64,000 nt of DNA from Synechococcus sp. RCC307 (GTDB taxonomy: Bacteria; Cyanobacteriota; Cyanobacteriia; PCC-6307; Cyanobiaceae): contig CT978603.1 of the NCBI GenBank assembly GCA_000063525.1, positions 739,105 to 803,104 of the forward strand. Reading direction: 5' to 3'. The stretch's first letter is position 1, and the number at the start of each line of letters is the position of its first letter. Of this stretch, positions 1 through 64,000 are shown piece after piece. A model generated the notes under the pieces. That model was not told the DNA's origin, searched no databases, and worked only from the letters and a program-made list of their open reading frames with translations. The position numbers and the translations under genes were made by a program.

Positions 1-215
1 TTCAACGCCTCGGGCAATAAGCCGGCATCATCCAACTCCGGCAGCAGCCAACCCGGAATGCCATCGCGCTGCCAATCCCAAAGGCCATGCCGTTTGCTGA
101 TGAAGATGGTTTCACCAGCGCTGTAGGCCTGCAGCACAGCCCCGCGCTCCATGGCTTCCAGAGCATCTTCGCGGCGGATCCGCTGCAGGCGGCTAAGGGC
201 GTCGGTATCCGGCAA
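1..215 (-). CDS. Unknown protein, 3' part cut by window edge
   Basis: An open minus-strand frame runs off the left edge without a stop. Its translation contains LSRLQRIRREDALEAMERG and GLWDWQRDGIPGWLLPEL, which has the composition of a real protein. I do not recognise the family. No ATG or GTG lies close upstream in frame; the TTG at 215 is the first plausible start, and the frame stays open further upstream with a less protein-like composition. A separate minus-strand ORF (257-457) ends 42 bases upstream in another frame, so this may be one gene broken by a frameshift or two small genes. The start is therefore uncertain. Confidence 0.45.
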   Translation of the reverse strand, partial: MPDTDALSRLQRIRREDALEAMERGAVLQAYSAGETIFISKRHGLWDWQRDGIPGWLLPELDDAGLLPEAL

Positions 216-256
216 CGATTGGGGGGGTGTTGGAGAACACAGTCTGCAACGCCGAG

Positions 257-457
257 CTAGTGATCGCCACGCATGCTTTGGCCGCGCAATTCGACGCCTT
301 CATCGTCTTGGTGATGAACCGAAGCCTCCCCATTGGGCAGTGCGGGCTCCACCTCTTGCCGTCGTGGCTGCTTTTTGAGCCGTTGCTTCAGGCTTTCATC
401 CACGACTCCCTTGGACTCTGGTGACGGCGTTGCCTCAGCCATGGCAGCCACGGGCAC
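257..457 (-). CDS. Small hypothetical protein, possibly 5' part of a broken gene
   Basis: A 66-residue ORF; a second ATG 5 codons in would give 61 residues. It is highly charged (KQRLKKQPRRQEVEPALPNG, then HHQDDEGVEL) and has no recognisable domain or membrane segment. It lies just upstream of the edge-truncated minus-strand frame that begins near 215, in a different reading frame. The two could be separate small genes, or the halves of a frameshifted one. A plus-strand ORF across the same bases (227-424) looks like a shadow. Low confidence that it is translated as drawn. Confidence 0.3.
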   Translation of the reverse strand: MPVAAMAEATPSPESKGVVDESLKQRLKKQPRRQEVEPALPNGEASVHHQDDEGVELRGQSMRGDH

Positions 458-532
458 TGTGAAAGAAGGTTGGATGTCTTAGATCGAAAAAAGGTTAAGA
501 ACGGCTGCTCTGTCTAGCTTCCAGTTGATTCC

Positions 533-1069
533 GTGATCTGGTTGATGGCTGTTCCTGCGAGTCGCAATCTGCGCATCACCACAGGGGTTCTCCTGTTGCT
601 CGGGGGGCTGGCCGCCATCGTGTTTCCGTTCATCTCCGCTTTGGCGGTCACGATTGGCTTTGGTGCTGTGGCCTTAGCCGCTGGTGTGAGCCAGTTGTTG
701 CGCGTCGGCGCTGCAGCCGATGGACGGGGTAAGGCGTTTCGCCTGCTCTCAGCGCTCCTCTATCTCGGTGGCGGCCTGTTTGTGCTGTTGTTTCCGCTGG
801 ATAGCACTTTCAGCTTGACCTTATTTATTGGTGCTCTGTTGGTGATTGAAGGGGTGATGGAGCTCGCATCCGCTGCCTCCCATAACGATGCAGCCCGCAA
901 CCTGGTGCTGGTGGATGGGGTGATCACCTGCCTGTTGGGCGGGCTTGTCTTGGCGGAATGGCCCAGTGACACGCTCTGGGCCATGGGCACGCTGTTCGGT
1001 GTGGCCCTGATGATCAGTGCCTTCCGCATGTTCAGCACCAGCGGTGGTGATGCTGCTGCAGCGGGCTAA
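533..1069 (+). CDS. DUF308/HdeD-like small membrane protein
   Basis: 178 residues, GTG start; an ATG four codons later is an alternative. The protein is a chain of hydrophobic helices, consistent with six membrane segments, with short loops and a few charged residues (GRGKAFRL). It has the look of the DUF308/HdeD family of inner-membrane proteins (in E. coli linked to acid resistance; molecular role unclear). It stands alone on the plus strand and is followed within one base by the convergent gene at 1070-1492. Function in cyanobacteria is unknown. Confidence 0.7.
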   Translation: MIWLMAVPASRNLRITTGVLLLLGGLAAIVFPFISALAVTIGFGAVALAAGVSQLLRVGAAADGRGKAFRLLSALLYLGGGLFVLLFPLDSTFSLTLFIGALLVIEGVMELASAASHNDAARNLVLVDGVITCLLGGLVLAEWPSDTLWAMGTLFGVALMISAFRMFSTSGGDAAAAG

Positions 1070-1492
1070 TCAGAGGCGGCGGCGGAAGGCATCGCCGTAG
1101 CCGCCGCGCTCACTGCTGTCTTCGTTGCGGCTGAGTTTCCAGACGTTGCGGCTGATGCGCTTGGCCTGAACACCGCCACGTTCAACCATGGCGGAACCGG
1201 GCCGAGCACCGAGCAAGGCGCCCACTTCGCTGGTGCTTAAAGGCGCTCCAGTGCGAATCGCTAAATCGATGAGTTCCAGGCGTTGTCGCAGGCTGTGCAG
1301 ATCAGCCTGTCCCTCTTGGGATTCCTGCCAGATGGTGGTGAAGCTGTTGTCTTCTCCGTTCAGGCGCTGCATCAAGCCCAAACCCATGAAGGCCAGAGCC
1401 TGCTCAGGCTTGACGCCGTCTTCCATGGCCTTGGAGATCCATTCGTTGGCTTGGGGGTCCACCGTGGTCTGCTGCCCGTTGCTTTTGGCCAT
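1070..1492 (-). CDS. Conserved cyanobacterial hypothetical protein
   Basis: 140 residues from an ATG. The N-terminal half is helical (QANEWISKAMEDGVKPEQAL); the centre (LHSLRQRLELIDLAIRTG, then LSTSEVGALLGARPGS) resembles a small helix-turn-helix-type segment, and the tail is basic and Gly/Arg rich. The layout is compatible with nucleic-acid binding, but that is inference; I know no characterised member. It is followed downstream on the same strand by no close gene and preceded by the 100-residue gene at 1550-1852, with a 57-base gap, so the two may be co-transcribed. Confidence 0.6.
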   Translation of the reverse strand: MAKSNGQQTTVDPQANEWISKAMEDGVKPEQALAFMGLGLMQRLNGEDNSFTTIWQESQEGQADLHSLRQRLELIDLAIRTGAPLSTSEVGALLGARPGSAMVERGGVQAKRISRNVWKLSRNEDSSERGGYGDAFRRRL

Positions 1493-1549
1493 GGCTAAGG
1501 AGTCCGTTGGCCGGAAGGTACCGACTGCGGACCGCAGCGCAAGGGCTAC

Positions 1550-1852
1550 TCAGCTGCGACGTAACCAGTCCGGGGCGCCGCTGAACCAATCGCCGAGATC
1601 GTCGTCGGGATTGTTGGGGGCCTTGGCGTCGCCATCCACATCACCCAAATCGAGCGCGGTCAGCAGTTGATCCACCCCCGTAGCGGCTGGGCCACGCTGA
1701 AGCCTGCGTGCTGTGCGCAACCAGCTGGCGACGGTGGCATCACGGTCGGCGAATTTCTGCACATAGATGCGATCGCCGAGGCTGACTTCGTCTTGATAGG
1801 CAATGCGCCGCAGGATTCCCTGAAGCTTGAGGCGGGTGTTGGAGGTGAGCAC
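1550..1852 (-). CDS. Conserved hypothetical protein, 100 aa
   Basis: A compact soluble protein with a basic N-terminal half (RLKLQGILRRIAYQDEVSL and SWLRTARRLQRG) and an acidic C-terminal part (DLGDVDGDAKAPNNPDDDLG) ending in WLRRS. It lies upstream of the 140-residue unknown on the same strand and is divergent from csoS1D. I do not recognise a named domain. The composition and the clean ATG start argue for a real gene of unknown function. Confidence 0.55.
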   Translation of the reverse strand: MLTSNTRLKLQGILRRIAYQDEVSLGDRIYVQKFADRDATVASWLRTARRLQRGPAATGVDQLLTALDLGDVDGDAKAPNNPDDDLGDWFSGAPDWLRRS

Positions 1853-1870
1853 GGTCGCAACGTCCTCTGA

Positions 1871-2020
1871 TTACTCCTGGTGATAGGTGTGATCAGCGCT
1901 CGTGCTGTATCGAGTCGAACGAAAAAAATATGTAGCCCTGGCCGTTAAAGTCCCCACCGACTTGGGACTCATGGCCACCTGGCGGATTTAGCTGCCGATC
2001 GATCCGCCCGGAATCTGCGC
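1871..2020. promoter_or_regulatory. Divergent intergenic region upstream of csoS1D
   Basis: About 150 bases separate the minus-strand unknown from csoS1D. The region contains an A-rich patch (GAACGAAAAAAATATG, 1918-1933), the most AT-rich stretch hereabouts and a candidate promoter element. It also holds a seven-codon ORF at 1971-1991 (ATG to TAG) just before the csoS1D frame. No confident -35/-10 pair or operator can be assigned by eye. Confidence 0.35.
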
Positions 2021-2776
2021 TTGGCCCAGCGCAAAGGTGGATCCTCTGTGGCGATTACCGGTACGCGGGTGGACCCCGAGGCCAATGGCCCCAGCTGCGT
2101 CACGGTGACCACCGACAGCGAAGGGCATCGGATCACCAGGCAAGGCAGTGATGTGGGCGCCATTGAGCTGCGCACCCATGTCTTTATTGATTCCCTGCAG
2201 CCCCAGTTGGCGGCCTACATGGGCACCGTCTCCCAGGGCTTTTTGCCAATCCCAGGTGATGCCTGTCTCTGGCTGGAAGTGTCGCCGGGCATGGCGGTTC
2301 ACCGCGTCACCGACATTGCCCTTAAGGCCAGCACAGTCCGGCTTGGCCAGATGGTGGTGGAGCGGGCCTTTGGTTCGCTGGCCCTTTATCACCGCGACCA
2401 AAGCACGGTGCTGCATTCCGGCCAGGTGGTGCTGGAAGCCATTGGCAGCCGCATTGAACAGCGCAGCCCTTGCACCGTTACCTGGACGGAGATCATCCGG
2501 GCAATCACGCCCGACCATGCCGTGCTGATTAACCGTCAGAACCGCCGCGGTTCGATGATTCAGGCCGGCATGAGCATGTTCATCCTCGAAACCGAACCCG
2601 CTGGCTATGTGCTCATCGCCGCCAATGAAGCCGAAAAGGCTTCCAACATCACCGTTGTTGATGTCAAAGCAGTGGGTGCCTTCGGGCGTCTGACCTTGGC
2701 GGGCCGCGAGGGTGATGTGGAGGAAGCCGCGGCTGCCGCGATGCGGGCGGTGGCCAGCATCAACAGCTCCACTTAA
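2021..2776 (+). CDS. csoS1D: Carboxysome shell trimer CsoS1D (tandem BMC domains)
   Basis: 251 residues carrying two fused bacterial-microcompartment domains (BMC-T), roughly residues 45-140 and 150-245. CsoS1D forms pseudo-hexameric trimers, stacked in known structures, with a large gated pore in the alpha-carboxysome shell. Recognisable segments are [37 protein letters not shown] and SGMIQ-type SGMSMF-like text ([20 protein letters not shown]). There is no ATG or GTG in frame between the upstream stop (1946-1948) and the conserved region; TTG at 2021 is the best start, with a weak GGAA upstream. Its stop is interlocked with that of rdgB (shared TTAA). Placement next to rdgB and csoS1 is typical of alpha-cyanobacteria. 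Confidence 0.95.
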
Positions 2777-3387
2777 ACCCCAAACAATTGCCGCATCTGC
2801 TGGGAGATCTGGCGCATCGCTTTGCCGCGGCTGCCTAGTTTGCTGCGTTGGTGTTGATTCATCGCGGCGTAGGTGCAAGCGGCCTCACGTACCCAGAAAA
2901 TGCTGTCGTAGCCAGCATTTTGCCCTGGGCTCTGCAGCAGAATTTCGCCGCGGCATATGCCCTCGGCTTCCAGCTTGATCTCCCCATCGGGATTGGCCAC
3001 GGCCACGGCGCTGTGGAAGCTGGCACTGCGATAGGGCCCATCGCCGAGTTCCCCCAGCAGCCTTCCAATGCGCTCGTCATTGCTGCTGCCGTAGCGAGCT
3101 GAATAGAGCCCAGGCGCGCCGCCAAGGGCATCAACTGCAATGCCGGAGTCATCGGCCAAGGTCCAGTGGCCGGTGAGGCGAGCCACTTCAGCGGCTTTCA
3201 GCCGTGCGTTTTCCAGATAGGTGTTGCCCGTTTCTTCAATGTCGATGCTCTCGGGCTGTTGCTGCACCCTCAGTTGCACCGGCGCCAACATCGCCTGCAA
3301 TTCCGCCACCTTGCTGGGGTTGCTGCTGGCGATGATCAACAGCTCAGGTGTCGATGCGGGCACAGCTGCAGCGGAGCGGCTGCCCAT
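2773..3387 (-). CDS. rdgB: XTP/dITP pyrophosphatase (RdgB/Ham1 family)
   Basis: 204 residues. Hydrolyses non-canonical purine nucleotides (dITP, XTP, ITP) to monophosphates, cleaning the nucleotide pool. Family signatures visible: [17 protein letters not shown] at the N-terminus (normally T/SxNxxK), [27 protein letters not shown] with the catalytic acidic pair, and [10 protein letters not shown]. The C-terminus has the usual [10 protein letters not shown] segment. It is encoded opposite to the carboxysome genes but conserved in this position next to csoS1D in alpha-cyanobacteria, with no known functional link to the carboxysome. It converges on csoS1D with a 4-base stop overlap. Confidence 0.93.
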
Positions 3388-3443
3388 TGTGGACCGTGGT
3401 CAGCCGATGGAGTGCTGATTAGACCGGGTTATTGAGAGGTGCC

Positions 3444-4439
3444 ATGGACACAGCCCTGGTTCTGCAGAACCTGCTCTCACCGGCAATTCTGTTTTTCTTC
3501 CTGGGGGTTTTTGCGGTTCTGCTGGGCTCCGATTTGGAGATTCCGGCGCCGCTGCCCAAGCTGTTTTCCCTCTACCTGCTGCTTTCGATTGGCTTTAAAG
3601 GGGGCGTCGAACTGCAAGCCAGTGGACTTGGCTCCGACGTGCTGTTGACCATTGGGGCGGCCTTATTGATGGCGGTGCTGGTGCCATTGGCCGCTTTTGG
3701 CGTGCTTCGCACCCAGTTCGATGTCTTTAACGCGGCTGCTTTGGCTGGGGCCTACGGCTCGATCAGTGCCGTGACGTTCATCACGGCCGAAAGCTTTCTG
3801 CGGGTGCTGCAGATTCCATCCGATGGCTACATGGTGGCGGCCCTAGCGCTCATGGAATCGCCGGCCATCATCGTGGCGCTGCTGTTGGTGAAGTTGGCGG
3901 CGCAAGATCGCGGGGCTGCCGCTGAAACCGGATGGGGGTCGGTGCTGCACGAGGCCTTTCTCAACAGCTCGGTGTTTTTGCTGGTTGGCAGCCTGCTGAT
4001 CGGCCTGTTGGTGGCGCAATACAGCCCCAGCGGGATCGCCAAGATGGAGCCCTTCACCGGCCAGTTGTTCTACGGAGCGCTCTGCTTTTTTCTGCTGGAT
4101 ATGGGCATCGTGGCGGCCCAACGGCTGGCGGATCTCCAGCAGGCCGGAGCTTTCCTGATTGGTTTTTCGCTGCTGACGCCCCTGGTCAATGCCTCTGTGG
4201 GCTTGGGCCTTTCCAGTGTTCTGCATCTCAGTCAGGGCAATGCCCTGCTGTTCATGGTGTTGTGCGCTAGCGCCTCCTATATCGCCGTGCCTGCCGCGAT
4301 GCGGATGACGGTGCCGGAGGCCAATCCAAGCCTCTACATCTCGAGTGCTTTGGGGATGACCTTTCCCTTCAACATCATCGTTGGCATCCCCCTCTATCTC
4401 TCAGTCATTGAGCGCGTTCTTCCGGCGGGGGCGCTGTGA
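3444..4439 (+). CDS. sbtA: SbtA, sodium-dependent bicarbonate transporter
   Basis: 331 residues from ATG 3444, which has GAGAGGT a few bases upstream; a TTG at 3432 is less likely. SbtA imports bicarbonate with Na+ at high affinity, raising the cytoplasmic pool that feeds the carboxysome. The protein shows about ten hydrophobic helices in two repeated halves, beginning LVLQNLLSPAILFFFLGVFA, with conserved text such as LYLLLSIGFKGGVEL and AGAYGSISAVTFITA. A soluble loop near residues 150-165 (AAQDRGAAAETGWG) separates the halves. It overlaps sbtB (TGATG), so the two are probably translated together. Its position inside the carboxysome locus ties bicarbonate import to CO2 fixation. Confidence 0.93.
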   Translation: MDTALVLQNLLSPAILFFFLGVFAVLLGSDLEIPAPLPKLFSLYLLLSIGFKGGVELQASGLGSDVLLTIGAALLMAVLVPLAAFGVLRTQFDVFNAAALAGAYGSISAVTFITAESFLRVLQIPSDGYMVAALALMESPAIIVALLLVKLAAQDRGAAAETGWGSVLHEAFLNSSVFLLVGSLLIGLLVAQYSPSGIAKMEPFTGQLFYGALCFFLLDMGIVAAQRLADLQQAGAFLIGFSLLTPLVNASVGLGLSSVLHLSQGNALLFMVLCASASYIAVPAAMRMTVPEANPSLYISSALGMTFPFNIIVGIPLYLSVIERVLPAGAL

Positions 4440-4723
4440 TGAAACGGCTTGATCTGCTGGTCAATGAACGGGAGCTTGAGCTGTTGCTCAAGCGCTTGGA
4501 GCAAGTCGGCGTGCCCGGCTATTCGGTGAATCGCCACGTCACCGGTCGCGGCGGCAGCGGCACCGTTGTCTCGGAAGCGATGGAGTTCAGCGGCCTTGGA
4601 GCCAATGCCCATGTGATCGTTTTTTGTGATTCCTCGCTGCTCGAGTCTTTGGCGGCTGAGTTGAAGCCACTTTTGAAGACCTATGGCGGCGTCGCCTATG
4701 TCAGCGATGCAAAGCCGTTGTAA
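4439..4723 (+). CDS. sbtB: SbtB, PII-like regulator of SbtA
   Basis: 94 residues from ATG 4439, which overlaps the sbtA stop; a GTG one codon earlier is possible. SbtB is a small trimeric PII-like protein that binds adenine nucleotides and controls SbtA. The PII-like pattern is visible: KRLDLLVNERELELLLKRL as first strand and helix, then a T-loop region (VTGRGGSGTVVSEAMEF), then VIVFCDSSLLESLAAELKPL and a final strand YGGVAYVSDAKPL. The short tail lacks a C-terminal CGPxGC-type redox loop known from some beta-cyanobacterial SbtB proteins, so redox control through that loop is not expected here. Confidence 0.9.
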   Translation: MKRLDLLVNERELELLLKRLEQVGVPGYSVNRHVTGRGGSGTVVSEAMEFSGLGANAHVIVFCDSSLLESLAAELKPLLKTYGGVAYVSDAKPL

Positions 4724-4755
4724 CGATTCAGACAGAAATGATGAGCGCTGCTTAT

Positions 4756-4789
4756 CTGACCCCCTTTAGACACTGATTGGTCAGGGGTC
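4756..4789 (+). promoter_or_regulatory. Overlapping alternative hairpins between sbtB and csoS1A
   Basis: Two mutually exclusive stems share bases: CTGACC (4756-4761) pairs with GGTCAG (4779-4784), and GACCCC (4758-4763) pairs with GGGGTC (4784-4789). A small CTGA/TCAG stem is also possible inside. The structure lies 33-66 bases after the sbtB stop and about 75 bases before csoS1A. There is no T-run after it, so a simple terminator is unlikely. It could set read-through, RNA stability or cleavage between sbtAB and the carboxysome operon. A TTGACG at 4799-4804 is a weak -35 candidate. Confidence 0.4.
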
Positions 4790-4863
4790 TCAAACGTCTT
4801 GACGGATGACTGGGCCACAGAGCAGTGTTAGCCGCGAACTTCCGCCTCTTTCTGGAGCTGGCA

Positions 4864-5178
4864 ATGGCAACTGAAACCATGGGCATTGCCCTCGGCATGA
4901 TTGAAACCCGCGGCTTGGTCCCCGCGATCGAAGCAGCTGACGCCATGACCAAGGCCGCCGAAGTGCGCCTGATCGGTCGTGAATTCGTCGGCGGCGGCTA
5001 CGTCACCGTTCTGGTGCGCGGCGAAACCGGTGCTGTGAACGCAGCTGTTCGTGCTGGTGCTGATGCTTGCGAGCGCGTCGGTGACGGCCTCGTGGCAGCC
5101 CACATCATTGCCCGCCCCCACCGCGAAGTTGAGCCTGCTCTCGGCGGCAGCAGCAACTTCCTCGGCTCCAAGGACTGA
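4864..5178 (+). CDS. csoS1A: CsoS1A major carboxysome shell hexamer (BMC-H)
   Basis: 104 residues. A single BMC domain forms hexamers that tile the flat facets of the alpha-carboxysome shell and provide small charged pores for bicarbonate and RuBP. The protein starts MATETMGIALGMIETRGLVP at ATG 4864, with GGAG 8 bases upstream; the ORF extends further upstream but lacks family similarity there. The pore loop REFVGGGYVTV and the conserved DACERVGDGLVAAHIIARPH are intact. It heads the csoS1A-cbbLS-csoS2 operon. The BMC part differs from CsoS1E (11596) at only about five residues. Confidence 0.96.
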   Translation: MATETMGIALGMIETRGLVPAIEAADAMTKAAEVRLIGREFVGGGYVTVLVRGETGAVNAAVRAGADACERVGDGLVAAHIIARPHREVEPALGGSSNFLGSKD

Positions 5179-5189
5179 GATCCAGCCGA

Positions 5190-5202
5190 TCCGCTTCGCG
5201 GA
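5190..5202 (+). promoter_or_regulatory. Short hairpin between csoS1A and cbbL
   Basis: TCCGC (5190-5194), a three-base TTC loop, then GCGGA (5198-5202). It lies 12 bases after the csoS1A stop. It is small, and it is one of three hairpins that separate the first four genes of the carboxysome operon. It may stabilise or help process the transcript; there is no terminator T-run. Confidence 0.35.
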
Positions 5203-5245
5203 CGCTGATCCCAACCATTGATCTCATCCCATCGGAGTTATCCCT

Positions 5246-6661
5246 ATGAGCAAGAAGTACGACGCCGGGGTAAAGGAGTACAGGGACACTTACTGGACTC
5301 CTGATTACGTTCCCCTCGATACCGACCTGCTGGCCTGCTTCAAGTGCACCGGCCAGGAAGGTGTTCCCAAGGAAGAAGTCGCCGCTGCTGTGGCTGCTGA
5401 ATCTTCCACCGGTACCTGGTCCACTGTGTGGTCCGAGCTCCTCACCGACCTCGACTTCTACAAGGGCCGTTGCTATCGCATCGAAGACGTGCCTGGCGAC
5501 AAAGAGTCGTTCTACGCCTTCATCGCCTATCCCCTCGACCTGTTCGAGGAAGGCTCCATCACCAACGTTCTGACCTCCCTGGTCGGCAACGTTTTTGGTT
5601 TCAAGGCTCTGCGCCACCTGCGTCTGGAAGACATCCGCTTCCCGCTGGCCTTCATCAAGACCTGCTACGGCCCGCCGAACGGCATCGTGGTCGAGCGCGA
5701 CCGGATGAATAAGTACGGCCGCCCGCTGCTGGGTTGCACCATCAAGCCGAAGCTCGGCCTGAGCGGTAAGAACTACGGCCGCGTGGTCTACGAATGCCTC
5801 CGCGGTGGTCTCGACTTCACCAAGGACGACGAGAACATCAACTCCCAGCCCTTCCAGCGCTGGCAGAACCGCTTCGAGTTTGTTGCCGAAGCGATTCGCC
5901 TGGCTGAGCAGGAAACCGGCGAGAAGAAAGGTCACTACCTGAACGTGACCGCCAACACGCCGGAAGAGATGTATGAGCGCGCTGAGTTCGCCAAAGAACT
6001 CGGTATGCCGATCGTCATGCACGACTTCATCACTGGTGGCTTCACCGCCAACACCGGTTTGTCGAAGTGGTGCCGCAAGAACGGCATGCTCCTGCACATC
6101 CACCGCGCCATGCACGCGGTGATCGACCGTCATCCCAAGCACGGCATCCACTTCCGTGTGCTGGCCAAGTGCCTGCGCCTCTCCGGTGGTGACCAGCTCC
6201 ACACCGGCACCGTGGTGGGCAAGCTCGAGGGTGACCGTCAAACCACCCTGGGTTACATCGACCAGCTGCGTGAGTCCTTCGTTCCCGAAGACCGCAGCCG
6301 TGGCAACTTCTTCGATCAGGACTGGGGCTCCATGCCCGGCGTCTTCGCCGTTGCTTCCGGCGGTATCCACGTCTGGCACATGCCCGCCCTGGTCACCATC
6401 TTCGGCGACGATTCCGTCCTGCAGTTCGGTGGTGGTACCCACGGTCACCCCTGGGGTTCCGCTGCTGGTGCAGCTGCCAACCGCGTGGCCCTCGAGGCTT
6501 GCGTCAAGGCCCGCAACGCCGGTCGTCACCTGGAGAAGGAGAGCCGCGACATCCTCATGGAAGCCGCGAAGCACAGCCCCGAGCTGGCCATCGCTCTCGA
6601 GACTTGGAAGGAGATCAAGTTCGAGTTCGACACTGTCGACAAGCTCGACGTCCAGAGCTGA
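5246..6661 (+). CDS. cbbL: Rubisco large subunit, form IA
   Basis: 471 residues, full length. Carboxylates ribulose-1,5-bisphosphate inside the carboxysome. The active site is complete: K167 in TIKPKLGLS, carbamylated K193 with metal ligands D195 and E196 in [12 protein letters not shown]286 in HIHRAMHAV, and loop-6 K326 in [10 protein letters not shown]. The N-terminus ([16 protein letters not shown]) and location inside a cso operon mark form IA (proteobacterial type), not the IB form of beta-cyanobacteria. Start ATG 5246 has CGGAG upstream. Codon use is strongly biased to C-ending codons compared with neighbours, as expected of a very highly expressed gene. Followed by a strong hairpin and cbbS. 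Confidence 0.98.
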
Positions 6662-6671
6662 TCAAGCCATC

Positions 6672-6692
6672 GGCCGGTTAATGCAACCGGCC
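6672..6692 (+). promoter_or_regulatory. Perfect hairpin between cbbL and cbbS
   Basis: GGCCGGTT (6672-6679), loop AATGC, AACCGGCC (6685-6692): a perfect 8-bp GC-rich stem 10 bases after the cbbL stop and 28 bases before cbbS. No T-run follows. Likely an mRNA stability or processing element that allows separate tuning of the two Rubisco subunits; this role is inferred. Confidence 0.6.
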
Positions 6693-6720
6693 AAATCCAT
6701 TTCACACACCCAGGAACAAC

Positions 6721-7062
6721 ATGCCTTTCCAGAGCACCGTGGGTGACTACCAAACAGTCGCCACCCTGGAGACCTTCGGCTTCCTCCCGCCGATGACCCA
6801 GGACGAGATCTACGACCAGATCGCTTACATCATTGCCCAGGGTTGGAGCCCGCTCATCGAGCACGTCCACCCCAGCAATTCCATGGCCACCTACTGGTCC
6901 TATTGGAAGCTTCCCTTCTTTGGCGAAAAGGACCTCAACCTGATCGTCAGTGAGCTCGAGGCTTGCCATCGCGCCTACCCCGACCACCACGTCCGGATGG
7001 TTGGTTACGACGCCTACACCCAAAGCCAGGGTTCTTGCTTCGTGGTTTTCGAAGGCCGCTGA
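6721..7062 (+). CDS. cbbS: Rubisco small subunit, form IA
   Basis: 113 residues, the usual length for form IA small subunits. Caps the L8 core at both ends to make the L8S8 holoenzyme. Family text: FQSTVGDYQTVATLETFGFL, YIIAQGWSPLIEHV, YWSYWKLPFFGEKDLN and the C-terminal SCFVVFEGR. The beta-A/beta-B loop is short, as in cyanobacteria. ATG 6721 has AGGA upstream (CCAGGAACAAC). It follows cbbL after 59 bases and precedes csoS2, whose N-terminal repeats bind the assembled Rubisco. Confidence 0.97.
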   Translation: MPFQSTVGDYQTVATLETFGFLPPMTQDEIYDQIAYIIAQGWSPLIEHVHPSNSMATYWSYWKLPFFGEKDLNLIVSELEACHRAYPDHHVRMVGYDAYTQSQGSCFVVFEGR

Positions 7063-7088
7063 GCCCTTCTCTGATTTCTGATCAGACC

Positions 7089-7129
7089 GGTCCCCGCTGC
7101 GGCGGGGACCACTTACCAAGATTTTTTTT
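7089..7129 (+). promoter_or_regulatory. Strong hairpin and T-run between cbbS and csoS2
   Basis: GGTCCCCGC (7089-7097), loop TGCG, GCGGGGACC (7102-7110): a perfect 9-bp stem starting 26 bases after the cbbS stop. A run of eight T (7122-7129) follows, but 11 bases after the stem rather than next to it, and csoS2 starts at 7142. This is a candidate attenuator or 3'-end stabiliser that would leave abundant cbbLS message and less csoS2 message, matching the needed protein ratio. Role inferred. Confidence 0.6.
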
Positions 7130-7141
7130 CCGGGGGCGGAT

Positions 7142-9487
7142 ATGGCAACACAATCCAGTCGTGAGGCCGCTTTGGCCCGTCGCATGGCCCTCTCCAGTGG
7201 TGGTAAGACCGCGGAGAAGCGCTTATCAACGAGTGCCGGTCGTGTGCGGACCGCTGCGGAGGCACGCCCGAGCCGTACGGAGGCTCCTGCCATCCCACCC
7301 CGTCAAGCGTCAGCCGCCGCTCCAGTCGCTGCTGCAGAGATCAGCAGCCATGCGCCGGTTCGCCGCTCAACCCCCACTCGCGTTGCGAATCCAAGCCGCG
7401 AGCTCGTATTAGCTCGCCGTGAGGCCCTCTCTCGTCGCGGCAAACGAGCTGATACCAGCAGTGATCGCAACCGCGCCGAGGCATTCCACAAAGAGCAAGC
7501 TGCCGCTCCCGCCCCTGCTGCAGCCAAAAAAGACTGCGATTGCCATAAGACCCGTTCAGACGCTCCGGCGGCAGCAGCTGCTCCTGCTCCCACCAGCTTG
7601 AGCTTGGATGCCAAATCCGCTGCTAGCAAGCGCGCGACCCCCCGCCGCGCTGCTCAGCACAACCCCAGCCGGTCACTCGTGCTGGCACGGCGGGAAGCCC
7701 AGTCCAAGCGCGGTAAGGCTGCAACCACCTCTCAGTCCAGCGGTACCGCTGCTGTGGCGCGTCAGGGCAACCCCGACATGAGCAGCCGCGAATTGGCGCT
7801 CAAGGTGCGTGAACTACGCAGCAAGAGCGGTGCTGCATCCAAATTCGGTGGCAAAGCTGCTGGTGCACCCACCCGTCCAACGGGCCCCAATCGCCATGGC
7901 GCCAAGCAAGCCGCTGCGGCTGATGCCCATTGGAAAGTTGGCGCCAGTGAGACGCTCAGCGGTCAAACCGTCACCGGGACCCAAGCCAACCGCTCGCCGA
8001 AGACCACCGGCAATGAAGCGTCCACCTGCCGTTCGATCACGGGTACTGAATACCTCGGTGCCGAAGTGTTCCAAGCGTTCTGTCAGGGGCAGCCAGCTGC
8101 TCAGCAACCCGCCAAGGTCCGCGTCACCTCCACCAGCCGCGGCAATGCGGTGACTGGTAATGAAGTCGGCCGCAGCGAGAAGGTCACCGGCGATGAGCCT
8201 GGAACCTGCAAAGCCGTGACCGGCACCGAATACATCGGCGCTGATCAAGCCTCGGCCTACTGCGGTGGTGTGACTCCCTCTGTGGCCAAGGTTGGCCGCG
8301 GGGTCACCGCGGGCGGTCAAGCCGTCTCCGGCGTGATGGTGGGCCGCAGTGAGAAGGTCACCGGTAATGAATCCGGTTCCGGTCTGCAGCTCACCGGTGA
8401 TCAATACATCGGTTCAGAAGCTCCCATCGCCGGCCGCGGCCCCACCAAAGTCACCAGCCTCAACACCCTTCGGGGGACTGGTGTTACTGGAACCGCCGTT
8501 GGCCGCGCCTCCCGCATGACCGGCAACGAAGCCGGAAGCTGCCGCGCCATCACTGGCGATGAATACATCGGCTCTCAGCAATACGAGGGGTTCTGCGGCA
8601 CCCGGCCTCCCGCCGAAGCTCCCAAAGTGGGCTTCAGCATCACCAATCGCAATCAGGTGGTGAGCGGCACTCGCACAGGCCGTTCGGCGATGGTCACCGG
8701 TGATGAGCCCGGCAGCTGTAAAGCCGTCACGGGTACCCCTTACGCCGGCCTTGAGCAGTCGGGTGAGTTTTGTGGCGCGCGCGCCGTGGACAGCGTGCGT
8801 GAGCGCACCCCCGTCCGTAACTCCAACCGCATGACCGGCATTCAGCCCGGAATTGGCGGTGCGATGACCGGCGCTGAGCGCGGCGCTTGTGAAGACGTCA
8901 CCGGCACTCCTTATGTGGGTGCTGATCAGCAGGCTGCCAACTGTGCCTCCGGCCGCGGCGCTGATTTCCCCCAGGCACTGCAAGGTCAAAGCTGGCAGCA
9001 GTTCAGTGTTCAATCGCCGGCCCAGGCCGCCATGGATGAGCGCGCCCGCACCGGCCAGGTCACCGGCAGCACCTATGAGCAGGGTGGTCGCATCACCGGC
9101 CCCTTCGACATGGCTGGCGGCAAGGTCACCGGCACCGAGCAGTTCCGTTTTGATCGCAACGATGCCGCCGCTCTGCAGGCCAGGGTTCAAGCCCAGGCTC
9201 CGGTGTCAATGGATGAGGATCAGCGCCCCACCTCCCGGGTGACCGGCGAGGGTTCAGGCACCAAGGTCACAGGTGATGACTGGGATCGAGGCAGTCACGT
9301 GACAGGCACCGAAGGTGCCTCGGCACGCCGCCGCAACCCCTCGCGGGTCGGCCCCATGAACGCCATGGTGATGATGCAGCAGAAGCGCAACGACGAAGTT
9401 CCTTTGCCTGTGAGCCCGGTGACTGGTTCCAGCGGCAACACCGATAAGGGTTCTCTCATCACCGTTTCCGGTGGCGCACGCGGCTGA
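7142..9487 (+). CDS. csoS2: CsoS2 carboxysome scaffold protein
   Basis: 781 residues, intrinsically disordered and basic. CsoS2 condenses Rubisco and links it to the shell. The N-region (about 1-255) has four Rubisco-binding helical repeats near residues 4, 83, 172 and 213, for example NPSRELVLARREALSRRGK. The middle region (about 265-605) has six M repeats built on VTG...Y...C, for example VTGTEYIGADQASAYC. The third M repeat lacks both usual cysteines (GSGLQL in place of GTCKAV, and no terminal YC/FC). The C-region has further VTG motifs and a conserved end. A CDCHK cluster lies near 130. ATG 7142 has GGGGGCGG upstream. The stop overlaps csoSCA (TGATG). Confidence 0.96.
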   Translation: MATQSSREAALARRMALSSGGKTAEKRLSTSAGRVRTAAEARPSRTEAPAIPPRQASAAAPVAAAEISSHAPVRRSTPTRVANPSRELVLARREALSRRGKRADTSSDRNRAEAFHKEQAAAPAPAAAKKDCDCHKTRSDAPAAAAAPAPTSLSLDAKSAASKRATPRRAAQHNPSRSLVLARREAQSKRGKAATTSQSSGTAAVARQGNPDMSSRELALKVRELRSKSGAASKFGGKAAGAPTRPTGPNRHGAKQAAAADAHWKVGASETLSGQTVTGTQANRSPKTTGNEASTCRSITGTEYLGAEVFQAFCQGQPAAQQPAKVRVTSTSRGNAVTGNEVGRSEKVTGDEPGTCKAVTGTEYIGADQASAYCGGVTPSVAKVGRGVTAGGQAVSGVMVGRSEKVTGNESGSGLQLTGDQYIGSEAPIAGRGPTKVTSLNTLRGTGVTGTAVGRASRMTGNEAGSCRAITGDEYIGSQQYEGFCGTRPPAEAPKVGFSITNRNQVVSGTRTGRSAMVTGDEPGSCKAVTGTPYAGLEQSGEFCGARAVDSVRERTPVRNSNRMTGIQPGIGGAMTGAERGACEDVTGTPYVGADQQAANCASGRGADFPQALQGQSWQQFSVQSPAQAAMDERARTGQVTGSTYEQGGRITGPFDMAGGKVTGTEQFRFDRNDAAALQARVQAQAPVSMDEDQRPTSRVTGEGSGTKVTGDDWDRGSHVTGTEGASARRRNPSRVGPMNAMVMMQQKRNDEVPLPVSPVTGSSGNTDKGSLITVSGGARG

Positions 9488-11022
9488 TGCGTGCCCGTCG
9501 CGGCAATGTTCAGCGCCCCATGGCACCGACGGCTCCGCGCCGTCGTCCTGCCATGGTGAGCAGCCTGGCCGACCGTGCTGGCGGAAACGCCGCTGCGCGT
9601 CGACCCAGCTCAGCTGTTTGGCCGCGTGATCAACACCCCCTGAGTGATCCAACCCGTAATGCGGAGTTGCAGCGTTACGAGCAGGAGGTCAAAGGAGCGT
9701 TTGATCGCATCGTTCCGGTGCTGCAGCAGCTCTCGTTTCAGCAGCATGAACCCCGTTTTCCTGAGGTTGCTCAAGCCTTGGCCCATGCGGAGCTGGGCTT
9801 TGCCTTGCCGCAGCCGATCCTCGAGAACGCCTGGGTTGGTCAACTCGATATGCGCACTCTCTACGCGTGGTGCGTGTTTGAGACCTACCAGCGCATCAGC
9901 GATCAGTTCTTTTCAGATGATCCTCTGGCGGGCAATCAAGGTGACGCCTTTGAGCAGTTCCTCTTCGACTGCGGCTTTCATCTGCTCGATATCACCCCCT
10001 GCGCCGATGGCCGCCTAGCCCATGCCATCGCCTACGCCCTGCGCATTCCGCTGAGCTGCGTTCGCCGCCGCCCCCATGCCGGGGCCCTGTTTGACATTGA
10101 GGACACTGTTGAGCGCTGGGTCAAAACCGAGCATCGCCGCTCCCGCGAGGGCTATCCCAACGCGGCCCATGACCCGACCCGCTACCTGAAGTGCGTCGTT
10201 TATCACTTCAGTTCCATCGATCCCAGCCATGAGGGCTGCGCCGCCCATGGTTCCGATGACGGGCTCGCCGTCTCCGCTGGCATGGCACGGCTCAAGGCCT
10301 TCCGTGAAGCTGTCGAAAAGGGCTTTTGTTGCGGGGCTTCCGTTGACCTGCTGTTGATCGGCCTTGACACCGACACCGATGCCATTCGCGTGCACGTTCC
10401 CGATCGCGATGGCGAGGCTTCCCTGGATCAGTGGGTGGATGCCCGCGAGCTCTATGCCGAGACCCTTGGTTTGGATTCCGCCGCTGCCCGCGCCCACATC
10501 GCAGCAGCCGTGCAAGCCGGTTGCTCTGGGCCGACCGATCTCGGCATGAACCAATTCATTGCCCGTTTGATCGAGAACAACATTTCCCAGATCGACTACG
10601 TCAAACAGTTCCACGGCGGGAACTACAGCGATGCCGGCCATGCCGAGCGCTTCATCGGTGTGGGCATTGGTTTTAAGGAGATTCATCTGCGCAACCTCAC
10701 CTACTTCGCCCACCTCGACACGGTGGAGGAGGGAGCTCCGGATCTCGATGTCGGCATCAAGATCTTCAGCGGTCTCAATGTCACCCGCGGACTGCCCATC
10801 CCCGTGGTGGTGCGTTTTGACTACCGCGGCAGTGTGCCGGGAGCCCGCGAGCGCGCCATCGCCAACGGTGAGCGGGTCATGGCGGCGATGCAAAACCGCT
10901 ACAGCGATCTCTTTGAGAAGGGCCTGCTGCATCTGTTGCTGTCGGTCCGCGACCGCAACCACTTCGTGCCGTCTGAAACGGTACGGTCCACCATCACCAT
11001 CCCCACCCCAGGAGGTCACTGA
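9487..11022 (+). CDS. csoSCA: CsoSCA (CsoS3) carboxysomal carbonic anhydrase
   Basis: 511 residues; a divergent beta-type carbonic anhydrase that converts bicarbonate to CO2 at the inner shell. By comparison with the Halothiobacillus enzyme, the zinc site is C172 (in PCADGR), H240 (VVYHFSS) and C251 (HEGCAAHG), with the catalytic D174-R176 pair in the same CADGR motif. The N-terminus (about 1-45) is basic and disordered (RPMAPTAPRRRPAM), the region known in this family to anchor to Rubisco or shell. The C-terminal half is the defective repeat domain (GMNQFIARLIENNISQIDYV). ATG 9487 overlaps the csoS2 stop, implying coupled translation. Confidence 0.96.
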   Translation: MRARRGNVQRPMAPTAPRRRPAMVSSLADRAGGNAAARRPSSAVWPRDQHPLSDPTRNAELQRYEQEVKGAFDRIVPVLQQLSFQQHEPRFPEVAQALAHAELGFALPQPILENAWVGQLDMRTLYAWCVFETYQRISDQFFSDDPLAGNQGDAFEQFLFDCGFHLLDITPCADGRLAHAIAYALRIPLSCVRRRPHAGALFDIEDTVERWVKTEHRRSREGYPNAAHDPTRYLKCVVYHFSSIDPSHEGCAAHGSDDGLAVSAGMARLKAFREAVEKGFCCGASVDLLLIGLDTDTDAIRVHVPDRDGEASLDQWVDARELYAETLGLDSAAARAHIAAAVQAGCSGPTDLGMNQFIARLIENNISQIDYVKQFHGGNYSDAGHAERFIGVGIGFKEIHLRNLTYFAHLDTVEEGAPDLDVGIKIFSGLNVTRGLPIPVVVRFDYRGSVPGARERAIANGERVMAAMQNRYSDLFEKGLLHLLLSVRDRNHFVPSETVRSTITIPTPGGH

Positions 11023-11024
11023 GC

Positions 11025-11294
11025 ATGATCATCGTCAAGGTCATCAAGCCACTGGTCTCCACGAACCGGATTCCAGATTTTGAGCACAAGCACCTGCAGG
11101 TCGTTCAAGACGGCAGTTCCAAAAAAGTGGCGGTTGATGCTGTTGGCGCTAAGCCAGGCGACTGGGTCATCTGCGTCGGTAGTTCAGCGGCCCGTGAAGC
11201 GGCTGGGAGTAAGTCCTACCCCAGCGATTTAACGATTGTCGGGATCATCGATCACTGGGACCCCGATGCGCCCAAACCGGCGGAAGCAAGCTGA
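11025..11294 (+). CDS. csoS4A: CsoS4A carboxysome vertex pentamer (BMC-P)
   Basis: 89 residues. Pentameric BMC-P protein that caps the vertices of the icosahedral shell. Typical text: MIIVKVIKPLVSTNRIPDFE, VDAVGAKPGDWVICVGSSAA and the end LTIVGIIDHWDP. It starts two bases after the csoSCA stop (CACTGAGCATG) with AGGAGGT a little upstream inside csoSCA, and its stop overlaps the csoS4B start (TGATG). Confidence 0.95.
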   Translation: MIIVKVIKPLVSTNRIPDFEHKHLQVVQDGSSKKVAVDAVGAKPGDWVICVGSSAAREAAGSKSYPSDLTIVGIIDHWDPDAPKPAEAS

Positions 11295-11545
11295 TGGAAA
11301 TCATGCAAGTGGTGGGGTCGTTGGTGTGCAGCTATCGGGTTGGTGGGCTCGATCACATGAATCTGCGCGTCTTGGAGAACAACAAGGGCAAGCAGTTAGT
11401 CGCCGTTGACCCGGTGGGGGCTTCCCCAGGGAACTGGGTCTTCACTGCTAGTGGTTCGGCGGCCCGCTTTGCTTGCCCGGATCCAACGGTGCAAACCGAT
11501 CTCACCATCGGCGGAATCATTGATTTCTGGGCTCCCGACGGCTGA
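11294..11545 (+). CDS. csoS4B: CsoS4B carboxysome vertex pentamer (BMC-P)
   Basis: 83 residues, paralogue of CsoS4A with the same fold: MEIMQVVGSLVCSYRVGGLD, VDPVGASPGNWVFTASGSAA and LTIGGIIDFWAPDG. Second minor vertex protein; both close the shell against CO2 leakage. ATG 11294 overlaps the csoS4A stop. Fifty bases separate it from csoS1E. Confidence 0.95.
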   Translation: MEIMQVVGSLVCSYRVGGLDHMNLRVLENNKGKQLVAVDPVGASPGNWVFTASGSAARFACPDPTVQTDLTIGGIIDFWAPDG

Positions 11546-11595
11546 CCCGGATCTCAACCCTCCCCTCTTGATCCCCTCGACACCTCCAGCACCCC

Positions 11596-12105
11596 ATGGC
11601 CACTCCGACTCCCCGTAAACCCTCTAGCGGTAGCAGCTCACCTCGGGCTCAAAGTGCAGCCCCTGGCGCCAATCAGCCCGCCAAGGCTCTGCCCCCTGCA
11701 GAAGCCACCACTCAAAAGGCAGCGGCTAAGCCGGCGGCCACAGCCAAGCCCAGGACCACCCCAGCCCGGAAGCCTCCAGCGCGTCAGAGCGCAGCAGCCA
11801 CAGTCGATCGGGTGCAGGGGATTGCCCTGGGGATGATTGAGACCCGCGGTCTGGTGCCTGCGATCGAGGCGGCTGATGCCATGACCAAGGCCGCTGAAGT
11901 GATGATGATTGCTCGGGAGTTTGTGGGCGGCGGTTACGTCACCGTGATGGTGCGCGGCGAGACCGGTGCAGTGAATGCGGCGGTGCGTGCTGGCGCCGAT
12001 GCCTGTGAGCGGGTTGGTGATGGCCTGGTGGCCGCCCACATCATTGCCCGCCCCCATGGGGAGGTTGAGCCTGCCTTAACCGCGAGCGGACAACGCCGTA
12101 GTTGA
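11596..12105 (+). CDS. csoS1E: CsoS1E shell protein, BMC domain with long N-terminal extension
   Basis: 169 residues. The first 75 or so are a low-complexity Ala/Pro/Lys/Arg-rich extension (TPRKPSSGSSSPRAQ, KPAATAKPRTTPARKPP); the rest is a BMC-H domain almost identical to CsoS1A, with about five substitutions such as RLIG to MMIA and PHRE to PHGE. CsoS1E is a variant shell protein restricted to some alpha-cyanobacteria; its extension may face Rubisco or CsoS2, but the function is not settled. Its stop is close to the next gene's start (TGATCCTGATG). Confidence 0.92.
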   Translation: MATPTPRKPSSGSSSPRAQSAAPGANQPAKALPPAEATTQKAAAKPAATAKPRTTPARKPPARQSAAATVDRVQGIALGMIETRGLVPAIEAADAMTKAAEVMMIAREFVGGGYVTVMVRGETGAVNAAVRAGADACERVGDGLVAAHIIARPHGEVEPALTASGQRRS

Positions 12106-12110
12106 TCCTG

Positions 12111-12602
12111 ATGGCGCGCCAGCTCCACCACCGTGTTCTGGCGGCTTTGGGTCAGGCGTTAAGCCTGGAACTCACAGCCGTTCAGCAGTATCTGACCCAT
12201 GCCGCTTTGCTGGAGGCCTGGGGAGATCCGCTGACGGCCGATCGTTTTCGCCAAGAAACGGTGGAGGAGATGCGCCACAGCGAGCGCATCATCCAGCGGA
12301 TGGTGAGCCTGGGCCTGGCCCCGGCGGCGTCCCAGCTGCAGCCAGTAGCAACGGCTACCGATCTGCGCGGTCTGCTGGAGGTAAACACCCTCCTCGAAGA
12401 TCAATTGGTGCGCCATTACGCCGAGGCCCAGCGCTTCTGCCAGTTGGTTGGTGATGCCGAGCAGGCTGCTTTTTTCTCTGAGCTGCTGGGCGAAGAAACC
12501 GCACACGCCCAGGCTCTTGCCCAATGGTTGCGGGAGCTAAACGGTCCCGGCGTTAACTCGATACATTCTCCTGACTTGCGACCCCCAGCCCGCGCCGCTT
12601 GA
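12111..12602 (+). CDS. Bacterioferritin-like protein of the carboxysome locus
   Basis: 163 residues from ATG 12111; a TTG at 12102 overlapping the csoS1E stop is an alternative. A four-helix ferritin-like fold with two di-iron half motifs: an early Glu (SLELTAVQQYLTH) with EEMRH, and a second EETAH near residue 126. Bacterioferritin homologues recur at the end of cso operons; their role there is unclear, with iron storage or redox protection suggested. Seven helical turns of LADQLVRHYAEAQ-like text fit the third helix. Context suggests co-transcription with csoS1E and overlap into ndhF4. Confidence 0.85.
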   Translation: MARQLHHRVLAALGQALSLELTAVQQYLTHAALLEAWGDPLTADRFRQETVEEMRHSERIIQRMVSLGLAPAASQLQPVATATDLRGLLEVNTLLEDQLVRHYAEAQRFCQLVGDAEQAAFFSELLGEETAHAQALAQWLRELNGPGVNSIHSPDLRPPARAA

Positions 12603-14458
12603 ACGCCCATCTCCCACTGTCCATCCAGCTCTCATGGCTGATTCCGTTGTACGGATTCAGCGGAGTTCTCCTGTCGCTGCCCTGGGCGACCGGTTGGGTG
12701 AAGCGCAACGGCCCGCGCCCTGCCGCCTACTTGAACCTGTTGATGACTGTTCTGGGAGTTGCCCACGGCAGCTTGATCTTGGCTTGGGTTCAGCAGAACG
12801 GTGGTGTGGTGATCGAGTGGCCCTGGTTTGAAACCTCTGGCCTGGATTTGCGCATTGGCTTTGACCTGAGCCTCACCAACCTGGCGGCCCTGGAGTTCGT
12901 CACGATCATGAGCCTGCTGGGGCAGGTGTTTGCCCTCGGCTATCTCGATAAGGAGTGGTCATTAGCCCGCTTCTATGCGCTGCTGGGCTTCTTCGAGGGG
13001 GCGATGGCTGGCGTGGTGCTGAGCAGCAACTTGTTCTTGAGCTACTTCGTGCTCGAGATGCTCACCCTCTCCACCTATCTGCTGGTGGGCTTTTGGTACG
13101 CCCAGCCCCTGGTGGTCACCGCTGCCCGCGACGCGTTCCTCACCAAGCGCGTGGGTGATGTGCTGCTGTTGATGAGTGTGGTGGCTCTTGCTGCCTGGGC
13201 TGGATCCTTGGATTTCGAAGATCTCTATGCCTGGGCTGCGCAAGTGAAAGCCGATGGCTCGGTGAGTCCCTTGCTTGGCACGTTGATCGGCTTGGGTTTG
13301 ATTGCCGGCCCCATGGGCAAATGTGCCCAGTTCCCCATGCACCTCTGGCTGGATGAAGCCATGGAGGGGCCCAATCCTGCGTCGATTTTGCGCAATTCAG
13401 CGGTGGTCACCTGTGGAGCCTTGGTGCTGCTCAAGGTCATGCCGCTGCTGCAGCTCTCTCCAGTGGCCATTGATGTGTTGCTGATCGTGGGCACCATCAG
13501 CGCCATTGGTGGCGCGCTGGTGGCGATTGCCCAAGTTGATATCAAGCGGGCGTTTTCCTACGGCACCACCTCTTATCTGGGGTTGGTGTTCGTGGCCATT
13601 GCTGTGCAGCAACCGATCGTTGCGGTGCTGCTGCTGTTTGCCCATGGCCTGGCCAAGGCGTTGATCTTCATGAGTGTGGGCAGCGTGATTGCCACCACCA
13701 ACTGCCAAGACATCACCGAGCTGGGTGGTTTGGGCCCACGCATGCCAGCCACCACAGGCAGCTACTTGATTGCGGGAGCTGGCCTCACCGGGGTTCTGCC
13801 TTTGGGCTGTTTTTGGTGTTTTGGTTTGTTGGTGGATGGGCTTTGGCCCAATTACCCCTGGCTGGTGCCTGTTGTTCTGCTCACCAACGCCCTCACGGCC
13901 TTCAACCTGGTGCGGGTGTTCCGCCAGGTATTCCTCGATAAGCCCCATCCCAAAACCAAGCGCACACCTGAGGTGAATTGGCTGATGGCCCTGCCGATGG
14001 TGAGCCTGGCCGTGGTGGTGTTGCTGGTGCCCCTGATCTTCCACCGCATCTACCCCATTGCTGGGGTCGAAGTGGTGACCATGGTCAGCATGGTGGCGGT
14101 GGTGGTCAGCAGCCTGGTTGGGGTGGCATCGGCTGCGGCCATCTCACTGGATAAATTCGGCTCACGCTCTGTTTTCAAGCCCCTGCGAACCCTTCAGGAT
14201 TTGCTGGCATACGACTTCTACACCGAGCGTTTTTATCGCTCCACCGTGGTGGCATTTGTGGCTTTTTTGGCCCGCATCACCGATGCCTTCGATCGCTTGC
14301 TGCTCAACCGCTTTGTGAATCGCATCGGCAGCAGTTCCATGGTGTCGGCTGAAGGTCTGCGACTTGCTGTCAGTGGGCAGACCCAGTCCTATGTGCTGAC
14401 GGTTCTGCTGGCCATCGTGCTGCTGCTTTCAGCGCTGGTTTGGTGGAGGGCTGCCTGA
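12599..14458 (+). CDS. ndhF4: NdhF4, CO2-uptake NDH-1 membrane subunit
   Basis: 619 residues, TTG start overlapping the preceding stop (TTGA). An NdhF/NuoL-type proton-pumping subunit with about 15 membrane helices and the conserved antiporter core (VTAARDAFLTKRVGDVLLLM, KCAQFPMHLWLDEAMEGPNP, VDIKRAFSYGTTSYLG). The clustering with ndhD4 and a CupB/ChpX gene assigns it to the constitutive NDH-1MS' complex, which in the thylakoid drives hydration of CO2 to bicarbonate using electron-transport energy. It lies directly downstream of the carboxysome genes. Confidence 0.9.
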   Translation: MNAHLPLSIQLSWLIPLYGFSGVLLSLPWATGWVKRNGPRPAAYLNLLMTVLGVAHGSLILAWVQQNGGVVIEWPWFETSGLDLRIGFDLSLTNLAALEFVTIMSLLGQVFALGYLDKEWSLARFYALLGFFEGAMAGVVLSSNLFLSYFVLEMLTLSTYLLVGFWYAQPLVVTAARDAFLTKRVGDVLLLMSVVALAAWAGSLDFEDLYAWAAQVKADGSVSPLLGTLIGLGLIAGPMGKCAQFPMHLWLDEAMEGPNPASILRNSAVVTCGALVLLKVMPLLQLSPVAIDVLLIVGTISAIGGALVAIAQVDIKRAFSYGTTSYLGLVFVAIAVQQPIVAVLLLFAHGLAKALIFMSVGSVIATTNCQDITELGGLGPRMPATTGSYLIAGAGLTGVLPLGCFWCFGLLVDGLWPNYPWLVPVVLLTNALTAFNLVRVFRQVFLDKPHPKTKRTPEVNWLMALPMVSLAVVVLLVPLIFHRIYPIAGVEVVTMVSMVAVVVSSLVGVASAAAISLDKFGSRSVFKPLRTLQDLLAYDFYTERFYRSTVVAFVAFLARITDAFDRLLLNRFVNRIGSSSMVSAEGLRLAVSGQTQSYVLTVLLAIVLLLSALVWWRAA

Positions 14459-15960
14459 TGCTCACGGCTCTGTTATTGATCCCCTTCCTTGGGGGCCTGC
14501 TGCTGCTGCTTCTGCCCTCCAGCGTGGCTCCAGTTCGCATGCGCAGCGTGGCGATCGTGTTCTTGTCGCTGCAGCTGCTGCTTTCGGTGGCGCTGTTGAT
14601 TCCGTTTGACCCGTCGGTAGGAACGCCCCAGCTGGTGGAGTTCACCCCCTGGGTCAGCCGCATTGGTTTGGATTACCGCCTGGCGGTGGATGGCCTGTCG
14701 CTGCCGTTGATCCTGATCAACGCCGCGCTGACGTTGGTTTCGGCGGTTTGCACCCGCGATTTTGACCAGCGTCCGCGCATCTACTTCTCAATGCTGCTGC
14801 TGATTAGCGGCGCAGTGAACGGAGCCTTCTTGGCCGACAACCTGCTGCTGTTCGTGATCTTTTACGAGCTGGAGCTGATCCCTCTATGGCTGCTGATCGC
14901 GGTTTGGGGCGGTGCCAATCGGGGCTATGCCTCCACCAAGTTTTTGATCTTCACCGCGGTTTCAGGCTTTTTGATCCTGGCGGCCTTCTTCGGTTTGGCC
15001 CTGGTCAGCGGCAGCGTCAACTTCAACATCACCCCAGCGCTCACTGAAAACTTGCCGGTGGCCACGCAGCTGGTGCTGCTGGTCACGCTGCTGATTGGCT
15101 TTGGTATCAAGATTCCGCTGGTGCCCTTCCATGTCTGGCTACCGGATGCCCACACCCAGGCCTCAACGCCGGTGTCAGTGATGTTGGCCGGTGTCTTGCT
15201 CAAGCTCGGCACCTATGGCTTGCTCCGCTTTGGCCTTGGCCTGTTCCAAGAGGTTTGGCCCTTGGTGGCCCCCTGGCTGGCGATTTGGGCGGCGATTTCG
15301 GTTCTGTATGGATCGCTGGCGGCCATTGCCCAGAGCGACATGAAGCGGATGGTGGCGTTTAGCTCGGTGGGTCACATGGGCTACGTGTTGCTTGCCGCTG
15401 CGGCAGCCACGCCCACCGCCTTGTTGGGGGCTGTGTTCCAGATGGTGAGCCACGGCGTGATCTCAGCCCTGCTGTTCCTTTTGGTGGGCACCGTTTATCG
15501 CAAAACCGGTACGCGTGATCTCAGTGTGATCCGCGGGTTGTTAAATCCTGAGCGCGGTTTACCTCTCACCGGCACCTTGATGATTCTTGGGGTGATGGCC
15601 AGTGCCGGACTGCCTGGCATGGCCGGATTCATCTCTGAATTCCTGGTGTTCCAAGGCAGTATCCAAACCTTCCCGTTGGCCACCTTGCTCAGCATGGTGG
15701 GGTCTGGCCTGACGGCGGTGTATTTCCTCCTGCTGGTGAACCGCGCGTTCTTTGGTCGTTTGGCGGTGACTCCGGTCGAAGATCCAGTGGCCCATGGCCG
15801 TTTGGATGTGCAATTGGCCGCTGTGGCTCTGCGGGAAACCATTCCGGCCGTGGCGTTGGCCCTCTCGGTGGTGGGCCTGGGTTTGATCCCTTCGGCCCTT
15901 TCACGAATTAGTGATTCCGCCACGCAACTGATGGCGCAACTGCCAGGAGGTATGGGCTAA
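14458..15960 (+). CDS. ndhD4: NdhD4, CO2-uptake NDH-1 membrane subunit
   Basis: About 500 residues from ATG 14458, which overlaps the ndhF4 stop (CCTGATG); the open frame reaches back to 14440 and a GTG there is possible. NdhD/NuoM family: ELELIPLWLLIAVWGG with the conserved Glu, KIPLVPFHVWLPDAHTQA with Lys/His of the channel, and AIAQSDMKRMVAFSSVGHMG. Partner of NdhF4 in the NDH-1MS' CO2-uptake complex. The stop overlaps the ATG of chpX (GGCTAATGCC), so ndhF4-ndhD4-chpX behaves as one translation-coupled unit. Confidence 0.92.
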   Translation: MLTALLLIPFLGGLLLLLLPSSVAPVRMRSVAIVFLSLQLLLSVALLIPFDPSVGTPQLVEFTPWVSRIGLDYRLAVDGLSLPLILINAALTLVSAVCTRDFDQRPRIYFSMLLLISGAVNGAFLADNLLLFVIFYELELIPLWLLIAVWGGANRGYASTKFLIFTAVSGFLILAAFFGLALVSGSVNFNITPALTENLPVATQLVLLVTLLIGFGIKIPLVPFHVWLPDAHTQASTPVSVMLAGVLLKLGTYGLLRFGLGLFQEVWPLVAPWLAIWAAISVLYGSLAAIAQSDMKRMVAFSSVGHMGYVLLAAAAATPTALLGAVFQMVSHGVISALLFLLVGTVYRKTGTRDLSVIRGLLNPERGLPLTGTLMILGVMASAGLPGMAGFISEFLVFQGSIQTFPLATLLSMVGSGLTAVYFLLLVNRAFFGRLAVTPVEDPVAHGRLDVQLAAVALRETIPAVALALSVVGLGLIPSALSRISDSATQLMAQLPGGMG

Positions 15961-17099
15961 TGCCAGTCATTCCAGCCGAGCAGGTCCACGCCGGGCCCCA
16001 TCCAACCCAGGAGCAGATCGTTCAAACCCTGCTCGCCGGCCAAACCCTGCTGGATGACACGCCGGATCATGTGATCCAGGTGGTCGACGTGCTCAAAAGC
16101 TATGGCGAGGTGCTGGATGCCTACAGCATCAATCTCATCTACCAAGCCGAAGAGCAGTTCCTCAATCCCTTCCCGGTTCTGAAATACCTCGACGGGGATG
16201 TCTCGCCGGCCAAGTTGTGGCGCCATTTTTGGCACGATCGCATCAACTTTGAATACGCCGAGTACTGCATGAAGGCCATGCTTTGGCATGGCACCGGCGG
16301 TTTGGACGAGTATCTCGATTCGCCTGAATTCGCGAGCAATTGCGAGGCGATCATTGCCTGCAAGCGCCGCCGAGATCCACTGCAAGGGCTGCTGCACCCC
16401 CTCTTCCCTCAGTTCCTGCCTGAACTGATTCGCACCGCTGCCACCACCCATGCCTTGGGGCAGTTTTGGCGGGTCATGAGCGATTTGTTCATTGACCTTG
16501 CTGAAGCCGAAGCCAACGGTGAGGTGACCTCCATCGCCGGGGTGGTGGATTTCATCCGTGATCGGCTGGTGGCCGCTGCTGGCAACCCGATCACCTACAA
16601 GGTCCGCATCGCTGGGCAAGACTTCTGGGTGCTGCCGCCTGAGGCGGGGCTTACCTTCCTGGTGGACGTGGCTGTTCCTTATGTGGAAGCCGTGTTCTTG
16701 CGCGGTACCCCGTTCCTGGGAACCGTTTCTTTCAATGCCCAGGCCAAGCAGATTTCAGCGGATCAATCGAGCTTTAAGTACGGCGCCCTCTACGCCGATC
16801 CGCTGCCGAGCATGGGCGCTGGCATCCCCCCAAGCCTTTGCATGCAAGACATGTACCGGCACCTGCCGGAACGCCTGCACAACTGGTATCAGAACTGCAC
16901 CAGGGGTGAAGGCGATGTGCGCGTGAAGATCTGCCAGAGCTTCCAAAAGTCGATGTTCTGCGTCACCAACGCCGCCATCAAAGGCACCTTCCCGCACCCC
17001 CTCGACAGCACTGATCAGGCTGAACAAGAGGCCAATGCTGCCTACGCCAACGCCTGGGCGAGCAGGCTGGTCGTCGCCCGCACCAACGCCCTGGGGTAG
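15960..17099 (+). CDS. chpX: ChpX/CupB, CO2 hydration subunit of NDH-1MS'
   Basis: 379 residues, a soluble protein closer in length to CupB/ChpX (low-affinity, constitutive) than to CupA/ChpY (about 440). Family features: an N-terminal helical part (LLDDTPDHVIQVVDVLKSYG), KLWRHFWHDRINFEYAEYC rich in His and acidic residues, and a conserved C-terminal region (HLPERLHNWYQNC, VRVKICQSFQKSMFCVTNA). The Cup subunit is thought to hold a zinc-dependent carbonic-anhydrase-like site on the NdhD/F arm. Assignment to the CupB type rests on length and gene neighbours. Confidence 0.92.
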   Translation: MPVIPAEQVHAGPHPTQEQIVQTLLAGQTLLDDTPDHVIQVVDVLKSYGEVLDAYSINLIYQAEEQFLNPFPVLKYLDGDVSPAKLWRHFWHDRINFEYAEYCMKAMLWHGTGGLDEYLDSPEFASNCEAIIACKRRRDPLQGLLHPLFPQFLPELIRTAATTHALGQFWRVMSDLFIDLAEAEANGEVTSIAGVVDFIRDRLVAAAGNPITYKVRIAGQDFWVLPPEAGLTFLVDVAVPYVEAVFLRGTPFLGTVSFNAQAKQISADQSSFKYGALYADPLPSMGAGIPPSLCMQDMYRHLPERLHNWYQNCTRGEGDVRVKICQSFQKSMFCVTNAAIKGTFPHPLDSTDQAEQEANAAYANAWASRLVVARTNALG

Positions 17100-17108
17100 G
17101 TTCCAGAA

Positions 17109-17360
17109 ATGGACCAACCCTGGACATTGCGCAAGCGCCCAGAGCGTTTAGAGCGCCGCATTGAGTTTGCGGATTACGAGCAAACCCGCGATTTTCTCGA
17201 GCAACTCAACAGCCTTTCGGAGCAGCAATCCCGCTACCCCGACATCAGCTTCGGCCGCACCTACGTCAACCTCACCATCGCGCCGGAGTCCGGTGAGGAG
17301 ATCACTGAGGCCGACCATCAGCTGGGCGCTCAGATCGACAGCCTCTTACCGGCGTCTTGA
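17109..17360 (+). CDS. acRAF: acRAF, alpha-carboxysome Rubisco assembly factor (PCD-like)
   Basis: 83 residues with a pterin-4a-carbinolamine-dehydratase-like fold. acRAF homologues assist folding and assembly of form IA Rubisco and are conserved with cso loci. Text: [20 protein letters not shown], then [19 protein letters not shown]. The catalytic His-His pair of true dehydratases is not visible, as expected of the non-catalytic branch ([12 protein letters not shown] stands where HHP...Y is usual). ATG 17109 is 9 bases after chpX. The 3' end overlaps the convergent dnaA by 15 bases. Confidence 0.85.
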
Positions 17361-18731
17361 ATTGATCTGCAGCAGGTCTTTGACCTGTTGCACCTGTGAG
17401 GCCAAGGCTGGATTGCTGGCCAGTTTCTTTTCAACCTGCTGCACCGCATACATGACGGTGGTGTGGTCTTTGCCGCCGAAGTGATCGCCAATTTTGGGAA
17501 GACTCAGGTCGGTGCACTGACGCATCAAGTGCATGCCTACTTGGCGAGCCTGGCTAACCGCGCGTTTGCGGCTGCTGCTGCACATGTCTTCGGTGCTAAC
17601 GCCAAACACCTCGGCCACCTTCTCCAGCACGACCTTGGGGTTGATGTCTCCTTCTGGCATGCCCGTGCCCAGTAGAGGCGCCACGGCATCAACCGTCATC
17701 GGCAGACCCGTAATCGAGGCAAAGGCCACGGCTCGGGTGAGGGCACCTTCCAATTCGCGGATGTTGGAGGTGAAGCGCCCGGCGATGTACTGGATTAGAT
17801 CGCGGGGTAACCGCATCTGTTCCTGCTCAGCTTTTTTGTGCAAGATCGCCATGCGGGTTTCCAGATCGGGCGCCTGGATGTCGGCGATCAGCCCCATGGA
17901 GAAACGCGAGATCAAGCGTTCTTGCAGGCGCTGGATTTGGCTGGGGGGCCGGTCGCTGGCGATCACGATTTGGCGGCCTGCTTCATGCAAGGCGTTGAAG
18001 GTGTGGAAGAACTCCTCTTGGGTGTATTCCTTGCCCTCGATGAACTGAATGTCATCGACCATGATCAAATCCGCGGCCCGGTAGCGATCGCGGAAGGCCT
18101 GCATGCCGTCTTTGCGAATGGCCAGGATTAAGTCATTGGTGAACGTCTCTGTTGAGACGTAAAACACACGCGAGTCAGGATCAATCTCGAGGCGGTAGTG
18201 GCCAATCGCCTGCATGAGGTGAGTCTTGCCAAGCCCAACGCCTCCACACAGGAACAGCGGGTTGAACTCACGTCCTGGTGACTCGGCAACTGCTAGTGCC
18301 GCCGCATGGGCCATGCGGCTGTTGGGGCCCACAACAAAACGTTGGAAGGTGTAACGGGGATTGAGGTTGGATTTCTGGCGTGTTTTGGGTGTTCCCGGCT
18401 GACTGACCGGCAGCGGCGTTGGAGCTGGAGCTGGCATGGCTTCAACGCTGCCAACCGGTTCACTGCTGGCTTCATCACCAGCTTGGATTTGCACCTCCAC
18501 CGGCCCGCCACTGATGGCGCTGGCCACTTCAGCGATCAAGCCCAGGTAGTTGCGCCGCAGCCAGCCGGCGGCAAATGGGTTGGGAGCTTCCAGCACCAGG
18601 CGGCGCTGTTCAGCGCTGACGCAAACGGCTGGCCTGATCCAAGTTTCAAAAGTTGGCTTGCTCAGGTTCGACTGCAGCTCAGCTCGGACCTGATCCCAGA
18701 GATTGCTGTTGGGAACTGGGGAGGCCGCCAC
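17346..18731 (-). CDS. dnaA: DnaA, chromosomal replication initiator
   Basis: 461 residues from GTG 18731 ([12 protein letters not shown]); the frame is open to an ATG at 18821, which would add 30 residues. The conserved domain I begins at [21 protein letters not shown], so the short form has the usual length and leaves about 110 bases for promoters to the divergent htrA gene. The long form has a better purine-rich leader (AAAGGGGGC), so the start is unsettled. AAA+ domain: Walker [10 protein letters not shown], Walker [10 protein letters not shown], arginine finger region [11 protein letters not shown]-terminal DNA-binding helix: [15 protein letters not shown]. No dnaN or obvious DnaA-box cluster is seen beside it, common in cyanobacteria. 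Confidence 0.95.
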
Positions 18732-18843
18732 GTGAAGAACCGATCGACCCGCCAGGGAGACCGAATATAGGGGGCGCGGCGGCGACCAACTGACTAACGC
18801 GATACTGATCTGAAGTGTCATACCGCTGCCCCCTTTCAGAGCC

Positions 18844-19971
18844 TTGTCCCGATCCTTTTTTGTCTCTGCGAGCTCCCTGACCGCCCTGGCTGGTATGGCC
18901 GTTCTGATGGGCTGCCAGGGCGGCGTGCGGCAGCAGCGGGATGCTCAAGTCCCCGTGATCAGTGATGCGCCGGCGGCGGCGCCGTTGAAGCCGGGCACCA
19001 GCTTTGTGGCCGATGCGGTGGCCAAGGTGGGGCCAGCGGTGGTGCGCATCGACACGCGCCGCCAGGTGGCGAACCCCATGGGCATGTTTGGTGGTGGCCC
19101 TCCGGTGCAGCAGCAACAGGGCCAGGGTTCAGGTTTCATCACCCGCTCCGATGGTGTGTTGCTCACCAATGCCCATGTGGTGGAAGGAGCCGGCACGGTC
19201 ACGGTGACCTTGCCCGATGGACGCAGCTTTCCCGGCAAGGTTCTCGGCGCAGACACCTTGACCGATGTGGCCGTGGTCAAGGTGGCAGCCCAAGGGCTGC
19301 CTGTGGCACCGCTTGCCAATTCAGCTGATGTCAGGCCGGGTCAGTGGGCCATTGCCATCGGCAACCCCCTGGGGCTCGACAACACGGTGACGATGGGAAT
19401 CGTTAGTGCCATTGCACGCCATAACGCCCTTGGCGGCGGGCAGCGGGTGGCTTACATCCAGACCGATGCCGCTGTGAACCCTGGCAACAGCGGCGGCCCG
19501 CTGATCAATGATCGCGGCCAGGTGATTGGCATGAACACCGCCATCCGCCAAGCCCCAGGGGCAGGCCTGAGTTTTGCTATCCCGATTAACAAGGCCAAGC
19601 AGGTGGCCCAGCAGATCCTGCAGCGCGGCCGCGCCAGCCATCCCTATCTGGGGGTGCGCTTGCAGGCCCTAACGCCGCAGCTGGCCCGTGAGGTCAATGC
19701 CACCGGGAATCCATGCCAGTTGCCGGAGCGCAAGGCGGCTTTGATCGTTGATGTGGTGGCTGGCACGCCAGCTGCTGCTGCTGGCCTTAAAACCTGTGAT
19801 CTGATCACCGCCATCGGAAAGAAATCAGTGAAGACTCCTTCGGAGGTTCAGCTGGCGGTGGAGGCCGCCAAGGTGGGCGAGCCTTTGGCGGTGACGATTG
19901 AGCGTGATGGTGAGCCTCAGACCCTCGAGGTGAATCCCGCTGAGCTGCCCCAATCCCCGAAGCGCAATTGA
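18844..19971 (+). CDS. HtrA/DegP-family serine protease, predicted lipoprotein
   Basis: 375 residues, TTG start. A hydrophobic N-terminus with lipobox LMGC (Cys24) predicts a lipid-anchored periplasmic protein. The trypsin-like domain has the catalytic triad H111 (TNAHVV), D141 (LTDVAVV) and S216 (NPGNSGGPL), followed by one PDZ domain (about 275-360, [17 protein letters not shown]). Family role: degradation or refolding of damaged envelope proteins under stress. It resembles cyanobacterial HhoA/HhoB/HtrA; the exact orthologue is not settled. Divergent from dnaA; the next gene overlaps its stop (TTGA). Confidence 0.9.
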
Positions 19972-20543
19972 GCCTTGCGCTGATTGTTTTAGCTCGTCAG
20001 CCCAGTCCAGGGCGCTGCAAGCGCCGCTTGGCGGCAACGATTGGCGATCAATCAGCAGCGCGCATTCAGCAGCGCTTGCTGGCTCACACCGTGGCCGTTG
20101 CCCGCCAATGGCAACACACCCAAGCCGGCGCTGTGGTGAGCCTTTGCCTTGGGCATCACCAGGGATCTGGTGGCTTGGGGCTGCGCATGCAACGCCAGTT
20201 GGGACGCGCGGTGCGTGCCGGCGCCAGGGCGGCGGTGCTGGTTGGTTCCGATTTGCCAGGCTTGAGTGTTCAGCAGATTCAGCAGGCCTTCAGCGCTCTG
20301 CACCACGCTCCATTGGTTTTGGGCCCGGCCTGTGATGGTGGGTATTGGTTGGTGGGCTTAACAGCGGCAGGGCAACGTCAGCAGCGCGGCCGGTTGTTCA
20401 GTGGCATTGGCTGGGGCGGCAGTGAGGTGTTGCAGCAAACTCTGCAGCGGGCGGCTGCGCTGCAATGGAGCCCCCAGTTGCTGCGCTGGCAAAGCGATCT
20501 CGATCGCATCGATGACATGGCGCCTTGGCATGGTGCGGCCTGA
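19968..20543 (+). CDS. DUF2064/TIGR04282-type glycosyltransferase-like protein
   Basis: 191 residues, TTG start overlapping the htrA stop. Nucleotidyl/glycosyl-transferase-like fold: ALIVLARQPSPGRCKRRLAA at the N-terminus in place of the usual KxPxPGxxKTRL, AVLVGSDLPGLS with the DxP motif, and LGPACDGGYWLVGL. This family often sits beside a TIGR04283 glycosyltransferase, as here. Substrate unknown. Confidence 0.8.
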   Translation: MSLALIVLARQPSPGRCKRRLAATIGDQSAARIQQRLLAHTVAVARQWQHTQAGAVVSLCLGHHQGSGGLGLRMQRQLGRAVRAGARAAVLVGSDLPGLSVQQIQQAFSALHHAPLVLGPACDGGYWLVGLTAAGQRQQRGRLFSGIGWGGSEVLQQTLQRAAALQWSPQLLRWQSDLDRIDDMAPWHGAA

Positions 20544-21216
20544 TCCCAGCGATCGCTCCCAGTGGAGTGTGGTGATCCCGGTGCTCCAGGAGGCCCAGCA
20601 GCTGCCATCACTGCTGGCGCAATTGCAAGGGCCAGAGGAGGTGTGGGTGGTTGATGGTGGCAGCCGCGATGGCAGCGGTCAGATCGCCCGTTCGATGGGC
20701 GCCCATTGGCTGCGCTCAGCGGCGAGTCGCGGCGTGCAATTGCGTCTTGGTGCTGCCCAGGCCACACGCCCTTGGCTGTTGTTTTTGCATGCCGATGCCC
20801 GGTTGCCGAGCCACTGGTCCTCGGCTTTGGCACGGGTGTTGCATGATCCAGCCGTGGCTGCTGCCGCCTTTCGCCTCAGGGTGAATGGACGCGGTTGGAA
20901 GCTGCGCTTGCTGGAGCAGCTCGTGGATTGGCGCTGCCGTTGCCGTGGTTTGCCCTATGGCGATCAAGGGTTGGCGATGGCAGCCGATGTCTACCAGCGA
21001 TCGGGTGGTTACCAACCGATTCCCCTGATGGAAGACCTTGAGTTGGTCCAGCGTCTGCATCGCCATGGCCGAGTTGTACAGGCGCCTGCCGCTGTGCAGG
21101 TCAGCGCGCGCCGCTGGCAACGGCTGGGGGTGTGGCGCAGCAGCTGGCGGAATGCGCAATTGCGCCGGGCTTGGCGCCAGGGGGTTCCGATCGACCAGTT
21201 GGCGGGCCGCTATTGA
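20530..21216 (+). CDS. TIGR04283-type family 2 glycosyltransferase
   Basis: About 228 residues from ATG 20530 (or GTG 20533), inside the end of the preceding gene (overlap 14 bases). GT-A fold: SVVIPVLQEAQQLPSLLAQL, VVDGGSRDGSG as the nucleotide-sugar loop, LLFLHADARLP with the DxD-like acidic site, and GDQGLAMAADVYQ plus MEDLELVQRL as acceptor and catalytic regions. Partner of the DUF2064 protein just upstream; sugar donor and acceptor are unknown. Confidence 0.82.
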   Translation: MVRPDPSDRSQWSVVIPVLQEAQQLPSLLAQLQGPEEVWVVDGGSRDGSGQIARSMGAHWLRSAASRGVQLRLGAAQATRPWLLFLHADARLPSHWSSALARVLHDPAVAAAAFRLRVNGRGWKLRLLEQLVDWRCRCRGLPYGDQGLAMAADVYQRSGGYQPIPLMEDLELVQRLHRHGRVVQAPAAVQVSARRWQRLGVWRSSWRNAQLRRAWRQGVPIDQLAGRY

Positions 21217-21735
21217 TTAGCGGGCGTACCAGAACACGCAGCGCTCACCGCGGGGCTCCAGGTCCCAGCCCTGGGCTTTGTAGAAGCTCACCACGTTGGC
21301 ATCGGCAAACAGGGTCACCTTTTCCACCTCCATCGCCCGCAAGCGCTCCAGCAGCACCTGCATCAGGCCTTTGCCCAAGCCAGCGCCTTGGTAGAGGGGG
21401 TGAATCGCTAGATCCCAAATCGTGGCGTCGAGTACGCCATCACCGGTGCAGCGAGCAAAGCCGATCAACTTGGGCACCCGAGGGTCGTGGCGCCAGAGGC
21501 CAACCACCAGCAGCGAGTTGTTGAGGGCTTTGCGTACCCGCCTCAGGGGACGGCGGCTCCAGCCCACGGCATCACAGAGCTGCTCGAGTTCCACCAGGTC
21601 GACTTCGCGCTCAAAACTGGTGACCAGCCGCAAATTGGGATTGCAGGTGGCCAGTTCGCGCCAATCTTTGCCGTAGAGCTGATCGAGCAGCGGCTCCGCC
21701 TGCCAGGCTGGATTGGCTGCCAGTGAGGAGGCCAT
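21217..21735 (-). CDS. GNAT N-acetyltransferase, SNAT/NSI-like
   Basis: 172 residues from ATG 21735; a GTG at 21759 would leave only three bases to the divergent gene. GNAT fold with acetyl-CoA loop HPLYQGAGLGKGLMQ and the C-terminal LFADANVVSFYKAQGWDLEP, ending CVFWYAR. This arrangement resembles cyanobacterial serotonin N-acetyltransferase and the plant plastid GNAT protein NSI. The real substrate in this organism is not known and could be a protein or an amine. Confidence 0.8.
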   Translation of the reverse strand: MASSLAANPAWQAEPLLDQLYGKDWRELATCNPNLRLVTSFEREVDLVELEQLCDAVGWSRRPLRRVRKALNNSLLVVGLWRHDPRVPKLIGFARCTGDGVLDATIWDLAIHPLYQGAGLGKGLMQVLLERLRAMEVEKVTLFADANVVSFYKAQGWDLEPRGERCVFWYAR

Positions 21736-21762
21736 GGGACCTGGGCTGCCGGCCAGCACCGG

Positions 21763-22458
21763 ATGAGTGAGAGCACCAACTTACGAGAACCGCACGCCCA
21801 ACTGGTGATGGCCCATGGTTGGCTGTTGCGTGGGCGCATTTGGCAGCCCTTGCAGCAGCAGCTTGAGCCGCAGTGGTCCTGCTGGGCGCCTGATCTGCCG
21901 GGCTTTGGCTCCGCTCAACGCCCCCCAGGCCTGAGCCCAACCCTGCCGGCCTACGGCCGTTGGCTGGCTCAAGAAGCCAAACAGCGTGCTGCCGGTGGCC
22001 CTCTGGTGCTTCTCGGCCATTCGCTCGGCGGCAGTGTTGTGCTCCATGCCGCTGCCTTGCTGGGGGATCAACTCCAAGGGATCGTTTTGCTGGGCTGTGG
22101 CGGTGGGGTTTACCAACGCAGGCCTTTTGCGCGATTGCGCCAAGTCGGCTGTGCCCTGTCGTGGTTCCAGGGCGATCGCCGTGCTGCCCGAGGCCTGCTG
22201 CTCAACAGCACCCAGCGCCGTGCGGTGGCTGGCTTGCCCAAGTTGGTGTCGCAACTGGCCATGCCAAGCCTCTGGGTCGGTGGCGGCAACGATCAGGTCA
22301 TGCAGCCTGTCTATGTGCGGCACTTGGCTGGCTATGCGCCGGATCATCAGATCGAGGTGCTTCCAGGCGCGGGGCACTTGCCCATGCGTGATCAACCGGT
22401 TGCCTTGGCTGAGGTGCTGATTCCTTGGCTTCAGAGGCTGGCCAGTCCCCGCTCTTGA
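21763..22458 (+). CDS. Alpha/beta hydrolase, possibly BioH-like esterase
   Basis: 231 residues. Alpha/beta-hydrolase signatures: oxyanion region VMAHGWLLRG, nucleophile elbow GHSLGGSVV with Ser, acidic residue in GGGNDQVMQ, and His in GAGHLPMRDQP. Size and the VMAHGW opening are compatible with pimeloyl-ACP methyl ester esterase (BioH/BioV class), but no other biotin gene is adjacent, so the substrate remains open. The 3' end overlaps the convergent ABC exporter by 28 bases. Confidence 0.75.
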   Translation: MSESTNLREPHAQLVMAHGWLLRGRIWQPLQQQLEPQWSCWAPDLPGFGSAQRPPGLSPTLPAYGRWLAQEAKQRAAGGPLVLLGHSLGGSVVLHAAALLGDQLQGIVLLGCGGGVYQRRPFARLRQVGCALSWFQGDRRAARGLLLNSTQRRAVAGLPKLVSQLAMPSLWVGGGNDQVMQPVYVRHLAGYAPDHQIEVLPGAGHLPMRDQPVALAEVLIPWLQRLASPRS

Positions 22459-24194
22459 AGTTCCGCTAGCTGGGCGTAGAGGCCCCCTTGGCGGCGCAGT
22501 TCCTGGTGGGTTCCCTCCTCCACGAGCCGGCCCCGCTTGAGCACCAAAATGCGATCACTGGCTTCCACCGTTGCCAGCCTGTGGGCGATCACGATCGCGG
22601 TGCGCCTGTTGAGGACGCGCTCCAGATCCCGCTGCAAGGTGGCTTCGGTGCTGGGGTCCATAAAGGCGGTGGCCTCATCCATTACCAACACCGATGGATC
22701 GCGCAGGGCCACACGGGCCACGGCCAGCAGTTGCCGTTCGCCCGAGCTGAGGTTGCCTCCGCGTTCACGCAGTGGTGTGTCGAGTCCTTGCGGCAGCCGT
22801 TGCAGCAAGGGATTTAGGCCCAGGTCGGCGCAGATCTGCTCCAGTTCGGCCCTGGGGCGCTGGGTGTCCAGCATCAGGTTGTCGGCCACGCTGCCGCTGA
22901 AGAGGAACGTGTCTTGCAGCACGACACCCAAGCGTTTGCGCAGGGTGGTGATCGGTAGATCGCGGATATCCACTCCATCGAGAAGGATGCGTCCCTGCTG
23001 CGGTTCATAGAGCCGGCACAACAGCCGGATCACCGTGCTTTTCCCTGAGCCGGTGGGCCCCACCAGGGCCACATGTTCGCCGGCTCGGATGTGCAGATTC
23101 AGGTTCTGGAGAATCGGCTCATCGGGCCGGTAGGCAAAGCAAACATCGTCAAAAATCACCTCCCCCTGCGTTTGCAAGCTGCTGGAGCGGCCGCGGTCAA
23201 CGATCTCCTGATGTTCATCAAAGAGTTCGCCAATGCGTTCCACCGCGGTGAGTCCGGCTTGGAACTGGGTGAAGCGCTCCGCCAGCTGCCTCAGGGGATC
23301 AAACAGCCGCTGGGCATAAAGGATGAAGGTGGTGAGCACCCCCAGGCCCATGGCTTCGGCTGACACCAAGCTGCCGCCCACGGCAAGCACCAGCGCCACA
23401 GCCGCCAATGACACCCACTCCAGCAACGCTGAGATGGAGCTATCAAAAAAGATGGTGCCGTTGACGGCCTTGCGATACAGCGCATTGGTGCTGCCAAAGC
23501 GCTCGCTGTTGAGGCGTTCGCGGCGGAACATCTGCACCACCTCCAGCCCCTGGAGGTTCTCCTGCAGGTCGGCGTTGAGTTGGCTGAGCTCTTCGCGCAC
23601 GCGGTAATTGGCCTTGCGGTAGCGCTGCTGCAGGGTGATCACCAACCAGGTCAGCGGCGGCTGCAACAGCAGCAACAGCAACGCCAACCGCCATTCCACC
23701 GTCAGCATCAAGGTGGCGATCACCAGCAGGGTCACCACATCGCCGAGCACGCCGATCGCGCCACTGCCAAAGACTTCAGCCAACGCATCAACATCGCTCG
23801 TCAGCCTGGTGAGCAACTTGCCGACTGGGGTGCGGTCGTGAAAGCGCAGTGAGAGATCCAGGGAGTGGCGAAATAGGTCGACCCGCAATCGGGCTGTGAG
23901 CCGTTGACCGATGCTTTGCACCAAAAAGCTTTGGCTGCCCTGTAGGGCCAGGCGGAACAACACGGCCGCCAGCAACAGGCCAATAAGGCTTTGCAAGGCT
24001 GCGCTTTGCTCCATGGCCTGCAGCCAGCCCCAGGCGTTTTCGCCGCGCAGCACGGCGATCACCTGGCCCACCAGCAATGGCTGCACGGCCAGGGCGCCCG
24101 AGAGGGGCAGCAACAGCAGCAGGGCGGTGAAGAGCCGGCGGCGATCGCGGCGCAGGTAGGGCAGCAAACGCCGCAGGCGTTTGAGATCACTCAT
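22431..24194 (-). CDS. MsbA-like ABC exporter (half transporter)
   Basis: 587 residues. An N-terminal six-helix transmembrane domain (about 1-320; [20 protein letters not shown] in the first coupling region) precedes an ABC ATPase domain with Walker [11 protein letters not shown]-loop [10 protein letters not shown], signature LSSGERQ, Walker B VLVMDEAT and switch IAHRLAT. Half transporters of this class dimerise and export lipids, peptides or drugs; the substrate is unknown. ATG 24194 overlaps the hisG stop (ATGA). Confidence 0.9.
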
Positions 24195-24832
24195 GGGGTA
24201 ACGCCTTGGCCCTCCATGGCCTGCACCAGCTCATTGAGCTCGCCGGTGTCGAGGCGGAGGGCCAAGGGATTGCCAATCAAGCGCGCGGTGCTGTGGAAGA
24301 GGTCTTCAATGGCAATCAAGCCGTTGTCCCGCAGGGTGCGGCCTGTGGCAACCAGATCCACGATCGCTTCGGAGATGCCCGTGATCGGCCCCAATTCCAC
24401 CGAGCCGGTGAGGTGAATCAGCTCCACCGGCAGGTCCAGTTGGTTGAAGAATTCCTGGGCTGAACTGGTGAATTTGCTGGCCACACGGCAGTGGGCCGGC
24501 AGGTCGCTCGCGCGGCGGTAGGGGCTGCTTTCTTTGACGGCAACGGCCATGCGGCAGCCGCCAAAGCCAAGGTCGAGCAGCTGGGCCACCGTGCGTTGCT
24601 GCTCTTTGAGTACGTCGTAGCCCACGACCCCTAACTGGGCCTGGCCATAGGCCACATACACCGGCACATCCCCATTGCGCACCAGCAGGGCCCGGGCGCG
24701 GCCGCAGGCGCTGGGCAGCATCAACTGGCGGTTGTCGGCCGCGGTGATGGCGCTGAAGTCGAGGCCGGCTGCAGCAAAGCGGGCCACCGAATCCTTCAGC
24801 AGTGCGCCTTTGGGCAGAGCGACGGTGAGCAT
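24191..24832 (-). CDS. hisG: ATP phosphoribosyltransferase, short form (HisG)
   Basis: 213 residues. First step of histidine synthesis: ATP plus PRPP to phosphoribosyl-ATP. The length marks the short form (HisGS), which lacks the regulatory C-terminal domain and needs HisZ, not in this window. Motifs: [35 protein letters not shown], and the PRPP loop [19 protein letters not shown]. Upstream it is divergent from gloB; downstream it is coupled to the ABC exporter. Confidence 0.93.
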
Positions 24833-24899
24833 GCTGTTTGCGCTCCAGCGCTGGACTTTAACGAGCAGCCTTCACACTGGTGAGAGAAGCCTTGTCTGC

Positions 24900-25670
24900 G
24901 TGGAGATCCAGCGGCTACCCGTGCTGCGGGACAACTATGTGTTTGTGCTGGTGGATCCCGACGCAGCCGCAGCCGCCGTTGTTGATCCAGCAGTGGCCGA
25001 ACCGGTGATTGCGGCCTTGGAGGCCCAACAGCTCCGGCTCAGCGTGGTGCTGCAAACCCACCACCACAAAGATCACATTGGCGGCACCCCAGCGCTGCTC
25101 AGCCGCTGGCCTGGCGCTCAGGTTTGGGCCGCGGCCTCCGACCGCGCTCGCATCCCCTTCCAAACCGATGGGCTGCGCGGGGGGGATCAACGGCTGCTGT
25201 TCAACCGCCCAGTGCAGGTGTTGGAGGTTCCTGGCCACACCCGCGATCACATCGCCTTTTTCTTCCCGGCTAGCGGCGGGGAAGGCCCTGAACTGTTTTG
25301 CGGCGATACCCTGTTTGCAGGCGGTTGCGGGCGGCTGTTTGAAGGCACCGCCGAGCAGATGCTGCGCTCCCTCGATCAGTTGAGCGGCTTGCCGGAAGCT
25401 ACCCGGATCTGGTGCGCCCATGAGTACACCGAAGCCAACTTGCGCTTTGCGATCACCCAGGAGCCAGGCAACCCAGCCCTGCAAGAACGATTTCAGCAGG
25501 TGCAAGCCATGCGAGCGGCTGGGGAAGCCACAGTTCCATCGTCGGTGGCCCTCGAGCGCGCCACCAATCCATTTTTGCGCTGCCGTGAAGCGTCCCTGCA
25601 GCAGGTCAGTGGATGCTGTGAACCAGCCTTGGTGTTGGCCGAAATCCGGCGCCGTAAAGACGTGTTCTGA
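24900..25670 (+). CDS. gloB: Hydroxyacylglutathione hydrolase (glyoxalase II)
   Basis: 256 residues from GTG 24900; the ORF is open further upstream across hisG, but that part is antisense to hisG and not family-like. Metallo-beta-lactamase fold: THHHKDHIGG (dinuclear metal motif HxHxDH, here HHHKDH), VPGHTRDHIAFF, FCGDTLFAGGCGRLFEGT and AHEYTEANLRFA. Cleaves S-lactoylglutathione in methylglyoxal detoxification. Confidence 0.93.
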   Translation: MEIQRLPVLRDNYVFVLVDPDAAAAAVVDPAVAEPVIAALEAQQLRLSVVLQTHHHKDHIGGTPALLSRWPGAQVWAAASDRARIPFQTDGLRGGDQRLLFNRPVQVLEVPGHTRDHIAFFFPASGGEGPELFCGDTLFAGGCGRLFEGTAEQMLRSLDQLSGLPEATRIWCAHEYTEANLRFAITQEPGNPALQERFQQVQAMRAAGEATVPSSVALERATNPFLRCREASLQQVSGCCEPALVLAEIRRRKDVF

Positions 25671-25714
25671 GCTGGGAAGTGGGCAGGGATGATGGAGCCA
25701 GATGGTTCATCCCG

Positions 25715-26113
25715 ATGAGCGCTGCTCCCCTCGAAGCTGTTGAAACGCAGGCCGCTCCAGCCCCGGTGGGGCCCTACAACCAGGCGGTTAAAGCCGGCGG
25801 CATGCTGTTTTGCTCAGGCCAGATTCCCTTGGATCCAGCCAGCGGAACGATGGTGGGTGGCGGCGATGTGGAAGCAGAAACCCGTCAGGTGTTGAGCAAT
25901 CTCAAAGCGGTGCTGACGGCCGCCGGATGCAGCCCGCAGCATGTGGTGCGCACCACGGTGTTTTTGGTTGATCTCGCTGACTTCGCCAAGGTCAATGCCA
26001 TCTATGCCGAAACCTTCGGCCATGGCGTTGAGCCAGCGCGGGCTTGTGTTCAAGTGGCAGCTCTGCCGAAGGGAGCCAAGGTGGAGATCGATTGCATCGC
26101 TGTCTTGAGCTAA
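25715..26113 (+). CDS. ridA: RidA family enamine/imine deaminase
   Basis: 132 residues. Removes reactive enamines and imines produced by PLP enzymes, releasing ammonia. Signatures: AAPAPVGPYNQAVKAGGMLF, FCSGQIPLDPASG, VVRTTVFLVDLADFAKVN, and GVEPARACVQVAALPKGAKVEID with the substrate-binding Arg. ATG 25715 chosen over an upstream in-frame start. The stop is interlocked with that of the convergent EamA gene. Confidence 0.93.
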   Translation: MSAAPLEAVETQAAPAPVGPYNQAVKAGGMLFCSGQIPLDPASGTMVGGGDVEAETRQVLSNLKAVLTAAGCSPQHVVRTTVFLVDLADFAKVNAIYAETFGHGVEPARACVQVAALPKGAKVEIDCIAVLS

Positions 26114-27009
26114 GCCCGTTGGCTCTGGTGAAGCAGCAATGCCATCAGGATCAGACCTGCTCCCACGATGGCTTTGGCCCCAAGCGGTTCAGCTAGTAGT
26201 AGGTGGGCCCCAGCCAAAGCGACCACCAGTGTTGCCGAGCTCCAAAGGCTGATCTGAGCAGCTTCCAGCTTCTGGTAGCTCGCCAATAGGGTCCATTGGC
26301 CGCCGAGGCTGATGGTGAGGCCATAGAGGCCAATCACTCCGAGCACCCACCAGAGCTGTAGGGCAATGAAGTGGTCTGGTCCGTAGACGATCAGAGCAAT
26401 GACAGCGAACACAACAGCAGAAGCTGTGCTGCCGACTCCAACAGTGAGGCCGACTGACATGTCGCGGCTGCTGCACAGCCTGTTCAGCACTCCGCCAAGA
26501 GCGAAAGCAATCACACCGATGCTTCCCCAGACAACGCCAATCCATTGGTTGTGTGGTGTGAGCATCGCCATCACCCCGTCGCGACTGCTGCCGAGGACCA
26601 CCCCAGCGCAAATCATGGTGAGCGTGATGGGAAACACCTTCGGTAAGCGTTCTTTGAGCAACACTCCAGCGGCGATGGTTGACAGTGGCACCGTGAGGCT
26701 GAACAGAAGTGTCTGAGCCACAACGCTGAGACGTTCAAGTGCCAGAAAAAAGCCCACTGGCCCCAAGAAATATCCAAAAAATCCTTGCCCTAGCAGCAGT
26801 AGCCGCTCAGAAGGGAGTAATTGCGGCATCCGTTGCTGGACCTTGGAGCGGTCGACAAGCAGCATCACCACCCCAGTGATCAGGCTGGAGAAAAAAAAGA
26901 CGTTGCAAAAGCTGATTGAATCGCCGCCGTGGCGCTGCAGCAGCTTGAGCACGTTGCCCTCAGAACCGCGCAGCAGGATGAATAGCCCCAGCAGAACAGC
27001 GGGGTTCAA
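26110..27009 (-). CDS. EamA/DMT superfamily transporter
   Basis: 299 residues, TTG start overlapping the DUF4079 stop (TTGA). Ten hydrophobic helices in two EamA-like halves; a basic loop DRSKVQQRMPQLLPSERL lies after helix 2. Drug/metabolite transporters of this type move amino acids, nucleotide sugars or other small metabolites; the substrate cannot be read from sequence. Converges on ridA with a 4-base stop overlap. Confidence 0.8.
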   Translation of the reverse strand: MNPAVLLGLFILLRGSEGNVLKLLQRHGGDSISFCNVFFFSSLITGVVMLLVDRSKVQQRMPQLLPSERLLLLGQGFFGYFLGPVGFFLALERLSVVAQTLLFSLTVPLSTIAAGVLLKERLPKVFPITLTMICAGVVLGSSRDGVMAMLTPHNQWIGVVWGSIGVIAFALGGVLNRLCSSRDMSVGLTVGVGSTASAVVFAVIALIVYGPDHFIALQLWWVLGVIGLYGLTISLGGQWTLLASYQKLEAAQISLWSSATLVVALAGAHLLLAEPLGAKAIVGAGLILMALLLHQSQRA

Positions 27010-27689
27010 TGCTGGGTGGGCGGGCAGATCCGTTCAGCCCAATTGCATTGCTGTAAAAACGGCTGTTGCCAGCTCAGTGGAATTTCGAGCAGATCTCGGG
27101 TGCCGCTGATCCCTTGGCTGAGGAATAAGAGTGCAGCAAGCACGTTGGCGCTGATGTGGAGGCGTCGCCATGACAGATGACGTTGGATTTCAGGCCAAGC
27201 CGCCAAGTTGAACAGCATGAGCCCGCACACCAGCACTCCTCCCCAGTAATGGGATTGCCAGAAGGCTGCCTCCAACGGGTTGTCACTGAGGCGAAACACC
27301 TCCGGCTGGGCCCCCAAGGCCAACAGGCCGCACCAGGTGATCAAGCTAAAACTGAGGCGCAGCCCAGCGGATTGCACTCGCCAGAGAGCCACCAGGCTGG
27401 TGGCGGTCCCGAGCCATGCAAGCAGCAATGGCAACTGGCGTGAGCTATCGGCTGTTTGCTTGCTGCTGATCACAACCGCGAGTGCAATCAGCACCACAAC
27501 CACCACAGCAGCTGCCAACCACTGCCCCAGCTGGTTGTGCTCACGCCCGGTCGTGGGAGGCAGCTTGGCCCTGTTGACTCGCCGTTGGCGGGCTTGCAGG
27601 CCGAGGCGAAGCACCACCCCCAGCAACGGATAAATCAACACCACGGCCAAGACGGGATGCAGTAGCAACCACCAATCGAGGGTTTGCAT
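27006..27689 (-). CDS. DUF4079 membrane protein
   Basis: 227 residues with about six membrane helices (LLLHPVLAVVLIYPLLGVVL first) and several His-containing positions (QSHYWGG, WRRLHISANVLAALLFLSQG). The pattern fits the DUF4079 family found in cyanobacteria and plastids, whose members resemble small b-type cytochromes but lack a firm function. The end ICPPTQH overlaps the EamA start. Confidence 0.75.
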   Translation of the reverse strand: MQTLDWWLLLHPVLAVVLIYPLLGVVLRLGLQARQRRVNRAKLPPTTGREHNQLGQWLAAAVVVVVLIALAVVISSKQTADSSRQLPLLLAWLGTATSLVALWRVQSAGLRLSFSLITWCGLLALGAQPEVFRLSDNPLEAAFWQSHYWGGVLVCGLMLFNLAAWPEIQRHLSWRRLHISANVLAALLFLSQGISGTRDLLEIPLSWQQPFLQQCNWAERICPPTQH

Positions 27690-27743
27690 CGCCCTAAGCG
27701 CTGACCATCACACCATTGCCATAGCTGCCTGGGTGGTCAAGCA

Positions 27744-29612
27744 CTACTCAGGCAAGGCACTGAGTTCAAGCCAGCGATCTTCGGCCCGACTGATCTGCTC
27801 GCAGAGTTCAGCCAGCTCTTGGGTCAGGGCTTCGAGTCTGTTGAAATCAGCTCCGGCCAGCTTGGACTCCAGCTCTGCTTTCTGCTCTTCCAATTGGGGC
27901 AGCTTGCTGTCGAGATCATTGAGTTCACGCTGCTCTTTGTAACTGCGGCGCTTGGGTTGCTCCCGTTTCGGCTTGGCTGCGGCCGGTTTGGTTTTGGTGG
28001 CAACAGGGGTTTGTTTGGCTGTTTGTTGTTCCAGCCATTCGCTGTAGTTGCCCTCAAAGCGCTCCAGCTGGCCACCGCTTTGAAAGCAGAACAGGCGATC
28101 CACTGTGCGATCAAGGAAATAACGGTCGTGAGAGACGATCACCACGCAGCCACGAAAATCTTCGATGTAGTCCTCCAAGACGGCAAGGGTTTGCACATCG
28201 AGATCATTGGTTGGCTCATCGAGCAGCAGCACATTGGGTGCTGCCATCAACAAGCGGCATAGATGCAGCCGCCTGCGTTCACCGCCTGAGAGCTTGGCCA
28301 CGGGGCTGTGTTGTTGGGCTGCTGGAAACAAGAAGCGCTCCAGCAGCTGCGAGGCCGTGAGGCTGTTGCCCTGTCCCAGATCAATGCGTTCGGCCACGTC
28401 TTGGATGACCTCAATCACCTTGAGCTCGGGTTTTAGGTCTTCGGAGTGCTGATCAAAGCGGCCAATCACCACCGTTTCGCCGCGCACCACCGAACCAGCA
28501 TCGGGTTGTTGGCGGCCGCTGATGAGATCCAGCAGCGTGGATTTCCCTATCCCGTTGGGGCCGATGAAGCCAACCCGATCTTCTGGTGAGAAGGAATAGG
28601 TGAAGTCGTTGATCAAACAGCGATCGCCGAGCTTGCGCTGTAGGTGTTCAACATCGATCACCGTTTTGCCAAGGCGCCGGCTGGCGCTTTCCATGGCCAC
28701 GTTTTGTTTGGCTGGCTTGAAGCTTTGCTCCTGCATCTGCTCGATGCGTTGAATGCGGGCTTTTTGCTTTGTGCTGCGTGCTTTGGGGCCGCGTTTGAGC
28801 CATTCGATTTCACGGCGCATCACCGAGCGGTAGGCCCGTTGGCGGGCTGCATCAGCAACCTCTTCCTCGTCTTTCTTTTTCAAATAGGCGCCGTAGTTGC
28901 CCGGGTAGCGGCGCAGTTGGCCACCGTCCAACTCGATGATCGTGTCGGTGACACGCTCCAGGAAATAGCGGTCGTGGGTGATTAAGACCAAAGCCCCTTT
29001 GAAGCGCTGCAGAAACCCCTGAAGCCATTCGGTGGCGAGGGCATCGAGGTGGTTGGTGGGCTCATCGAGCAGGAGTCCATCGGGCTCGGCCACCAGCGCC
29101 GATGCCAAGGCCAGGCGTTTGCGGTAGCCCCCAGAGAGCTCTCCCACCTTGCGGCTGTGATCACAGATGCCCAGACGGCTGAGCACTTCTTGGCATTGGC
29201 GCTCAAGTTCCCAGGCTTTGGCCTCATCCATGCGGTTGCTGATCTGGCTGAGCTCGCCAAGCAGCGCAGAGTCATTCGGGCTCTGCTCCAGCTCTTGGAT
29301 GAGGCCTTCGTAGCGCTCAACCAGCTGCATCTTTTCGCCGCAGTCAGCAAACACCTGCTCCAGCACCGTGCGCTCAGGATCGAGGCTGGGGTTTTGATCG
29401 ACGTAAATCACGCGGTGGCGCGGATTGATTTGAACGCGTCCGTCGCCAACAGGCTCCAGCCCTGCCATCACCCGAAGCAGGGTGGATTTGCCTGACCCGT
29501 TGATGCCAATGAGCCCCAGTCGATCTTGAGGACCGACCTCAAGATCAACTTGATCGAGCAGGGTTTTAATCCCAAAGTCTTTGCTGACCTGCTGCAGGCT
29601 GATCAGGGTGAT
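27744..29612 (-). CDS. ABC-F family ATPase (Uup-like) with non-canonical start
   Basis: Two ABC ATPase domains with no membrane part: NBD1 Walker A GINGSGKST (coded at about 29499-29475) and signature LSGGYRKRL; NBD2 Walker A GPNGIGKST and signature LSGGERRRL; a charged linker between them (LKRGPKARSTKQKARIQRIEQ) and a C-terminal coiled coil with KREQPKRRSYKEQRELNDLD. ABC-F proteins act on ribosomes or, for Uup, on branched DNA. The first ATG/GTG in frame (29471) would delete Walker A, so the gene must begin upstream. Between the in-frame TGA and Walker A there is no ATG, GTG or TTG; ATC at 29612 or CTG at 29606 are the only likely starts, giving about 622 residues. Confidence 0.85.
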   Translation of the reverse strand: MTLISLQQVSKDFGIKTLLDQVDLEVGPQDRLGLIGINGSGKSTLLRVMAGLEPVGDGRVQINPRHRVIYVDQNPSLDPERTVLEQVFADCGEKMQLVERYEGLIQELEQSPNDSALLGELSQISNRMDEAKAWELERQCQEVLSRLGICDHSRKVGELSGGYRKRLALASALVAEPDGLLLDEPTNHLDALATEWLQGFLQRFKGALVLITHDRYFLERVTDTIIELDGGQLRRYPGNYGAYLKKKDEEEVADAARQRAYRSVMRREIEWLKRGPKARSTKQKARIQRIEQMQEQSFKPAKQNVAMESASRRLGKTVIDVEHLQRKLGDRCLINDFTYSFSPEDRVGFIGPNGIGKSTLLDLISGRQQPDAGSVVRGETVVIGRFDQHSEDLKPELKVIEVIQDVAERIDLGQGNSLTASQLLERFLFPAAQQHSPVAKLSGGERRRLHLCRLLMAAPNVLLLDEPTNDLDVQTLAVLEDYIEDFRGCVVIVSHDRYFLDRTVDRLFCFQSGGQLERFEGNYSEWLEQQTAKQTPVATKTKPAAAKPKREQPKRRSYKEQRELNDLDSKLPQLEEQKAELESKLAGADFNRLEALTQELAELCEQISRAEDRWLELSALPE

Positions 29613-29709
29613 GGCGGCTGCTGATTCATGAGCCTCTCATGGACGGCCTGGCTGATTGGGTTGAACCATGGATCCGCAGACGATTTGATCAGGGCAAAGG
29701 ATTGTCTGT

Positions 29710-30612
29710 ATGGGCCTCTGGCAAACCGCTTGGGGACTAGCCCTGGCTGCATTGGTGCAGTTGGAAGGTGCCCCGCCGCCTCGGCCACTGATGGAAGGAT
29801 CCAGCCGCGCGGCCTATGCCATCCCAAGTGATGGGGATACCCCCATCCTCCAGTTTCAAACGAGCACGGGCGACCCGGTGCGCCTGCTCATCGACACCGG
29901 CGCCTCGCGCTCGATGGTCAGCCAAGCGCTGATTGCACGGCTGCAATTGACGACACAACCGTTAAACGGTGGCAACTTCGCTTTGGCTGGGGCCGGCAGT
30001 GATTGCCCCACTGACCCGCCTCGCCAGGCTGTCCTGCCCCCCCTGCAACTGGGTGGGCTCAAGATCCGCGAGTTGGCGGTGTTGGTGATGCCCAAGTTGG
30101 GCGTTCCCCCTGGGACTGATGGCGTTTTGGGCGCATCGGCATTGCGTCAGCTGCCGATGTTGATCGATCCCAAACAACAACAAGTGCGTTTTGATCAACA
30201 GTTATCGATTCAGTCGGCGCCAGCCGATGCCCTCAGGCTTCCCTTGCAATGGCGGGATCATGTGCCCCTTGTGCAGGTTTTCGATCAGAGTAGAAAAAGT
30301 ACCTTGGCCCTGCTTGACACCGGGGCAGAAGCTGTGTTTGTCGGTGTGCCTTTGGCTCAGCGATTAACCCCACAGTCGCCGCCGTCTGGAGTGGAGATCC
30401 AAGGCTTTTGTGGTTCTGAATTGGCCGTCGAACGTGTGTTTTCTGGTTTGCGCATTGGGACTGTTCATCTGGAGGGATCCCCAGCGATCGTGACGCGAAA
30501 CAGGATTCTCAAGGATTTAAATGTGGAGGCCATCATTGGCCAACCACTGCTCAAAAATCGTCGCCAGCTTTGGCTTCTCAATCGGCCGGATCCAGTTTTG
30601 TTGCTCTGGTGA
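29710..30612 (+). CDS. Two-lobed retropepsin-like aspartic protease
   Basis: 300 residues with a hydrophobic N-terminus that may be a signal peptide or anchor. Two catalytic triads are present: LLIDTGASRSMVS (DTGA at 62-65) and LALLDTGAEAVFVG (DTGA at 203-206). Each is followed by a hydrophobic Gly psi-loop motif, TDGVLGASALRQLP in lobe 1 and VEAIIGQPLLKN in lobe 2. Most bacterial retropepsin-like domains are single and dimerise; here one chain carries both halves, as in pepsins. Likely an envelope protease. Substrate unknown. It lies alone between the ABC-F gene and cyAbrB. Confidence 0.8.
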   Translation: MGLWQTAWGLALAALVQLEGAPPPRPLMEGSSRAAYAIPSDGDTPILQFQTSTGDPVRLLIDTGASRSMVSQALIARLQLTTQPLNGGNFALAGAGSDCPTDPPRQAVLPPLQLGGLKIRELAVLVMPKLGVPPGTDGVLGASALRQLPMLIDPKQQQVRFDQQLSIQSAPADALRLPLQWRDHVPLVQVFDQSRKSTLALLDTGAEAVFVGVPLAQRLTPQSPPSGVEIQGFCGSELAVERVFSGLRIGTVHLEGSPAIVTRNRILKDLNVEAIIGQPLLKNRRQLWLLNRPDPVLLLW

Positions 30613-30711
30613 ATCGAAGGTTGAGAATTTGATGCAGCAAATTTCTTCTAAGGGCTTTCCAAAAGTGCAGGCCAATGGTTACATTGCCGTTGTGCATTAA
30701 TTCTGTTGAGC
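30613..30711 (+). promoter_or_regulatory. AT-rich leader upstream of the cyAbrB gene
   Basis: A 99-base intergenic region, AT-richer than its surroundings, precedes cyAbrB. TACATT (30678-30683 region) could be a -10 element, but no convincing -35 is spaced correctly. No hairpin or operator repeat was recognised. Confidence 0.3.
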
Positions 30712-31074
30712 ATGCTCACTGGTAACGACCTGCTCGCCAAAGTTCGGGAACTAGGCGACGCTGGCAAATCGGAGATCGTTCGTGAGTGCGGTTACGTCTC
30801 CACCAAGAAAGACGGCGGCGAGCGCCTGAACTTCACCGCTTTCTACGAAGCCCTGCTTGATGCCAAGGGTGTTGAAATTGGTGGTGGTTCTGTTGGCAAA
30901 GGTGGGCGCAAGCTCAGCTATGTCGCCACTGTTCAGGGCAATGGCAATCTGCTGATTGGTAAGGCTTACACCGCTTTGCTGAACCTCAACCCTGGCGATG
31001 AGTTCGAAATCAAGCTGGGCCGAAAGCAGATCCGTTTGGTTCCTGTGGGTGCTGAAGACGAAGGCGAAGAGTGA
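30712..31074 (+). CDS. cyAbrB-type transcriptional regulator
   Basis: 120 residues from ATG 30712. Cyanobacterial AbrB-like protein whose DNA-binding AbrB fold lies at the C-terminus (LSYVATVQGNGNLLIGKAYT, then LNPGDEFEIKLGRKQIRLV), opposite to Bacillus AbrB. The N-terminus (LTGNDLLAKVRELGDAGKSE, then CGYVSTKKDGGERLNFTAF) is highly conserved. Family members regulate carbon and nitrogen genes, including inorganic-carbon uptake in Synechocystis, so a link to the carbon locus here is possible but untested. Confidence 0.93.
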   Translation: MLTGNDLLAKVRELGDAGKSEIVRECGYVSTKKDGGERLNFTAFYEALLDAKGVEIGGGSVGKGGRKLSYVATVQGNGNLLIGKAYTALLNLNPGDEFEIKLGRKQIRLVPVGAEDEGEE

Positions 31075-31088
31075 TTCGCCTCGGTTAA

Positions 31089-32261
31089 CTAGCTAGCGCC
31101 TAGGTCGTAACTCGTTCTGGTTTCAACCCCATCGGGAGCCTTCTGGATCACATCCAGAATCGCTGTCGGTGGGGTTGCTGCTTTGAGATCCAAATTGCTA
31201 CCAGCACCCGTGGGCTTCACGCTTTCACCGGCAGCGGCCCGCCTGAGCGCGGCGCAGTAGGGCAAGGCTTTGGCGTCGGGATCAAAGCTGTTCATGCCAT
31301 CGGTTGGTTGCTGTTGGCCGCTGATCACCGATAGGGCCACCAGCTGCCCTGCGTCATATCCCGAGGCTTCCACCGTTCCTGGTGTGTAGCCATAACGCTG
31401 CTCAAAGCTGCGGCTGAATGGTTCCCATCCCGGGCCGCGATTGGCCTCAGCCACGCCCAGTTGAGGTTGCAAGCTCGCGTAGCGAGGCGCCACATTCCAA
31501 ACCAGGGTCAAGGTTTGGGGCCAGGATTCATTCAGCACTGCCTGCATCAATGGACTGTTGTTGGTGGTCATCACCACCAAGGCTTGAGGCCGGAACCAGT
31601 CCACATCCAGGGCCAAGCGCTCCAACGCTTTGGCGTTGTCCCCATTGAGGCTGCGGGGGCCGTCGTCGAGACCAATCAAGCTGCCGCCTTGGTTCTCCAT
31701 GGTTTCCAAAAAGCGGTCAGCCAGCTGCAATTGATCAGCTGTGCCATCGGTCACGAGCATGAAGCGTTTGTTGTTTTGCTCCAACAGCGCTTTCACCAGC
31801 ACATCAATTTCAAGGCTGCGGGAGGCACTCACAGGCCAGAGCCGATCAGAGCCGGGGCGGCTGGCGAGTTGCTGCAGCGAAATGCCCCGCTGCAACGGCA
31901 GCAATAGCTGCCGTTGACGTTCTTGTGCCAGCAAGCCACTGGGAACCAGGGGGGCCGCTGGAGGGGCTAAGACAACCGGCGGCAAACTCCGGTGCCGCAG
32001 CTGATTGGCAATATCACGGTGATCGGACAGCCAACCGATGCTCCAATCGGTTTGTTGGTTGGTGCAGATGCGCGCTTGGTCTTGAGCCAGCAAGAAGCCG
32101 CGACGCAGTCCATCCCCCAGGCCAGCGATGGCTCCTTCTGAGGGCAGCAGCATCAGAGCGTTGCCGGGCTGGGGCAGAGCGGCCACAAGACTTTGGCTGC
32201 CGATCACAGCAGCGGCCACACCAGCCCCCCTCCAAATGCGCAGGTGGCTCGGGGTGGTCAT
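31089..32261 (-). CDS. Periplasmic-binding-protein-like (type 1) protein
   Basis: 390 residues. The N-terminus (RIWRGAGVAAAVIGSQSLVAA) looks like a signal peptide. The body has the type 1 periplasmic-binding fold: NALMLLPSEGAIAGLGDGLR with a GxxxGLG-like first helix, LVTDGTADQLQLADRFLETM, and YGYTPGTVEASGYDAGQLVA. It resembles amino-acid ABC-transporter binding proteins and LpoA-like activators. No permease or ATPase gene is adjacent, so the function is open. Convergent with cyAbrB and divergent from tic22. Confidence 0.7.
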   Translation of the reverse strand: MTTPSHLRIWRGAGVAAAVIGSQSLVAALPQPGNALMLLPSEGAIAGLGDGLRRGFLLAQDQARICTNQQTDWSIGWLSDHRDIANQLRHRSLPPVVLAPPAAPLVPSGLLAQERQRQLLLPLQRGISLQQLASRPGSDRLWPVSASRSLEIDVLVKALLEQNNKRFMLVTDGTADQLQLADRFLETMENQGGSLIGLDDGPRSLNGDNAKALERLALDVDWFRPQALVVMTTNNSPLMQAVLNESWPQTLTLVWNVAPRYASLQPQLGVAEANRGPGWEPFSRSFEQRYGYTPGTVEASGYDAGQLVALSVISGQQQPTDGMNSFDPDAKALPYCAALRRAAAGESVKPTGAGSNLDLKAATPPTAILDVIQKAPDGVETRTSYDLGAS

Positions 32262-32336
32262 GACATATACCGTCCAGCGAAGGAAGGTTAGTGGCCAGGA
32301 GCTGCCTACGCTCGCCTCATTCCAATCGTGGGTCTC

Positions 32337-33041
32337 ATGCCGGATTTTGTGGCTCGTTGGCGCGCTATCGCCATGGCAGCTTTGGCGTCCTTGCCGGTCT
32401 CAATCGCATCGGCTCCGGCTTTGGCCATCCCCGAAGAGGCTGCCATTAAAAAGCTGGCCGTTGTTCCCGTTTTCCTGCTCACCTCTGAGCAGGGAATTCC
32501 CCTACCGATTCCTAGGGGCGACAACTTGATCCTGCCGATGTTCCTGCAGAAGGATCGGGCCAATCAGGAGCTCACCACCTTCGAGAAAGCCAACCCAAAC
32601 GCCAAGGCCAAGATCTCCGCCCTTCCGATGAATGTGGCGAACGCCAAGGTCAATGAGATGAATATCAAGCTCAAAGAGAGCGGCAAACAGATCGTGACGC
32701 CCGTGGTCGGCTCCAAAGCCGACATGGATCAGGCCGTTGCGATTCTCCAGAAGCAGGGTGTGAGCAAAGAAGACATTCAAAAAGGTCTCTCTATCCCGGT
32801 CTTCTTCCACAAGCCTTTCTTGACCATCAAGACCCCGGAAGGCAGCCGAGGCGTGTTTTTCATGACCTATCAGGACGCCACTACTGCGGCTAGCAAAGTG
32901 CAAGGCACCAAGCCGGAAATCCTGGCTGTTGATCTCACCAATGCGCTGGCTCAGATCGTTGATGACAAGGAAGATCGCTTTGTCTTCTATCCGACGAAAG
33001 CTTTCTTTGCGCTGATGAAGGACCAGAAAGCGTCGAACTAG
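32337..33041 (+). CDS. Tic22-like envelope protein
   Basis: 234 residues with a cleavable-looking signal peptide (AIAMAALASLPVSIASAPALA). The mature part has the Tic22 pattern, LAVVPVFLLTSEQGIPLPIP, then VPVFFHKPFLTIKTPEG-like IPVFF...GVFFMTYQDA strands. Cyanobacterial Tic22 is periplasmic or thylakoid-associated and is linked to outer-membrane biogenesis; plastid Tic22 works in protein import. ATG 32337 chosen over a GTG three codons earlier. The stop interlocks with the next convergent gene (CTAG). Confidence 0.85.
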   Translation: MPDFVARWRAIAMAALASLPVSIASAPALAIPEEAAIKKLAVVPVFLLTSEQGIPLPIPRGDNLILPMFLQKDRANQELTTFEKANPNAKAKISALPMNVANAKVNEMNIKLKESGKQIVTPVVGSKADMDQAVAILQKQGVSKEDIQKGLSIPVFFHKPFLTIKTPEGSRGVFFMTYQDATTAASKVQGTKPEILAVDLTNALAQIVDDKEDRFVFYPTKAFFALMKDQKASN

Positions 33042-33241
33042 CCCTGAGCCTCATCTTTCTCGGGGGGAGGGGTTGGGATGAACTGGGCCAATAGGCCTGC
33101 TCCAACCAGCCCCAGGCCGATCATCAACGCCAAGACTTGATTGCTCTGCTCATCCCCCCAGGCAGCGGCCGAGAGAAAAGCGCCTCCCAATAAGAGGCAT
33201 GGCACCAACACAATGCCTTTGGCGGTCCGATTGCGGCTCAT
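33038..33241 (-). CDS. Small two-helix membrane protein
   Basis: 67 residues with two predicted membrane helices (IVLVPCLLLGGAFLSAAAWG and VLALMIGLGLVGAGLLAQFI) and a polar tail. Family not recognised. ATG 33241 overlaps the end of the nuclease-fold gene upstream by 4 bases, so the two are likely co-expressed. Confidence 0.6.
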   Translation of the reverse strand: MSRNRTAKGIVLVPCLLLGGAFLSAAAWGDEQSNQVLALMIGLGLVGAGLLAQFIPTPPPEKDEAQG

Positions 33242-33606
33242 GGCTGACAGGTTTCAGTGGCTTGGGCCAGTCCTGCTGTGATCAGCAGGTCATTGAGATC
33301 TTGCTCTTGCCCCAGTGGCCTCACGCGTGCCAGCAGCAAGCCATCACGGCTTCCCATCGGCATCAAATTGACGCGCTGACGGCGCGGCAGTTTGGCTCGC
33401 AGCAGCTTTAAGGCTGCCGTTTCTTCCCCGGCAACCGGAGCAATGCAGGCCAATCGCACGCTGTAGGTGCGGTTGTGATCACCGATCAATAACAAATCAG
33501 GCTCACGCACCTGCAACACCTCGGCGGCCCAGGCAGTGGCGGGCCAGGCCAGCATCAGGCTGGCGAGCAGTGCTGCACAGAGTGATTGCCAGCACCGCCA
33601 GCCCAT
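33238..33606 (-). CDS. Secreted SNase-like (thermonuclease-fold) protein
   Basis: 122 residues: a signal peptide (LCAALLASLMLAWPATAWAA) then a small OB-fold typical of staphylococcal-nuclease-like domains (DRTYSVRLACIAP-like NRTYSVRLACIAPV, and LLLARVRPLGQEQDLNDLLI). Canonical nuclease residues (Arg-Asp-Glu set) are only partly visible: VRLACI is present but the DRD loop reads PMGSRDGLL. Could be a nuclease or a non-catalytic envelope protein. Operon with the two-helix protein downstream. Confidence 0.65.
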   Translation of the reverse strand: MGWRCWQSLCAALLASLMLAWPATAWAAEVLQVREPDLLLIGDHNRTYSVRLACIAPVAGEETAALKLLRAKLPRRQRVNLMPMGSRDGLLLARVRPLGQEQDLNDLLITAGLAQATETCQP

Positions 33607-33700
33607 TCAGACCCAAAAATCTGAAGTCATTCTCCCTAATCGTGGGATCAGGCTGTGGCTTAGTTCTAAAGCTGAAAGGGACTACCGCCTGAGTGTTGCC

Positions 33701-34570
33701 GTGGCCACGAAGTGGAACGACATTGCCTACTACCAGGTTCCGACAGACGATTCCTTTCGTCTGAAGCCCCAAAATCCTGACTTCACCGGCGAGATCGACG
33801 GCAAAAAGCAAGCCGCAGAGTTGCTTCAAGGCGGCGTGGAGCAGCTCGCCGAGCTGCAAGATGTGCTCTATGCCGATGGCCGCTGGGGTGTGCTGGTGGT
33901 GCTGCAGGCCATTGATGCGGCTGGCAAAGACTCCACCATCAAGCACGTGATGAGCGGTGTGAACCCTCAGGGCGTGAAAGTCAGCAGTTTTAAAAAGCCC
34001 TCCAGCGATGAGATGAGCCACAACTGGTTGTGGCGATACAGCAAAGAAGTGCCAGCGCGCGGAGAGATTGGCATCTTCAACCGCTCCTATTACGAAGACG
34101 TACTGGTGGTGAAGGTGCATGACCTTGCTTCAAAGCAAGGGCTGCACGAGAGCCTCACCGGCAAGAAGTTATTTTCTCATCGCTATGAGGACATCAATGC
34201 TTACGAGAAGCATCTCACCCGCAACGGGATTCTGGTGCTGAAGTTTTTCCTGCACATCAGTGCCGATGAACAGCGCAAGCGTTTCCTCAGGCGCTTAGAG
34301 CGTCCTGAGAAAAACTGGAAGTTCTCGCTGAGTGATTTGGAGGAACGCCGTTATTGGGACGACTACCAAGACGCCTTCGAGTCGATGATGCGGAACACCA
34401 GCACCGACCATGCCCCCTGGTATTGCGTGCCGATGAACAACAAATGGTTTGGACGCTTGGTGGTCACCAAAACCATCATTGAGCGGCTCAAGGCATTAGG
34501 CCTGACCTACCCCCAACTCAATGAGGCCCAGAAGCAGGCTCTCGAAAAAGGTCGTGAAATGCTGGCTTGA
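33701..34570 (+). CDS. ppk2: Polyphosphate kinase 2 family protein
   Basis: About 289 residues from GTG 33701; the open frame reaches 33536, but that part overlaps the divergent gene and is not family-like, and the exact start is uncertain. PPK2 transfers phosphate between polyphosphate and nucleotides. Walker A AIDAAGKDSTI, the lid and Walker B segment IGIFNRSYYEDVLVV, and HISADEQRKRFLRRLERPEKNW are conserved. The length is that of a single-domain PPK2 acting on NMP or NDP; which class is not clear. The stop overlaps the next start (TGATG). Confidence 0.88.
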   Translation: MATKWNDIAYYQVPTDDSFRLKPQNPDFTGEIDGKKQAAELLQGGVEQLAELQDVLYADGRWGVLVVLQAIDAAGKDSTIKHVMSGVNPQGVKVSSFKKPSSDEMSHNWLWRYSKEVPARGEIGIFNRSYYEDVLVVKVHDLASKQGLHESLTGKKLFSHRYEDINAYEKHLTRNGILVLKFFLHISADEQRKRFLRRLERPEKNWKFSLSDLEERRYWDDYQDAFESMMRNTSTDHAPWYCVPMNNKWFGRLVVTKTIIERLKALGLTYPQLNEAQKQALEKGREMLA

Positions 34571-34779
34571 TGGCCATGAAGCACCTCATCAATGGTGCCT
34601 ATATCGCAGGAGGGATCGTGGTGGCCTGGTTCATCTACGCCACCATCGACTACCAGCTCAAACGCAACGCCTGCCTTGGCTATCACCTCAATCGCATCAA
34701 TGCCGCACAAGCCTCGCGTGCTTTGGGGCGTGAGGAAGGACCCTATGGCCCAGCAGAAGCCTGTCAGTACTACCGCTAA
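34570..34779 (+). CDS. Small single-helix membrane protein
   Basis: 69 residues from ATG 34570 (another ATG two codons on). One membrane helix (GAYIAGGIVVAWFIYATI) then a soluble tail with two Cys (RNACLGYHLNRI and EACQYYR). Translationally coupled to ppk2. Family not recognised. The stop is interlocked with that of the convergent gene (CTAA). Confidence 0.55.
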   Translation: MAMKHLINGAYIAGGIVVAWFIYATIDYQLKRNACLGYHLNRINAAQASRALGREEGPYGPAEACQYYR

Positions 34780-35003
34780 GGGTTGAGTCCGTCATCGGCG
34801 GCTTGAACACCGGTGTGATACTCCCGCCACTTTTTCTCTTCTTCGCTGTAGGGCGGCTTGGCTTGGAACTCCTGGAAATCTTTGACGTAGGGAGTCATCC
34901 ACTCGTTGACGCGCCAGCATTGCTCCCAATTGCTGGGATTGAAAACGCAGGACACCACCATCACCTCGATGAACTTGATGAGATAAATGAGGACGGTGTT
35001 CAA
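34776..35003 (-). CDS. Small hypothetical protein
   Basis: 75 residues: a hydrophobic N-terminus (VLIYLIKFIEVMVVSCVF) followed by a charged, aromatic tail (KKWREYHTGVQ). Could be a membrane-anchored peptide. Function unknown. It lies downstream of ilvB on the same strand with a 39-base gap, so it may ride on the ilvB transcript. Confidence 0.5.
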   Translation of the reverse strand: MNTVLIYLIKFIEVMVVSCVFNPSNWEQCWRVNEWMTPYVKDFQEFQAKPPYSEEEKKWREYHTGVQAADDGLNP

Positions 35004-35042
35004 CGCGGCGATCCCGTCGTTGAAGGCCCCGTGATGGCTCGA

Positions 35043-36890
35043 TTACAAGCCGTGACCACAGTTGCTGCAGAACAGGTGTTCGCTGGGGTTGCTGTGGCCG
35101 CATTGGCTGCAGGTGCGCCGTTCGCTCAAGGCCAGTTCTGGGTGGCTGGGTAGGCCCACCATCTGGGCATTGCTCTTGCCGGGAGGAACCATCGGGTAGC
35201 AATTTTCGCCGCGGCGAACGTGCACATCGATCAACATCGGACCAGGGGTGGCAAGCGCTTGTTGCAGTTGCGGCTTGAGCTGGTCGCGATCGGTGATGTG
35301 CACACCATCGACGCCAAAGGCGCGGGCTAGGGCAATGAAATCAGGCATGCCAGGGAGCATGTCGGAGGCGGAGTAGCGCTCCTCGTAGAAACTCTCCTGC
35401 CACTGGCGCACCATGCCCTGCCAGTGGTTGTTGACGATCACGATCTTCACCGGTAGGTCGTATTGCGCGAGAGTCCCCAGCTCTTGGATGTTCATCAGCA
35501 CGCTGGCATCGCCGGCGATGCAGACCACCTGCTCGTCCATCAACGCCACCTGCACGCCGATCGCCGCAGGCAAGCCAAATCCCATCGTGCCGAGACCGGC
35601 ACTGCTCACCCACTGCCTGGGACCGCAGCGCAGGTATTGCGCTGCCCACATCTGGTGCTGACCCACATCGGTGGTAATCCAGGCCTTCGGCGCCAAATCG
35701 CGCACCGCAAGCAGCACCTCTTGGGGATAGATCGCCCCTTCAGCGGGCGGTGTTGTTAGGGGATAGTTCTGCTTCCAGCTGTCAATGCGCGCTAGCCATG
35801 CTGCGGTGTGTGGTTCCACATGGCGTTGCTGGCTTTGCTGAAGCAGCTCTTCGAGGCTGCGGCGCACATCTCCCAGCACCGCCACATCGGGCTTGCGGTT
35901 TTTGCCCACCTCTGCCGGGTCGATCTCGAAGTGGATGACCTTGGCTCTTGGCGCAAAGGTGTCGAGCTTGCCGGTGACGCGGTCGTCAAAACGGGCACCA
36001 ACAGCGATCAGCAAGTCGCAATCGGTGACGGCGAAGTTGGCGTAGGCCGTGCCATGCATCCCCAACATGCCAACGGCGAGGGGGTCGTTCTCATCGAACA
36101 CGCCCTTGCCCATCAAGGTGGTGGTCACCGGAATGCGGTGCCGCTGGGCGATGGCATTGAGCGCCTCTTGGGCGCCCGCAGAAACAGCTCCGCCACCGAC
36201 ATAGAGCAGCGGCCGCTGAGCGTCTTCGATCAGATCAAGCGCAGCACAGATGTCTTGTTTGTCGTGCTGGGGGGGATGGATGAAGCCACGCGGAATGATG
36301 CTCCCGGGCTCCACCGGCACGTAATCGAAGAGCTCTTGACCGACATCTTTGGGGATGTCGACCAGCACCGGTCCAGGCCGCCCTGTTGCCGCGATGAAAA
36401 AGGCCTGCGCAATCACGCTGCCCAGATCCGCTGGATCGCGAACCAGCCAGGAGTGCTTCACGATCGGCAGCGTGATGCCGAAGATATCGGTCTCTTGGAA
36501 GGCATCGGTGCCGATCATCGGCCTGGGTACCTGACCGGTGATCACCACCATCGGCACCGAGTCCATCTGTGCGGTGGCGATGCCGGTCACCAAGTTGGTG
36601 GCACCGGGGCCGGAGGTGCCAAAACAAACGCCGACCTTGCCGGTTGCGCGGGCATAGGCATCGGCGGCATGGGCGCCGCCCTGCTCATGGCGCACCAGAA
36701 AGTGCTTCAGCTCGCCGCGGGCTTCGGCTTGATGCAGTTCGTCGTAGATCGGCAGGATCGCGCCGCCGGGGTAGCCAAAGATGTGGGACACACCATGACG
36801 GTGCAGCGCATCCATCAGCGCATAGGCACCGCTGACGTGCTGGGATGCACTCACTGTTGTGGTGCTGGGGGTGGGGGTCGTAAGGGTCAC
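35043..36890 (-). CDS. ilvB: Acetolactate synthase large subunit with C-terminal zinc ribbon
   Basis: 615 residues from GTG 36890 (VTLTTPTPS); an earlier in-frame start is possible. First step of branched-chain amino acid synthesis: pyruvate to acetolactate with ThDP and FAD. Conserved: [33 protein letters not shown] with the ThDP Glu, [13 protein letters not shown], and the ThDP-binding segment [13 protein letters not shown] ending in IVNNHWQGM. Beyond the usual end ([13 protein letters not shown]) there is a tail with CSQC and CSNC (C594, C597, C608, C611), a zinc-ribbon signature. The role of that tail is unknown; see findings. Confidence 0.95.
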
Positions 36891-36950
36891 CGCTGCACCC
36901 AGGCCTGAACTGTGATCCCCCAACTTAATGGCCTGTAGGGCAAGGGGCCA

Positions 36951-38114
36951 TCAGAGCAAGCCCAAGGCATGCAAGGGGCCGTGGCCACTGATCAGCTCCA
37001 CCAGGAAGGCGGAGAAGCCGAGCATGGCTAGGCGGCCATTCCACACCTCTGAGCTGTTGTTCCAACCCCACGACCACTTCTCCTGGGGGTAGAGCTTGGT
37101 GCGAGCCGGAAGGGCAGCGGCCTCATCGAGGTCCACCTCAGGTCCGGCCAAAGACGTTTCCACCAGATCGGCCAATGAGGCGATGAAGGTGGGATCGATG
37201 TCCAAAGCTGGCACCCGGCGGAAGTTGCTGACTCCGGCTTCGGTGGCAATTTCGCGGTATTCGATGTCGATCTCTTCGAGCGTTTCGATGTGCTCGCTCA
37301 CAAAGCTGATCGGCACCACCACCAGCTCTTTGACGCCCTTTTCACCGAGCTCTTCCAGGGCCTCTTCGGTGTACGGCTGTAGCCACTCCACCGGGCCCAC
37401 CCGGCTTTGGTAAGCCAGGGTCCAGGGGTTGTCCCTGCCCAGGGTTTTCATGATCAGCTCAGCGCAGCTTTCGATCTCTTTTTGATAGGGATCGCCGGCT
37501 TCCTCCACATAGCTCTTGGGCACCCCGTGGGCACTGAAGAACACATGGGCGGTGCTGGGATCAACGCAGGCATCGATTTCCCGCTCCATGAGCTGGGCCA
37601 TGGCCTTGAGATAGCCGGGGTGGTCATGCCAGCTGCGAATGGCCCTAAGCGGCAGCTGGGCGAACCGCTCATCGCCCTGGCGCAGGCGCTGCAGTTCCCG
37701 GAAGCTCGAGCCACTGGTGCTGATCGAAAAGTGGGGATAGAGCGGCAGCACCACCACCTGCTCAATGCCATCGGCCTTCATGTCCGCCACAGCGGACTCG
37801 GTGAAGGGATGCCAATAGCGCATGGCCACGTAGGTGGTGGCATCCACGTTCCGCTGCCTCAGCAGGCTTTGCAGTTCGCGCGCCTGTTGGTCAGTGATCC
37901 GGCGCAGCGGTGAACCGCCACCGATGGAGCGGTAGGCCTCTTGGGATTTATTGCTGCGCAGGGTGCTGATCAACCAGGCCAACGGCTTCTGGAGGGCCGG
38001 AATCGGCAGCCGGATGATCTCGGGATCGGCAAATAGGTTGTAAAGGAACGGGCCAACGTCCTGGATTCGTTCTGGCCCCCCGAGGTTGAGGAGGACGATT
38101 CCGACTCGGGACAA
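36951..38114 (-). CDS. hemH: Ferrochelatase with C-terminal CAB/LHC-like helix
   Basis: 387 residues. Inserts Fe2+ into protoporphyrin IX. Core motifs: [28 protein letters not shown]-like [13 protein letters not shown] with the conserved region, [18 protein letters not shown] with the catalytic His, and [14 protein letters not shown] Pro-rich linker leads to a membrane helix with the chlorophyll-binding-type motif E356..NGRLAMLGF (359-367), typical of cyanobacterial and plastid ferrochelatases and thought to tie heme synthesis to chlorophyll proteins. Confidence 0.95.
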
Positions 38115-38189
38115 GGGGCTGACCTCAGCGATGGCAGAGAGCCTAACCAGGCCCTGGTTTTCTTCTATTTCGGTCGTTACGTTCCGGTC

Positions 38190-39338
38190 ATGTCAGCGCT
38201 GCCGGCCGAGAGCCTCGAACAGCTCAATAGCGGCTTGCGCAGTGCTGGAGTGCGCTTGCGGCTTGAGCAACGCGGCCAGCGGCTGGGGTTGCGGGGGCCA
38301 CTGCCGCGGCGTGATGGCCAACCGGGGTTGCAGGTGCAGCGCCTCAGCTTGGGGTTTCCGGCGACCTCCGATGGTTTGGCGGCGGCGTTGCAGAGGCTGC
38401 ACCAGGTGCAGCAGCAGGTGCAGGACAGCAGCTTCCAGTGGCCCCAGAGCGTGGAGCCGCCAAGTCCGGTTGAGGCGCCAACGGGTCTCGATGGAGCCCT
38501 GGATCGGTTTGAAAAACAGTTCCATGCCGATCCACGTCGGCGTCGCCAGCCCGCTGGCAGCCGCAGCACCTGGACCTCCGCCTATCGCCCCTATCTCAGG
38601 CGGTTAGCCGCCCAAGGCCAGAGCCGTTTGTCGGTGTCCCTGCTCGAGCAGGTGCTGGAGAGTTACCCCCTGGCAAGCCGATCGCGGCAGCAGTGCGGTC
38701 TGGTGCTGTCGCTGCTCGCCAGGCAAGAGCAGTTGCAGCTTCCAGCCGATTGGAATGAACGGGCTGCGGGCTATGGCCTGCATCAGGCCCGTTTTCGGCA
38801 GTTGCCCAGTGATTGTCAGATCCTGGAGGTCGTCGATGCCATTCCCAATCCTGGCTGGCGCCTGGTGTTTGGCCTGATGGCCACCTATGGATTGCGGAAC
38901 CATGAGGTGTTTTTCACCGATTTTTCTGGGCTGGATGCCAGCCAAGACGGTGTGGTGCGGGTCCTGCCGACCACCAAGACCGGTGAGCACCAGGTTTGGC
39001 CGTTTTTGCCGGAGTGGGTGGATCACTTCGCCCTGCGCCCGTTGGCCCGGCAGCGGGCCCTATTGCCGCCAATTTGCACCGATCTCAGGACGACCACCCT
39101 GCAGCAGGTGGGACGCCGCGTGGCGGAGCAGTTTCGCCGCTATCAGCTGCCGCTAACGCCCTATGACCTACGCCATGCTTGGGCCCTGCGCACCATCCAC
39201 ATGGGTTTGCCCGATACCGTGGCAGCTCGAATGATGGGGCACTCGGTGGCCATTCACACCCGCACCTATCACCACTGGATTACCCGCCGTGATCAGCAGC
39301 AGGCCGTTGATGCCGCCTTGGCGCGGCGAAGCGCCTAA
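38190..39338 (+). CDS. Tyrosine-recombinase-like protein with altered catalytic box
   Basis: 382 residues. The C-terminal part (about 210-380) has the tyrosine recombinase catalytic layout: R236 in [10 protein letters not shown], Lys263 in TTKTGE, R328 in [13 protein letters not shown]351 in [13 protein letters not shown] and Tyr360. The His of the HxxR box is Tyr325. The N-terminal half ([20 protein letters not shown]) is a probable SAM-like or arm-binding region. It lies between hemH and a methyltransferase with no attachment repeats or phage genes, so it looks like a resident chromosomal protein rather than a mobile element. Substrate DNA unknown. Confidence 0.75.
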
Positions 39339-39344
39339 CGAGCA

Positions 39345-39974
39345 ATGGCAACCTTCCTGAGGCCCCTGGCCTACCGGCATCGCTGGATTTACGACAGCGT
39401 CACGGCCATCAGCTCCCTCAGTGTTGGTGGTGTTGCTCGATTGCGGGCCCTGGGTCTCGAGGGCCTCAAGCAGCGCTTAGCTCCGGGCGCTGCTGTGCTG
39501 GATCTGTGCTGCGGCAGCGGCGAAGCGGCGGCTCCGTGGTTGCAGGCAGGTTTTGCGGTCACGGGCTTGGACATCGCGCCGCGGGCCTTGGATTTGGCCG
39601 CCCAGCGCTACCCCGCCCTGAAGAGGGTTCAGGGCCTAGCTGAAGATCCGCCGCTGCCAGACGGTCATTTCGCTGCGATTCAGCTCAGCGTGGCGCTGCA
39701 TGAGTTCTCCCGCCCTGAGCGCGAGCAGGTGCTGCGCAGCTGCCTGCGCCTCTTGATGCCCGGAGGTTGGTTGGTGCTGGTGGATCTGCATCCGGCTGGC
39801 CCTTGGCTGCAGCTGCCGCAGCAGCTCTTTTGTGCCCTCTTTGAGACCCACACCGCCATTGCCATGCTGGAGGACAACCTGCCTGCCCAACTTGACGCGT
39901 TGGGCTTTATCGCTGTGGAGCAAGAGCTCCTGGCTGGTCAGGCGTTGCAACGCATCACAGCCCAGAGGCCATGA
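39345..39974 (+). CDS. Class I SAM-dependent methyltransferase
   Basis: 209 residues. SAM-binding motif VLDLCCGSGEAAAPWLQ, acidic loop GLDIAPRALDLA, motif II region HFAAIQLSVALHEFSRPE, and LMPGGWLVLVDLHPAGPW. The HEF and DLHP segments suggest a small-molecule or lipid methyltransferase of the UbiE/MenG-like class, but the substrate is not assignable. Six bases after the recombinase-like gene; stop overlaps cobO (ATGA). Confidence 0.78.
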   Translation: MATFLRPLAYRHRWIYDSVTAISSLSVGGVARLRALGLEGLKQRLAPGAAVLDLCCGSGEAAAPWLQAGFAVTGLDIAPRALDLAAQRYPALKRVQGLAEDPPLPDGHFAAIQLSVALHEFSRPEREQVLRSCLRLLMPGGWLVLVDLHPAGPWLQLPQQLFCALFETHTAIAMLEDNLPAQLDALGFIAVEQELLAGQALQRITAQRP

Positions 39975-40648
39975 GCACACCCCCTGCCAACAGCAACCTG
40001 GATGCCACCGCGGCAGCCCTTGGGATGGGGGGTGAGCTGGCCCCTGAAAAAGACGATGCCGCCTATCGCCAACGCATGGAGCGGCGCAAACAGGTGCAGG
40101 CCCAACGGGTTGGTGAGCGCACGATTGAAAAAGGCCTTGTGCTGGTCAACACCGGCCAAGGCAAAGGCAAAACCACCGCAGCGCTGGGTTTGGCCTTGCG
40201 CACCCTCGGCCATGGCGGCCGTGTGGCTGTGGTGCAATTCATCAAAGGGGCCTGGCAGCCAGGGGAGGCCAAGGCTTTGCAGAGCTTTGGAGACCAGCTG
40301 CAGTGGCATGCCCTTGGTGAAGGCTTCACCTGGGAAACCCAGGACCGTGAACGCGATCGTCAACTCGTGGCTGAGGCCTGGCAGCAGTCGCTTGTGTATT
40401 TGCGAGATCCAGCCGTTCAGCTGGTGCTGCTCGATGAGATCAATGTGGCCCTCAAGTTGGGCTATTTGCCGGTGGAGGACGTTCTCACTGGGGTGGATGA
40501 GCGGCCCGAGCTGACCCATGTGGTGCTGACAGGCCGCGGTGCACCCCAAGCGCTAATTGAGCGGGCCGACTTGGTGACCGAGATGAGTCTGGTCAAACAC
40601 CCCTTCCGCGAGCAGGGCGTCAAGGCGCAATTGGGGATTGAGTTTTAA
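39971..40648 (+). CDS. cobO: Cob(I)yrinic acid a,c-diamide adenosyltransferase
   Basis: 225 residues. CobO/BtuR family: adenosylates corrinoids during cobalamin synthesis or salvage. P-loop GQGKGKTTAALGLALR, then VAVVQFIKGAWQPGEA, and VLLDEINVALKLGYL, plus VVLTGRGAPQALIERADLVT near the end. ATG overlaps the methyltransferase stop. No cobalamin riboswitch was recognised upstream. A second cobalamin gene, cobK, lies far away at 60795. Confidence 0.93.
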   Translation: MSTPPANSNLDATAAALGMGGELAPEKDDAAYRQRMERRKQVQAQRVGERTIEKGLVLVNTGQGKGKTTAALGLALRTLGHGGRVAVVQFIKGAWQPGEAKALQSFGDQLQWHALGEGFTWETQDRERDRQLVAEAWQQSLVYLRDPAVQLVLLDEINVALKLGYLPVEDVLTGVDERPELTHVVLTGRGAPQALIERADLVTEMSLVKHPFREQGVKAQLGIEF

Positions 40649-40653
40649 GCGGC

Positions 40654-40839
40654 TCAGGCGCTCTCACCGTTGAGATCGCGGCGCAGCAGCCAGGTGGCGG
40701 AGGTGAGCACCGACAGGCCGCTGACCAGCAGCGCCCGATGCACTTCTGGTTGGCTCCAGCCAGAGCTGTCTTGCGTGGCATCCGCCACGGCTGAGAGGGT
40801 GAGGCGGGCCATCAGGCCGCTGCGGCTCCCATCTCCCAT
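40654..40839 (-). CDS. Possible small membrane-anchored protein
   Basis: 61 residues. A helix-like polar stretch (QDSSGWSQPEVHRALLVSG) runs into a hydrophobic segment (SVLTSATWLL). Composition is protein-like, but the family is unknown and it could be non-coding. It is the only candidate gene in the 293-base gap between cobO and pyrH, which otherwise shows nothing recognisable apart from the pyrH leader. Confidence 0.4.
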   Translation of the reverse strand: MGDGSRSGLMARLTLSAVADATQDSSGWSQPEVHRALLVSGLSVLTSATWLLRRDLNGESA

Positions 40840-40941
40840 CGGGTGATCCCAGTTGGACCATGCAAGCGAGCGGCACTGACTGTTGCAACCCCCGGCCTGG
40901 GCTGAAGGCGCTTGCTACTGTTCGCCGGACAGACTTCAGCG

Positions 40942-41655
40942 ATGGCTTACCAAAGGGTTCTGCTCAAACTCAGCGGCGAAGCCCTGATGGGTGACCAGGG
41001 TTACGGCATTGATCCCGCCATCGTTAGTGCGATTGCCAAAGACGTGGCCGAGGTGGTCGCCAAGGGCACCCAGCTCGCCATCGTTGTGGGAGGCGGCAAC
41101 ATCTTCCGCGGGCTGAAGGGATCAGCTGCCGGCATGGAGCGGGCCACGGCCGATTACGTCGGCATGTTGGCCACGGTGATGAATGCGATCACCTTGCAAG
41201 ACGGCTTGGAGCGGGCCGGTGTTCCCACCCGGGTGCAAAGCGCTATCGCCATGCAGGAGGTGGCGGAGCCTTACATCCGCCGCAAGGCGATGCGGCATCT
41301 CGAGAAGGGGCGAGTGGTGATCTTCGGTGCCGGCTGCGGCAATCCCTTTTTCACCACCGACACCACCGCGGCTTTGCGCGCTGCTGAGATCAACGCCCAT
41401 GTGGTGCTCAAGGCGACCAAGGTGGACGGTGTCTATGACAAAGATCCGGTGCGCTTCCCTGATGCGGTGCGCTATGAGCACCTCACCTTCCAAGACGTCT
41501 TGGCCAATGAGCTAGGCGTCATGGATGCCACCGCCATTGCCCTGTGCAAAGACAACACCATCCCCATCGTGGTGTTTGATCTGTTTGGTTCCGGCAACAT
41601 TTCCCGGGCCGTTGCCGGTGAACCGATCGGGACCCGAATTACATCCGCTGCTTGA
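40942..41655 (+). CDS. pyrH: Uridylate kinase (PyrH)
   Basis: 237 residues. Phosphorylates UMP to UDP. Bacterial UMP kinase (amino-acid kinase fold): [54 protein letters not shown]-type text and [17 protein letters not shown] 40942 chosen because homology begins there. Followed by frr with overlapping stop and start, the usual pyrH-frr pair. Confidence 0.96.
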
Positions 41656-41657
41656 CC

Positions 41658-42197
41658 ATGGATCTTGAAGACAGCATGTCCAAGTCGCTGGAAGCCACCC
41701 AGCGCAACTTCAACACCATTCGCACCGGCCGGGCCAACACCTCCCTGCTCGACAAGGTGATGGTGGAGTACTACGGCGCCGATACGCCCCTGAAATCCCT
41801 GGCCACGATTTCAGCGCCCGATTCCCAAACGATCCAGATCCAACCCTTTGACATGGGCTCGATGGCCTTGATCGAGAAGGCGATTGGCATGAGTGATCTG
41901 GGCCTGACCCCCAACAACGACGGCAAGTTGATTCGCATCAACATTCCTCCCCTCACCGAGGAACGCCGCAAGGAGCTCTGCAAGATCGCCTCCAAATACG
42001 CCGAAGAGGGCAAGGTGGCCCTGCGCAATGTGCGCCGCGATGCGATCGATCAGATCAAAAAACGTGAAAAAGATGGTGAGCTCTCGGAAGATCTCAGCCG
42101 TGATGAGCAGGACAAGGTTCAAAAGGTGACCGACAAGTTCATCGCCGATTTGGAGAAACTGCTGGCTGATAAAGAAGCCGACATCCTCAAGGTGTGA
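41658..42197 (+). CDS. frr: Ribosome recycling factor
   Basis: 179 residues from ATG 41658 (TTG 41652 would overlap the pyrH stop). Splits post-termination ribosomes with EF-G. Conserved: [58 protein letters not shown]-like text and [21 protein letters not shown]. The stop overlaps the GTG of the next gene (GTGTGA). Confidence 0.96.
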
Positions 42198-43327
42198 GTT
42201 TCGATGTTGCTGTGGTGGGTGCTGGTGCCGCCGGGGCGGCATCGGCCTACCAACTCGCCCTGCGTGGACGCTCGGTTGTCTTGATCGATGAGCGCGCCTT
42301 GCCGCGCTCCAAACCCTGTGGCGGAGGCATGGCTGCCTCTGTTCAGCAATGGTTTCCTTGCGACCTCACGCCGGCGGTGGATCGGGTGATTGATCGGGTG
42401 CGATTCACCTGGTGTTTGGAGGATCCGGTGATTGCCGATCTTCCCGGTGAATCCCCGTTTTGGATCGTGCGCCGTGATGTGCTCGATGGCTACTTAGCTG
42501 ATCAGGCTGCTGCCGCTGGCGCGGAACGCTTGGAGGGCCAAGCTGTCACCGAAGTCAGCCGCCATGGCGATGGCTGGGAGCTGTGTATTGGCGAGCAGCG
42601 CCTACAGGCCCGGGCGCTGGTGTTGGCCCATGGCTCCCGAGGTGATCTGGTGAACCAGTTGGGGGTGGCTGATCCCAAGCCCCGTTTGGCCGCGGCATTA
42701 GCCCTGGAGGTGGAGGGGCCGGTGGATGAACCGCAAACGGCTCGGTTCGAATTTGGCTTGGTCAAACACGGCTTCTGCTGGTGCTTTCCCCGCAGTGGCG
42801 GCTACAGCGTTGGCATTGGCACGTTTCTGGGTCGGACCGTGGCCGACTACGACCAGGTGCTCACCGCTTTGCTGCCCAGCCTGGGCCTGGATCCCCAGGC
42901 AGGGGAGCGCCGTCATTGGCCGCTGCGGGTTTGGAATGGACACCACCCACTGCACCGCGATGGTGTCGTGGCGGTTGGCGATGCGGCCTCGCTGGCGGAT
43001 CCCTTCTTGGCGGAGGGGTTGCGCCCGGCTTTGCTCTCGGCCTTGCGCTCGGCGGAAGCTTTGGATGCTTATCTCTCTGGAGATCAACAGGCCTTGGCTG
43101 GCTACACCCGCACCATGCGCCGCGAGTGGGGCGAATCGATGAGCTGGGGCCGCCGCATTGGTCAAGTGTTTTATCGCTTCCCCAAGGTCGGCTACCAGCT
43201 GGGGATCAAACGGCCCACGGCGCCGCAGCGCATTGCTCAGATCTTGAGTGGTGAGATGGGTTATGGCGACATTGCTCAGCGGGTGATCCGCCGGTTGGGC
43301 GGCGGCTTGTTGGGGGCGGGACGTTGA
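42194..43327 (+). CDS. Geranylgeranyl-reductase-family FAD oxidoreductase
   Basis: 377 residues, GTG start coupled to frr. Rossmann FAD site [20 protein letters not shown], then [15 protein letters not shown] typical of the GGR family, [16 protein letters not shown] and [20 protein letters not shown]. Shorter than ChlP, so probably another isoprenoid or lipid-related reductase or hydroxylase of this family; the substrate is unknown. Confidence 0.8.
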
Positions 43328-44322
43328 TTCCGCTTCTTGCCCCTTGCCCATTGGAGGCTGGATGGGAGTTGATCTGGCAGCAGAGCTTGCCCAACCCAGC
43401 CGCTGATCAGCGCTTGGGTGGTTTCTCTGGGATGGCGCTCGATTGGCCGCGGCGGCGCCTGTGGCTGCTTAGCGATGCCAAGCGCACCCACAGCCTTGAG
43501 CTGCGCTGGGATGGAACCGTGCGCCAGCCCTTGCTATCGGCGCAGGCTCCCCAGCCGTTGCAGGGGCAAGGCCGCCAGAAGTTGGATGGTGAAGCGCTGG
43601 TGCGCACACCCGGGGGTAGTCCGGAGCGGTTTTGGATGGCCAGTGAAGCCCGTAACCCCCAAAAGCGACCAGCCTCCCTGTTGGAGCTGAAGCTGCTCCG
43701 CTCCGGTGGCTTTGCCATCCAGCAGCAATGGCCGTTGCCCGCCGAGTGGCAACCACAGCAGGGTCAAGGCATGCGCCGCAACAAAGGGCCCGAGGCCCTG
43801 GTTGCCTTGCCGGCGCTGCGTTTTTTGCTCGCAGCGGAGGCTCCATTGCAACAGGATTCATCGCGCCAATTGCGCCTGCTGCTGGCTAAGCAGCAGGGCC
43901 AGCAGATGCAATTCACCCCCCTGGGAACACCGCTGCTGGTTAGTGCGCCTTTAGAAGCCCAGCCCCATTGGGGGCTCACCGCATTGCTGCCTGCTCAGGC
44001 TGGAGAGCAGCCACCACTACTAGCCCTATGGCGTGGGTACGCCGAGCCCAATAAATGGTGGAACCGGCTCAGCTTGCTGCCAGCGGTTCCTCTCGATCAG
44101 AAGCCAGAGCGGGCTGTGGCTCCCTTGATGCGCTGGGATCTGCGCGATGTTGGCTTAGAGCCCGACAACTGGGAGGCGTTAACCGCTGGACCGCAACTGG
44201 AGGATGGACGTCCCACCCTGCTGCTAGCCAGCGATGACAATTTCAGCCCCTTCCAGCAGAACCGCTTGGCTCTGCTGGCACCCCTGCAAACTGAAGCCTG
44301 CGCCTCAGCGGACAGCCGCTAG
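43324..44322 (+). CDS. Esterase-like phytase-family protein
   Basis: 332 residues, TTG start overlapping the preceding stop (TTGA). The pattern [52 protein letters not shown] and [21 protein letters not shown] fits the beta-propeller 'esterase-like activity of phytase' family (PF13449). No clear signal peptide. Substrate unknown. The 3' end overlaps the convergent transaldolase gene by 18 bases. Confidence 0.75.
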
Positions 44323-45474
44323 GGCTGCGCCAAGACCGGCGCGCACATCTTCGGGATGGAGCTTGCCGTCGTGGTCGCGATCGAGGGCATCGAAGACGGC
44401 ATCGCTACCGAGCCATTCCTCGCGGCAGATGCAGCCGTCGCCATCGAGATCGTTGAGCAGAAAGATCTCTTGGGCTGCATGGGCGAATGCGGCACCACCT
44501 TCCAGCACGGCAAGGCGATGGGCCAGCTGGGCTTCAAGGGTTTCGATGGCTTTGGTGAAGCCCTGGATTCCTTCGGCCAGCTTTTCGTGGGCCATGCGGT
44601 CTTCGGCCATCATCTGCTCGAAGCGCTGGGCATCGATGCTGAGCTTGTCCAGCTCGCTGCTGGGGTTGCTGCCATCCAGCTTGCGCACCAAGGTGCCCTC
44701 TTGCTTGCGCAGCTGATCAAGCAGTTTGGGGGAGATGGTCAGCAGGTCGCAGCCGGCCAGCTCGATGATTTCGTCGAGGTTGCGGAAGCTGGCACCCATC
44801 ACCTCAGTGGAGTAGCCGTGCTTTTTGAAGTAGTTGAAGATCTTGGTGACCGACACCACACCGGGATCTTCTGGGCCTGGATAGCTGTCGCGGCCGGTGT
44901 CCTTCTTGAACCAGTCGAGGATCCTGCCAACAAAGGGTGAGATCAAGGTCACCTTGGCTTCGGCGCAGGCCGCGGCTTGGGCGAAACCAAACAGCAGGGT
45001 CAAGTTGCAGTGAATGCCTTCACGTTCCAGCTGTTCAGCAGCTTTGATGCCCTCCCAGGTGGAGGCGATCTTGATCAGGACATGGTCATTGCTGATGCCA
45101 GCGTCGTTGTAGAGCCCAATCAGCTTGTGGGCCTTGGCGATGGTGGCTTCCGTGTCGTAGCTCAGGCGAGCATCCACTTCGGTCGACACGCGGCCCGGCA
45201 CGATTTTGAGAATCTCTTTGCCGAAGGTCACGCAGATTTCATCGAGCGCCTCGGCGACCACCTGCTCAGCAGGGGCGGTGGGGCCGATCAGCGCGCGTGA
45301 GGCCTTCAGGGTCTCATCGATCAGGTTTTGGTAGGCCGGTATCTGGGCGGCGGCCAGGATCAACGAGGGGTTGGTGGTGGCGTCCCTCGGAGTGAACGTC
45401 TTGATGGCCTCAAGGTCGCCGGTATCGGCTACCACGACGGTCATGCTGGAGAGCTGCTCAAGCAAACTGGCCAT
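44305..45474 (-). CDS. tal: Transaldolase with C-terminal EF-hand pair
   Basis: 389 residues. The first 325 form a transaldolase TIM barrel (pentose phosphate pathway): [17 protein letters not shown], Schiff-base K135 in [35 protein letters not shown]. The tail carries two EF-hand loops: D342-E353 ([12 protein letters not shown]) and D365-D376 ([12 protein letters not shown]), the latter with Asp at position 12. This suggests calcium binding. Both loops keep the acidic 1, 3 and 5 positions. Confidence 0.93.
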
Positions 45475-45524
45475 GGCAGGGGCTTGCGGATGACGTCAAC
45501 GTAGCCATCAAAGAAGCGGTCAGA

Positions 45525-47315
45525 TCAAGTTGTCTTTAAGGCTTTAGTAACTGCTTTTGAGGGCGGAATCTGCTCGATCACCAGCAGAGCTTCAATGATG
45601 CTGCGGGCCACCGGCGCCGCCACGGTTGAGCCATAAACATGCTCCCCTTGAGGCTCGTCTACCACCACCAGCACCACAAAGCGGGGATCTTCAACGGGTA
45701 GGTGGGCCACAAAGCTGGTGATCAGGGCGCCAGGGATGTAAACCCCGTTGGCGGCCTTTTGGGCAGTACCGGTCTTGCCGCCAATGCGGTAGCCCGGAAT
45801 ACGCGCCACCTGGCCACTGCCCTCTTCCACCACGCTCTCCATCCAAGCCAGCACCTGTTGGCTGACGGCTGGATCCAGCAATTGCCGTCCGCTGAGGTGG
45901 CTGGAGTCAGACAGCTCGGTGCCGCTGCGCAGGCCGCGGGTGATGTGGGGGCTGACCAAACGGCCGCCATTGGAGAGCATCCCGTGCAGTTGCAGCAGCT
46001 TCAGCGGTGTCAGGGCTAGGCCCTGGCCAAAGGAGGCCGTGGCCGGTTCGATCGCATTGGCCGTGAAGGTGTCCAGCGACTTGAGTTGGCCGCTGACGGC
46101 ACCTGGCAGATCGGTGTCAGGCGCGATGTTGAGCTCAAGTTTGTTGAGCCATTGCCAGTAGTTGCGGCTATCCATCCGCTGCATGGCCTGAACCATGCCG
46201 ACATTGCTGGAGACCTGCAAAACCTTGGCCAGATCAATGCGGCCGTGAGCTTTTTTGTCGTGGTTGTGGATGGGCCAGCCGCTGATCGTGAGGGAGCCCT
46301 TGTCGTCGATGGTGCTGGTGCTGGTGAGCGCTTTGGCTTGCAGCGCGATAGCCAGGTTGATGGGCTTGAAGGTGGAGCCGGGCTCATAGAGATCCTGCAC
46401 AGCCCATTCGCGAAACAAGCCGGGCTTGAACTTCCAAAACCGGTTGGGGTCATAGGTGGGCACCGAGGCCAACGCCAGGAGCTCGCCGTTTCGGGCATCC
46501 ATCACCAGGGCAGCGCCTCGTTTGGCATTCCATTTCTCGACTTGACGCAGCAACTCCAGCTGGGCAACCCGTTGCAGGCGGGTGTCGAGGGTGAGCTGCA
46601 GCCGCAGGTCATCGCGATGCATGCTGCCGGCGCCGATGCCATCGGGGAGGGGGGTGCCATCACCGCTGCGGCGGATGCCGAGCTTCAGCTCTTGGCTGCG
46701 CAACTTGTCATCCAGGCTCAGTTCAAGCCCGGCCTGCGGAGAGCGCTCCAGGTTGAGGAAACCGAGCACATTGGCGAAGAGGTCGCCTTGGGGATAGATC
46801 CTTTGCGGTCCATGCTCGAAATCAATGCCATCGATGTTGAGCGCTTTGAGCCGTGCTGCGGTGGATGGCTCCAGGTTGCTCGCCAGCCGCACGCCTGAGC
46901 GGTGCTGGCCCATGCGCTGGCTGAGGCTGCTTGCACTCACGCCCAGGATTGGAGCCAGCTTTTCAGCCACCTCGCGCGGGCTGCGCCGTTGCTCTGGATC
47001 ATCGCCAGGCCAGCGGAAGTAGCGGGGGTGGGCCCAGACCGTCACCCGCTCTTCATCAATGGCCAGAAGCCGGCCTTGTCGATCCACAATCGTGCGGCGG
47101 CGACCCAGCGGATTGCGGCGTTCGGTTTGGGCTTGGCGAGCGCGGCTTTCGAGTTGTTCGCCAGCCACCAGCTGCAACCAAGCCAGCCGCATGCCCAGTC
47201 CGCCCAGGGCGCTGCAAAGCAACACCACCACCGTGATCAAGCGACTCGAGGGCACAGGGTGGAGTTTCAGGACCCGCCCCCTGCGTTTGCGACTAGCCAC
47301 GCGCGTTTGAGACAC
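45525..47315 (-). CDS. ftsI: FtsI/PBP3-type peptidoglycan transpeptidase
   Basis: 596 residues. One N-terminal membrane helix (LITVVVLLCSALGGLGMRLA), a dimerisation domain, then the penicillin-binding transpeptidase domain with catalytic S314 in STFK, SSN at 369-371 and KTGT at 514-517. Septal cross-linking enzyme. It follows an FtsL-like gene with 2 bases between them, the typical division-gene arrangement. The ending is rich in Lys and Thr. Confidence 0.93.
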   Translation of the reverse strand: MSQTRVASRKRRGRVLKLHPVPSSRLITVVVLLCSALGGLGMRLAWLQLVAGEQLESRARQAQTERRNPLGRRRTIVDRQGRLLAIDEERVTVWAHPRYFRWPGDDPEQRRSPREVAEKLAPILGVSASSLSQRMGQHRSGVRLASNLEPSTAARLKALNIDGIDFEHGPQRIYPQGDLFANVLGFLNLERSPQAGLELSLDDKLRSQELKLGIRRSGDGTPLPDGIGAGSMHRDDLRLQLTLDTRLQRVAQLELLRQVEKWNAKRGAALVMDARNGELLALASVPTYDPNRFWKFKPGLFREWAVQDLYEPGSTFKPINLAIALQAKALTSTSTIDDKGSLTISGWPIHNHDKKAHGRIDLAKVLQVSSNVGMVQAMQRMDSRNYWQWLNKLELNIAPDTDLPGAVSGQLKSLDTFTANAIEPATASFGQGLALTPLKLLQLHGMLSNGGRLVSPHITRGLRSGTELSDSSHLSGRQLLDPAVSQQVLAWMESVVEEGSGQVARIPGYRIGGKTGTAQKAANGVYIPGALITSFVAHLPVEDPRFVVLVVVDEPQGEHVYGSTVAAPVARSIIEALLVIEQIPPSKAVTKALKTT

Positions 47316-47317
47316 CC

Positions 47318-47848
47318 TCAGTAACCAGCCGCGATCCAGTTGAGCTTCAGGCCCGGCGATGGCTTGACCGATGCGCTGGCCGCAGGTGGTGGGCTGGGCA
47401 GGAACACCAGATCTTGACTGCTGGTGGCCACCAGAGCTCCTGGACGTTTGGCGCTACGCAGGTAGTGCTGCTCCAGGGCTGATTGGCTTTCCATCAGCCG
47501 GTGCTCAAGCGCTTGGGCCCGTTGCAGCTGGCGGAAATCACCGCCCCAGCGCCCTTGCCAGTGCAGGGTGAGGCCAGCCATGGCCAGGGCCGCAACGCCG
47601 GTGGCCAACAAGGCGCCATCAGTGATGCGATGGAGGTTGGCCAGCCACGGCGCTTGGCGCGCCATCCGATGCGTTGAGAGCGCCCCTTGCAGCAGTTCCA
47701 GTGAACGCTTTTGGCGCTGAACTTTGCGTTGCGCCACTTGGCTGCGCCTTGAGCCACTGACCCTTCGTCGTTCTGGAAGGGGAACAGCCACCATCGAGCG
47801 CACCAGGCCGTAATGCGCCAGTGAACCACCTGGATTTGGGCCAGGCAA
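47318..47848 (-). CDS. FtsL-like division protein
   Basis: 176 residues from TTG 47848, 4 bases after the CPBP stop; ATG 47794 would give about 158. The layout is basic cytoplasmic N-terminus (RRSQVAQRKVQRQKR), one membrane helix (ALLATGVAALAMAGLTLHW), then a periplasmic coiled-coil segment (LQRAQALEHRLMESQSALEQ) and a Pro/Ala tail. Size, topology and position directly before ftsI argue for FtsL, whose sequence is poorly conserved. Confidence 0.6.
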   Translation of the reverse strand: MPGPNPGGSLAHYGLVRSMVAVPLPERRRVSGSRRSQVAQRKVQRQKRSLELLQGALSTHRMARQAPWLANLHRITDGALLATGVAALAMAGLTLHWQGRWGGDFRQLQRAQALEHRLMESQSALEQHYLRSAKRPGALVATSSQDLVFLPSPPPAASASVKPSPGLKLNWIAAGY

Positions 47849-47851
47849 GGC

Positions 47852-49186
47852 TCAACTGCCCAGTAGCACCAGGTTGAAAAAGGTGAGTCCGTTCCAGAGG
47901 CCGTGCATCACCACCGTGCTCAGCAGGCGGCCACTGCTCCAGCGCAACCAACCCAGCCCAAGGCCCAGGGCCAGCAGTGGTGGGGCTTCGCTGAGGCTGA
48001 GGTGGGCCAGGGCAAACACCAAGGCGCTGACACCGATGCCGGCGGCAATGCCCCAACGGGCGCCCACAACTGGCAGCAACACCCCGCGAAACAGCAACTC
48101 CTCAAACAGAGGAGCCAGCACGGTGGCGGTGAAGGCCAGCATCAGCAAAGCCAAGCTGCTGCGGCCATTGAGCACCTCCTCCAGCAAGGGATTGCTGCCC
48201 CCTGCATTGGGCCAAAAGCGCTCCACCAACCAGCCGCTGAGGGCAACGATCGGCAAGCTCATCAACAGTCCTCGCCCGGCTTGCGGCCAGTTCAGCCAGC
48301 TCGCTCGCCATTGCAGCCAGCGGGCTTCACCGGCGGGTAGGCCGCGCAGCAACAGGGCCAGCACCACCACCGCCGGCAGGGCTGAAAGGGTGTAGAGGAT
48401 CAAGACCTCGGTGGCGGCGCGCAGGGCTGGGGTCAGGCTCAACGGCGCCAGCAGGCCGCCAAGAGCTGGTAGGGCCAGCAGGGGTGTCACCACCCCGCCG
48501 AGCACAACAAAGCCGCCAGCAATAATCAGCACCACCTCGGTGAGATTCAGCTCCGGACCGCGCAGCGGTGGCGGCGGGGTGCCGTGGCCGCGCCAGGACT
48601 GCCAGATCAGCTGCAGCAGCAGCACGATTCCGAACAGCACACCGGAGAGGGGCAGCAGGTTCAGCAAGTTCAGCCGCCATTGGGCTTGCTCAATCACGTT
48701 GCCCGCCACACAGTCCTGGCTGGGCCGGCCCAGGGCATCGCAGGTCAACAGCCGGTAGAGGGGGCGTTGCGGCAGCGGCGGCAGAACCTCGGCTTGTTGT
48801 TCAGGCTCAAGCAAGGCTGCGGCGAGGGGCTGCAGATCGGCAGGGCCGCTTTGCAGCACCGTGCCGAGATGACGGCGTGATGGCTCGTTTTGCTCGAGGC
48901 GCTGCTCCAGCAAGGCCTGAGCGATCAGGCTGTCGCTACTGCCGGCCTCGGGGCTTTGTTGCAGGGCTTGCAGCAATTTTGCTTCGGCCGCTTTGGATGA
49001 ATCGCCTTGTCGGCTGGCGAGCACTTCCAGCTCCAGCTGACGTTGCTCCAGGGCATTGCCCACGGAGGGGCGCTCGACGCTTTGCGCCAACGACACACCC
49101 CAGATCAAGGCGGCGATCGCAAAGCTCAGCAAAGCCAGCAAGGTCAGCCATGGGGTCGATCGCCTGGTTGGTTCCTTGCTTGGCAC
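47852..49186 (-). CDS. CPBP family intramembrane metalloprotease
   Basis: 444 residues. The N-terminus has one membrane helix and a long soluble domain (about 30-160, with QLELEVLASRQGDSSKAAEA) of helical repeats; the C-terminal half has about eight helices with CPBP motifs EELLFRG (Glu-Glu), FALAHLS and HGLWNGL, the zinc-ligand set of the CAAX-protease/bacteriocin-processing family. Substrate unknown. Downstream genes are the FtsL-like gene and ftsI. Confidence 0.85.
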   Translation of the reverse strand: MPSKEPTRRSTPWLTLLALLSFAIAALIWGVSLAQSVERPSVGNALEQRQLELEVLASRQGDSSKAAEAKLLQALQQSPEAGSSDSLIAQALLEQRLEQNEPSRRHLGTVLQSGPADLQPLAAALLEPEQQAEVLPPLPQRPLYRLLTCDALGRPSQDCVAGNVIEQAQWRLNLLNLLPLSGVLFGIVLLLQLIWQSWRGHGTPPPPLRGPELNLTEVVLIIAGGFVVLGGVVTPLLALPALGGLLAPLSLTPALRAATEVLILYTLSALPAVVVLALLLRGLPAGEARWLQWRASWLNWPQAGRGLLMSLPIVALSGWLVERFWPNAGGSNPLLEEVLNGRSSLALLMLAFTATVLAPLFEELLFRGVLLPVVGARWGIAAGIGVSALVFALAHLSLSEAPPLLALGLGLGWLRWSSGRLLSTVVMHGLWNGLTFFNLVLLGS

Positions 49187-49268
49187 CGGGGCTCAGTCAC
49201 TGCAAGGCATTGTCACCGGTGAGCGCAAGGTTGGTGCGTACGATGCGCCCCGAACTGAGTCAGGGCCC

Positions 49269-50597
49269 TTGGCGACGCGGATCTTGCTGGTGCGGCACGG
49301 CCTCAGCAGCTTCAACTTGGAGGGCCGGATTCAAGGCCGGGAAGATGCCTCCAAGTTGAGCGATCCAGGCATGGAGCAGGCCCGTCAGGTGGGCCGTGCC
49401 CTGCGCGATATTCCTCTCACCGCGGCATTTTGTTCGCCATTGCAGCGCGCCCAGTTCACTGCTGAGCTCGCCCTGCAGGAGCAAGGCCAAGGCCTCAAGG
49501 CCACCAGCACCGATCAGTTGCTGGAGATCGACCTCACCCCTTGGAGTGGTTTGGCCCGTGGAGAGGTGGCCCAAAAAGATCCGCAGCAGGAATTGAACTG
49601 GCGCCAAGCACCTGCCGAATTGCAACTGCAGCGCGCCGATGGCAGCTCCTATTACCCGGTGCGGGAACTCCGGCAGCAGGCCGAAGCGTTTTGGCAGGAC
49701 TTGCAGCAACGCTTCCCCGCCGAGGAAGACCACAGCGTGTTGGTGGTGGCCCATAACGGCATCCTGCGTTGCCTGTTATTGGCGGCCCTTGGCTTGCCGG
49801 CTGAGCACTTCAATCGCTACCGCATCAACAATGCCTCGCTCTCGGTGCTCAACCTGCGTCCAGGCGGACAAGTGCAGATTGAGTCGCTGAACACCGTCTC
49901 CCATCTCGGTGAGGCCTTGCCCAAGCGCAGCTCTGGTCCGCGTGTGCTGCTGGTGCGCCACGGCGAAACCAATTGGAACCGGCAAGGGCGCTTTCAAGGC
50001 CAGATCGATATCCCCCTCAATGAGCAGGGCCACGCCCAGGCCCATGCGGCCGGTGAGTTCCTGAAGACGGTGGCTCTCGATCGCGCCTACACCAGCTCCA
50101 TGTCGCGTCCGCGTCAGACCGCTGAGGCGATTTTGAAATTGCAGGGTGCTTCAGTACCGATGACCAGCTGCCCGGGTCTGGTGGAGATCGGCCATGGCGC
50201 TTGGGAAGGATGCCTGGAGGAGGAAATTCGCGCCGGCTGGCCTGATCTGTTAGCCGCCTGGCAGAGCCTTCCCCACACCGTGGAAATGCCCGGCGAGGGA
50301 GGCGAAACGATTCAGCAGGTGTGGGATCGCTCGGTGCAGGCCTTTGCGCGAATCGTTGCTGGCCTCGGCGATGGAGAAACGGCGCTGGTGGTGGCCCACG
50401 ATGCGGTGAATAAAACGATCCTTTGCCATCTGCTCGGTCTTGGCCCCGCCGACATCTGGGCGGTCAAGCAGGGCAACGGTGGGGTCAGCGTGATCGATTA
50501 CGGCGCTGGGGCTCAAGGAGATGCCGTAGTGGCCAGCCTCAACCTCACCAGCCATCTTGGAGGCGTGTTGGATCGCACGGCGGCCGGGGCTCTTTGA
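49269..50597 (+). CDS. Tandem histidine phosphatase (phosphoglycerate-mutase-like)
   Basis: 442 residues from TTG 49269 (LATRILLVRHG); the frame is open upstream into the divergent CPBP gene. Two complete histidine-phosphatase domains: RHG catalytic motifs LLVRHGLSSFN (about residue 7) and LLVRHGETNWN (about 227), with second His motifs VVAHNGILRC and VVAHDAVNKT. Cyanobacterial relatives include metal-independent phosphoserine phosphatases; this double-domain form could act on sugar phosphates, phosphoserine or alpha-ribazole phosphate. Stop overlaps the next TTG. Confidence 0.85.
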   Translation: MATRILLVRHGLSSFNLEGRIQGREDASKLSDPGMEQARQVGRALRDIPLTAAFCSPLQRAQFTAELALQEQGQGLKATSTDQLLEIDLTPWSGLARGEVAQKDPQQELNWRQAPAELQLQRADGSSYYPVRELRQQAEAFWQDLQQRFPAEEDHSVLVVAHNGILRCLLLAALGLPAEHFNRYRINNASLSVLNLRPGGQVQIESLNTVSHLGEALPKRSSGPRVLLVRHGETNWNRQGRFQGQIDIPLNEQGHAQAHAAGEFLKTVALDRAYTSSMSRPRQTAEAILKLQGASVPMTSCPGLVEIGHGAWEGCLEEEIRAGWPDLLAAWQSLPHTVEMPGEGGETIQQVWDRSVQAFARIVAGLGDGETALVVAHDAVNKTILCHLLGLGPADIWAVKQGNGGVSVIDYGAGAQGDAVVASLNLTSHLGGVLDRTAAGAL

Positions 50598-51847
50598 AAC
50601 GTCTTCTGCGGGGAGTGCAGCTGCTGGAGGGGCCAGGCGTTCCCTTGCAGCGCACCTCTGCTCTGTTGGAAGGCCAATCGCTCCTGGCTTGGGGTGAGGC
50701 GGCAGAGGCTGGGGTTGATGTCGCCACCCAGTGCAGCGATGCCCCGCCTGCAGCGCTGTTGGCGCCGGTGTTGGTTGATCCCCATAGCCATCTCCTCGAT
50801 CCCTTCAGCGGCCGGGCGGAAACTTTGGAGTCCCTGGCGGCTGAAGCGGCGGCTGCCGGCTACGGGAGTGTTGCCTTGTTGCCGGAGGCCAGCGAATGGC
50901 GCGACCGTCCAGAAGCGCTGCAATTGCGTTGGCCTGAGCCGCTGCAGTTGCTGCTGTGGGGGGCGATCAGCGCTGCTGGCTCGGGACGCCATCTCGCTCC
51001 TCTAGCGGATTTGCACCAGGCCGGAGCCGTTGGTTTCTGTGATGGCGAGTCGATCCCGCCGTTAGCCCTGCTGGAGCGGGTGCTGCTGTTGGGTGATGCC
51101 GATGATCTGCCCCTGCTGGTGGCACCGAGGGATCCATCGTTGGCGCAATCGGGCCTGGTGCGCGAAGGAGTCGACACCTTGCGCCTTGGCTGGCCCCCCG
51201 AGCCGTTGGCCAGTGAGTTGATGCCATTGCAGAGCTTGTTGGCTTTGGCTAGCCGTGCTCCTCAATTACGGCTGCTCAACCTCTCCACAGCCCAGGCCGT
51301 GGAGCAACTGCGTCAGCACCCAGCTCGGCCCAAGGCCAGTGTGTGTTGGTGGCATCTGCTGCAGGATCACAGCACCTTGGATCCCTTAGCCCCTGGCTGG
51401 ACGATCACGCCGGTGTTGGGCTCGGCAACCGATCGCCTGGCCTTGCGCGCCGGCTTGCGCGACGGGGTGGTGCAGGCGGTGTCGGTGCACCACAGCCCCA
51501 TCGACCGGGAAGAGCAGATGCTGTCGCTGGATCAGCGCAGGCCCGGTGTGTCGGGGTATCAGCCGGTGCTGCCGGCGTTGTGGCAGGCGTTGGTGGCTGG
51601 GGATGGCTGGCAGCCCAGCGAGCTCTGGCAAGCCCTGAGCTGGGGACCCTCAGCCTTTCTTGGGCAAGAGCCGGAATCACTGCAACCAGGCAGTCAGCGC
51701 TGGCTGCTGTTTGACCCAGAGCAGGCCCATCAACCGCGCGCCGGCAGCTTGGCCGCCAATGGACCGTTGTCAGCCCAGGCGCTTAAGGGGCAGGTGTTGG
51801 CTTCGGGGTTGTTGCCGGTGGAGCAGTGGTCGTTGGATCAGGGCTGA
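50594..51847 (+). CDS. Dihydroorotase-like protein, probably non-catalytic
   Basis: 417 residues, TTG start overlapping the upstream stop (TTGA). Amidohydrolase/dihydroorotase fold: VDPHSHLLDPFSGRAETL retains an HxH (H64, H66). Key positions appear changed: the His of HVST is Asn229 (LLNLSTAQ), the PHHL segment is CWWHLLQD, and the catalytic Asp of TDHAPH is His299 (VSVHHSPID). It may be a PyrX-like partner of aspartate transcarbamoylase or have a new activity. The 3' end overlaps lepB by 65 bases. Confidence 0.7.
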   Translation: MKRLLRGVQLLEGPGVPLQRTSALLEGQSLLAWGEAAEAGVDVATQCSDAPPAALLAPVLVDPHSHLLDPFSGRAETLESLAAEAAAAGYGSVALLPEASEWRDRPEALQLRWPEPLQLLLWGAISAAGSGRHLAPLADLHQAGAVGFCDGESIPPLALLERVLLLGDADDLPLLVAPRDPSLAQSGLVREGVDTLRLGWPPEPLASELMPLQSLLALASRAPQLRLLNLSTAQAVEQLRQHPARPKASVCWWHLLQDHSTLDPLAPGWTITPVLGSATDRLALRAGLRDGVVQAVSVHHSPIDREEQMLSLDQRRPGVSGYQPVLPALWQALVAGDGWQPSELWQALSWGPSAFLGQEPESLQPGSQRWLLFDPEQAHQPRAGSLAANGPLSAQALKGQVLASGLLPVEQWSLDQG

Positions 51848-52532
51848 CCAAGGAGCCCACGCTGCTCAACGGCCAGAAGCGGAAGAAGGCGCGGCCAATG
51901 ATTTGGTTGTCAGGGACGAAATGGGTGCCGGGCCAAAAACGACCATCCCAGCTGTTGGCCCGGTTGTCACCGAGCACGAGAACGGATTTGGGCGGCACCA
52001 CAGCTCGCAGCGGCCGGCAACCCTGGCCATTTCCAGTGGGGCAGTAGCGGTTGACGTAAGGCTCTTTGACAGCCTTCCCATTGATCTTGAGATGGCCGCT
52101 GGGGTCCACCTCCACCTTGTCTCCCGGGATGGCAACCACCCGCTTGATGAAGGCTTCGCAGGCTGGCTTTTGCACGCCTGGAATGCCACCAATTATCGGC
52201 AAGGTGGCGATGAAACAACGCAACGGGCTGACGGCGTAGTCCTGCTTCAGGGCTGGATCGAAGGATTGGGGTGCTCGAAACACCACGATTTCGCCCCGTT
52301 TGGGCGGACGGGTGCGGTAGGTGAGTTTTTCCACTAGCAGCCGGTCTTGCAGCTGCAGGCCCGGGAGCATCGAGCCGGACGGGATGTAGCGCGCCTCGAT
52401 GATGAAATGACGGACCCCGAGGGCCACGGCCAGGGTGACCACCAAGCTGCGCCAGAACCCCCAACTGTTGGCCGATGTCGTGCGTTTTTTGGCCCCGTTC
52501 AAAGCTGCTGGTGGTGGTTCAAGCGGACTCAC
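51783..52532 (-). CDS. lepB: Signal peptidase I (LepB)
   Basis: 249 residues. One membrane helix (FWRSLVVTLAVALGV), catalytic S54 in PSGSMLPGL and K130 in FIKRVVAIPGD, then GDNRANSWDGRFW. Cleaves signal peptides of exported proteins. C-terminal tail is Pro/Thr rich (DPTTTAPPATTPKPTP) and is coded on the strand opposite the dihydroorotase-like tail, which may explain its odd composition. Confidence 0.93.
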   Translation of the reverse strand: MSPLEPPPAALNGAKKRTTSANSWGFWRSLVVTLAVALGVRHFIIEARYIPSGSMLPGLQLQDRLLVEKLTYRTRPPKRGEIVVFRAPQSFDPALKQDYAVSPLRCFIATLPIIGGIPGVQKPACEAFIKRVVAIPGDKVEVDPSGHLKINGKAVKEPYVNRYCPTGNGQGCRPLRAVVPPKSVLVLGDNRANSWDGRFWPGTHFVPDNQIIGRAFFRFWPLSSVGSLVSPDPTTTAPPATTPKPTPAP

Positions 52533-52546
52533 CCTAGGGGCAAATC

Positions 52547-52792
52547 TCAGCCCGGAATAAAAGAGCGCATCCGCCTGGCTTCTTCGCCAGCCTGGGCTTG
52601 AAGCTCGGCGTCGCTGCGCTCGCTATCGGCCCTAGCTTGCGCTTCAAAGACATCCTGCTCAGACAATTGAAAGCCTGCCCCTTTGGCGAGCCGCAGGAAA
52701 TCCTCTAAGCTCAGGGGCTGCCGCAGCGCATCAGCCAGCTCGGGCTGGGCGCGAGCGTGCTCTAAGAAAGCGTCGAGTTGTTGGAGAGCCAT
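52547..52792 (-). CDS. Nif11-domain small protein
   Basis: 81 residues. The opening (ALQQLDAFLEHARAQPELAD, then LSLEDFLRLAKGAGFQLSEQD) is a Nif11-like fold. Such domains occur alone in cyanobacteria and as leader peptides of ribosomally made peptides. Here there is no double-Gly leader cut followed by a core rich in Cys, and no modification enzyme nearby, so it is probably a stand-alone Nif11 protein. Function unknown. Confidence 0.75.
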   Translation of the reverse strand: MALQQLDAFLEHARAQPELADALRQPLSLEDFLRLAKGAGFQLSEQDVFEAQARADSERSDAELQAQAGEEARRMRSFIPG

Positions 52793-52806
52793 ATCCGCTT
52801 CCGGGA

Positions 52807-53175
52807 TCAGCGGCGGCCGATGGGGAGCAGAGCTTTGAGGGCGCCCACCAAGCTGTTGGAGCCTTTGCCAACGGCGTCGTTGGGCTTGGTGCGCACAGTC
52901 ACGTCACCGTTGACACTGGTGCGGCAGCTCAGCCGGTAGGTGGCTGGACGGTCTGCGAGATAGACCTCTTCAACGTCGGAGCGTGGGGAGAGGTTCTCCA
53001 TGCCTTCCACAACTTCCATCACGCAGGTGCCGCACTGGCCGACGCCGCCGCAGTTGTTGAGGTTGTTCAAACCTTGATAAGGATTCACCCCTGCATCGAG
53101 AGCTGCTTTGCGCAGATTGGCTCCTTCGATGCAACCGACCTGCTGGCCTTCCTGCTCAAAACGGATGGTGGGCAC
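52807..53175 (-). CDS. 2Fe-2S ferredoxin with C-terminal extension
   Basis: 122 residues from GTG 53175; the frame is open to 53499, but that part lies over the divergent gene and lacks similarity. Plant-type ferredoxin cysteines in NCGGVGQCGTCVMEV (C-x5-C-x2-C) plus a fourth in YRLSCRTSV. The 30-residue C-terminal tail (GKGSNSLVGALKALLPIGRR) extends beyond normal ferredoxins. Electron-transfer partner unknown. Confidence 0.85.
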   Translation of the reverse strand: MPTIRFEQEGQQVGCIEGANLRKAALDAGVNPYQGLNNLNNCGGVGQCGTCVMEVVEGMENLSPRSDVEEVYLADRPATYRLSCRTSVNGDVTVRTKPNDAVGKGSNSLVGALKALLPIGRR

Positions 53176-53270
53176 GGCGGTCGGGGTTATGGGCGCCGAC
53201 CAACTTAACCGCCTAACGGGTGGGAATTGCGGATTGGGGTCCGAAATGATGTGCTGCCTAACATGAGTCC

Positions 53271-53942
53271 ATGGAGCTTTCCAGTCGTCAGGCGGACCTT
53301 GATGCCCTCGCGCGGCAGCAAATCCCTGGCTATTCGAGCCTGGCCAGGCTGTCAGTCTCGCTGTTGGCGGGCTATCCCTCGCTGCAGCCTTCGGGTTCCC
53401 AGGTGTTGGTGGTGGGATGCGGCACCGGCGCGGAGTTGCGTGAAGCCCAGGGCCTACGCCCGGATTGGGCCCTGACCGGGGTTGACCCTGCGGCCTCATT
53501 GCTCGATGAAGCCCGTCGCCGCCTGGGGGCTGCGGCTCAGCAGGTGCGCTGGGTGGACAGTCGCGTCGAAGATCTTCCTGGTGAGGCCAGTTATGGCGCT
53601 GCTATTGCTGTGTTGGTGCTGCAAGAGCTGCCCGACGATGGAGCCAAGCTGGCGTTTTTAAGCGCCTTGGCCCGTTTGCTGCAGCCCGGCGCTCCGCTGG
53701 TGTTGGTGGATGTGTTGGCGGGCTTTGGTGGCATGGCGAGCGGCACGACTCAGCAGTTTCAGGCTGCCCTGAAGCGATTTCAGGGTGATGCCAATACCCA
53801 AGCGGTGACACCAGCGACTCCGTTGCATCTCATTGGTGAAGCCCGCCGCTCTGCCCTGCTGGCAGCGGCTGGCTTTAGTGATCCTCTGCGCTTTTATCAG
53901 GCGCTTCAGGTGGAGGGAGTGGTGGTTCAGAAGCGGCCGTGA
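53271..53942 (+). CDS. Class I SAM-dependent methyltransferase
   Basis: 223 residues. Motif I VLVVGCGTGAELREAQG, acidic loop TGVDPAASLLDEARRR, then YGAAIAVLVLQELPDDGAK and LLQPGAPLVLVDVLAGFG. A small-molecule methyltransferase with unknown substrate. Divergent from the ferredoxin gene; the last 68 bases overlap the convergent ppa gene. Confidence 0.78.
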   Translation: MELSSRQADLDALARQQIPGYSSLARLSVSLLAGYPSLQPSGSQVLVVGCGTGAELREAQGLRPDWALTGVDPAASLLDEARRRLGAAAQQVRWVDSRVEDLPGEASYGAAIAVLVLQELPDDGAKLAFLSALARLLQPGAPLVLVDVLAGFGGMASGTTQQFQAALKRFQGDANTQAVTPATPLHLIGEARRSALLAAAGFSDPLRFYQALQVEGVVVQKRP

Positions 53943-54435
53943 TGCAGCGTTTGATGTGCTCAAACACCGGTAAGCCTTCACTCCAGCCCTGAATTTCCGT
54001 CATGCGGCCATCCAAGCCGCGGTGGGTGCGGAAGAACTCGGCAATATCTTCGAGCTGTTGAGCAGAAATCTGCCCCAGGTTGCTCATCCGATCGAGATGG
54101 GGATCGTTGGCCGGCACGCAAAGGATCTTGGCGTCGAAGCGCCCGTTATCAATCACTTCCAACATCCCGATGGGTCGCGTCAAGATCAGGCACCCCGGAA
54201 AGGTGGGCTCTTCCATCACCACCATGGCGTCGAGCGGTGAGCCGTCGTCCGCCAGGGTGTTGGGAACAAAGCCGTAATCAAAGGGGTATTGCACCGAGGG
54301 ATGGAGCACCCGGTCGAGCCCCATCAGTCCCGGTGCCGGCAGGTATTCGTATTTGTTACGCCCACCCGCTGGGACTTCAACCACCACGTGGAGCAAGCCG
54401 ATGCTCGGCTGCGCGGGAATGGCACTCAAGTCCAT
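53875..54435 (-). CDS. ppa: Inorganic pyrophosphatase
   Basis: 186 residues. Family I soluble pyrophosphatase: VVEVPAGGRNKYEYLPAPGL, LHPSVQYPFDYGFVPNTLADD with the metal-binding Asp, GSPLDAMVVMEEPTFPG and CVPANDPHLDRM. Hydrolyses PPi from biosynthesis. The C-terminal 20 or so residues (EPPLPPPEAPDKSAEDH) are a low-complexity tail coded over the methyltransferase gene. Confidence 0.93.
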   Translation of the reverse strand: MDLSAIPAQPSIGLLHVVVEVPAGGRNKYEYLPAPGLMGLDRVLHPSVQYPFDYGFVPNTLADDGSPLDAMVVMEEPTFPGCLILTRPIGMLEVIDNGRFDAKILCVPANDPHLDRMSNLGQISAQQLEDIAEFFRTHRGLDGRMTEIQGWSEGLPVFEHIKRCITAASEPPLPPPEAPDKSAEDH

Positions 54436-54447
54436 CGCGGCTCGAAG

Positions 54448-54675
54448 TCAGGATTGACGAAAAAGGGATCCTGTCCAGCTTGGCGTTGGTGCTGGGTTGA
54501 TTGGCAACACCGAATCAGCCAACACAACACTCAAGGGCAGCAGGAGTGCGGCAAGACCGATGGCGAGGCCGGTGAGTTGATCAACGGGACGAATTCCTCG
54601 ACTGTGAGGCTCGTCAGAGCTGTTGCCTGTCTCGGTGCCAGTGTCGCTGGGCGACTGAATCAGGGCAGGGGTCAT
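54448..54675 (-). CDS. Small single-helix membrane protein
   Basis: 75 residues: a polar N-terminus (SDTGTETGNSSDEPHSRG), one membrane helix (LTGLAIGLAALLLPLSVVLA) and a short Pro-rich end. Twelve bases upstream of ppa on the same strand, so likely co-transcribed. Family not recognised. Confidence 0.5.
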   Translation of the reverse strand: MTPALIQSPSDTGTETGNSSDEPHSRGIRPVDQLTGLAIGLAALLLPLSVVLADSVLPINPAPTPSWTGSLFRQS

Positions 54676-54778
54676 GGAGACAAAACGGGAACAACCCGCT
54701 CAACGCAAAGTTGAGTCACAGCTGGCAGGAAGCCCGCAGGGGTCGTCCTTATCATGCCACCGCTGGAGAAATCTGTCG
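54676..54778. other. Short intergenic stretch
   Basis: Bases between the small membrane protein start and the end of the helix-turn-helix-like gene. I see no gene, RNA or hairpin that stands out. It would contain the promoter of the small gene and ppa. Confidence 0.3.
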
Positions 54779-55237
54779 TCAGGCCGCTGAACGCTTTCTC
54801 TCGGAAGCTGACAGGCGAGCGCTGAGATCGGCTGCAGGCTCGACGCCGGAGGAGGCGAGCAAGTCACGGATCTCCCGGAGCTCATCAAGGATGGTGCTCA
54901 GCAGCTGCTGAGTAGCTGAATAGGGGGAATTAAGAACTTCAACCGTGACTTCTTTGATGCGGAGTACATCACGAGCAAAGCGTGCCACCTCATTTGGGTG
55001 AAACATCAGCGGATCTTTTTGATCGCTTCTGTACTCAGGATTGAGCTTTCTAGGATTAAACGGAGGGTTGAGATTGCGAGGGTCAGTATTTGTGTAGCGG
55101 TATACAGATGCACGAGAACGGTTCAGCGCTCGCTGAACTTCATCAATACCGATTAAGCCCTCAGCGCTTTCGCCGGAAGGGGTTACAGGTGCCTCGGATT
55201 CAGTTCCGGCATATCCCGCAGGAGGCATAGCAACCAT
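54779..55237 (-). CDS. Conserved cyanobacterial protein with possible HTH
   Basis: 152 residues. A segment near 28-46 (IGIDEVQRALNRSRASVYRY) reads like a recombinase- or MerR-type helix-turn-helix, followed by TNTDPRNLNPPFNPRKLNPE and a long C-terminal helix (LLSTILDELREIRDLLASSG) that could dimerise. A DNA-binding role is inferred. I know of no characterised member. Divergent from proS. Confidence 0.6.
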   Translation of the reverse strand: MVAMPPAGYAGTESEAPVTPSGESAEGLIGIDEVQRALNRSRASVYRYTNTDPRNLNPPFNPRKLNPEYRSDQKDPLMFHPNEVARFARDVLRIKEVTVEVLNSPYSATQQLLSTILDELREIRDLLASSGVEPAADLSARLSASERKRSAA

Positions 55238-55409
55238 GAGACGGCGATTGGACGAGCTGGAATGGCCAGACCCTAGCAGATGTTTTCCTCTGAGGCATAA
55301 ATAATTCTCAGCCTGTGGAGGTTAGTGAATCGTCCCCATGAGACTCAATTTACTTTCTTCGTCTTCAATGCCTCGGTGATAGGTTCCGCCACCTGTTCTG
55401 CTGCAAGCG
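55238..55409. promoter_or_regulatory. Divergent region between the HTH-like gene and proS
   Basis: 172 bases, AT-rich in the middle. A small inverted repeat CTGAG...CTCAG brackets GCATAAATAATT (about 55292-55313), a candidate operator or -10 region for the minus-strand gene. Promoters of both genes must lie here, but none can be assigned firmly. Confidence 0.35.
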
Positions 55410-57212
55410 ATGCGCGTCTCCGCCCTGTTGTTGGTGACGCTGCGCGATGACCCGGCAGAAGCGGAAATTCCTTCCCACAAACTGCTGTTGCGTGGCGGCT
55501 ATATCCGCCGTGTGGCCTCGGGGATTTACGCCTATCTGCCTTTGATGTGGCGCGTGCTGCGCAAGGTCTCGGCGATCGTTCGCCAAGAAATGGATGCCGC
55601 CGGTGCCCTCGAAACCCTGCTGCCCCAGCTGCAACCCGCTGAGCTTTGGCAGCGCAGTGGTCGTTGGTCGGGCTACACCGCTGGGGAAGGAATCATGTTT
55701 CACCTGCAGGACCGCCAGGACCGGGAGCTGGGGCTTGGCCCCACCCACGAAGAGGTGATCACAGCGCTGGCTGCCGACCTGCTGCGCTCCTACCGCCAGC
55801 TCCCCGTCAACCTCTATCAGATCCAAACGAAATTCAGAGATGAAATCCGCCCGCGCTTCGGCTTGATGCGTGGCCGCGAATTCATCATGAAAGATGCCTA
55901 TTCCTTCCATGCCAGCGCTGAAGATCTCGGCCGCGGCTATGCCGCCATGGATCAGGCCTATCGCCGCATCTTTTCCCGCTGCGGTCTTCAGGTTGTGGCT
56001 GTTCAAGCCGACAGCGGTGCCATCGGTGGTTCCGCTAGCCAGGAGTTCATGGTCACCGCTGAAGCCGGTGAAGACCTCATTCTCAGCAGTGCGGATGGCT
56101 CCTATGCGGCCAACCAAGAGCGGGCCGAATCCCTGCCGGCTGAGCCGGTGCCCCTGCAGAGCGCGACAGCCGCTGAGCTGGACACCCCCGGGCAAACCAG
56201 CATTGATGCCTTGGTGGAGGCCCAGGGCTGGCACGCCTCTCAGTTGGTCAAAGTGATCCTGTTGGTGGCGCGCTTTGAGCAAGGTCGCCAGCAGCCCCTG
56301 CTGGTCTCTCTGCGCGGTGATCAACAGCTCAATGAAGTGACGCTGGCCAATTGGCTCAATCAGCAGCACGGCCAGGCTTGGGGTGCTCTCTTAGGCATTG
56401 AGCCGTTGGAGGCCAAGCATCTGGCAGCTGAAAAAGTGCCTGCCTTTGGCTACCTCGGCCCTGATCTCAGTGATGCGGTTTTGCAGGGCAGCAAAAAATT
56501 GGAGAGCAGCTTTTTGCGTTTGGCCGATCCAACGGCCCTGGATTTGCCCCTGTTCATTTGCGGAGCCAACCGCTTCAATGCCCATCGCCTCGCCGCTAAT
56601 TGGAGCGAGCCCGGCATGGCCAGCCCTCAGCGCGTCGAGCTGCGCGCCGCGCTGCCCGGTGATCGCTGTTGCCATGACCCCAGCCAACAGCTGCAGGCCC
56701 GCCGCGGCATTGAAGTGGGCCACATCTTCCAGCTGGGGCTCAAGTACTCCGAGGCCCTCGGCGCCACCTTTGCCAACGAGCAGGGGCAAGACGCCCCCCT
56801 TTGGATGGGTTGCTACGGCATTGGCGTGTCGCGCTTGGCCCAAGCCGCCGTTGAGCAGCACCATGACTCCGCCGGCATGGTGTGGCCTGTGCCCATCGCA
56901 CCGTTTGAAGTGGTGATCGTGATCGCCAGCAGCAAAGAAGCGCAGCAGGTGGAGTTGGCCGAAGATCTTTATGGGCAGTTGCAGCAGGCTGGCGTCGATG
57001 TGCTGCTCGATGACCGCAACGAGCGGGCCGGCGTGAAATTCAAAGACGCCGAACTCATCGGCATTCCTTGGCGCCTGGTGGTGGGACGCGGTGCTGTCAA
57101 TGGCCAGGTGGAGCTGGTGGAGCGCTGCAGTGGCGAGAAGCAGGAGGGTCCCCACCAAGACTTGATGGCTCAGTTGCTGCAGACCCTGGATCAACAACGT
57201 CAGGGGTTGTGA
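55410..57212 (+). CDS. proS: Prolyl-tRNA synthetase (bacterial type)
   Basis: 600 residues. Class II synthetase with the INS editing domain between motifs 2 and 3 (about 225-400). Motif text: LRGGYIRRVASGIYAYLPL, LGPTHEEVITALAADLLRSY, IQTKFRDEIRPRFGLMRGRE, then the C-terminal anticodon domain (EVVIVIASSKEAQQVELAED). Charges tRNA-Pro. ATG 55410. The frame ends at the GTGATG where the next lipoprotein starts. Confidence 0.95.
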   Translation: MRVSALLLVTLRDDPAEAEIPSHKLLLRGGYIRRVASGIYAYLPLMWRVLRKVSAIVRQEMDAAGALETLLPQLQPAELWQRSGRWSGYTAGEGIMFHLQDRQDRELGLGPTHEEVITALAADLLRSYRQLPVNLYQIQTKFRDEIRPRFGLMRGREFIMKDAYSFHASAEDLGRGYAAMDQAYRRIFSRCGLQVVAVQADSGAIGGSASQEFMVTAEAGEDLILSSADGSYAANQERAESLPAEPVPLQSATAAELDTPGQTSIDALVEAQGWHASQLVKVILLVARFEQGRQQPLLVSLRGDQQLNEVTLANWLNQQHGQAWGALLGIEPLEAKHLAAEKVPAFGYLGPDLSDAVLQGSKKLESSFLRLADPTALDLPLFICGANRFNAHRLAANWSEPGMASPQRVELRAALPGDRCCHDPSQQLQARRGIEVGHIFQLGLKYSEALGATFANEQGQDAPLWMGCYGIGVSRLAQAAVEQHHDSAGMVWPVPIAPFEVVIVIASSKEAQQVELAEDLYGQLQQAGVDVLLDDRNERAGVKFKDAELIGIPWRLVVGRGAVNGQVELVERCSGEKQEGPHQDLMAQLLQTLDQQRQGL

Positions 57213-57634
57213 TGAGACGCTCTTTGGCTGCTGCTGCTGCTGCCCTCGCGGCTGTGCTGGTGGGGTGCCGTGCCGCTCCCCCGGTGCCTCCGATGACCGC
57301 CGAGCGACGTTTGGAGATCGGCCCTGCTGAGAACGAGCTGACACTCCCCGGCGGCGTGCGTCAGCTGAGCATCCCTGTGCGGCTGGAGCGCTCCCCCAGC
57401 GAAGCCATGACCTTGGTGGTGGAGCTGCAATGCGATGACCAGCAACCGCAAAACAGCGTGGTCAGCCTGACCCGCATTCGCCAACGTGATGCCTTGCTCG
57501 GACTGAACCGCCGCGACCCCTCCTTGGAGCGCAGTTGGTCGGGCCAGGATCGCGATTTGCCGCCCGCCTGGACGCAACAGCTGCTGGTCAAGCACTGCCG
57601 CGCCGCCCTGCCGCCGGCTTGGAACACCCCTTAA
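57212..57634 (+). CDS. Predicted lipoprotein of unknown function
   Basis: 140 residues from ATG 57212 (GTG one codon before). Signal peptide with lipobox LVGC near residue 18 (AAALAAVLVGCRAAPPVP). The mature part shows beta-strand-like text (GGVRQLSIPVRLERSPSEAM). No named family. It sits between proS and psb27, overlapping proS by 1-4 bases, so it is probably in one operon with them. Confidence 0.7.
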   Translation: MRRSLAAAAAALAAVLVGCRAAPPVPPMTAERRLEIGPAENELTLPGGVRQLSIPVRLERSPSEAMTLVVELQCDDQQPQNSVVSLTRIRQRDALLGLNRRDPSLERSWSGQDRDLPPAWTQQLLVKHCRAALPPAWNTP

Positions 57635-57663
57635 AGTCCTGCTCAATCTGCCGGCTTTTCTCT

Positions 57664-58089
57664 GTGTTTGCTGCGTTGCGGGGCTTCGGCCAACAGCTGG
57701 TGCGTGCCGGCCTTCAGCTGTTGTTGGTGGTGGCCTTGGTGTTTGGCTTGAGCGCTTGTGGGGGCACCCCCTCTGGCCTCACCGGCACCTATGTGGATGA
57801 CACCGTCAGCGTGGCCAAAAGCCTGCTGAGCATCATCGCTCCAGAGGACGGTCAAGCCAGCAGCGAGCAGCAGCAGCAAGCGCGCGACCTGATCAACGAG
57901 TACATCTCCCTGTATCGCCCCAATAGCCGCGTCAATGGTTTGGCCTCCTTCACCACCATGCAGACGGCGTTGAACTCCCTGGCCGCCCACTACGCCAGTT
58001 ACAACAATCGCCCGCTGTCTGACGACCTGCGCGCCCGTCTGGAAAAGGAGCTCCACAAGGCTGAGCTCAGTGTCGTCCGCGGCAGCTGA
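57664..58089 (+). CDS. psb27: Psb27, photosystem II assembly lipoprotein
   Basis: 141 residues from GTG 57664; the frame is open further upstream but only the part from VFAALRGFG has a signal-peptide look. Lipobox GLSACGG. The mature four-helix domain matches Psb27: TYVDDTVSVAKSLLSII, QQQARDLINEYISLYRPN, GLASFTTMQTALNSLAAHYA and LRARLEKELHKAELSV. It binds CP43 at the lumenal face during PSII assembly and repair. Confidence 0.92.
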   Translation: MFAALRGFGQQLVRAGLQLLLVVALVFGLSACGGTPSGLTGTYVDDTVSVAKSLLSIIAPEDGQASSEQQQQARDLINEYISLYRPNSRVNGLASFTTMQTALNSLAAHYASYNNRPLSDDLRARLEKELHKAELSVVRGS

Positions 58090-58124
58090 TTTTTTGACGC
58101 GGGGGTGGTTGATCTGAAAAAATC
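58088..58124 (+). promoter_or_regulatory. A/T-tract inverted repeat between psb27 and purA
   Basis: GATTTTTT (58088-58095, overlapping the psb27 stop) and AAAAAATC (58117-58124) form a perfect 8-base inverted repeat around 21 G-rich bases. In RNA the stem would be weak. It stands out in GC-rich DNA and could be a terminator-like or regulatory element before purA (TTG start at 58163). Confidence 0.35.
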
Positions 58125-58150
58125 GCGGATTGTTCGGATTGCGGCCCTGA

Positions 58151-60483
<2,333 letters not shown>

Positions 60484-60794
60484 GGCTGCTGGTCAGCCAG
60501 CTGCTGTAGGCCTCTGAGCACTGGCCTGACAGCACAATCCACTCCGGTACGTCGTAGCTGTGGAGCTGGTGCAGTGCGATCTGCAGTGCGTCTAGTTGAT
60601 CGGCACTGGTCTTGATCAACAGCTGCACTTCGCTGTCTCGCTCGATGCGGCCCTGCCAGTGATACAGCGACTGCTGCGCCTGCAAGGCGATGCAGGCTGC
60701 GAGGCGTTGCTCCAGCAACTGGGCCGCCAGGGCTTCGGCGTTGGCTTGGTTGGCTTCGGTGGTGAGCACCACGACCAGCTTCACAGAGCAATCC

Positions 60795-61562
60795 TCATGG
60801 CGGCCATCCCAGCCTGGCGAGCAGCGGTTCGATTTCCAAGCCATGGGGATCACGGCTTTCTGGTCTGGCCAGCAGCAGCAGTTTCAGGCCCATGGTTTGG
60901 CAGATTCGATGCCATTGCTGCTCCGGTGGTCCGCCCGATTGACGGGCCAGCACCGCCGTGATGCTCCAGCGCCGGCAGAGCCCTGCTTCCACCGATCCCT
61001 CCAGGCTGCTGCTGGTGTGCGGCCGTAGGCAGGCAATGCGCTCAGCCGGTAGGCCCAATTGCAGCGCCTGGCCCAAGGCGCTGGCCGACGGCAGCAGCCG
61101 CACAGCATGCTCGCGGGCCCGGCTGAAGCTCAAGGCTGCAGCGAGTTCGCGGGCGCCCAGGGCCAGCAGCAGGCTGTCGCGCTCCAACGGCTGATCGGCC
61201 AGGTCTTCAAGCCGCTCCAGCACGGTGGCCCCTGGGCTGTTGAACATCGGCCGCTGCAGCCGCAGCAGAGGTTGACTCAATGCCTTGCAGGCCTTGGCCA
61301 CGGCGGGATGAATGCTGCGGGCAAAGGGGTGCGCCGCGTCCACCACCCAGCGGCAGGGCCATTGGGCGAAGGCGTTTTGAACCGCTGCCTCATCGCCCAG
61401 GGCACCCACCTGTAGCTCGAGTGCGGGGTGAGCCGGATACGCCCGTGCGGCTGTGCTGCTCACCACGCTCACCCGCAGCTGCCATCCACGCCGCAACAAC
61501 TCGGCGGCCAGGGGCGGCCCTTCCCCGGTGCCGCTGAGCAGCCAGATGCGCTGCTCATCCAT
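60795..61562 (-). CDS. cobK: Precorrin-6A reductase (CobK)
   Basis: 255 residues from ATG 61562 (MDEQRIWLLSGTGEGPPLAA). Reduces precorrin-6A in cobalamin synthesis. CobK family features: GTGEG loop, VVDAAHPFARSIHPAVAKAC, LLALGARELAAAL, ACLRPHTSSSLEGSVEAGL, and VLARQSGGPPEQQ, near the C-terminal KxSGxxG-type region. Divergent from ssb; cutA follows after 10 bases. Confidence 0.88.
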   Translation of the reverse strand: MDEQRIWLLSGTGEGPPLAAELLRRGWQLRVSVVSSTAARAYPAHPALELQVGALGDEAAVQNAFAQWPCRWVVDAAHPFARSIHPAVAKACKALSQPLLRLQRPMFNSPGATVLERLEDLADQPLERDSLLLALGARELAAALSFSRAREHAVRLLPSASALGQALQLGLPAERIACLRPHTSSSLEGSVEAGLCRRWSITAVLARQSGGPPEQQWHRICQTMGLKLLLLARPESRDPHGLEIEPLLARLGWPP

Positions 61563-61620
61563 GGCACTGGCTCCACTGGCTTGCATGGGTGAGGATGGGC
61601 GCCACAACGCCGCGATCGAC

Positions 61621-62085
61621 GTGAATCACTGCCTGCTCGAGGTGGAAGTGCTGGGGGCGCCCACGATCCGATACACCCAAGACAACCAGATGCCGATTGC
61701 CGAGATGCAGGTTCGCATCGATGGTTTGCGGGCCGAAGATCCCTCTGGTGAGCTCAAGGTGGTGGGTTTTGGCAGCCTGGCTCAGGACCTGCAAAGCCGC
61801 GTGCAAGTGGGCCAACGCTTGGTGCTCGAAGGCCGGCTGCGTATGAACACCACGGCCCGCGCAGATGGCATCAAAGAGAAAAAAGCCGAATTCACCCTCT
61901 CCCGCATGCACCCGGTGGCTGGTGGTGGAGCTCCGGCTCCGGCCCCCAGCGCCGCCTCTGCGCCTGCCGCGGCTCCAGCTCCTCAGGCCGCCCCCGCTCG
62001 CGCCTCTGCTCCTGCTGCAGCTGAAGCGCCTAGCTGGAACACCGGCCCGCTGGTGGACCTCCCCGACGATGAGATTCCCTTCTAA
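61621..62085 (+). CDS. ssb: Single-stranded DNA-binding protein
   Basis: 154 residues from GTG 61621 (VNHCLLEVEVLGAPTIRYTQ). OB-fold core to about residue 95 (RVQVGQRLVLEGRLRMNTTA), then a flexible Ala/Pro-rich linker of about 40 residues, and the acidic tip DLPDDEIPF that recruits partner proteins. Binds ssDNA in replication and repair. Low-complexity linker is typical of SSB. Confidence 0.88.
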   Translation: MNHCLLEVEVLGAPTIRYTQDNQMPIAEMQVRIDGLRAEDPSGELKVVGFGSLAQDLQSRVQVGQRLVLEGRLRMNTTARADGIKEKKAEFTLSRMHPVAGGGAPAPAPSAASAPAAAPAPQAAPARASAPAAAEAPSWNTGPLVDLPDDEIPF

Positions 62086-62093
62086 GCAGGGAA

Positions 62094-62273
62094 TCAAGGC
62101 TGAGAGATGTGCTGACTGGTTTGATCCAGGAGCTGCCCGAGTTCGCGCTCGAGAGCAGCCAGATCAAGCCGTAGTTCGGGCCACTGGCCCTGGTCCAATT
62201 GGCGCAACAGCCAACGCCGGTCTTGCTGCAATTGGTTCAGCAGCTCGGCTGGCGTGGTCTCGGCGTCGCTCAT
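62094..62273 (-). CDS. Small helical hypothetical protein
   Basis: 59 residues from ATG 62273; the open frame extends to 62381 but the extra part overlaps the divergent gene. Entirely helical and charged (LLNQLQQDRRWLLRQLDQG, LDLAALERELGQLLDQ), with a coiled-coil look. Conserved-type small cyanobacterial protein, function unknown. Converges on ssb after 8 bases. Confidence 0.5.
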   Translation of the reverse strand: MSDAETTPAELLNQLQQDRRWLLRQLDQGQWPELRLDLAALERELGQLLDQTSQHISQP

Positions 62274-62325
62274 GGCCCTTGGCTTTTCGCCATTATTTTC
62301 GCTCGCCTTACGGGAAGATGACGCG

Positions 62326-62868
62326 ATGAAGGATTTGTTCTCTCCAGGCTCGCTGCTCACCGTGGCTGGTGCCGTGCTCACGGTGATTGGTTCGGTGGCC
62401 TATGCCACCGACTCCCCCAACGTGAGTTTGCCGACGATTTTCTATGGCATCCCCATCTTTCTGGGTGGCTTGGCGCTCAAGTCTTCCGAGCTGCCGCCTC
62501 CCGTTCGGCTGACCCCGGCGGCTCAGTTCAGTGAGCTGCGCGACTCCACTGGCACCAAAGAGCAGCTCAAGCTGCTGAAGGATGTGGTGCGCTGGCGCTA
62601 TGGCCAAAAGGCTCACCTGGAGAGTTCCTTGGAAGCCCTCAAGCTCTGGGATGAGGAGAATCCACCCCAACTGCAGAGCATTGCCGAGTACGACCACGGC
62701 GGCCGCTACGCCCTGGAGATGGTGTTTGAGTTGGGCGATGTGCCCCGTGAGCACTGGCATCAGAAGGCCGACCGGTTGGGGCGCTTTTTTGGGCCTGGCT
62801 TGGAGGCGAGCCTGGAGGATGGAGAGGCTGATCTGCTCATCGTGCAACTGCGTCAGCCATGTCCCTAG
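62326..62868 (+). CDS. DUF2854 membrane-associated protein
   Basis: 180 residues from ATG 62326. Two N-terminal membrane helices ([19 protein letters not shown] and [20 protein letters not shown]) then a cytoplasmic domain with [20 protein letters not shown] and [20 protein letters not shown]. Matches the DUF2854 family of cyanobacteria and plastids; function unknown. Overlaps argB by 10 bases if argB starts at 62859. Confidence 0.75.
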
Positions 62869-63749
62869 AGCCAGCCATGACAACACCGGATGTCTTGCGG
62901 GTTGAGGTCCTTAGCGAGGCTCTTCCTTATATCCAGCGTTTTCGTGGTCGCCGGGTTGTGATCAAGTACGGCGGAGCCGCCATGGTTCGCGAAGACCTGC
63001 GTGATGCGGTGTTTCGCGATGTGGCTCTGCTGGCCAGCGTTGGCGTCGAGCCGGTGGTGGTGCATGGCGGTGGTCCTGAAATCAACCAGTGGCTCAATCG
63101 CCTCTCGATCGAACCGGTGTTTCAAGAGGGGCTGCGGGTTACCTGCCCCGACACCATGGACGTGGTGGAGATGGTGCTGGTTGGCCGCGTCAACAAACAG
63201 ATCGTCAATGGCCTCAACCGCGTCGGTGGCCGGGCGGTGGGGTTGAGCGGCGCCGATGGTGGCCTGGTGCAGGCCCGAACGCATGGCGATGGGTCTTTGG
63301 GATTGGTGGGGGATGTGGCCCAGGTGGATCCCTCGGTGATCATTCCGCTGCTTGATCAGGGCTACATCCCGGTGATCTCGAGCGTGGCCCCGAACCATGA
63401 GGGCCAGCCCTACAACATCAATGCCGACACGGTGGCGGGTGAATTGGCCGCGGCGATGGATGCCGAAAAACTGATCCTGCTGACCGACACTCCAGGAATC
63501 CTGCGGGACCGCGATGATCCCGAGTCATTGATTGATCAGCTCAGCCTGTCGGAGGCGCGCGAGCTGATTCATGCCGGTGTGGTGGCAGGCGGCATGGTTC
63601 CCAAAACCGAGTGCTGCATTCGCGCGTTGGCCCAAGGAGTGCGGGCGGCCCACATTCTTGATGGCCGCGTTCCCCATTCCTTGCTGCTTGAGGTGTTCAC
63701 CAACTCAGGAATCGGCACGATGGTGTTGGGAAGCCGCCAGCAGGGCTGA
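62859..63749 (+). CDS. argB: N-acetylglutamate kinase
   Basis: 296 residues from ATG 62859; ATG 62877 ([12 protein letters not shown]) is an equally good start and would remove 6 residues. Second step of arginine synthesis. Amino-acid-kinase fold: [72 protein letters not shown] and a C-terminal loop [20 protein letters not shown]. Cyanobacterial NAGK is activated by PII; the C-terminus ([13 protein letters not shown]) fits the regulated type. Confidence 0.95.
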
Positions 63750-63753
63750 GGCC

Positions 63754-64000
63754 ATGGACCAGGCGATCAAGGCCGCTGAAAGCGCGTTGGGTTGCGGCGA
63801 ATACCGGCGGGTGTTGCAGCTGCTGGAGCCTTTGGCTGCCGAGTTGCCGGTCACCATGAAGCTTGGCGCCGAGGTGCGCCTGCTGCAGGCCACAGCCCAT
63901 CAGGGGCTCGGCGATGCTGAGCGAGCCAAACAGAGTTGCCGTGCTGCCGCCCAGTGCGGTGATGGGGAGCTGCGCCGGCAAGCCCGCGCCCTGTTGGCCG
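63754..64000 (+). CDS. TPR-like protein, cut by window edge
   Basis: ATG 63754, open to the end of the window (82 residues seen). Helical repeat text: AIKAAESALGCGEYRRVLQL, AEVRLLQATAHQGLGDAERA and ELRRQARALLA, which reads like two tetratricopeptide-type helices pairs. Conserved in cyanobacteria next to argB by recollection of gene order only. Function unknown. Confidence 0.6.
   Translation, partial: MDQAIKAAESALGCGEYRRVLQLLEPLAAELPVTMKLGAEVRLLQATAHQGLGDAERAKQSCRAAAQCGDGELRRQARALLA

Follow-up and report, generated by a model that had tools for sequence, protein, structure and literature searches.

Paired flap cysteines, kept or lost together among the relatives of a two-lobed retropepsin-like protein of Synechococcus sp. 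RCC307, suggest a chemical latch between its lids

The window analysed is a stretch of 64,000 nucleotides from Synechococcus sp. RCC307 (contig CT978603.1, positions 739,105 to 803,104 of the forward strand). It contains an ORF that starts with an ATG codon, is preceded by the Shine-Dalgarno-like sequence AAAGGA and codes for a putative bilobed aspartic peptidase, the features of which are listed in Table 1. An ORF for an ABC-F-type ATPase lies upstream in the divergent orientation (27744-29471), and a gene for an AbrB-like regulator is located just 3' of the peptidase gene (30706-31074; PF14250, E 5e-28). When 21 loci of 12-16 kb were compared, no ORF cluster was found in more than four of them, the gene itself and antisense shadows aside, and the gene context thus gives no function.

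Table 1. The peptidase gene and its parts (positions in the window)
Feature	Position	Strand	Basis
Whole gene, 300 aa single-chain bilobed retropepsin-like aspartic peptidase (putative)	29710..30612	+	ORF list, Pfam, six-frame search
Hydrophobic N terminus, residues 1-18; may act as an anchor or a short signal peptide	29710..29763	+	Sequence
Lobe 1, residues 44-166	29839..30207	+	PF13650 stretch 54-143; lobe comparison
Lobe 1 DTGA, residues 62-65, predicted catalytic Asp62	29893..29904	+	D62 in 84/84 members
Cys99, probable lobe 1 flap segment	30004..30006	+	Present or absent together with Cys234, never alone
Lobe 1 psi-loop GVLG, residues 138-141	30121..30132	+	G141 in 84/84
Lobe 2, residues 175-292	30232..30585	+	Second PF13650 match; lobe comparison
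Lobe 2 DTGA, residues 203-206, predicted catalytic Asp203	30316..30327	+	D203 in 84/84
Cys234, probable lobe 2 flap segment (G-F-C-G)	30409..30411	+	Profile alignments; member alignment
Lobe 2 psi-loop AIIG, residues 274-277	30529..30540	+	G277 in 84/84

The Pfam family PF13650 (Asp_protease_2, clan AA) matched the ORF in two stretches with an E value of 1.3e-19; the score of 71.1 bits is well over the curated cut-off, 24.3. When the entire genome, a single contig of 2,224,914 bases, was searched in six frames, this gave two PF13650 matches above the cut-off, both inside this ORF, and no other match at E <= 0.01. The clan AA motifs, D-T/S-G and a hydrophobic-hydrophobic-Gly psi-loop, are present in each lobe, and a profile comparison of one half with the other, made with the first 60 members (53 after filtering), gave a probability of 98.8% and an E value of 7.1e-17. 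The retropepsin family A2 model (PF00077, RVP) remained below its cut-off (19.2 versus 20.7 bits), as did TIGR02281, clan_AA_DTGA (24.5 versus 57.95 bits); family A2 proteins are moreover single lobes working as homodimers, whereas here two lobes lie in one chain.

The first-pass annotation had described two DTGA motifs and two psi-loop glycines in one 300-residue chain, in a pepsin-like layout built from retropepsin-type halves. The motifs and the retropepsin-type halves, each with its own DTGA and psi-loop Gly, were borne out, and the second DTGA probably occupies an active-site position, as PF13650 and PDB profile alignments place it on the catalytic DTGA or DSGA of HTLV protease, DDI1 and PDB entry 9iy9. 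The statement that most such proteins have a single lobe also holds: among 117 genomes of the phylum, 86 ORFs (rows grouped by hand) accounted for the 93 PF13650 matches found at E <= 1e-5, and 7 of these ORFs had two, a lower bound as a weak second lobe below the threshold would count as one. Pepsin has one flap. The comparison with pepsin was not sustained, since both lobes here have a flap-type segment with a conserved Cys and the search at E <= 10 gave four families, none of them PF00026 (pepsin, family A1), although the HMMER filters may drop weak matches. The protein also says little about how pseudo-dimeric proteases arise, which had been given as its interest: in a tree of 46 lobes from 23 of the 60 members and 15 other domains, N lobes (support 11) and C lobes (support 80) already form one group each, and this support is too weak to decide whether the fusion arose by internal duplication.

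Relatives of the protein are patchily distributed. With the protein as query, 12 of 60 related genomes matched at E <= 0.001, some in part only, and the gene was found in three of the six genomes of the window's own genus, the other three being 82-92% complete. When 292 genomes of the phylum were searched with a ten-sequence profile, 67 matched at E <= 1e-5; in nine genomes the matches cover both lobes at E < 1e-90, and in the remainder they are short or weak and mostly correspond to single-lobe proteins or other bilobed ones. Two lobes were also seen in three low-scoring proteins among the phylum matches listed. With the same profile, 36 of the 388 genomes sampled from the class matched at a limit of 1e-30 and 37 of the 300 from the family at a limit of 1e-20, and relatives were further found in 16 of 217 genomes of the family of G131 and in 13 of the 29 from the order to which G474 belongs; these phylum, class, family and order samples overlap. 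No match was detected in 50,697 phage records, and a relative was present in one of 72,556 plasmid records. A viral origin was considered and abandoned, as none of 130 pattern stretches in the viral_contigs set was confirmed as a relative by the profile. Three proteins from other families of the phylum (L025, L026 and L028) belong to a different bilobed retropepsin-like group, with D-S/T-G-S/A-N motifs and without a Cys in a GFCG context.

As further families and the remaining hits joined, the set of full-length cyanobacterial members grew from 60 to 79 and then to 84. D62, G64, G141, D203 and G277 are kept in all 84, and G205 in 78. In the other six (L051, L052, L053, L054, L056 and L058) G205 is replaced by Ala, so that lobe 2 reads DTAA, and lobe 1 stays DTGA; such a replacement at the catalytic Gly is unusual. 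The gene is under purifying selection: compared with two relatives of the same genus, the NG86 dN/dS values were 0.050/0.301 and 0.059/0.472, and third codon positions held 59 of 90 and 80 of 119 differences. We consider a bilobed peptidase with a shared catalytic dyad very likely.

The bilobed layout by itself is ordinary and of a known kind. PDB entry 9iy9 ('Exported protein'), a solved bacterial single chain of 420 aa, likewise has two retropepsin-like stretches, the first with DTGA and the second with DTGN, and is the best PDB match of both lobes of the window protein, the similarity being weak; no paper naming this entry was found among CC-licensed PMC papers. Similarly, the alphaproteobacterial protein WP_207415312.1 from Roseomonas haemaphysalidis plasmid p546-2 is bilobed with two PF13650 stretches, and 28% of the residues are identical across 88% of the query. 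Two DTGA lobes with one active site and two flaps are also found in retroviral protease homodimers and tethered HIV-1 protease dimers, but the natural retroviral enzymes are homodimers and the tethered single chains are man-made. Bacterial pepsin homologues of the shewasin type also combine two lobes with two catalytic Asp, but belong to family A1, are predicted to be intracellular and, in the available text, are described as lacking disulfides (PMC2761423).

More unusual than the layout is a feature absent from the first-pass annotation. The protease domain contains exactly two cysteines: C99 in one putative flap and C234 at the equivalent place of the other. This pair is what is novel relative to the known bilobed retropepsin-like chains, the layout being already known: in 9iy9 neither C99 nor C234 is aligned with a Cys, and WP_207415312.1 has GISG as its lobe 2 flap and no Cys at the aligned place of its lobe 1 flap. 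In a search of CC-licensed PMC papers, no report of paired flap cysteines in a two-lobed retropepsin was found, and no flap-to-flap disulfide in retroviral or tethered proteases turned up in the literature search.

C99 and C234 are both present in 69 of the 84 full-length members and both absent from 15, and no member has one alone. The two residues are therefore kept or lost as a unit, as is expected of a disulfide-bonded protein. The earlier sets gave 59 members with both and one with neither (first 60 distinct members), and 65 with both, 14 with neither and none with one (79 members). Over aligned positions 44 to 292 the 69 paired members have no further Cys; among the 15 without the pair, 13 have no Cys at all in this interval and two have one at position 44. 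The sequences behind the profile have both cysteines, which could bias the search towards such members; those without the pair nevertheless came up easily and scored far over the limits.

On a maximum likelihood tree built without the two Cys columns, the state of the pair changes four times, each change affecting both residues (5-95% range 4-4 over 200 bootstrap trees), and the well-supported branches alone force at least three of these changes. With the 79-member set, before the last five members were added, there were three. The groups without the pair are ten relatives of G131 at the level of the Nostoc family, L136 with L137, L134 with L135, and L144. When the tree is rooted at its midpoint, the pair is found on both sides of the root, which makes losses the simpler reading. 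That the two cysteines act as a pair is thus well supported.

Nine fragmentary or broken places were left out of these counts. L133, L138 and L139 are fragments, the last of them not aligned; L148 is cut by a contig end and L150 has a frame-broken C lobe near one, and C99 is present in both; L151 and L152 come from two contig ends of one genome, with C99 in one and C234 in the other. L007 and L154 are the same place and have both cysteines, the front of lobe 1 missing. No intact member with a single Cys is among these rows, L150 and L153 being impossible to score. In G028, the complete genome that holds L007/L154, the front of lobe 1 with its DTG is out of the reading frame, and this copy looks broken or wrongly sequenced. 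L153 (G622) comprises a C lobe without an N lobe, reads GFGG instead of GFCG and is perhaps a decaying gene; other members of its genus, G580 and G640, have the Cys pair.

Several alignments suggest that the cysteines lie in the flaps, probably at the tip. In the lobe-lobe profile alignment, C99 falls on C234, and profiles made separately for each lobe align C99 and C234 with one and the same Pro in lobe 1 of 9iy9. In five printed alignments of the C lobe, C234 falls on the flap Gly in two (human DDI1 and 7d66) and on a Pro in one (9iy9); in the two yeast Ddi1 entries it is aligned with an Ile some residues before Gly-Val-Gly, and HTLV protease has a one-residue gap opposite it, at the flap. 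As these printed alignments disagree, an exact register with the HIV flap residues was given up. Flap tips of retroviral proteases read Gly-X-Gly-Gly, which the GFGG, GLGG or GLLG of lobe 2 in members without the cysteines resembles. An AlphaFold model of the window protein, made with only two relatives (L013 and L014; 89-90% identical), had a mean pLDDT of 27.5 and a pTM of 0.18.

Lids whose cysteines are kept or lost only jointly suggest a chemical latch between them. The two lobes, for which the sequence predicts a pseudo-dimer fold, would fold onto each other like two retroviral protease subunits, pooling Asp62 and Asp203 into one catalytic dyad and contributing one flap each, and a Cys99-Cys234 disulfide would span the pseudo-twofold axis above the active site. 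In the oxidised state the flaps would be barred from swinging wide, and the latched enzyme would be inactive or confined to thin, extended or threaded peptides until reduction unlatched it. A separation of 5 A between C-alpha atoms suits a disulfide, being in the typical range. In the available text of PMC10892587, the I50-I50' C-alpha distance of HIV-1 protease is given as about 5 A in the semi-open, 8.5 A in the closed and 13-16 A in the wide open form. A disulfide between equivalent places would fit the semi-open distance and keep the flaps from opening wide, from which the latch reading follows.

We consider the C99-C234 disulfide itself likely. That the protein is an exported single-chain aspartic peptidase whose flaps are joined by this bond over the active site, with restricted opening, is somewhat less certain but still probable. 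Redox gating of the activity is put forward tentatively. Equally conjectural is the broader proposal that the flap tips of a natural pseudo-dimeric retropepsin are disulfide-joined, so that oxidation locks the enzyme and reduction opens it, several cyanobacterial lineages having lost this latch and possessing what would be the enzyme in unlatched form. A locked flap should hinder catalysis unless the lock is reversible, a point against the latch. Members without the cysteines keep both Asp, and the pair is therefore not needed for the role of the enzyme there.

The disulfide might instead be purely structural, holding together the lobes of an exported, always-active enzyme that substrates enter from the side or by threading, without any gating. 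Paired retention fits any disulfide. According to the available text of PMC12239564, the bacterial retropepsins RloA (secreted) and RimB (cytosolic) share the fold, and RloA has a structural disulfide elsewhere in it that cytosolic orthologues lack; these proteins are, however, single-lobed homodimers, and the RloA bond does not connect two flaps but runs from the strand that follows the flap to the C-terminal tail. A tether between the lobes of a single chain could sit anywhere, yet this pair lies in what are probably the mobile flaps, and flap opening is described for HIV-1 protease as needed before substrate processing (PMC10892587, available text). A purely structural bond is rather unlikely in our view.

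We regard as improbable that the cysteines stay reduced and jointly bind a metal or haem, or undergo thiol modification, and in this way block or tune the active site. Joint loss would also fit a site with two ligands, and cysteine oxidation regulates several retroviral proteases, but the regulatory cysteines are described at the dimer interface, the word 'flap' being absent from the available text of that review (PMC9598996), and in all 69 paired members the domain lacks both an additional conserved Cys and an evident third ligand. Least credible of all is a catalytically dead bilobed protein whose fold serves for binding, since the DTAA members, which would suit it, are outweighed by the otherwise invariant motif residues and by the purifying selection on the gene.

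Flap opening is a much-studied motion of retroviral proteases, relevant to both rate and drugs. If the latch reading is true, an enzyme with tied flaps, together with relatives in which the tie disappeared on three or more occasions, would constitute a natural experiment on flap opening in catalysis, and an example of a redox-controlled aspartic peptidase in an oxygen-producing cell.

A location outside the cytoplasm is suggested by the hydrophobic segment and by the relatives. The N terminus of the window protein is short and has no basic residue ahead of the hydrophobic stretch, so that its export is something we infer; the N termini of the relatives are longer. VKOR-type enzymes make disulfides in cyanobacteria, and a VKOR-type protein is encoded in the genome (E 2.5e-24). 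Many members from outside the picocyanobacteria have an N-terminal extension (for example L009 692-1072) in which two Cys, about 23 residues apart, occur around -72 and -49 relative to the domain; the lineage of the window protein does not have this extension; the extension had no Pfam match in the one member scanned. The -49 Cys is kept in all of the first 14 members lacking the flap cysteines, with a partner at -66 to -72 in 13 of them, and L144, the fifteenth, has two upstream Cys with a spacing of 23. The flap pair was thus lost while another pair stayed. An extra Cys pair is located beyond the domain in L094 and L095.
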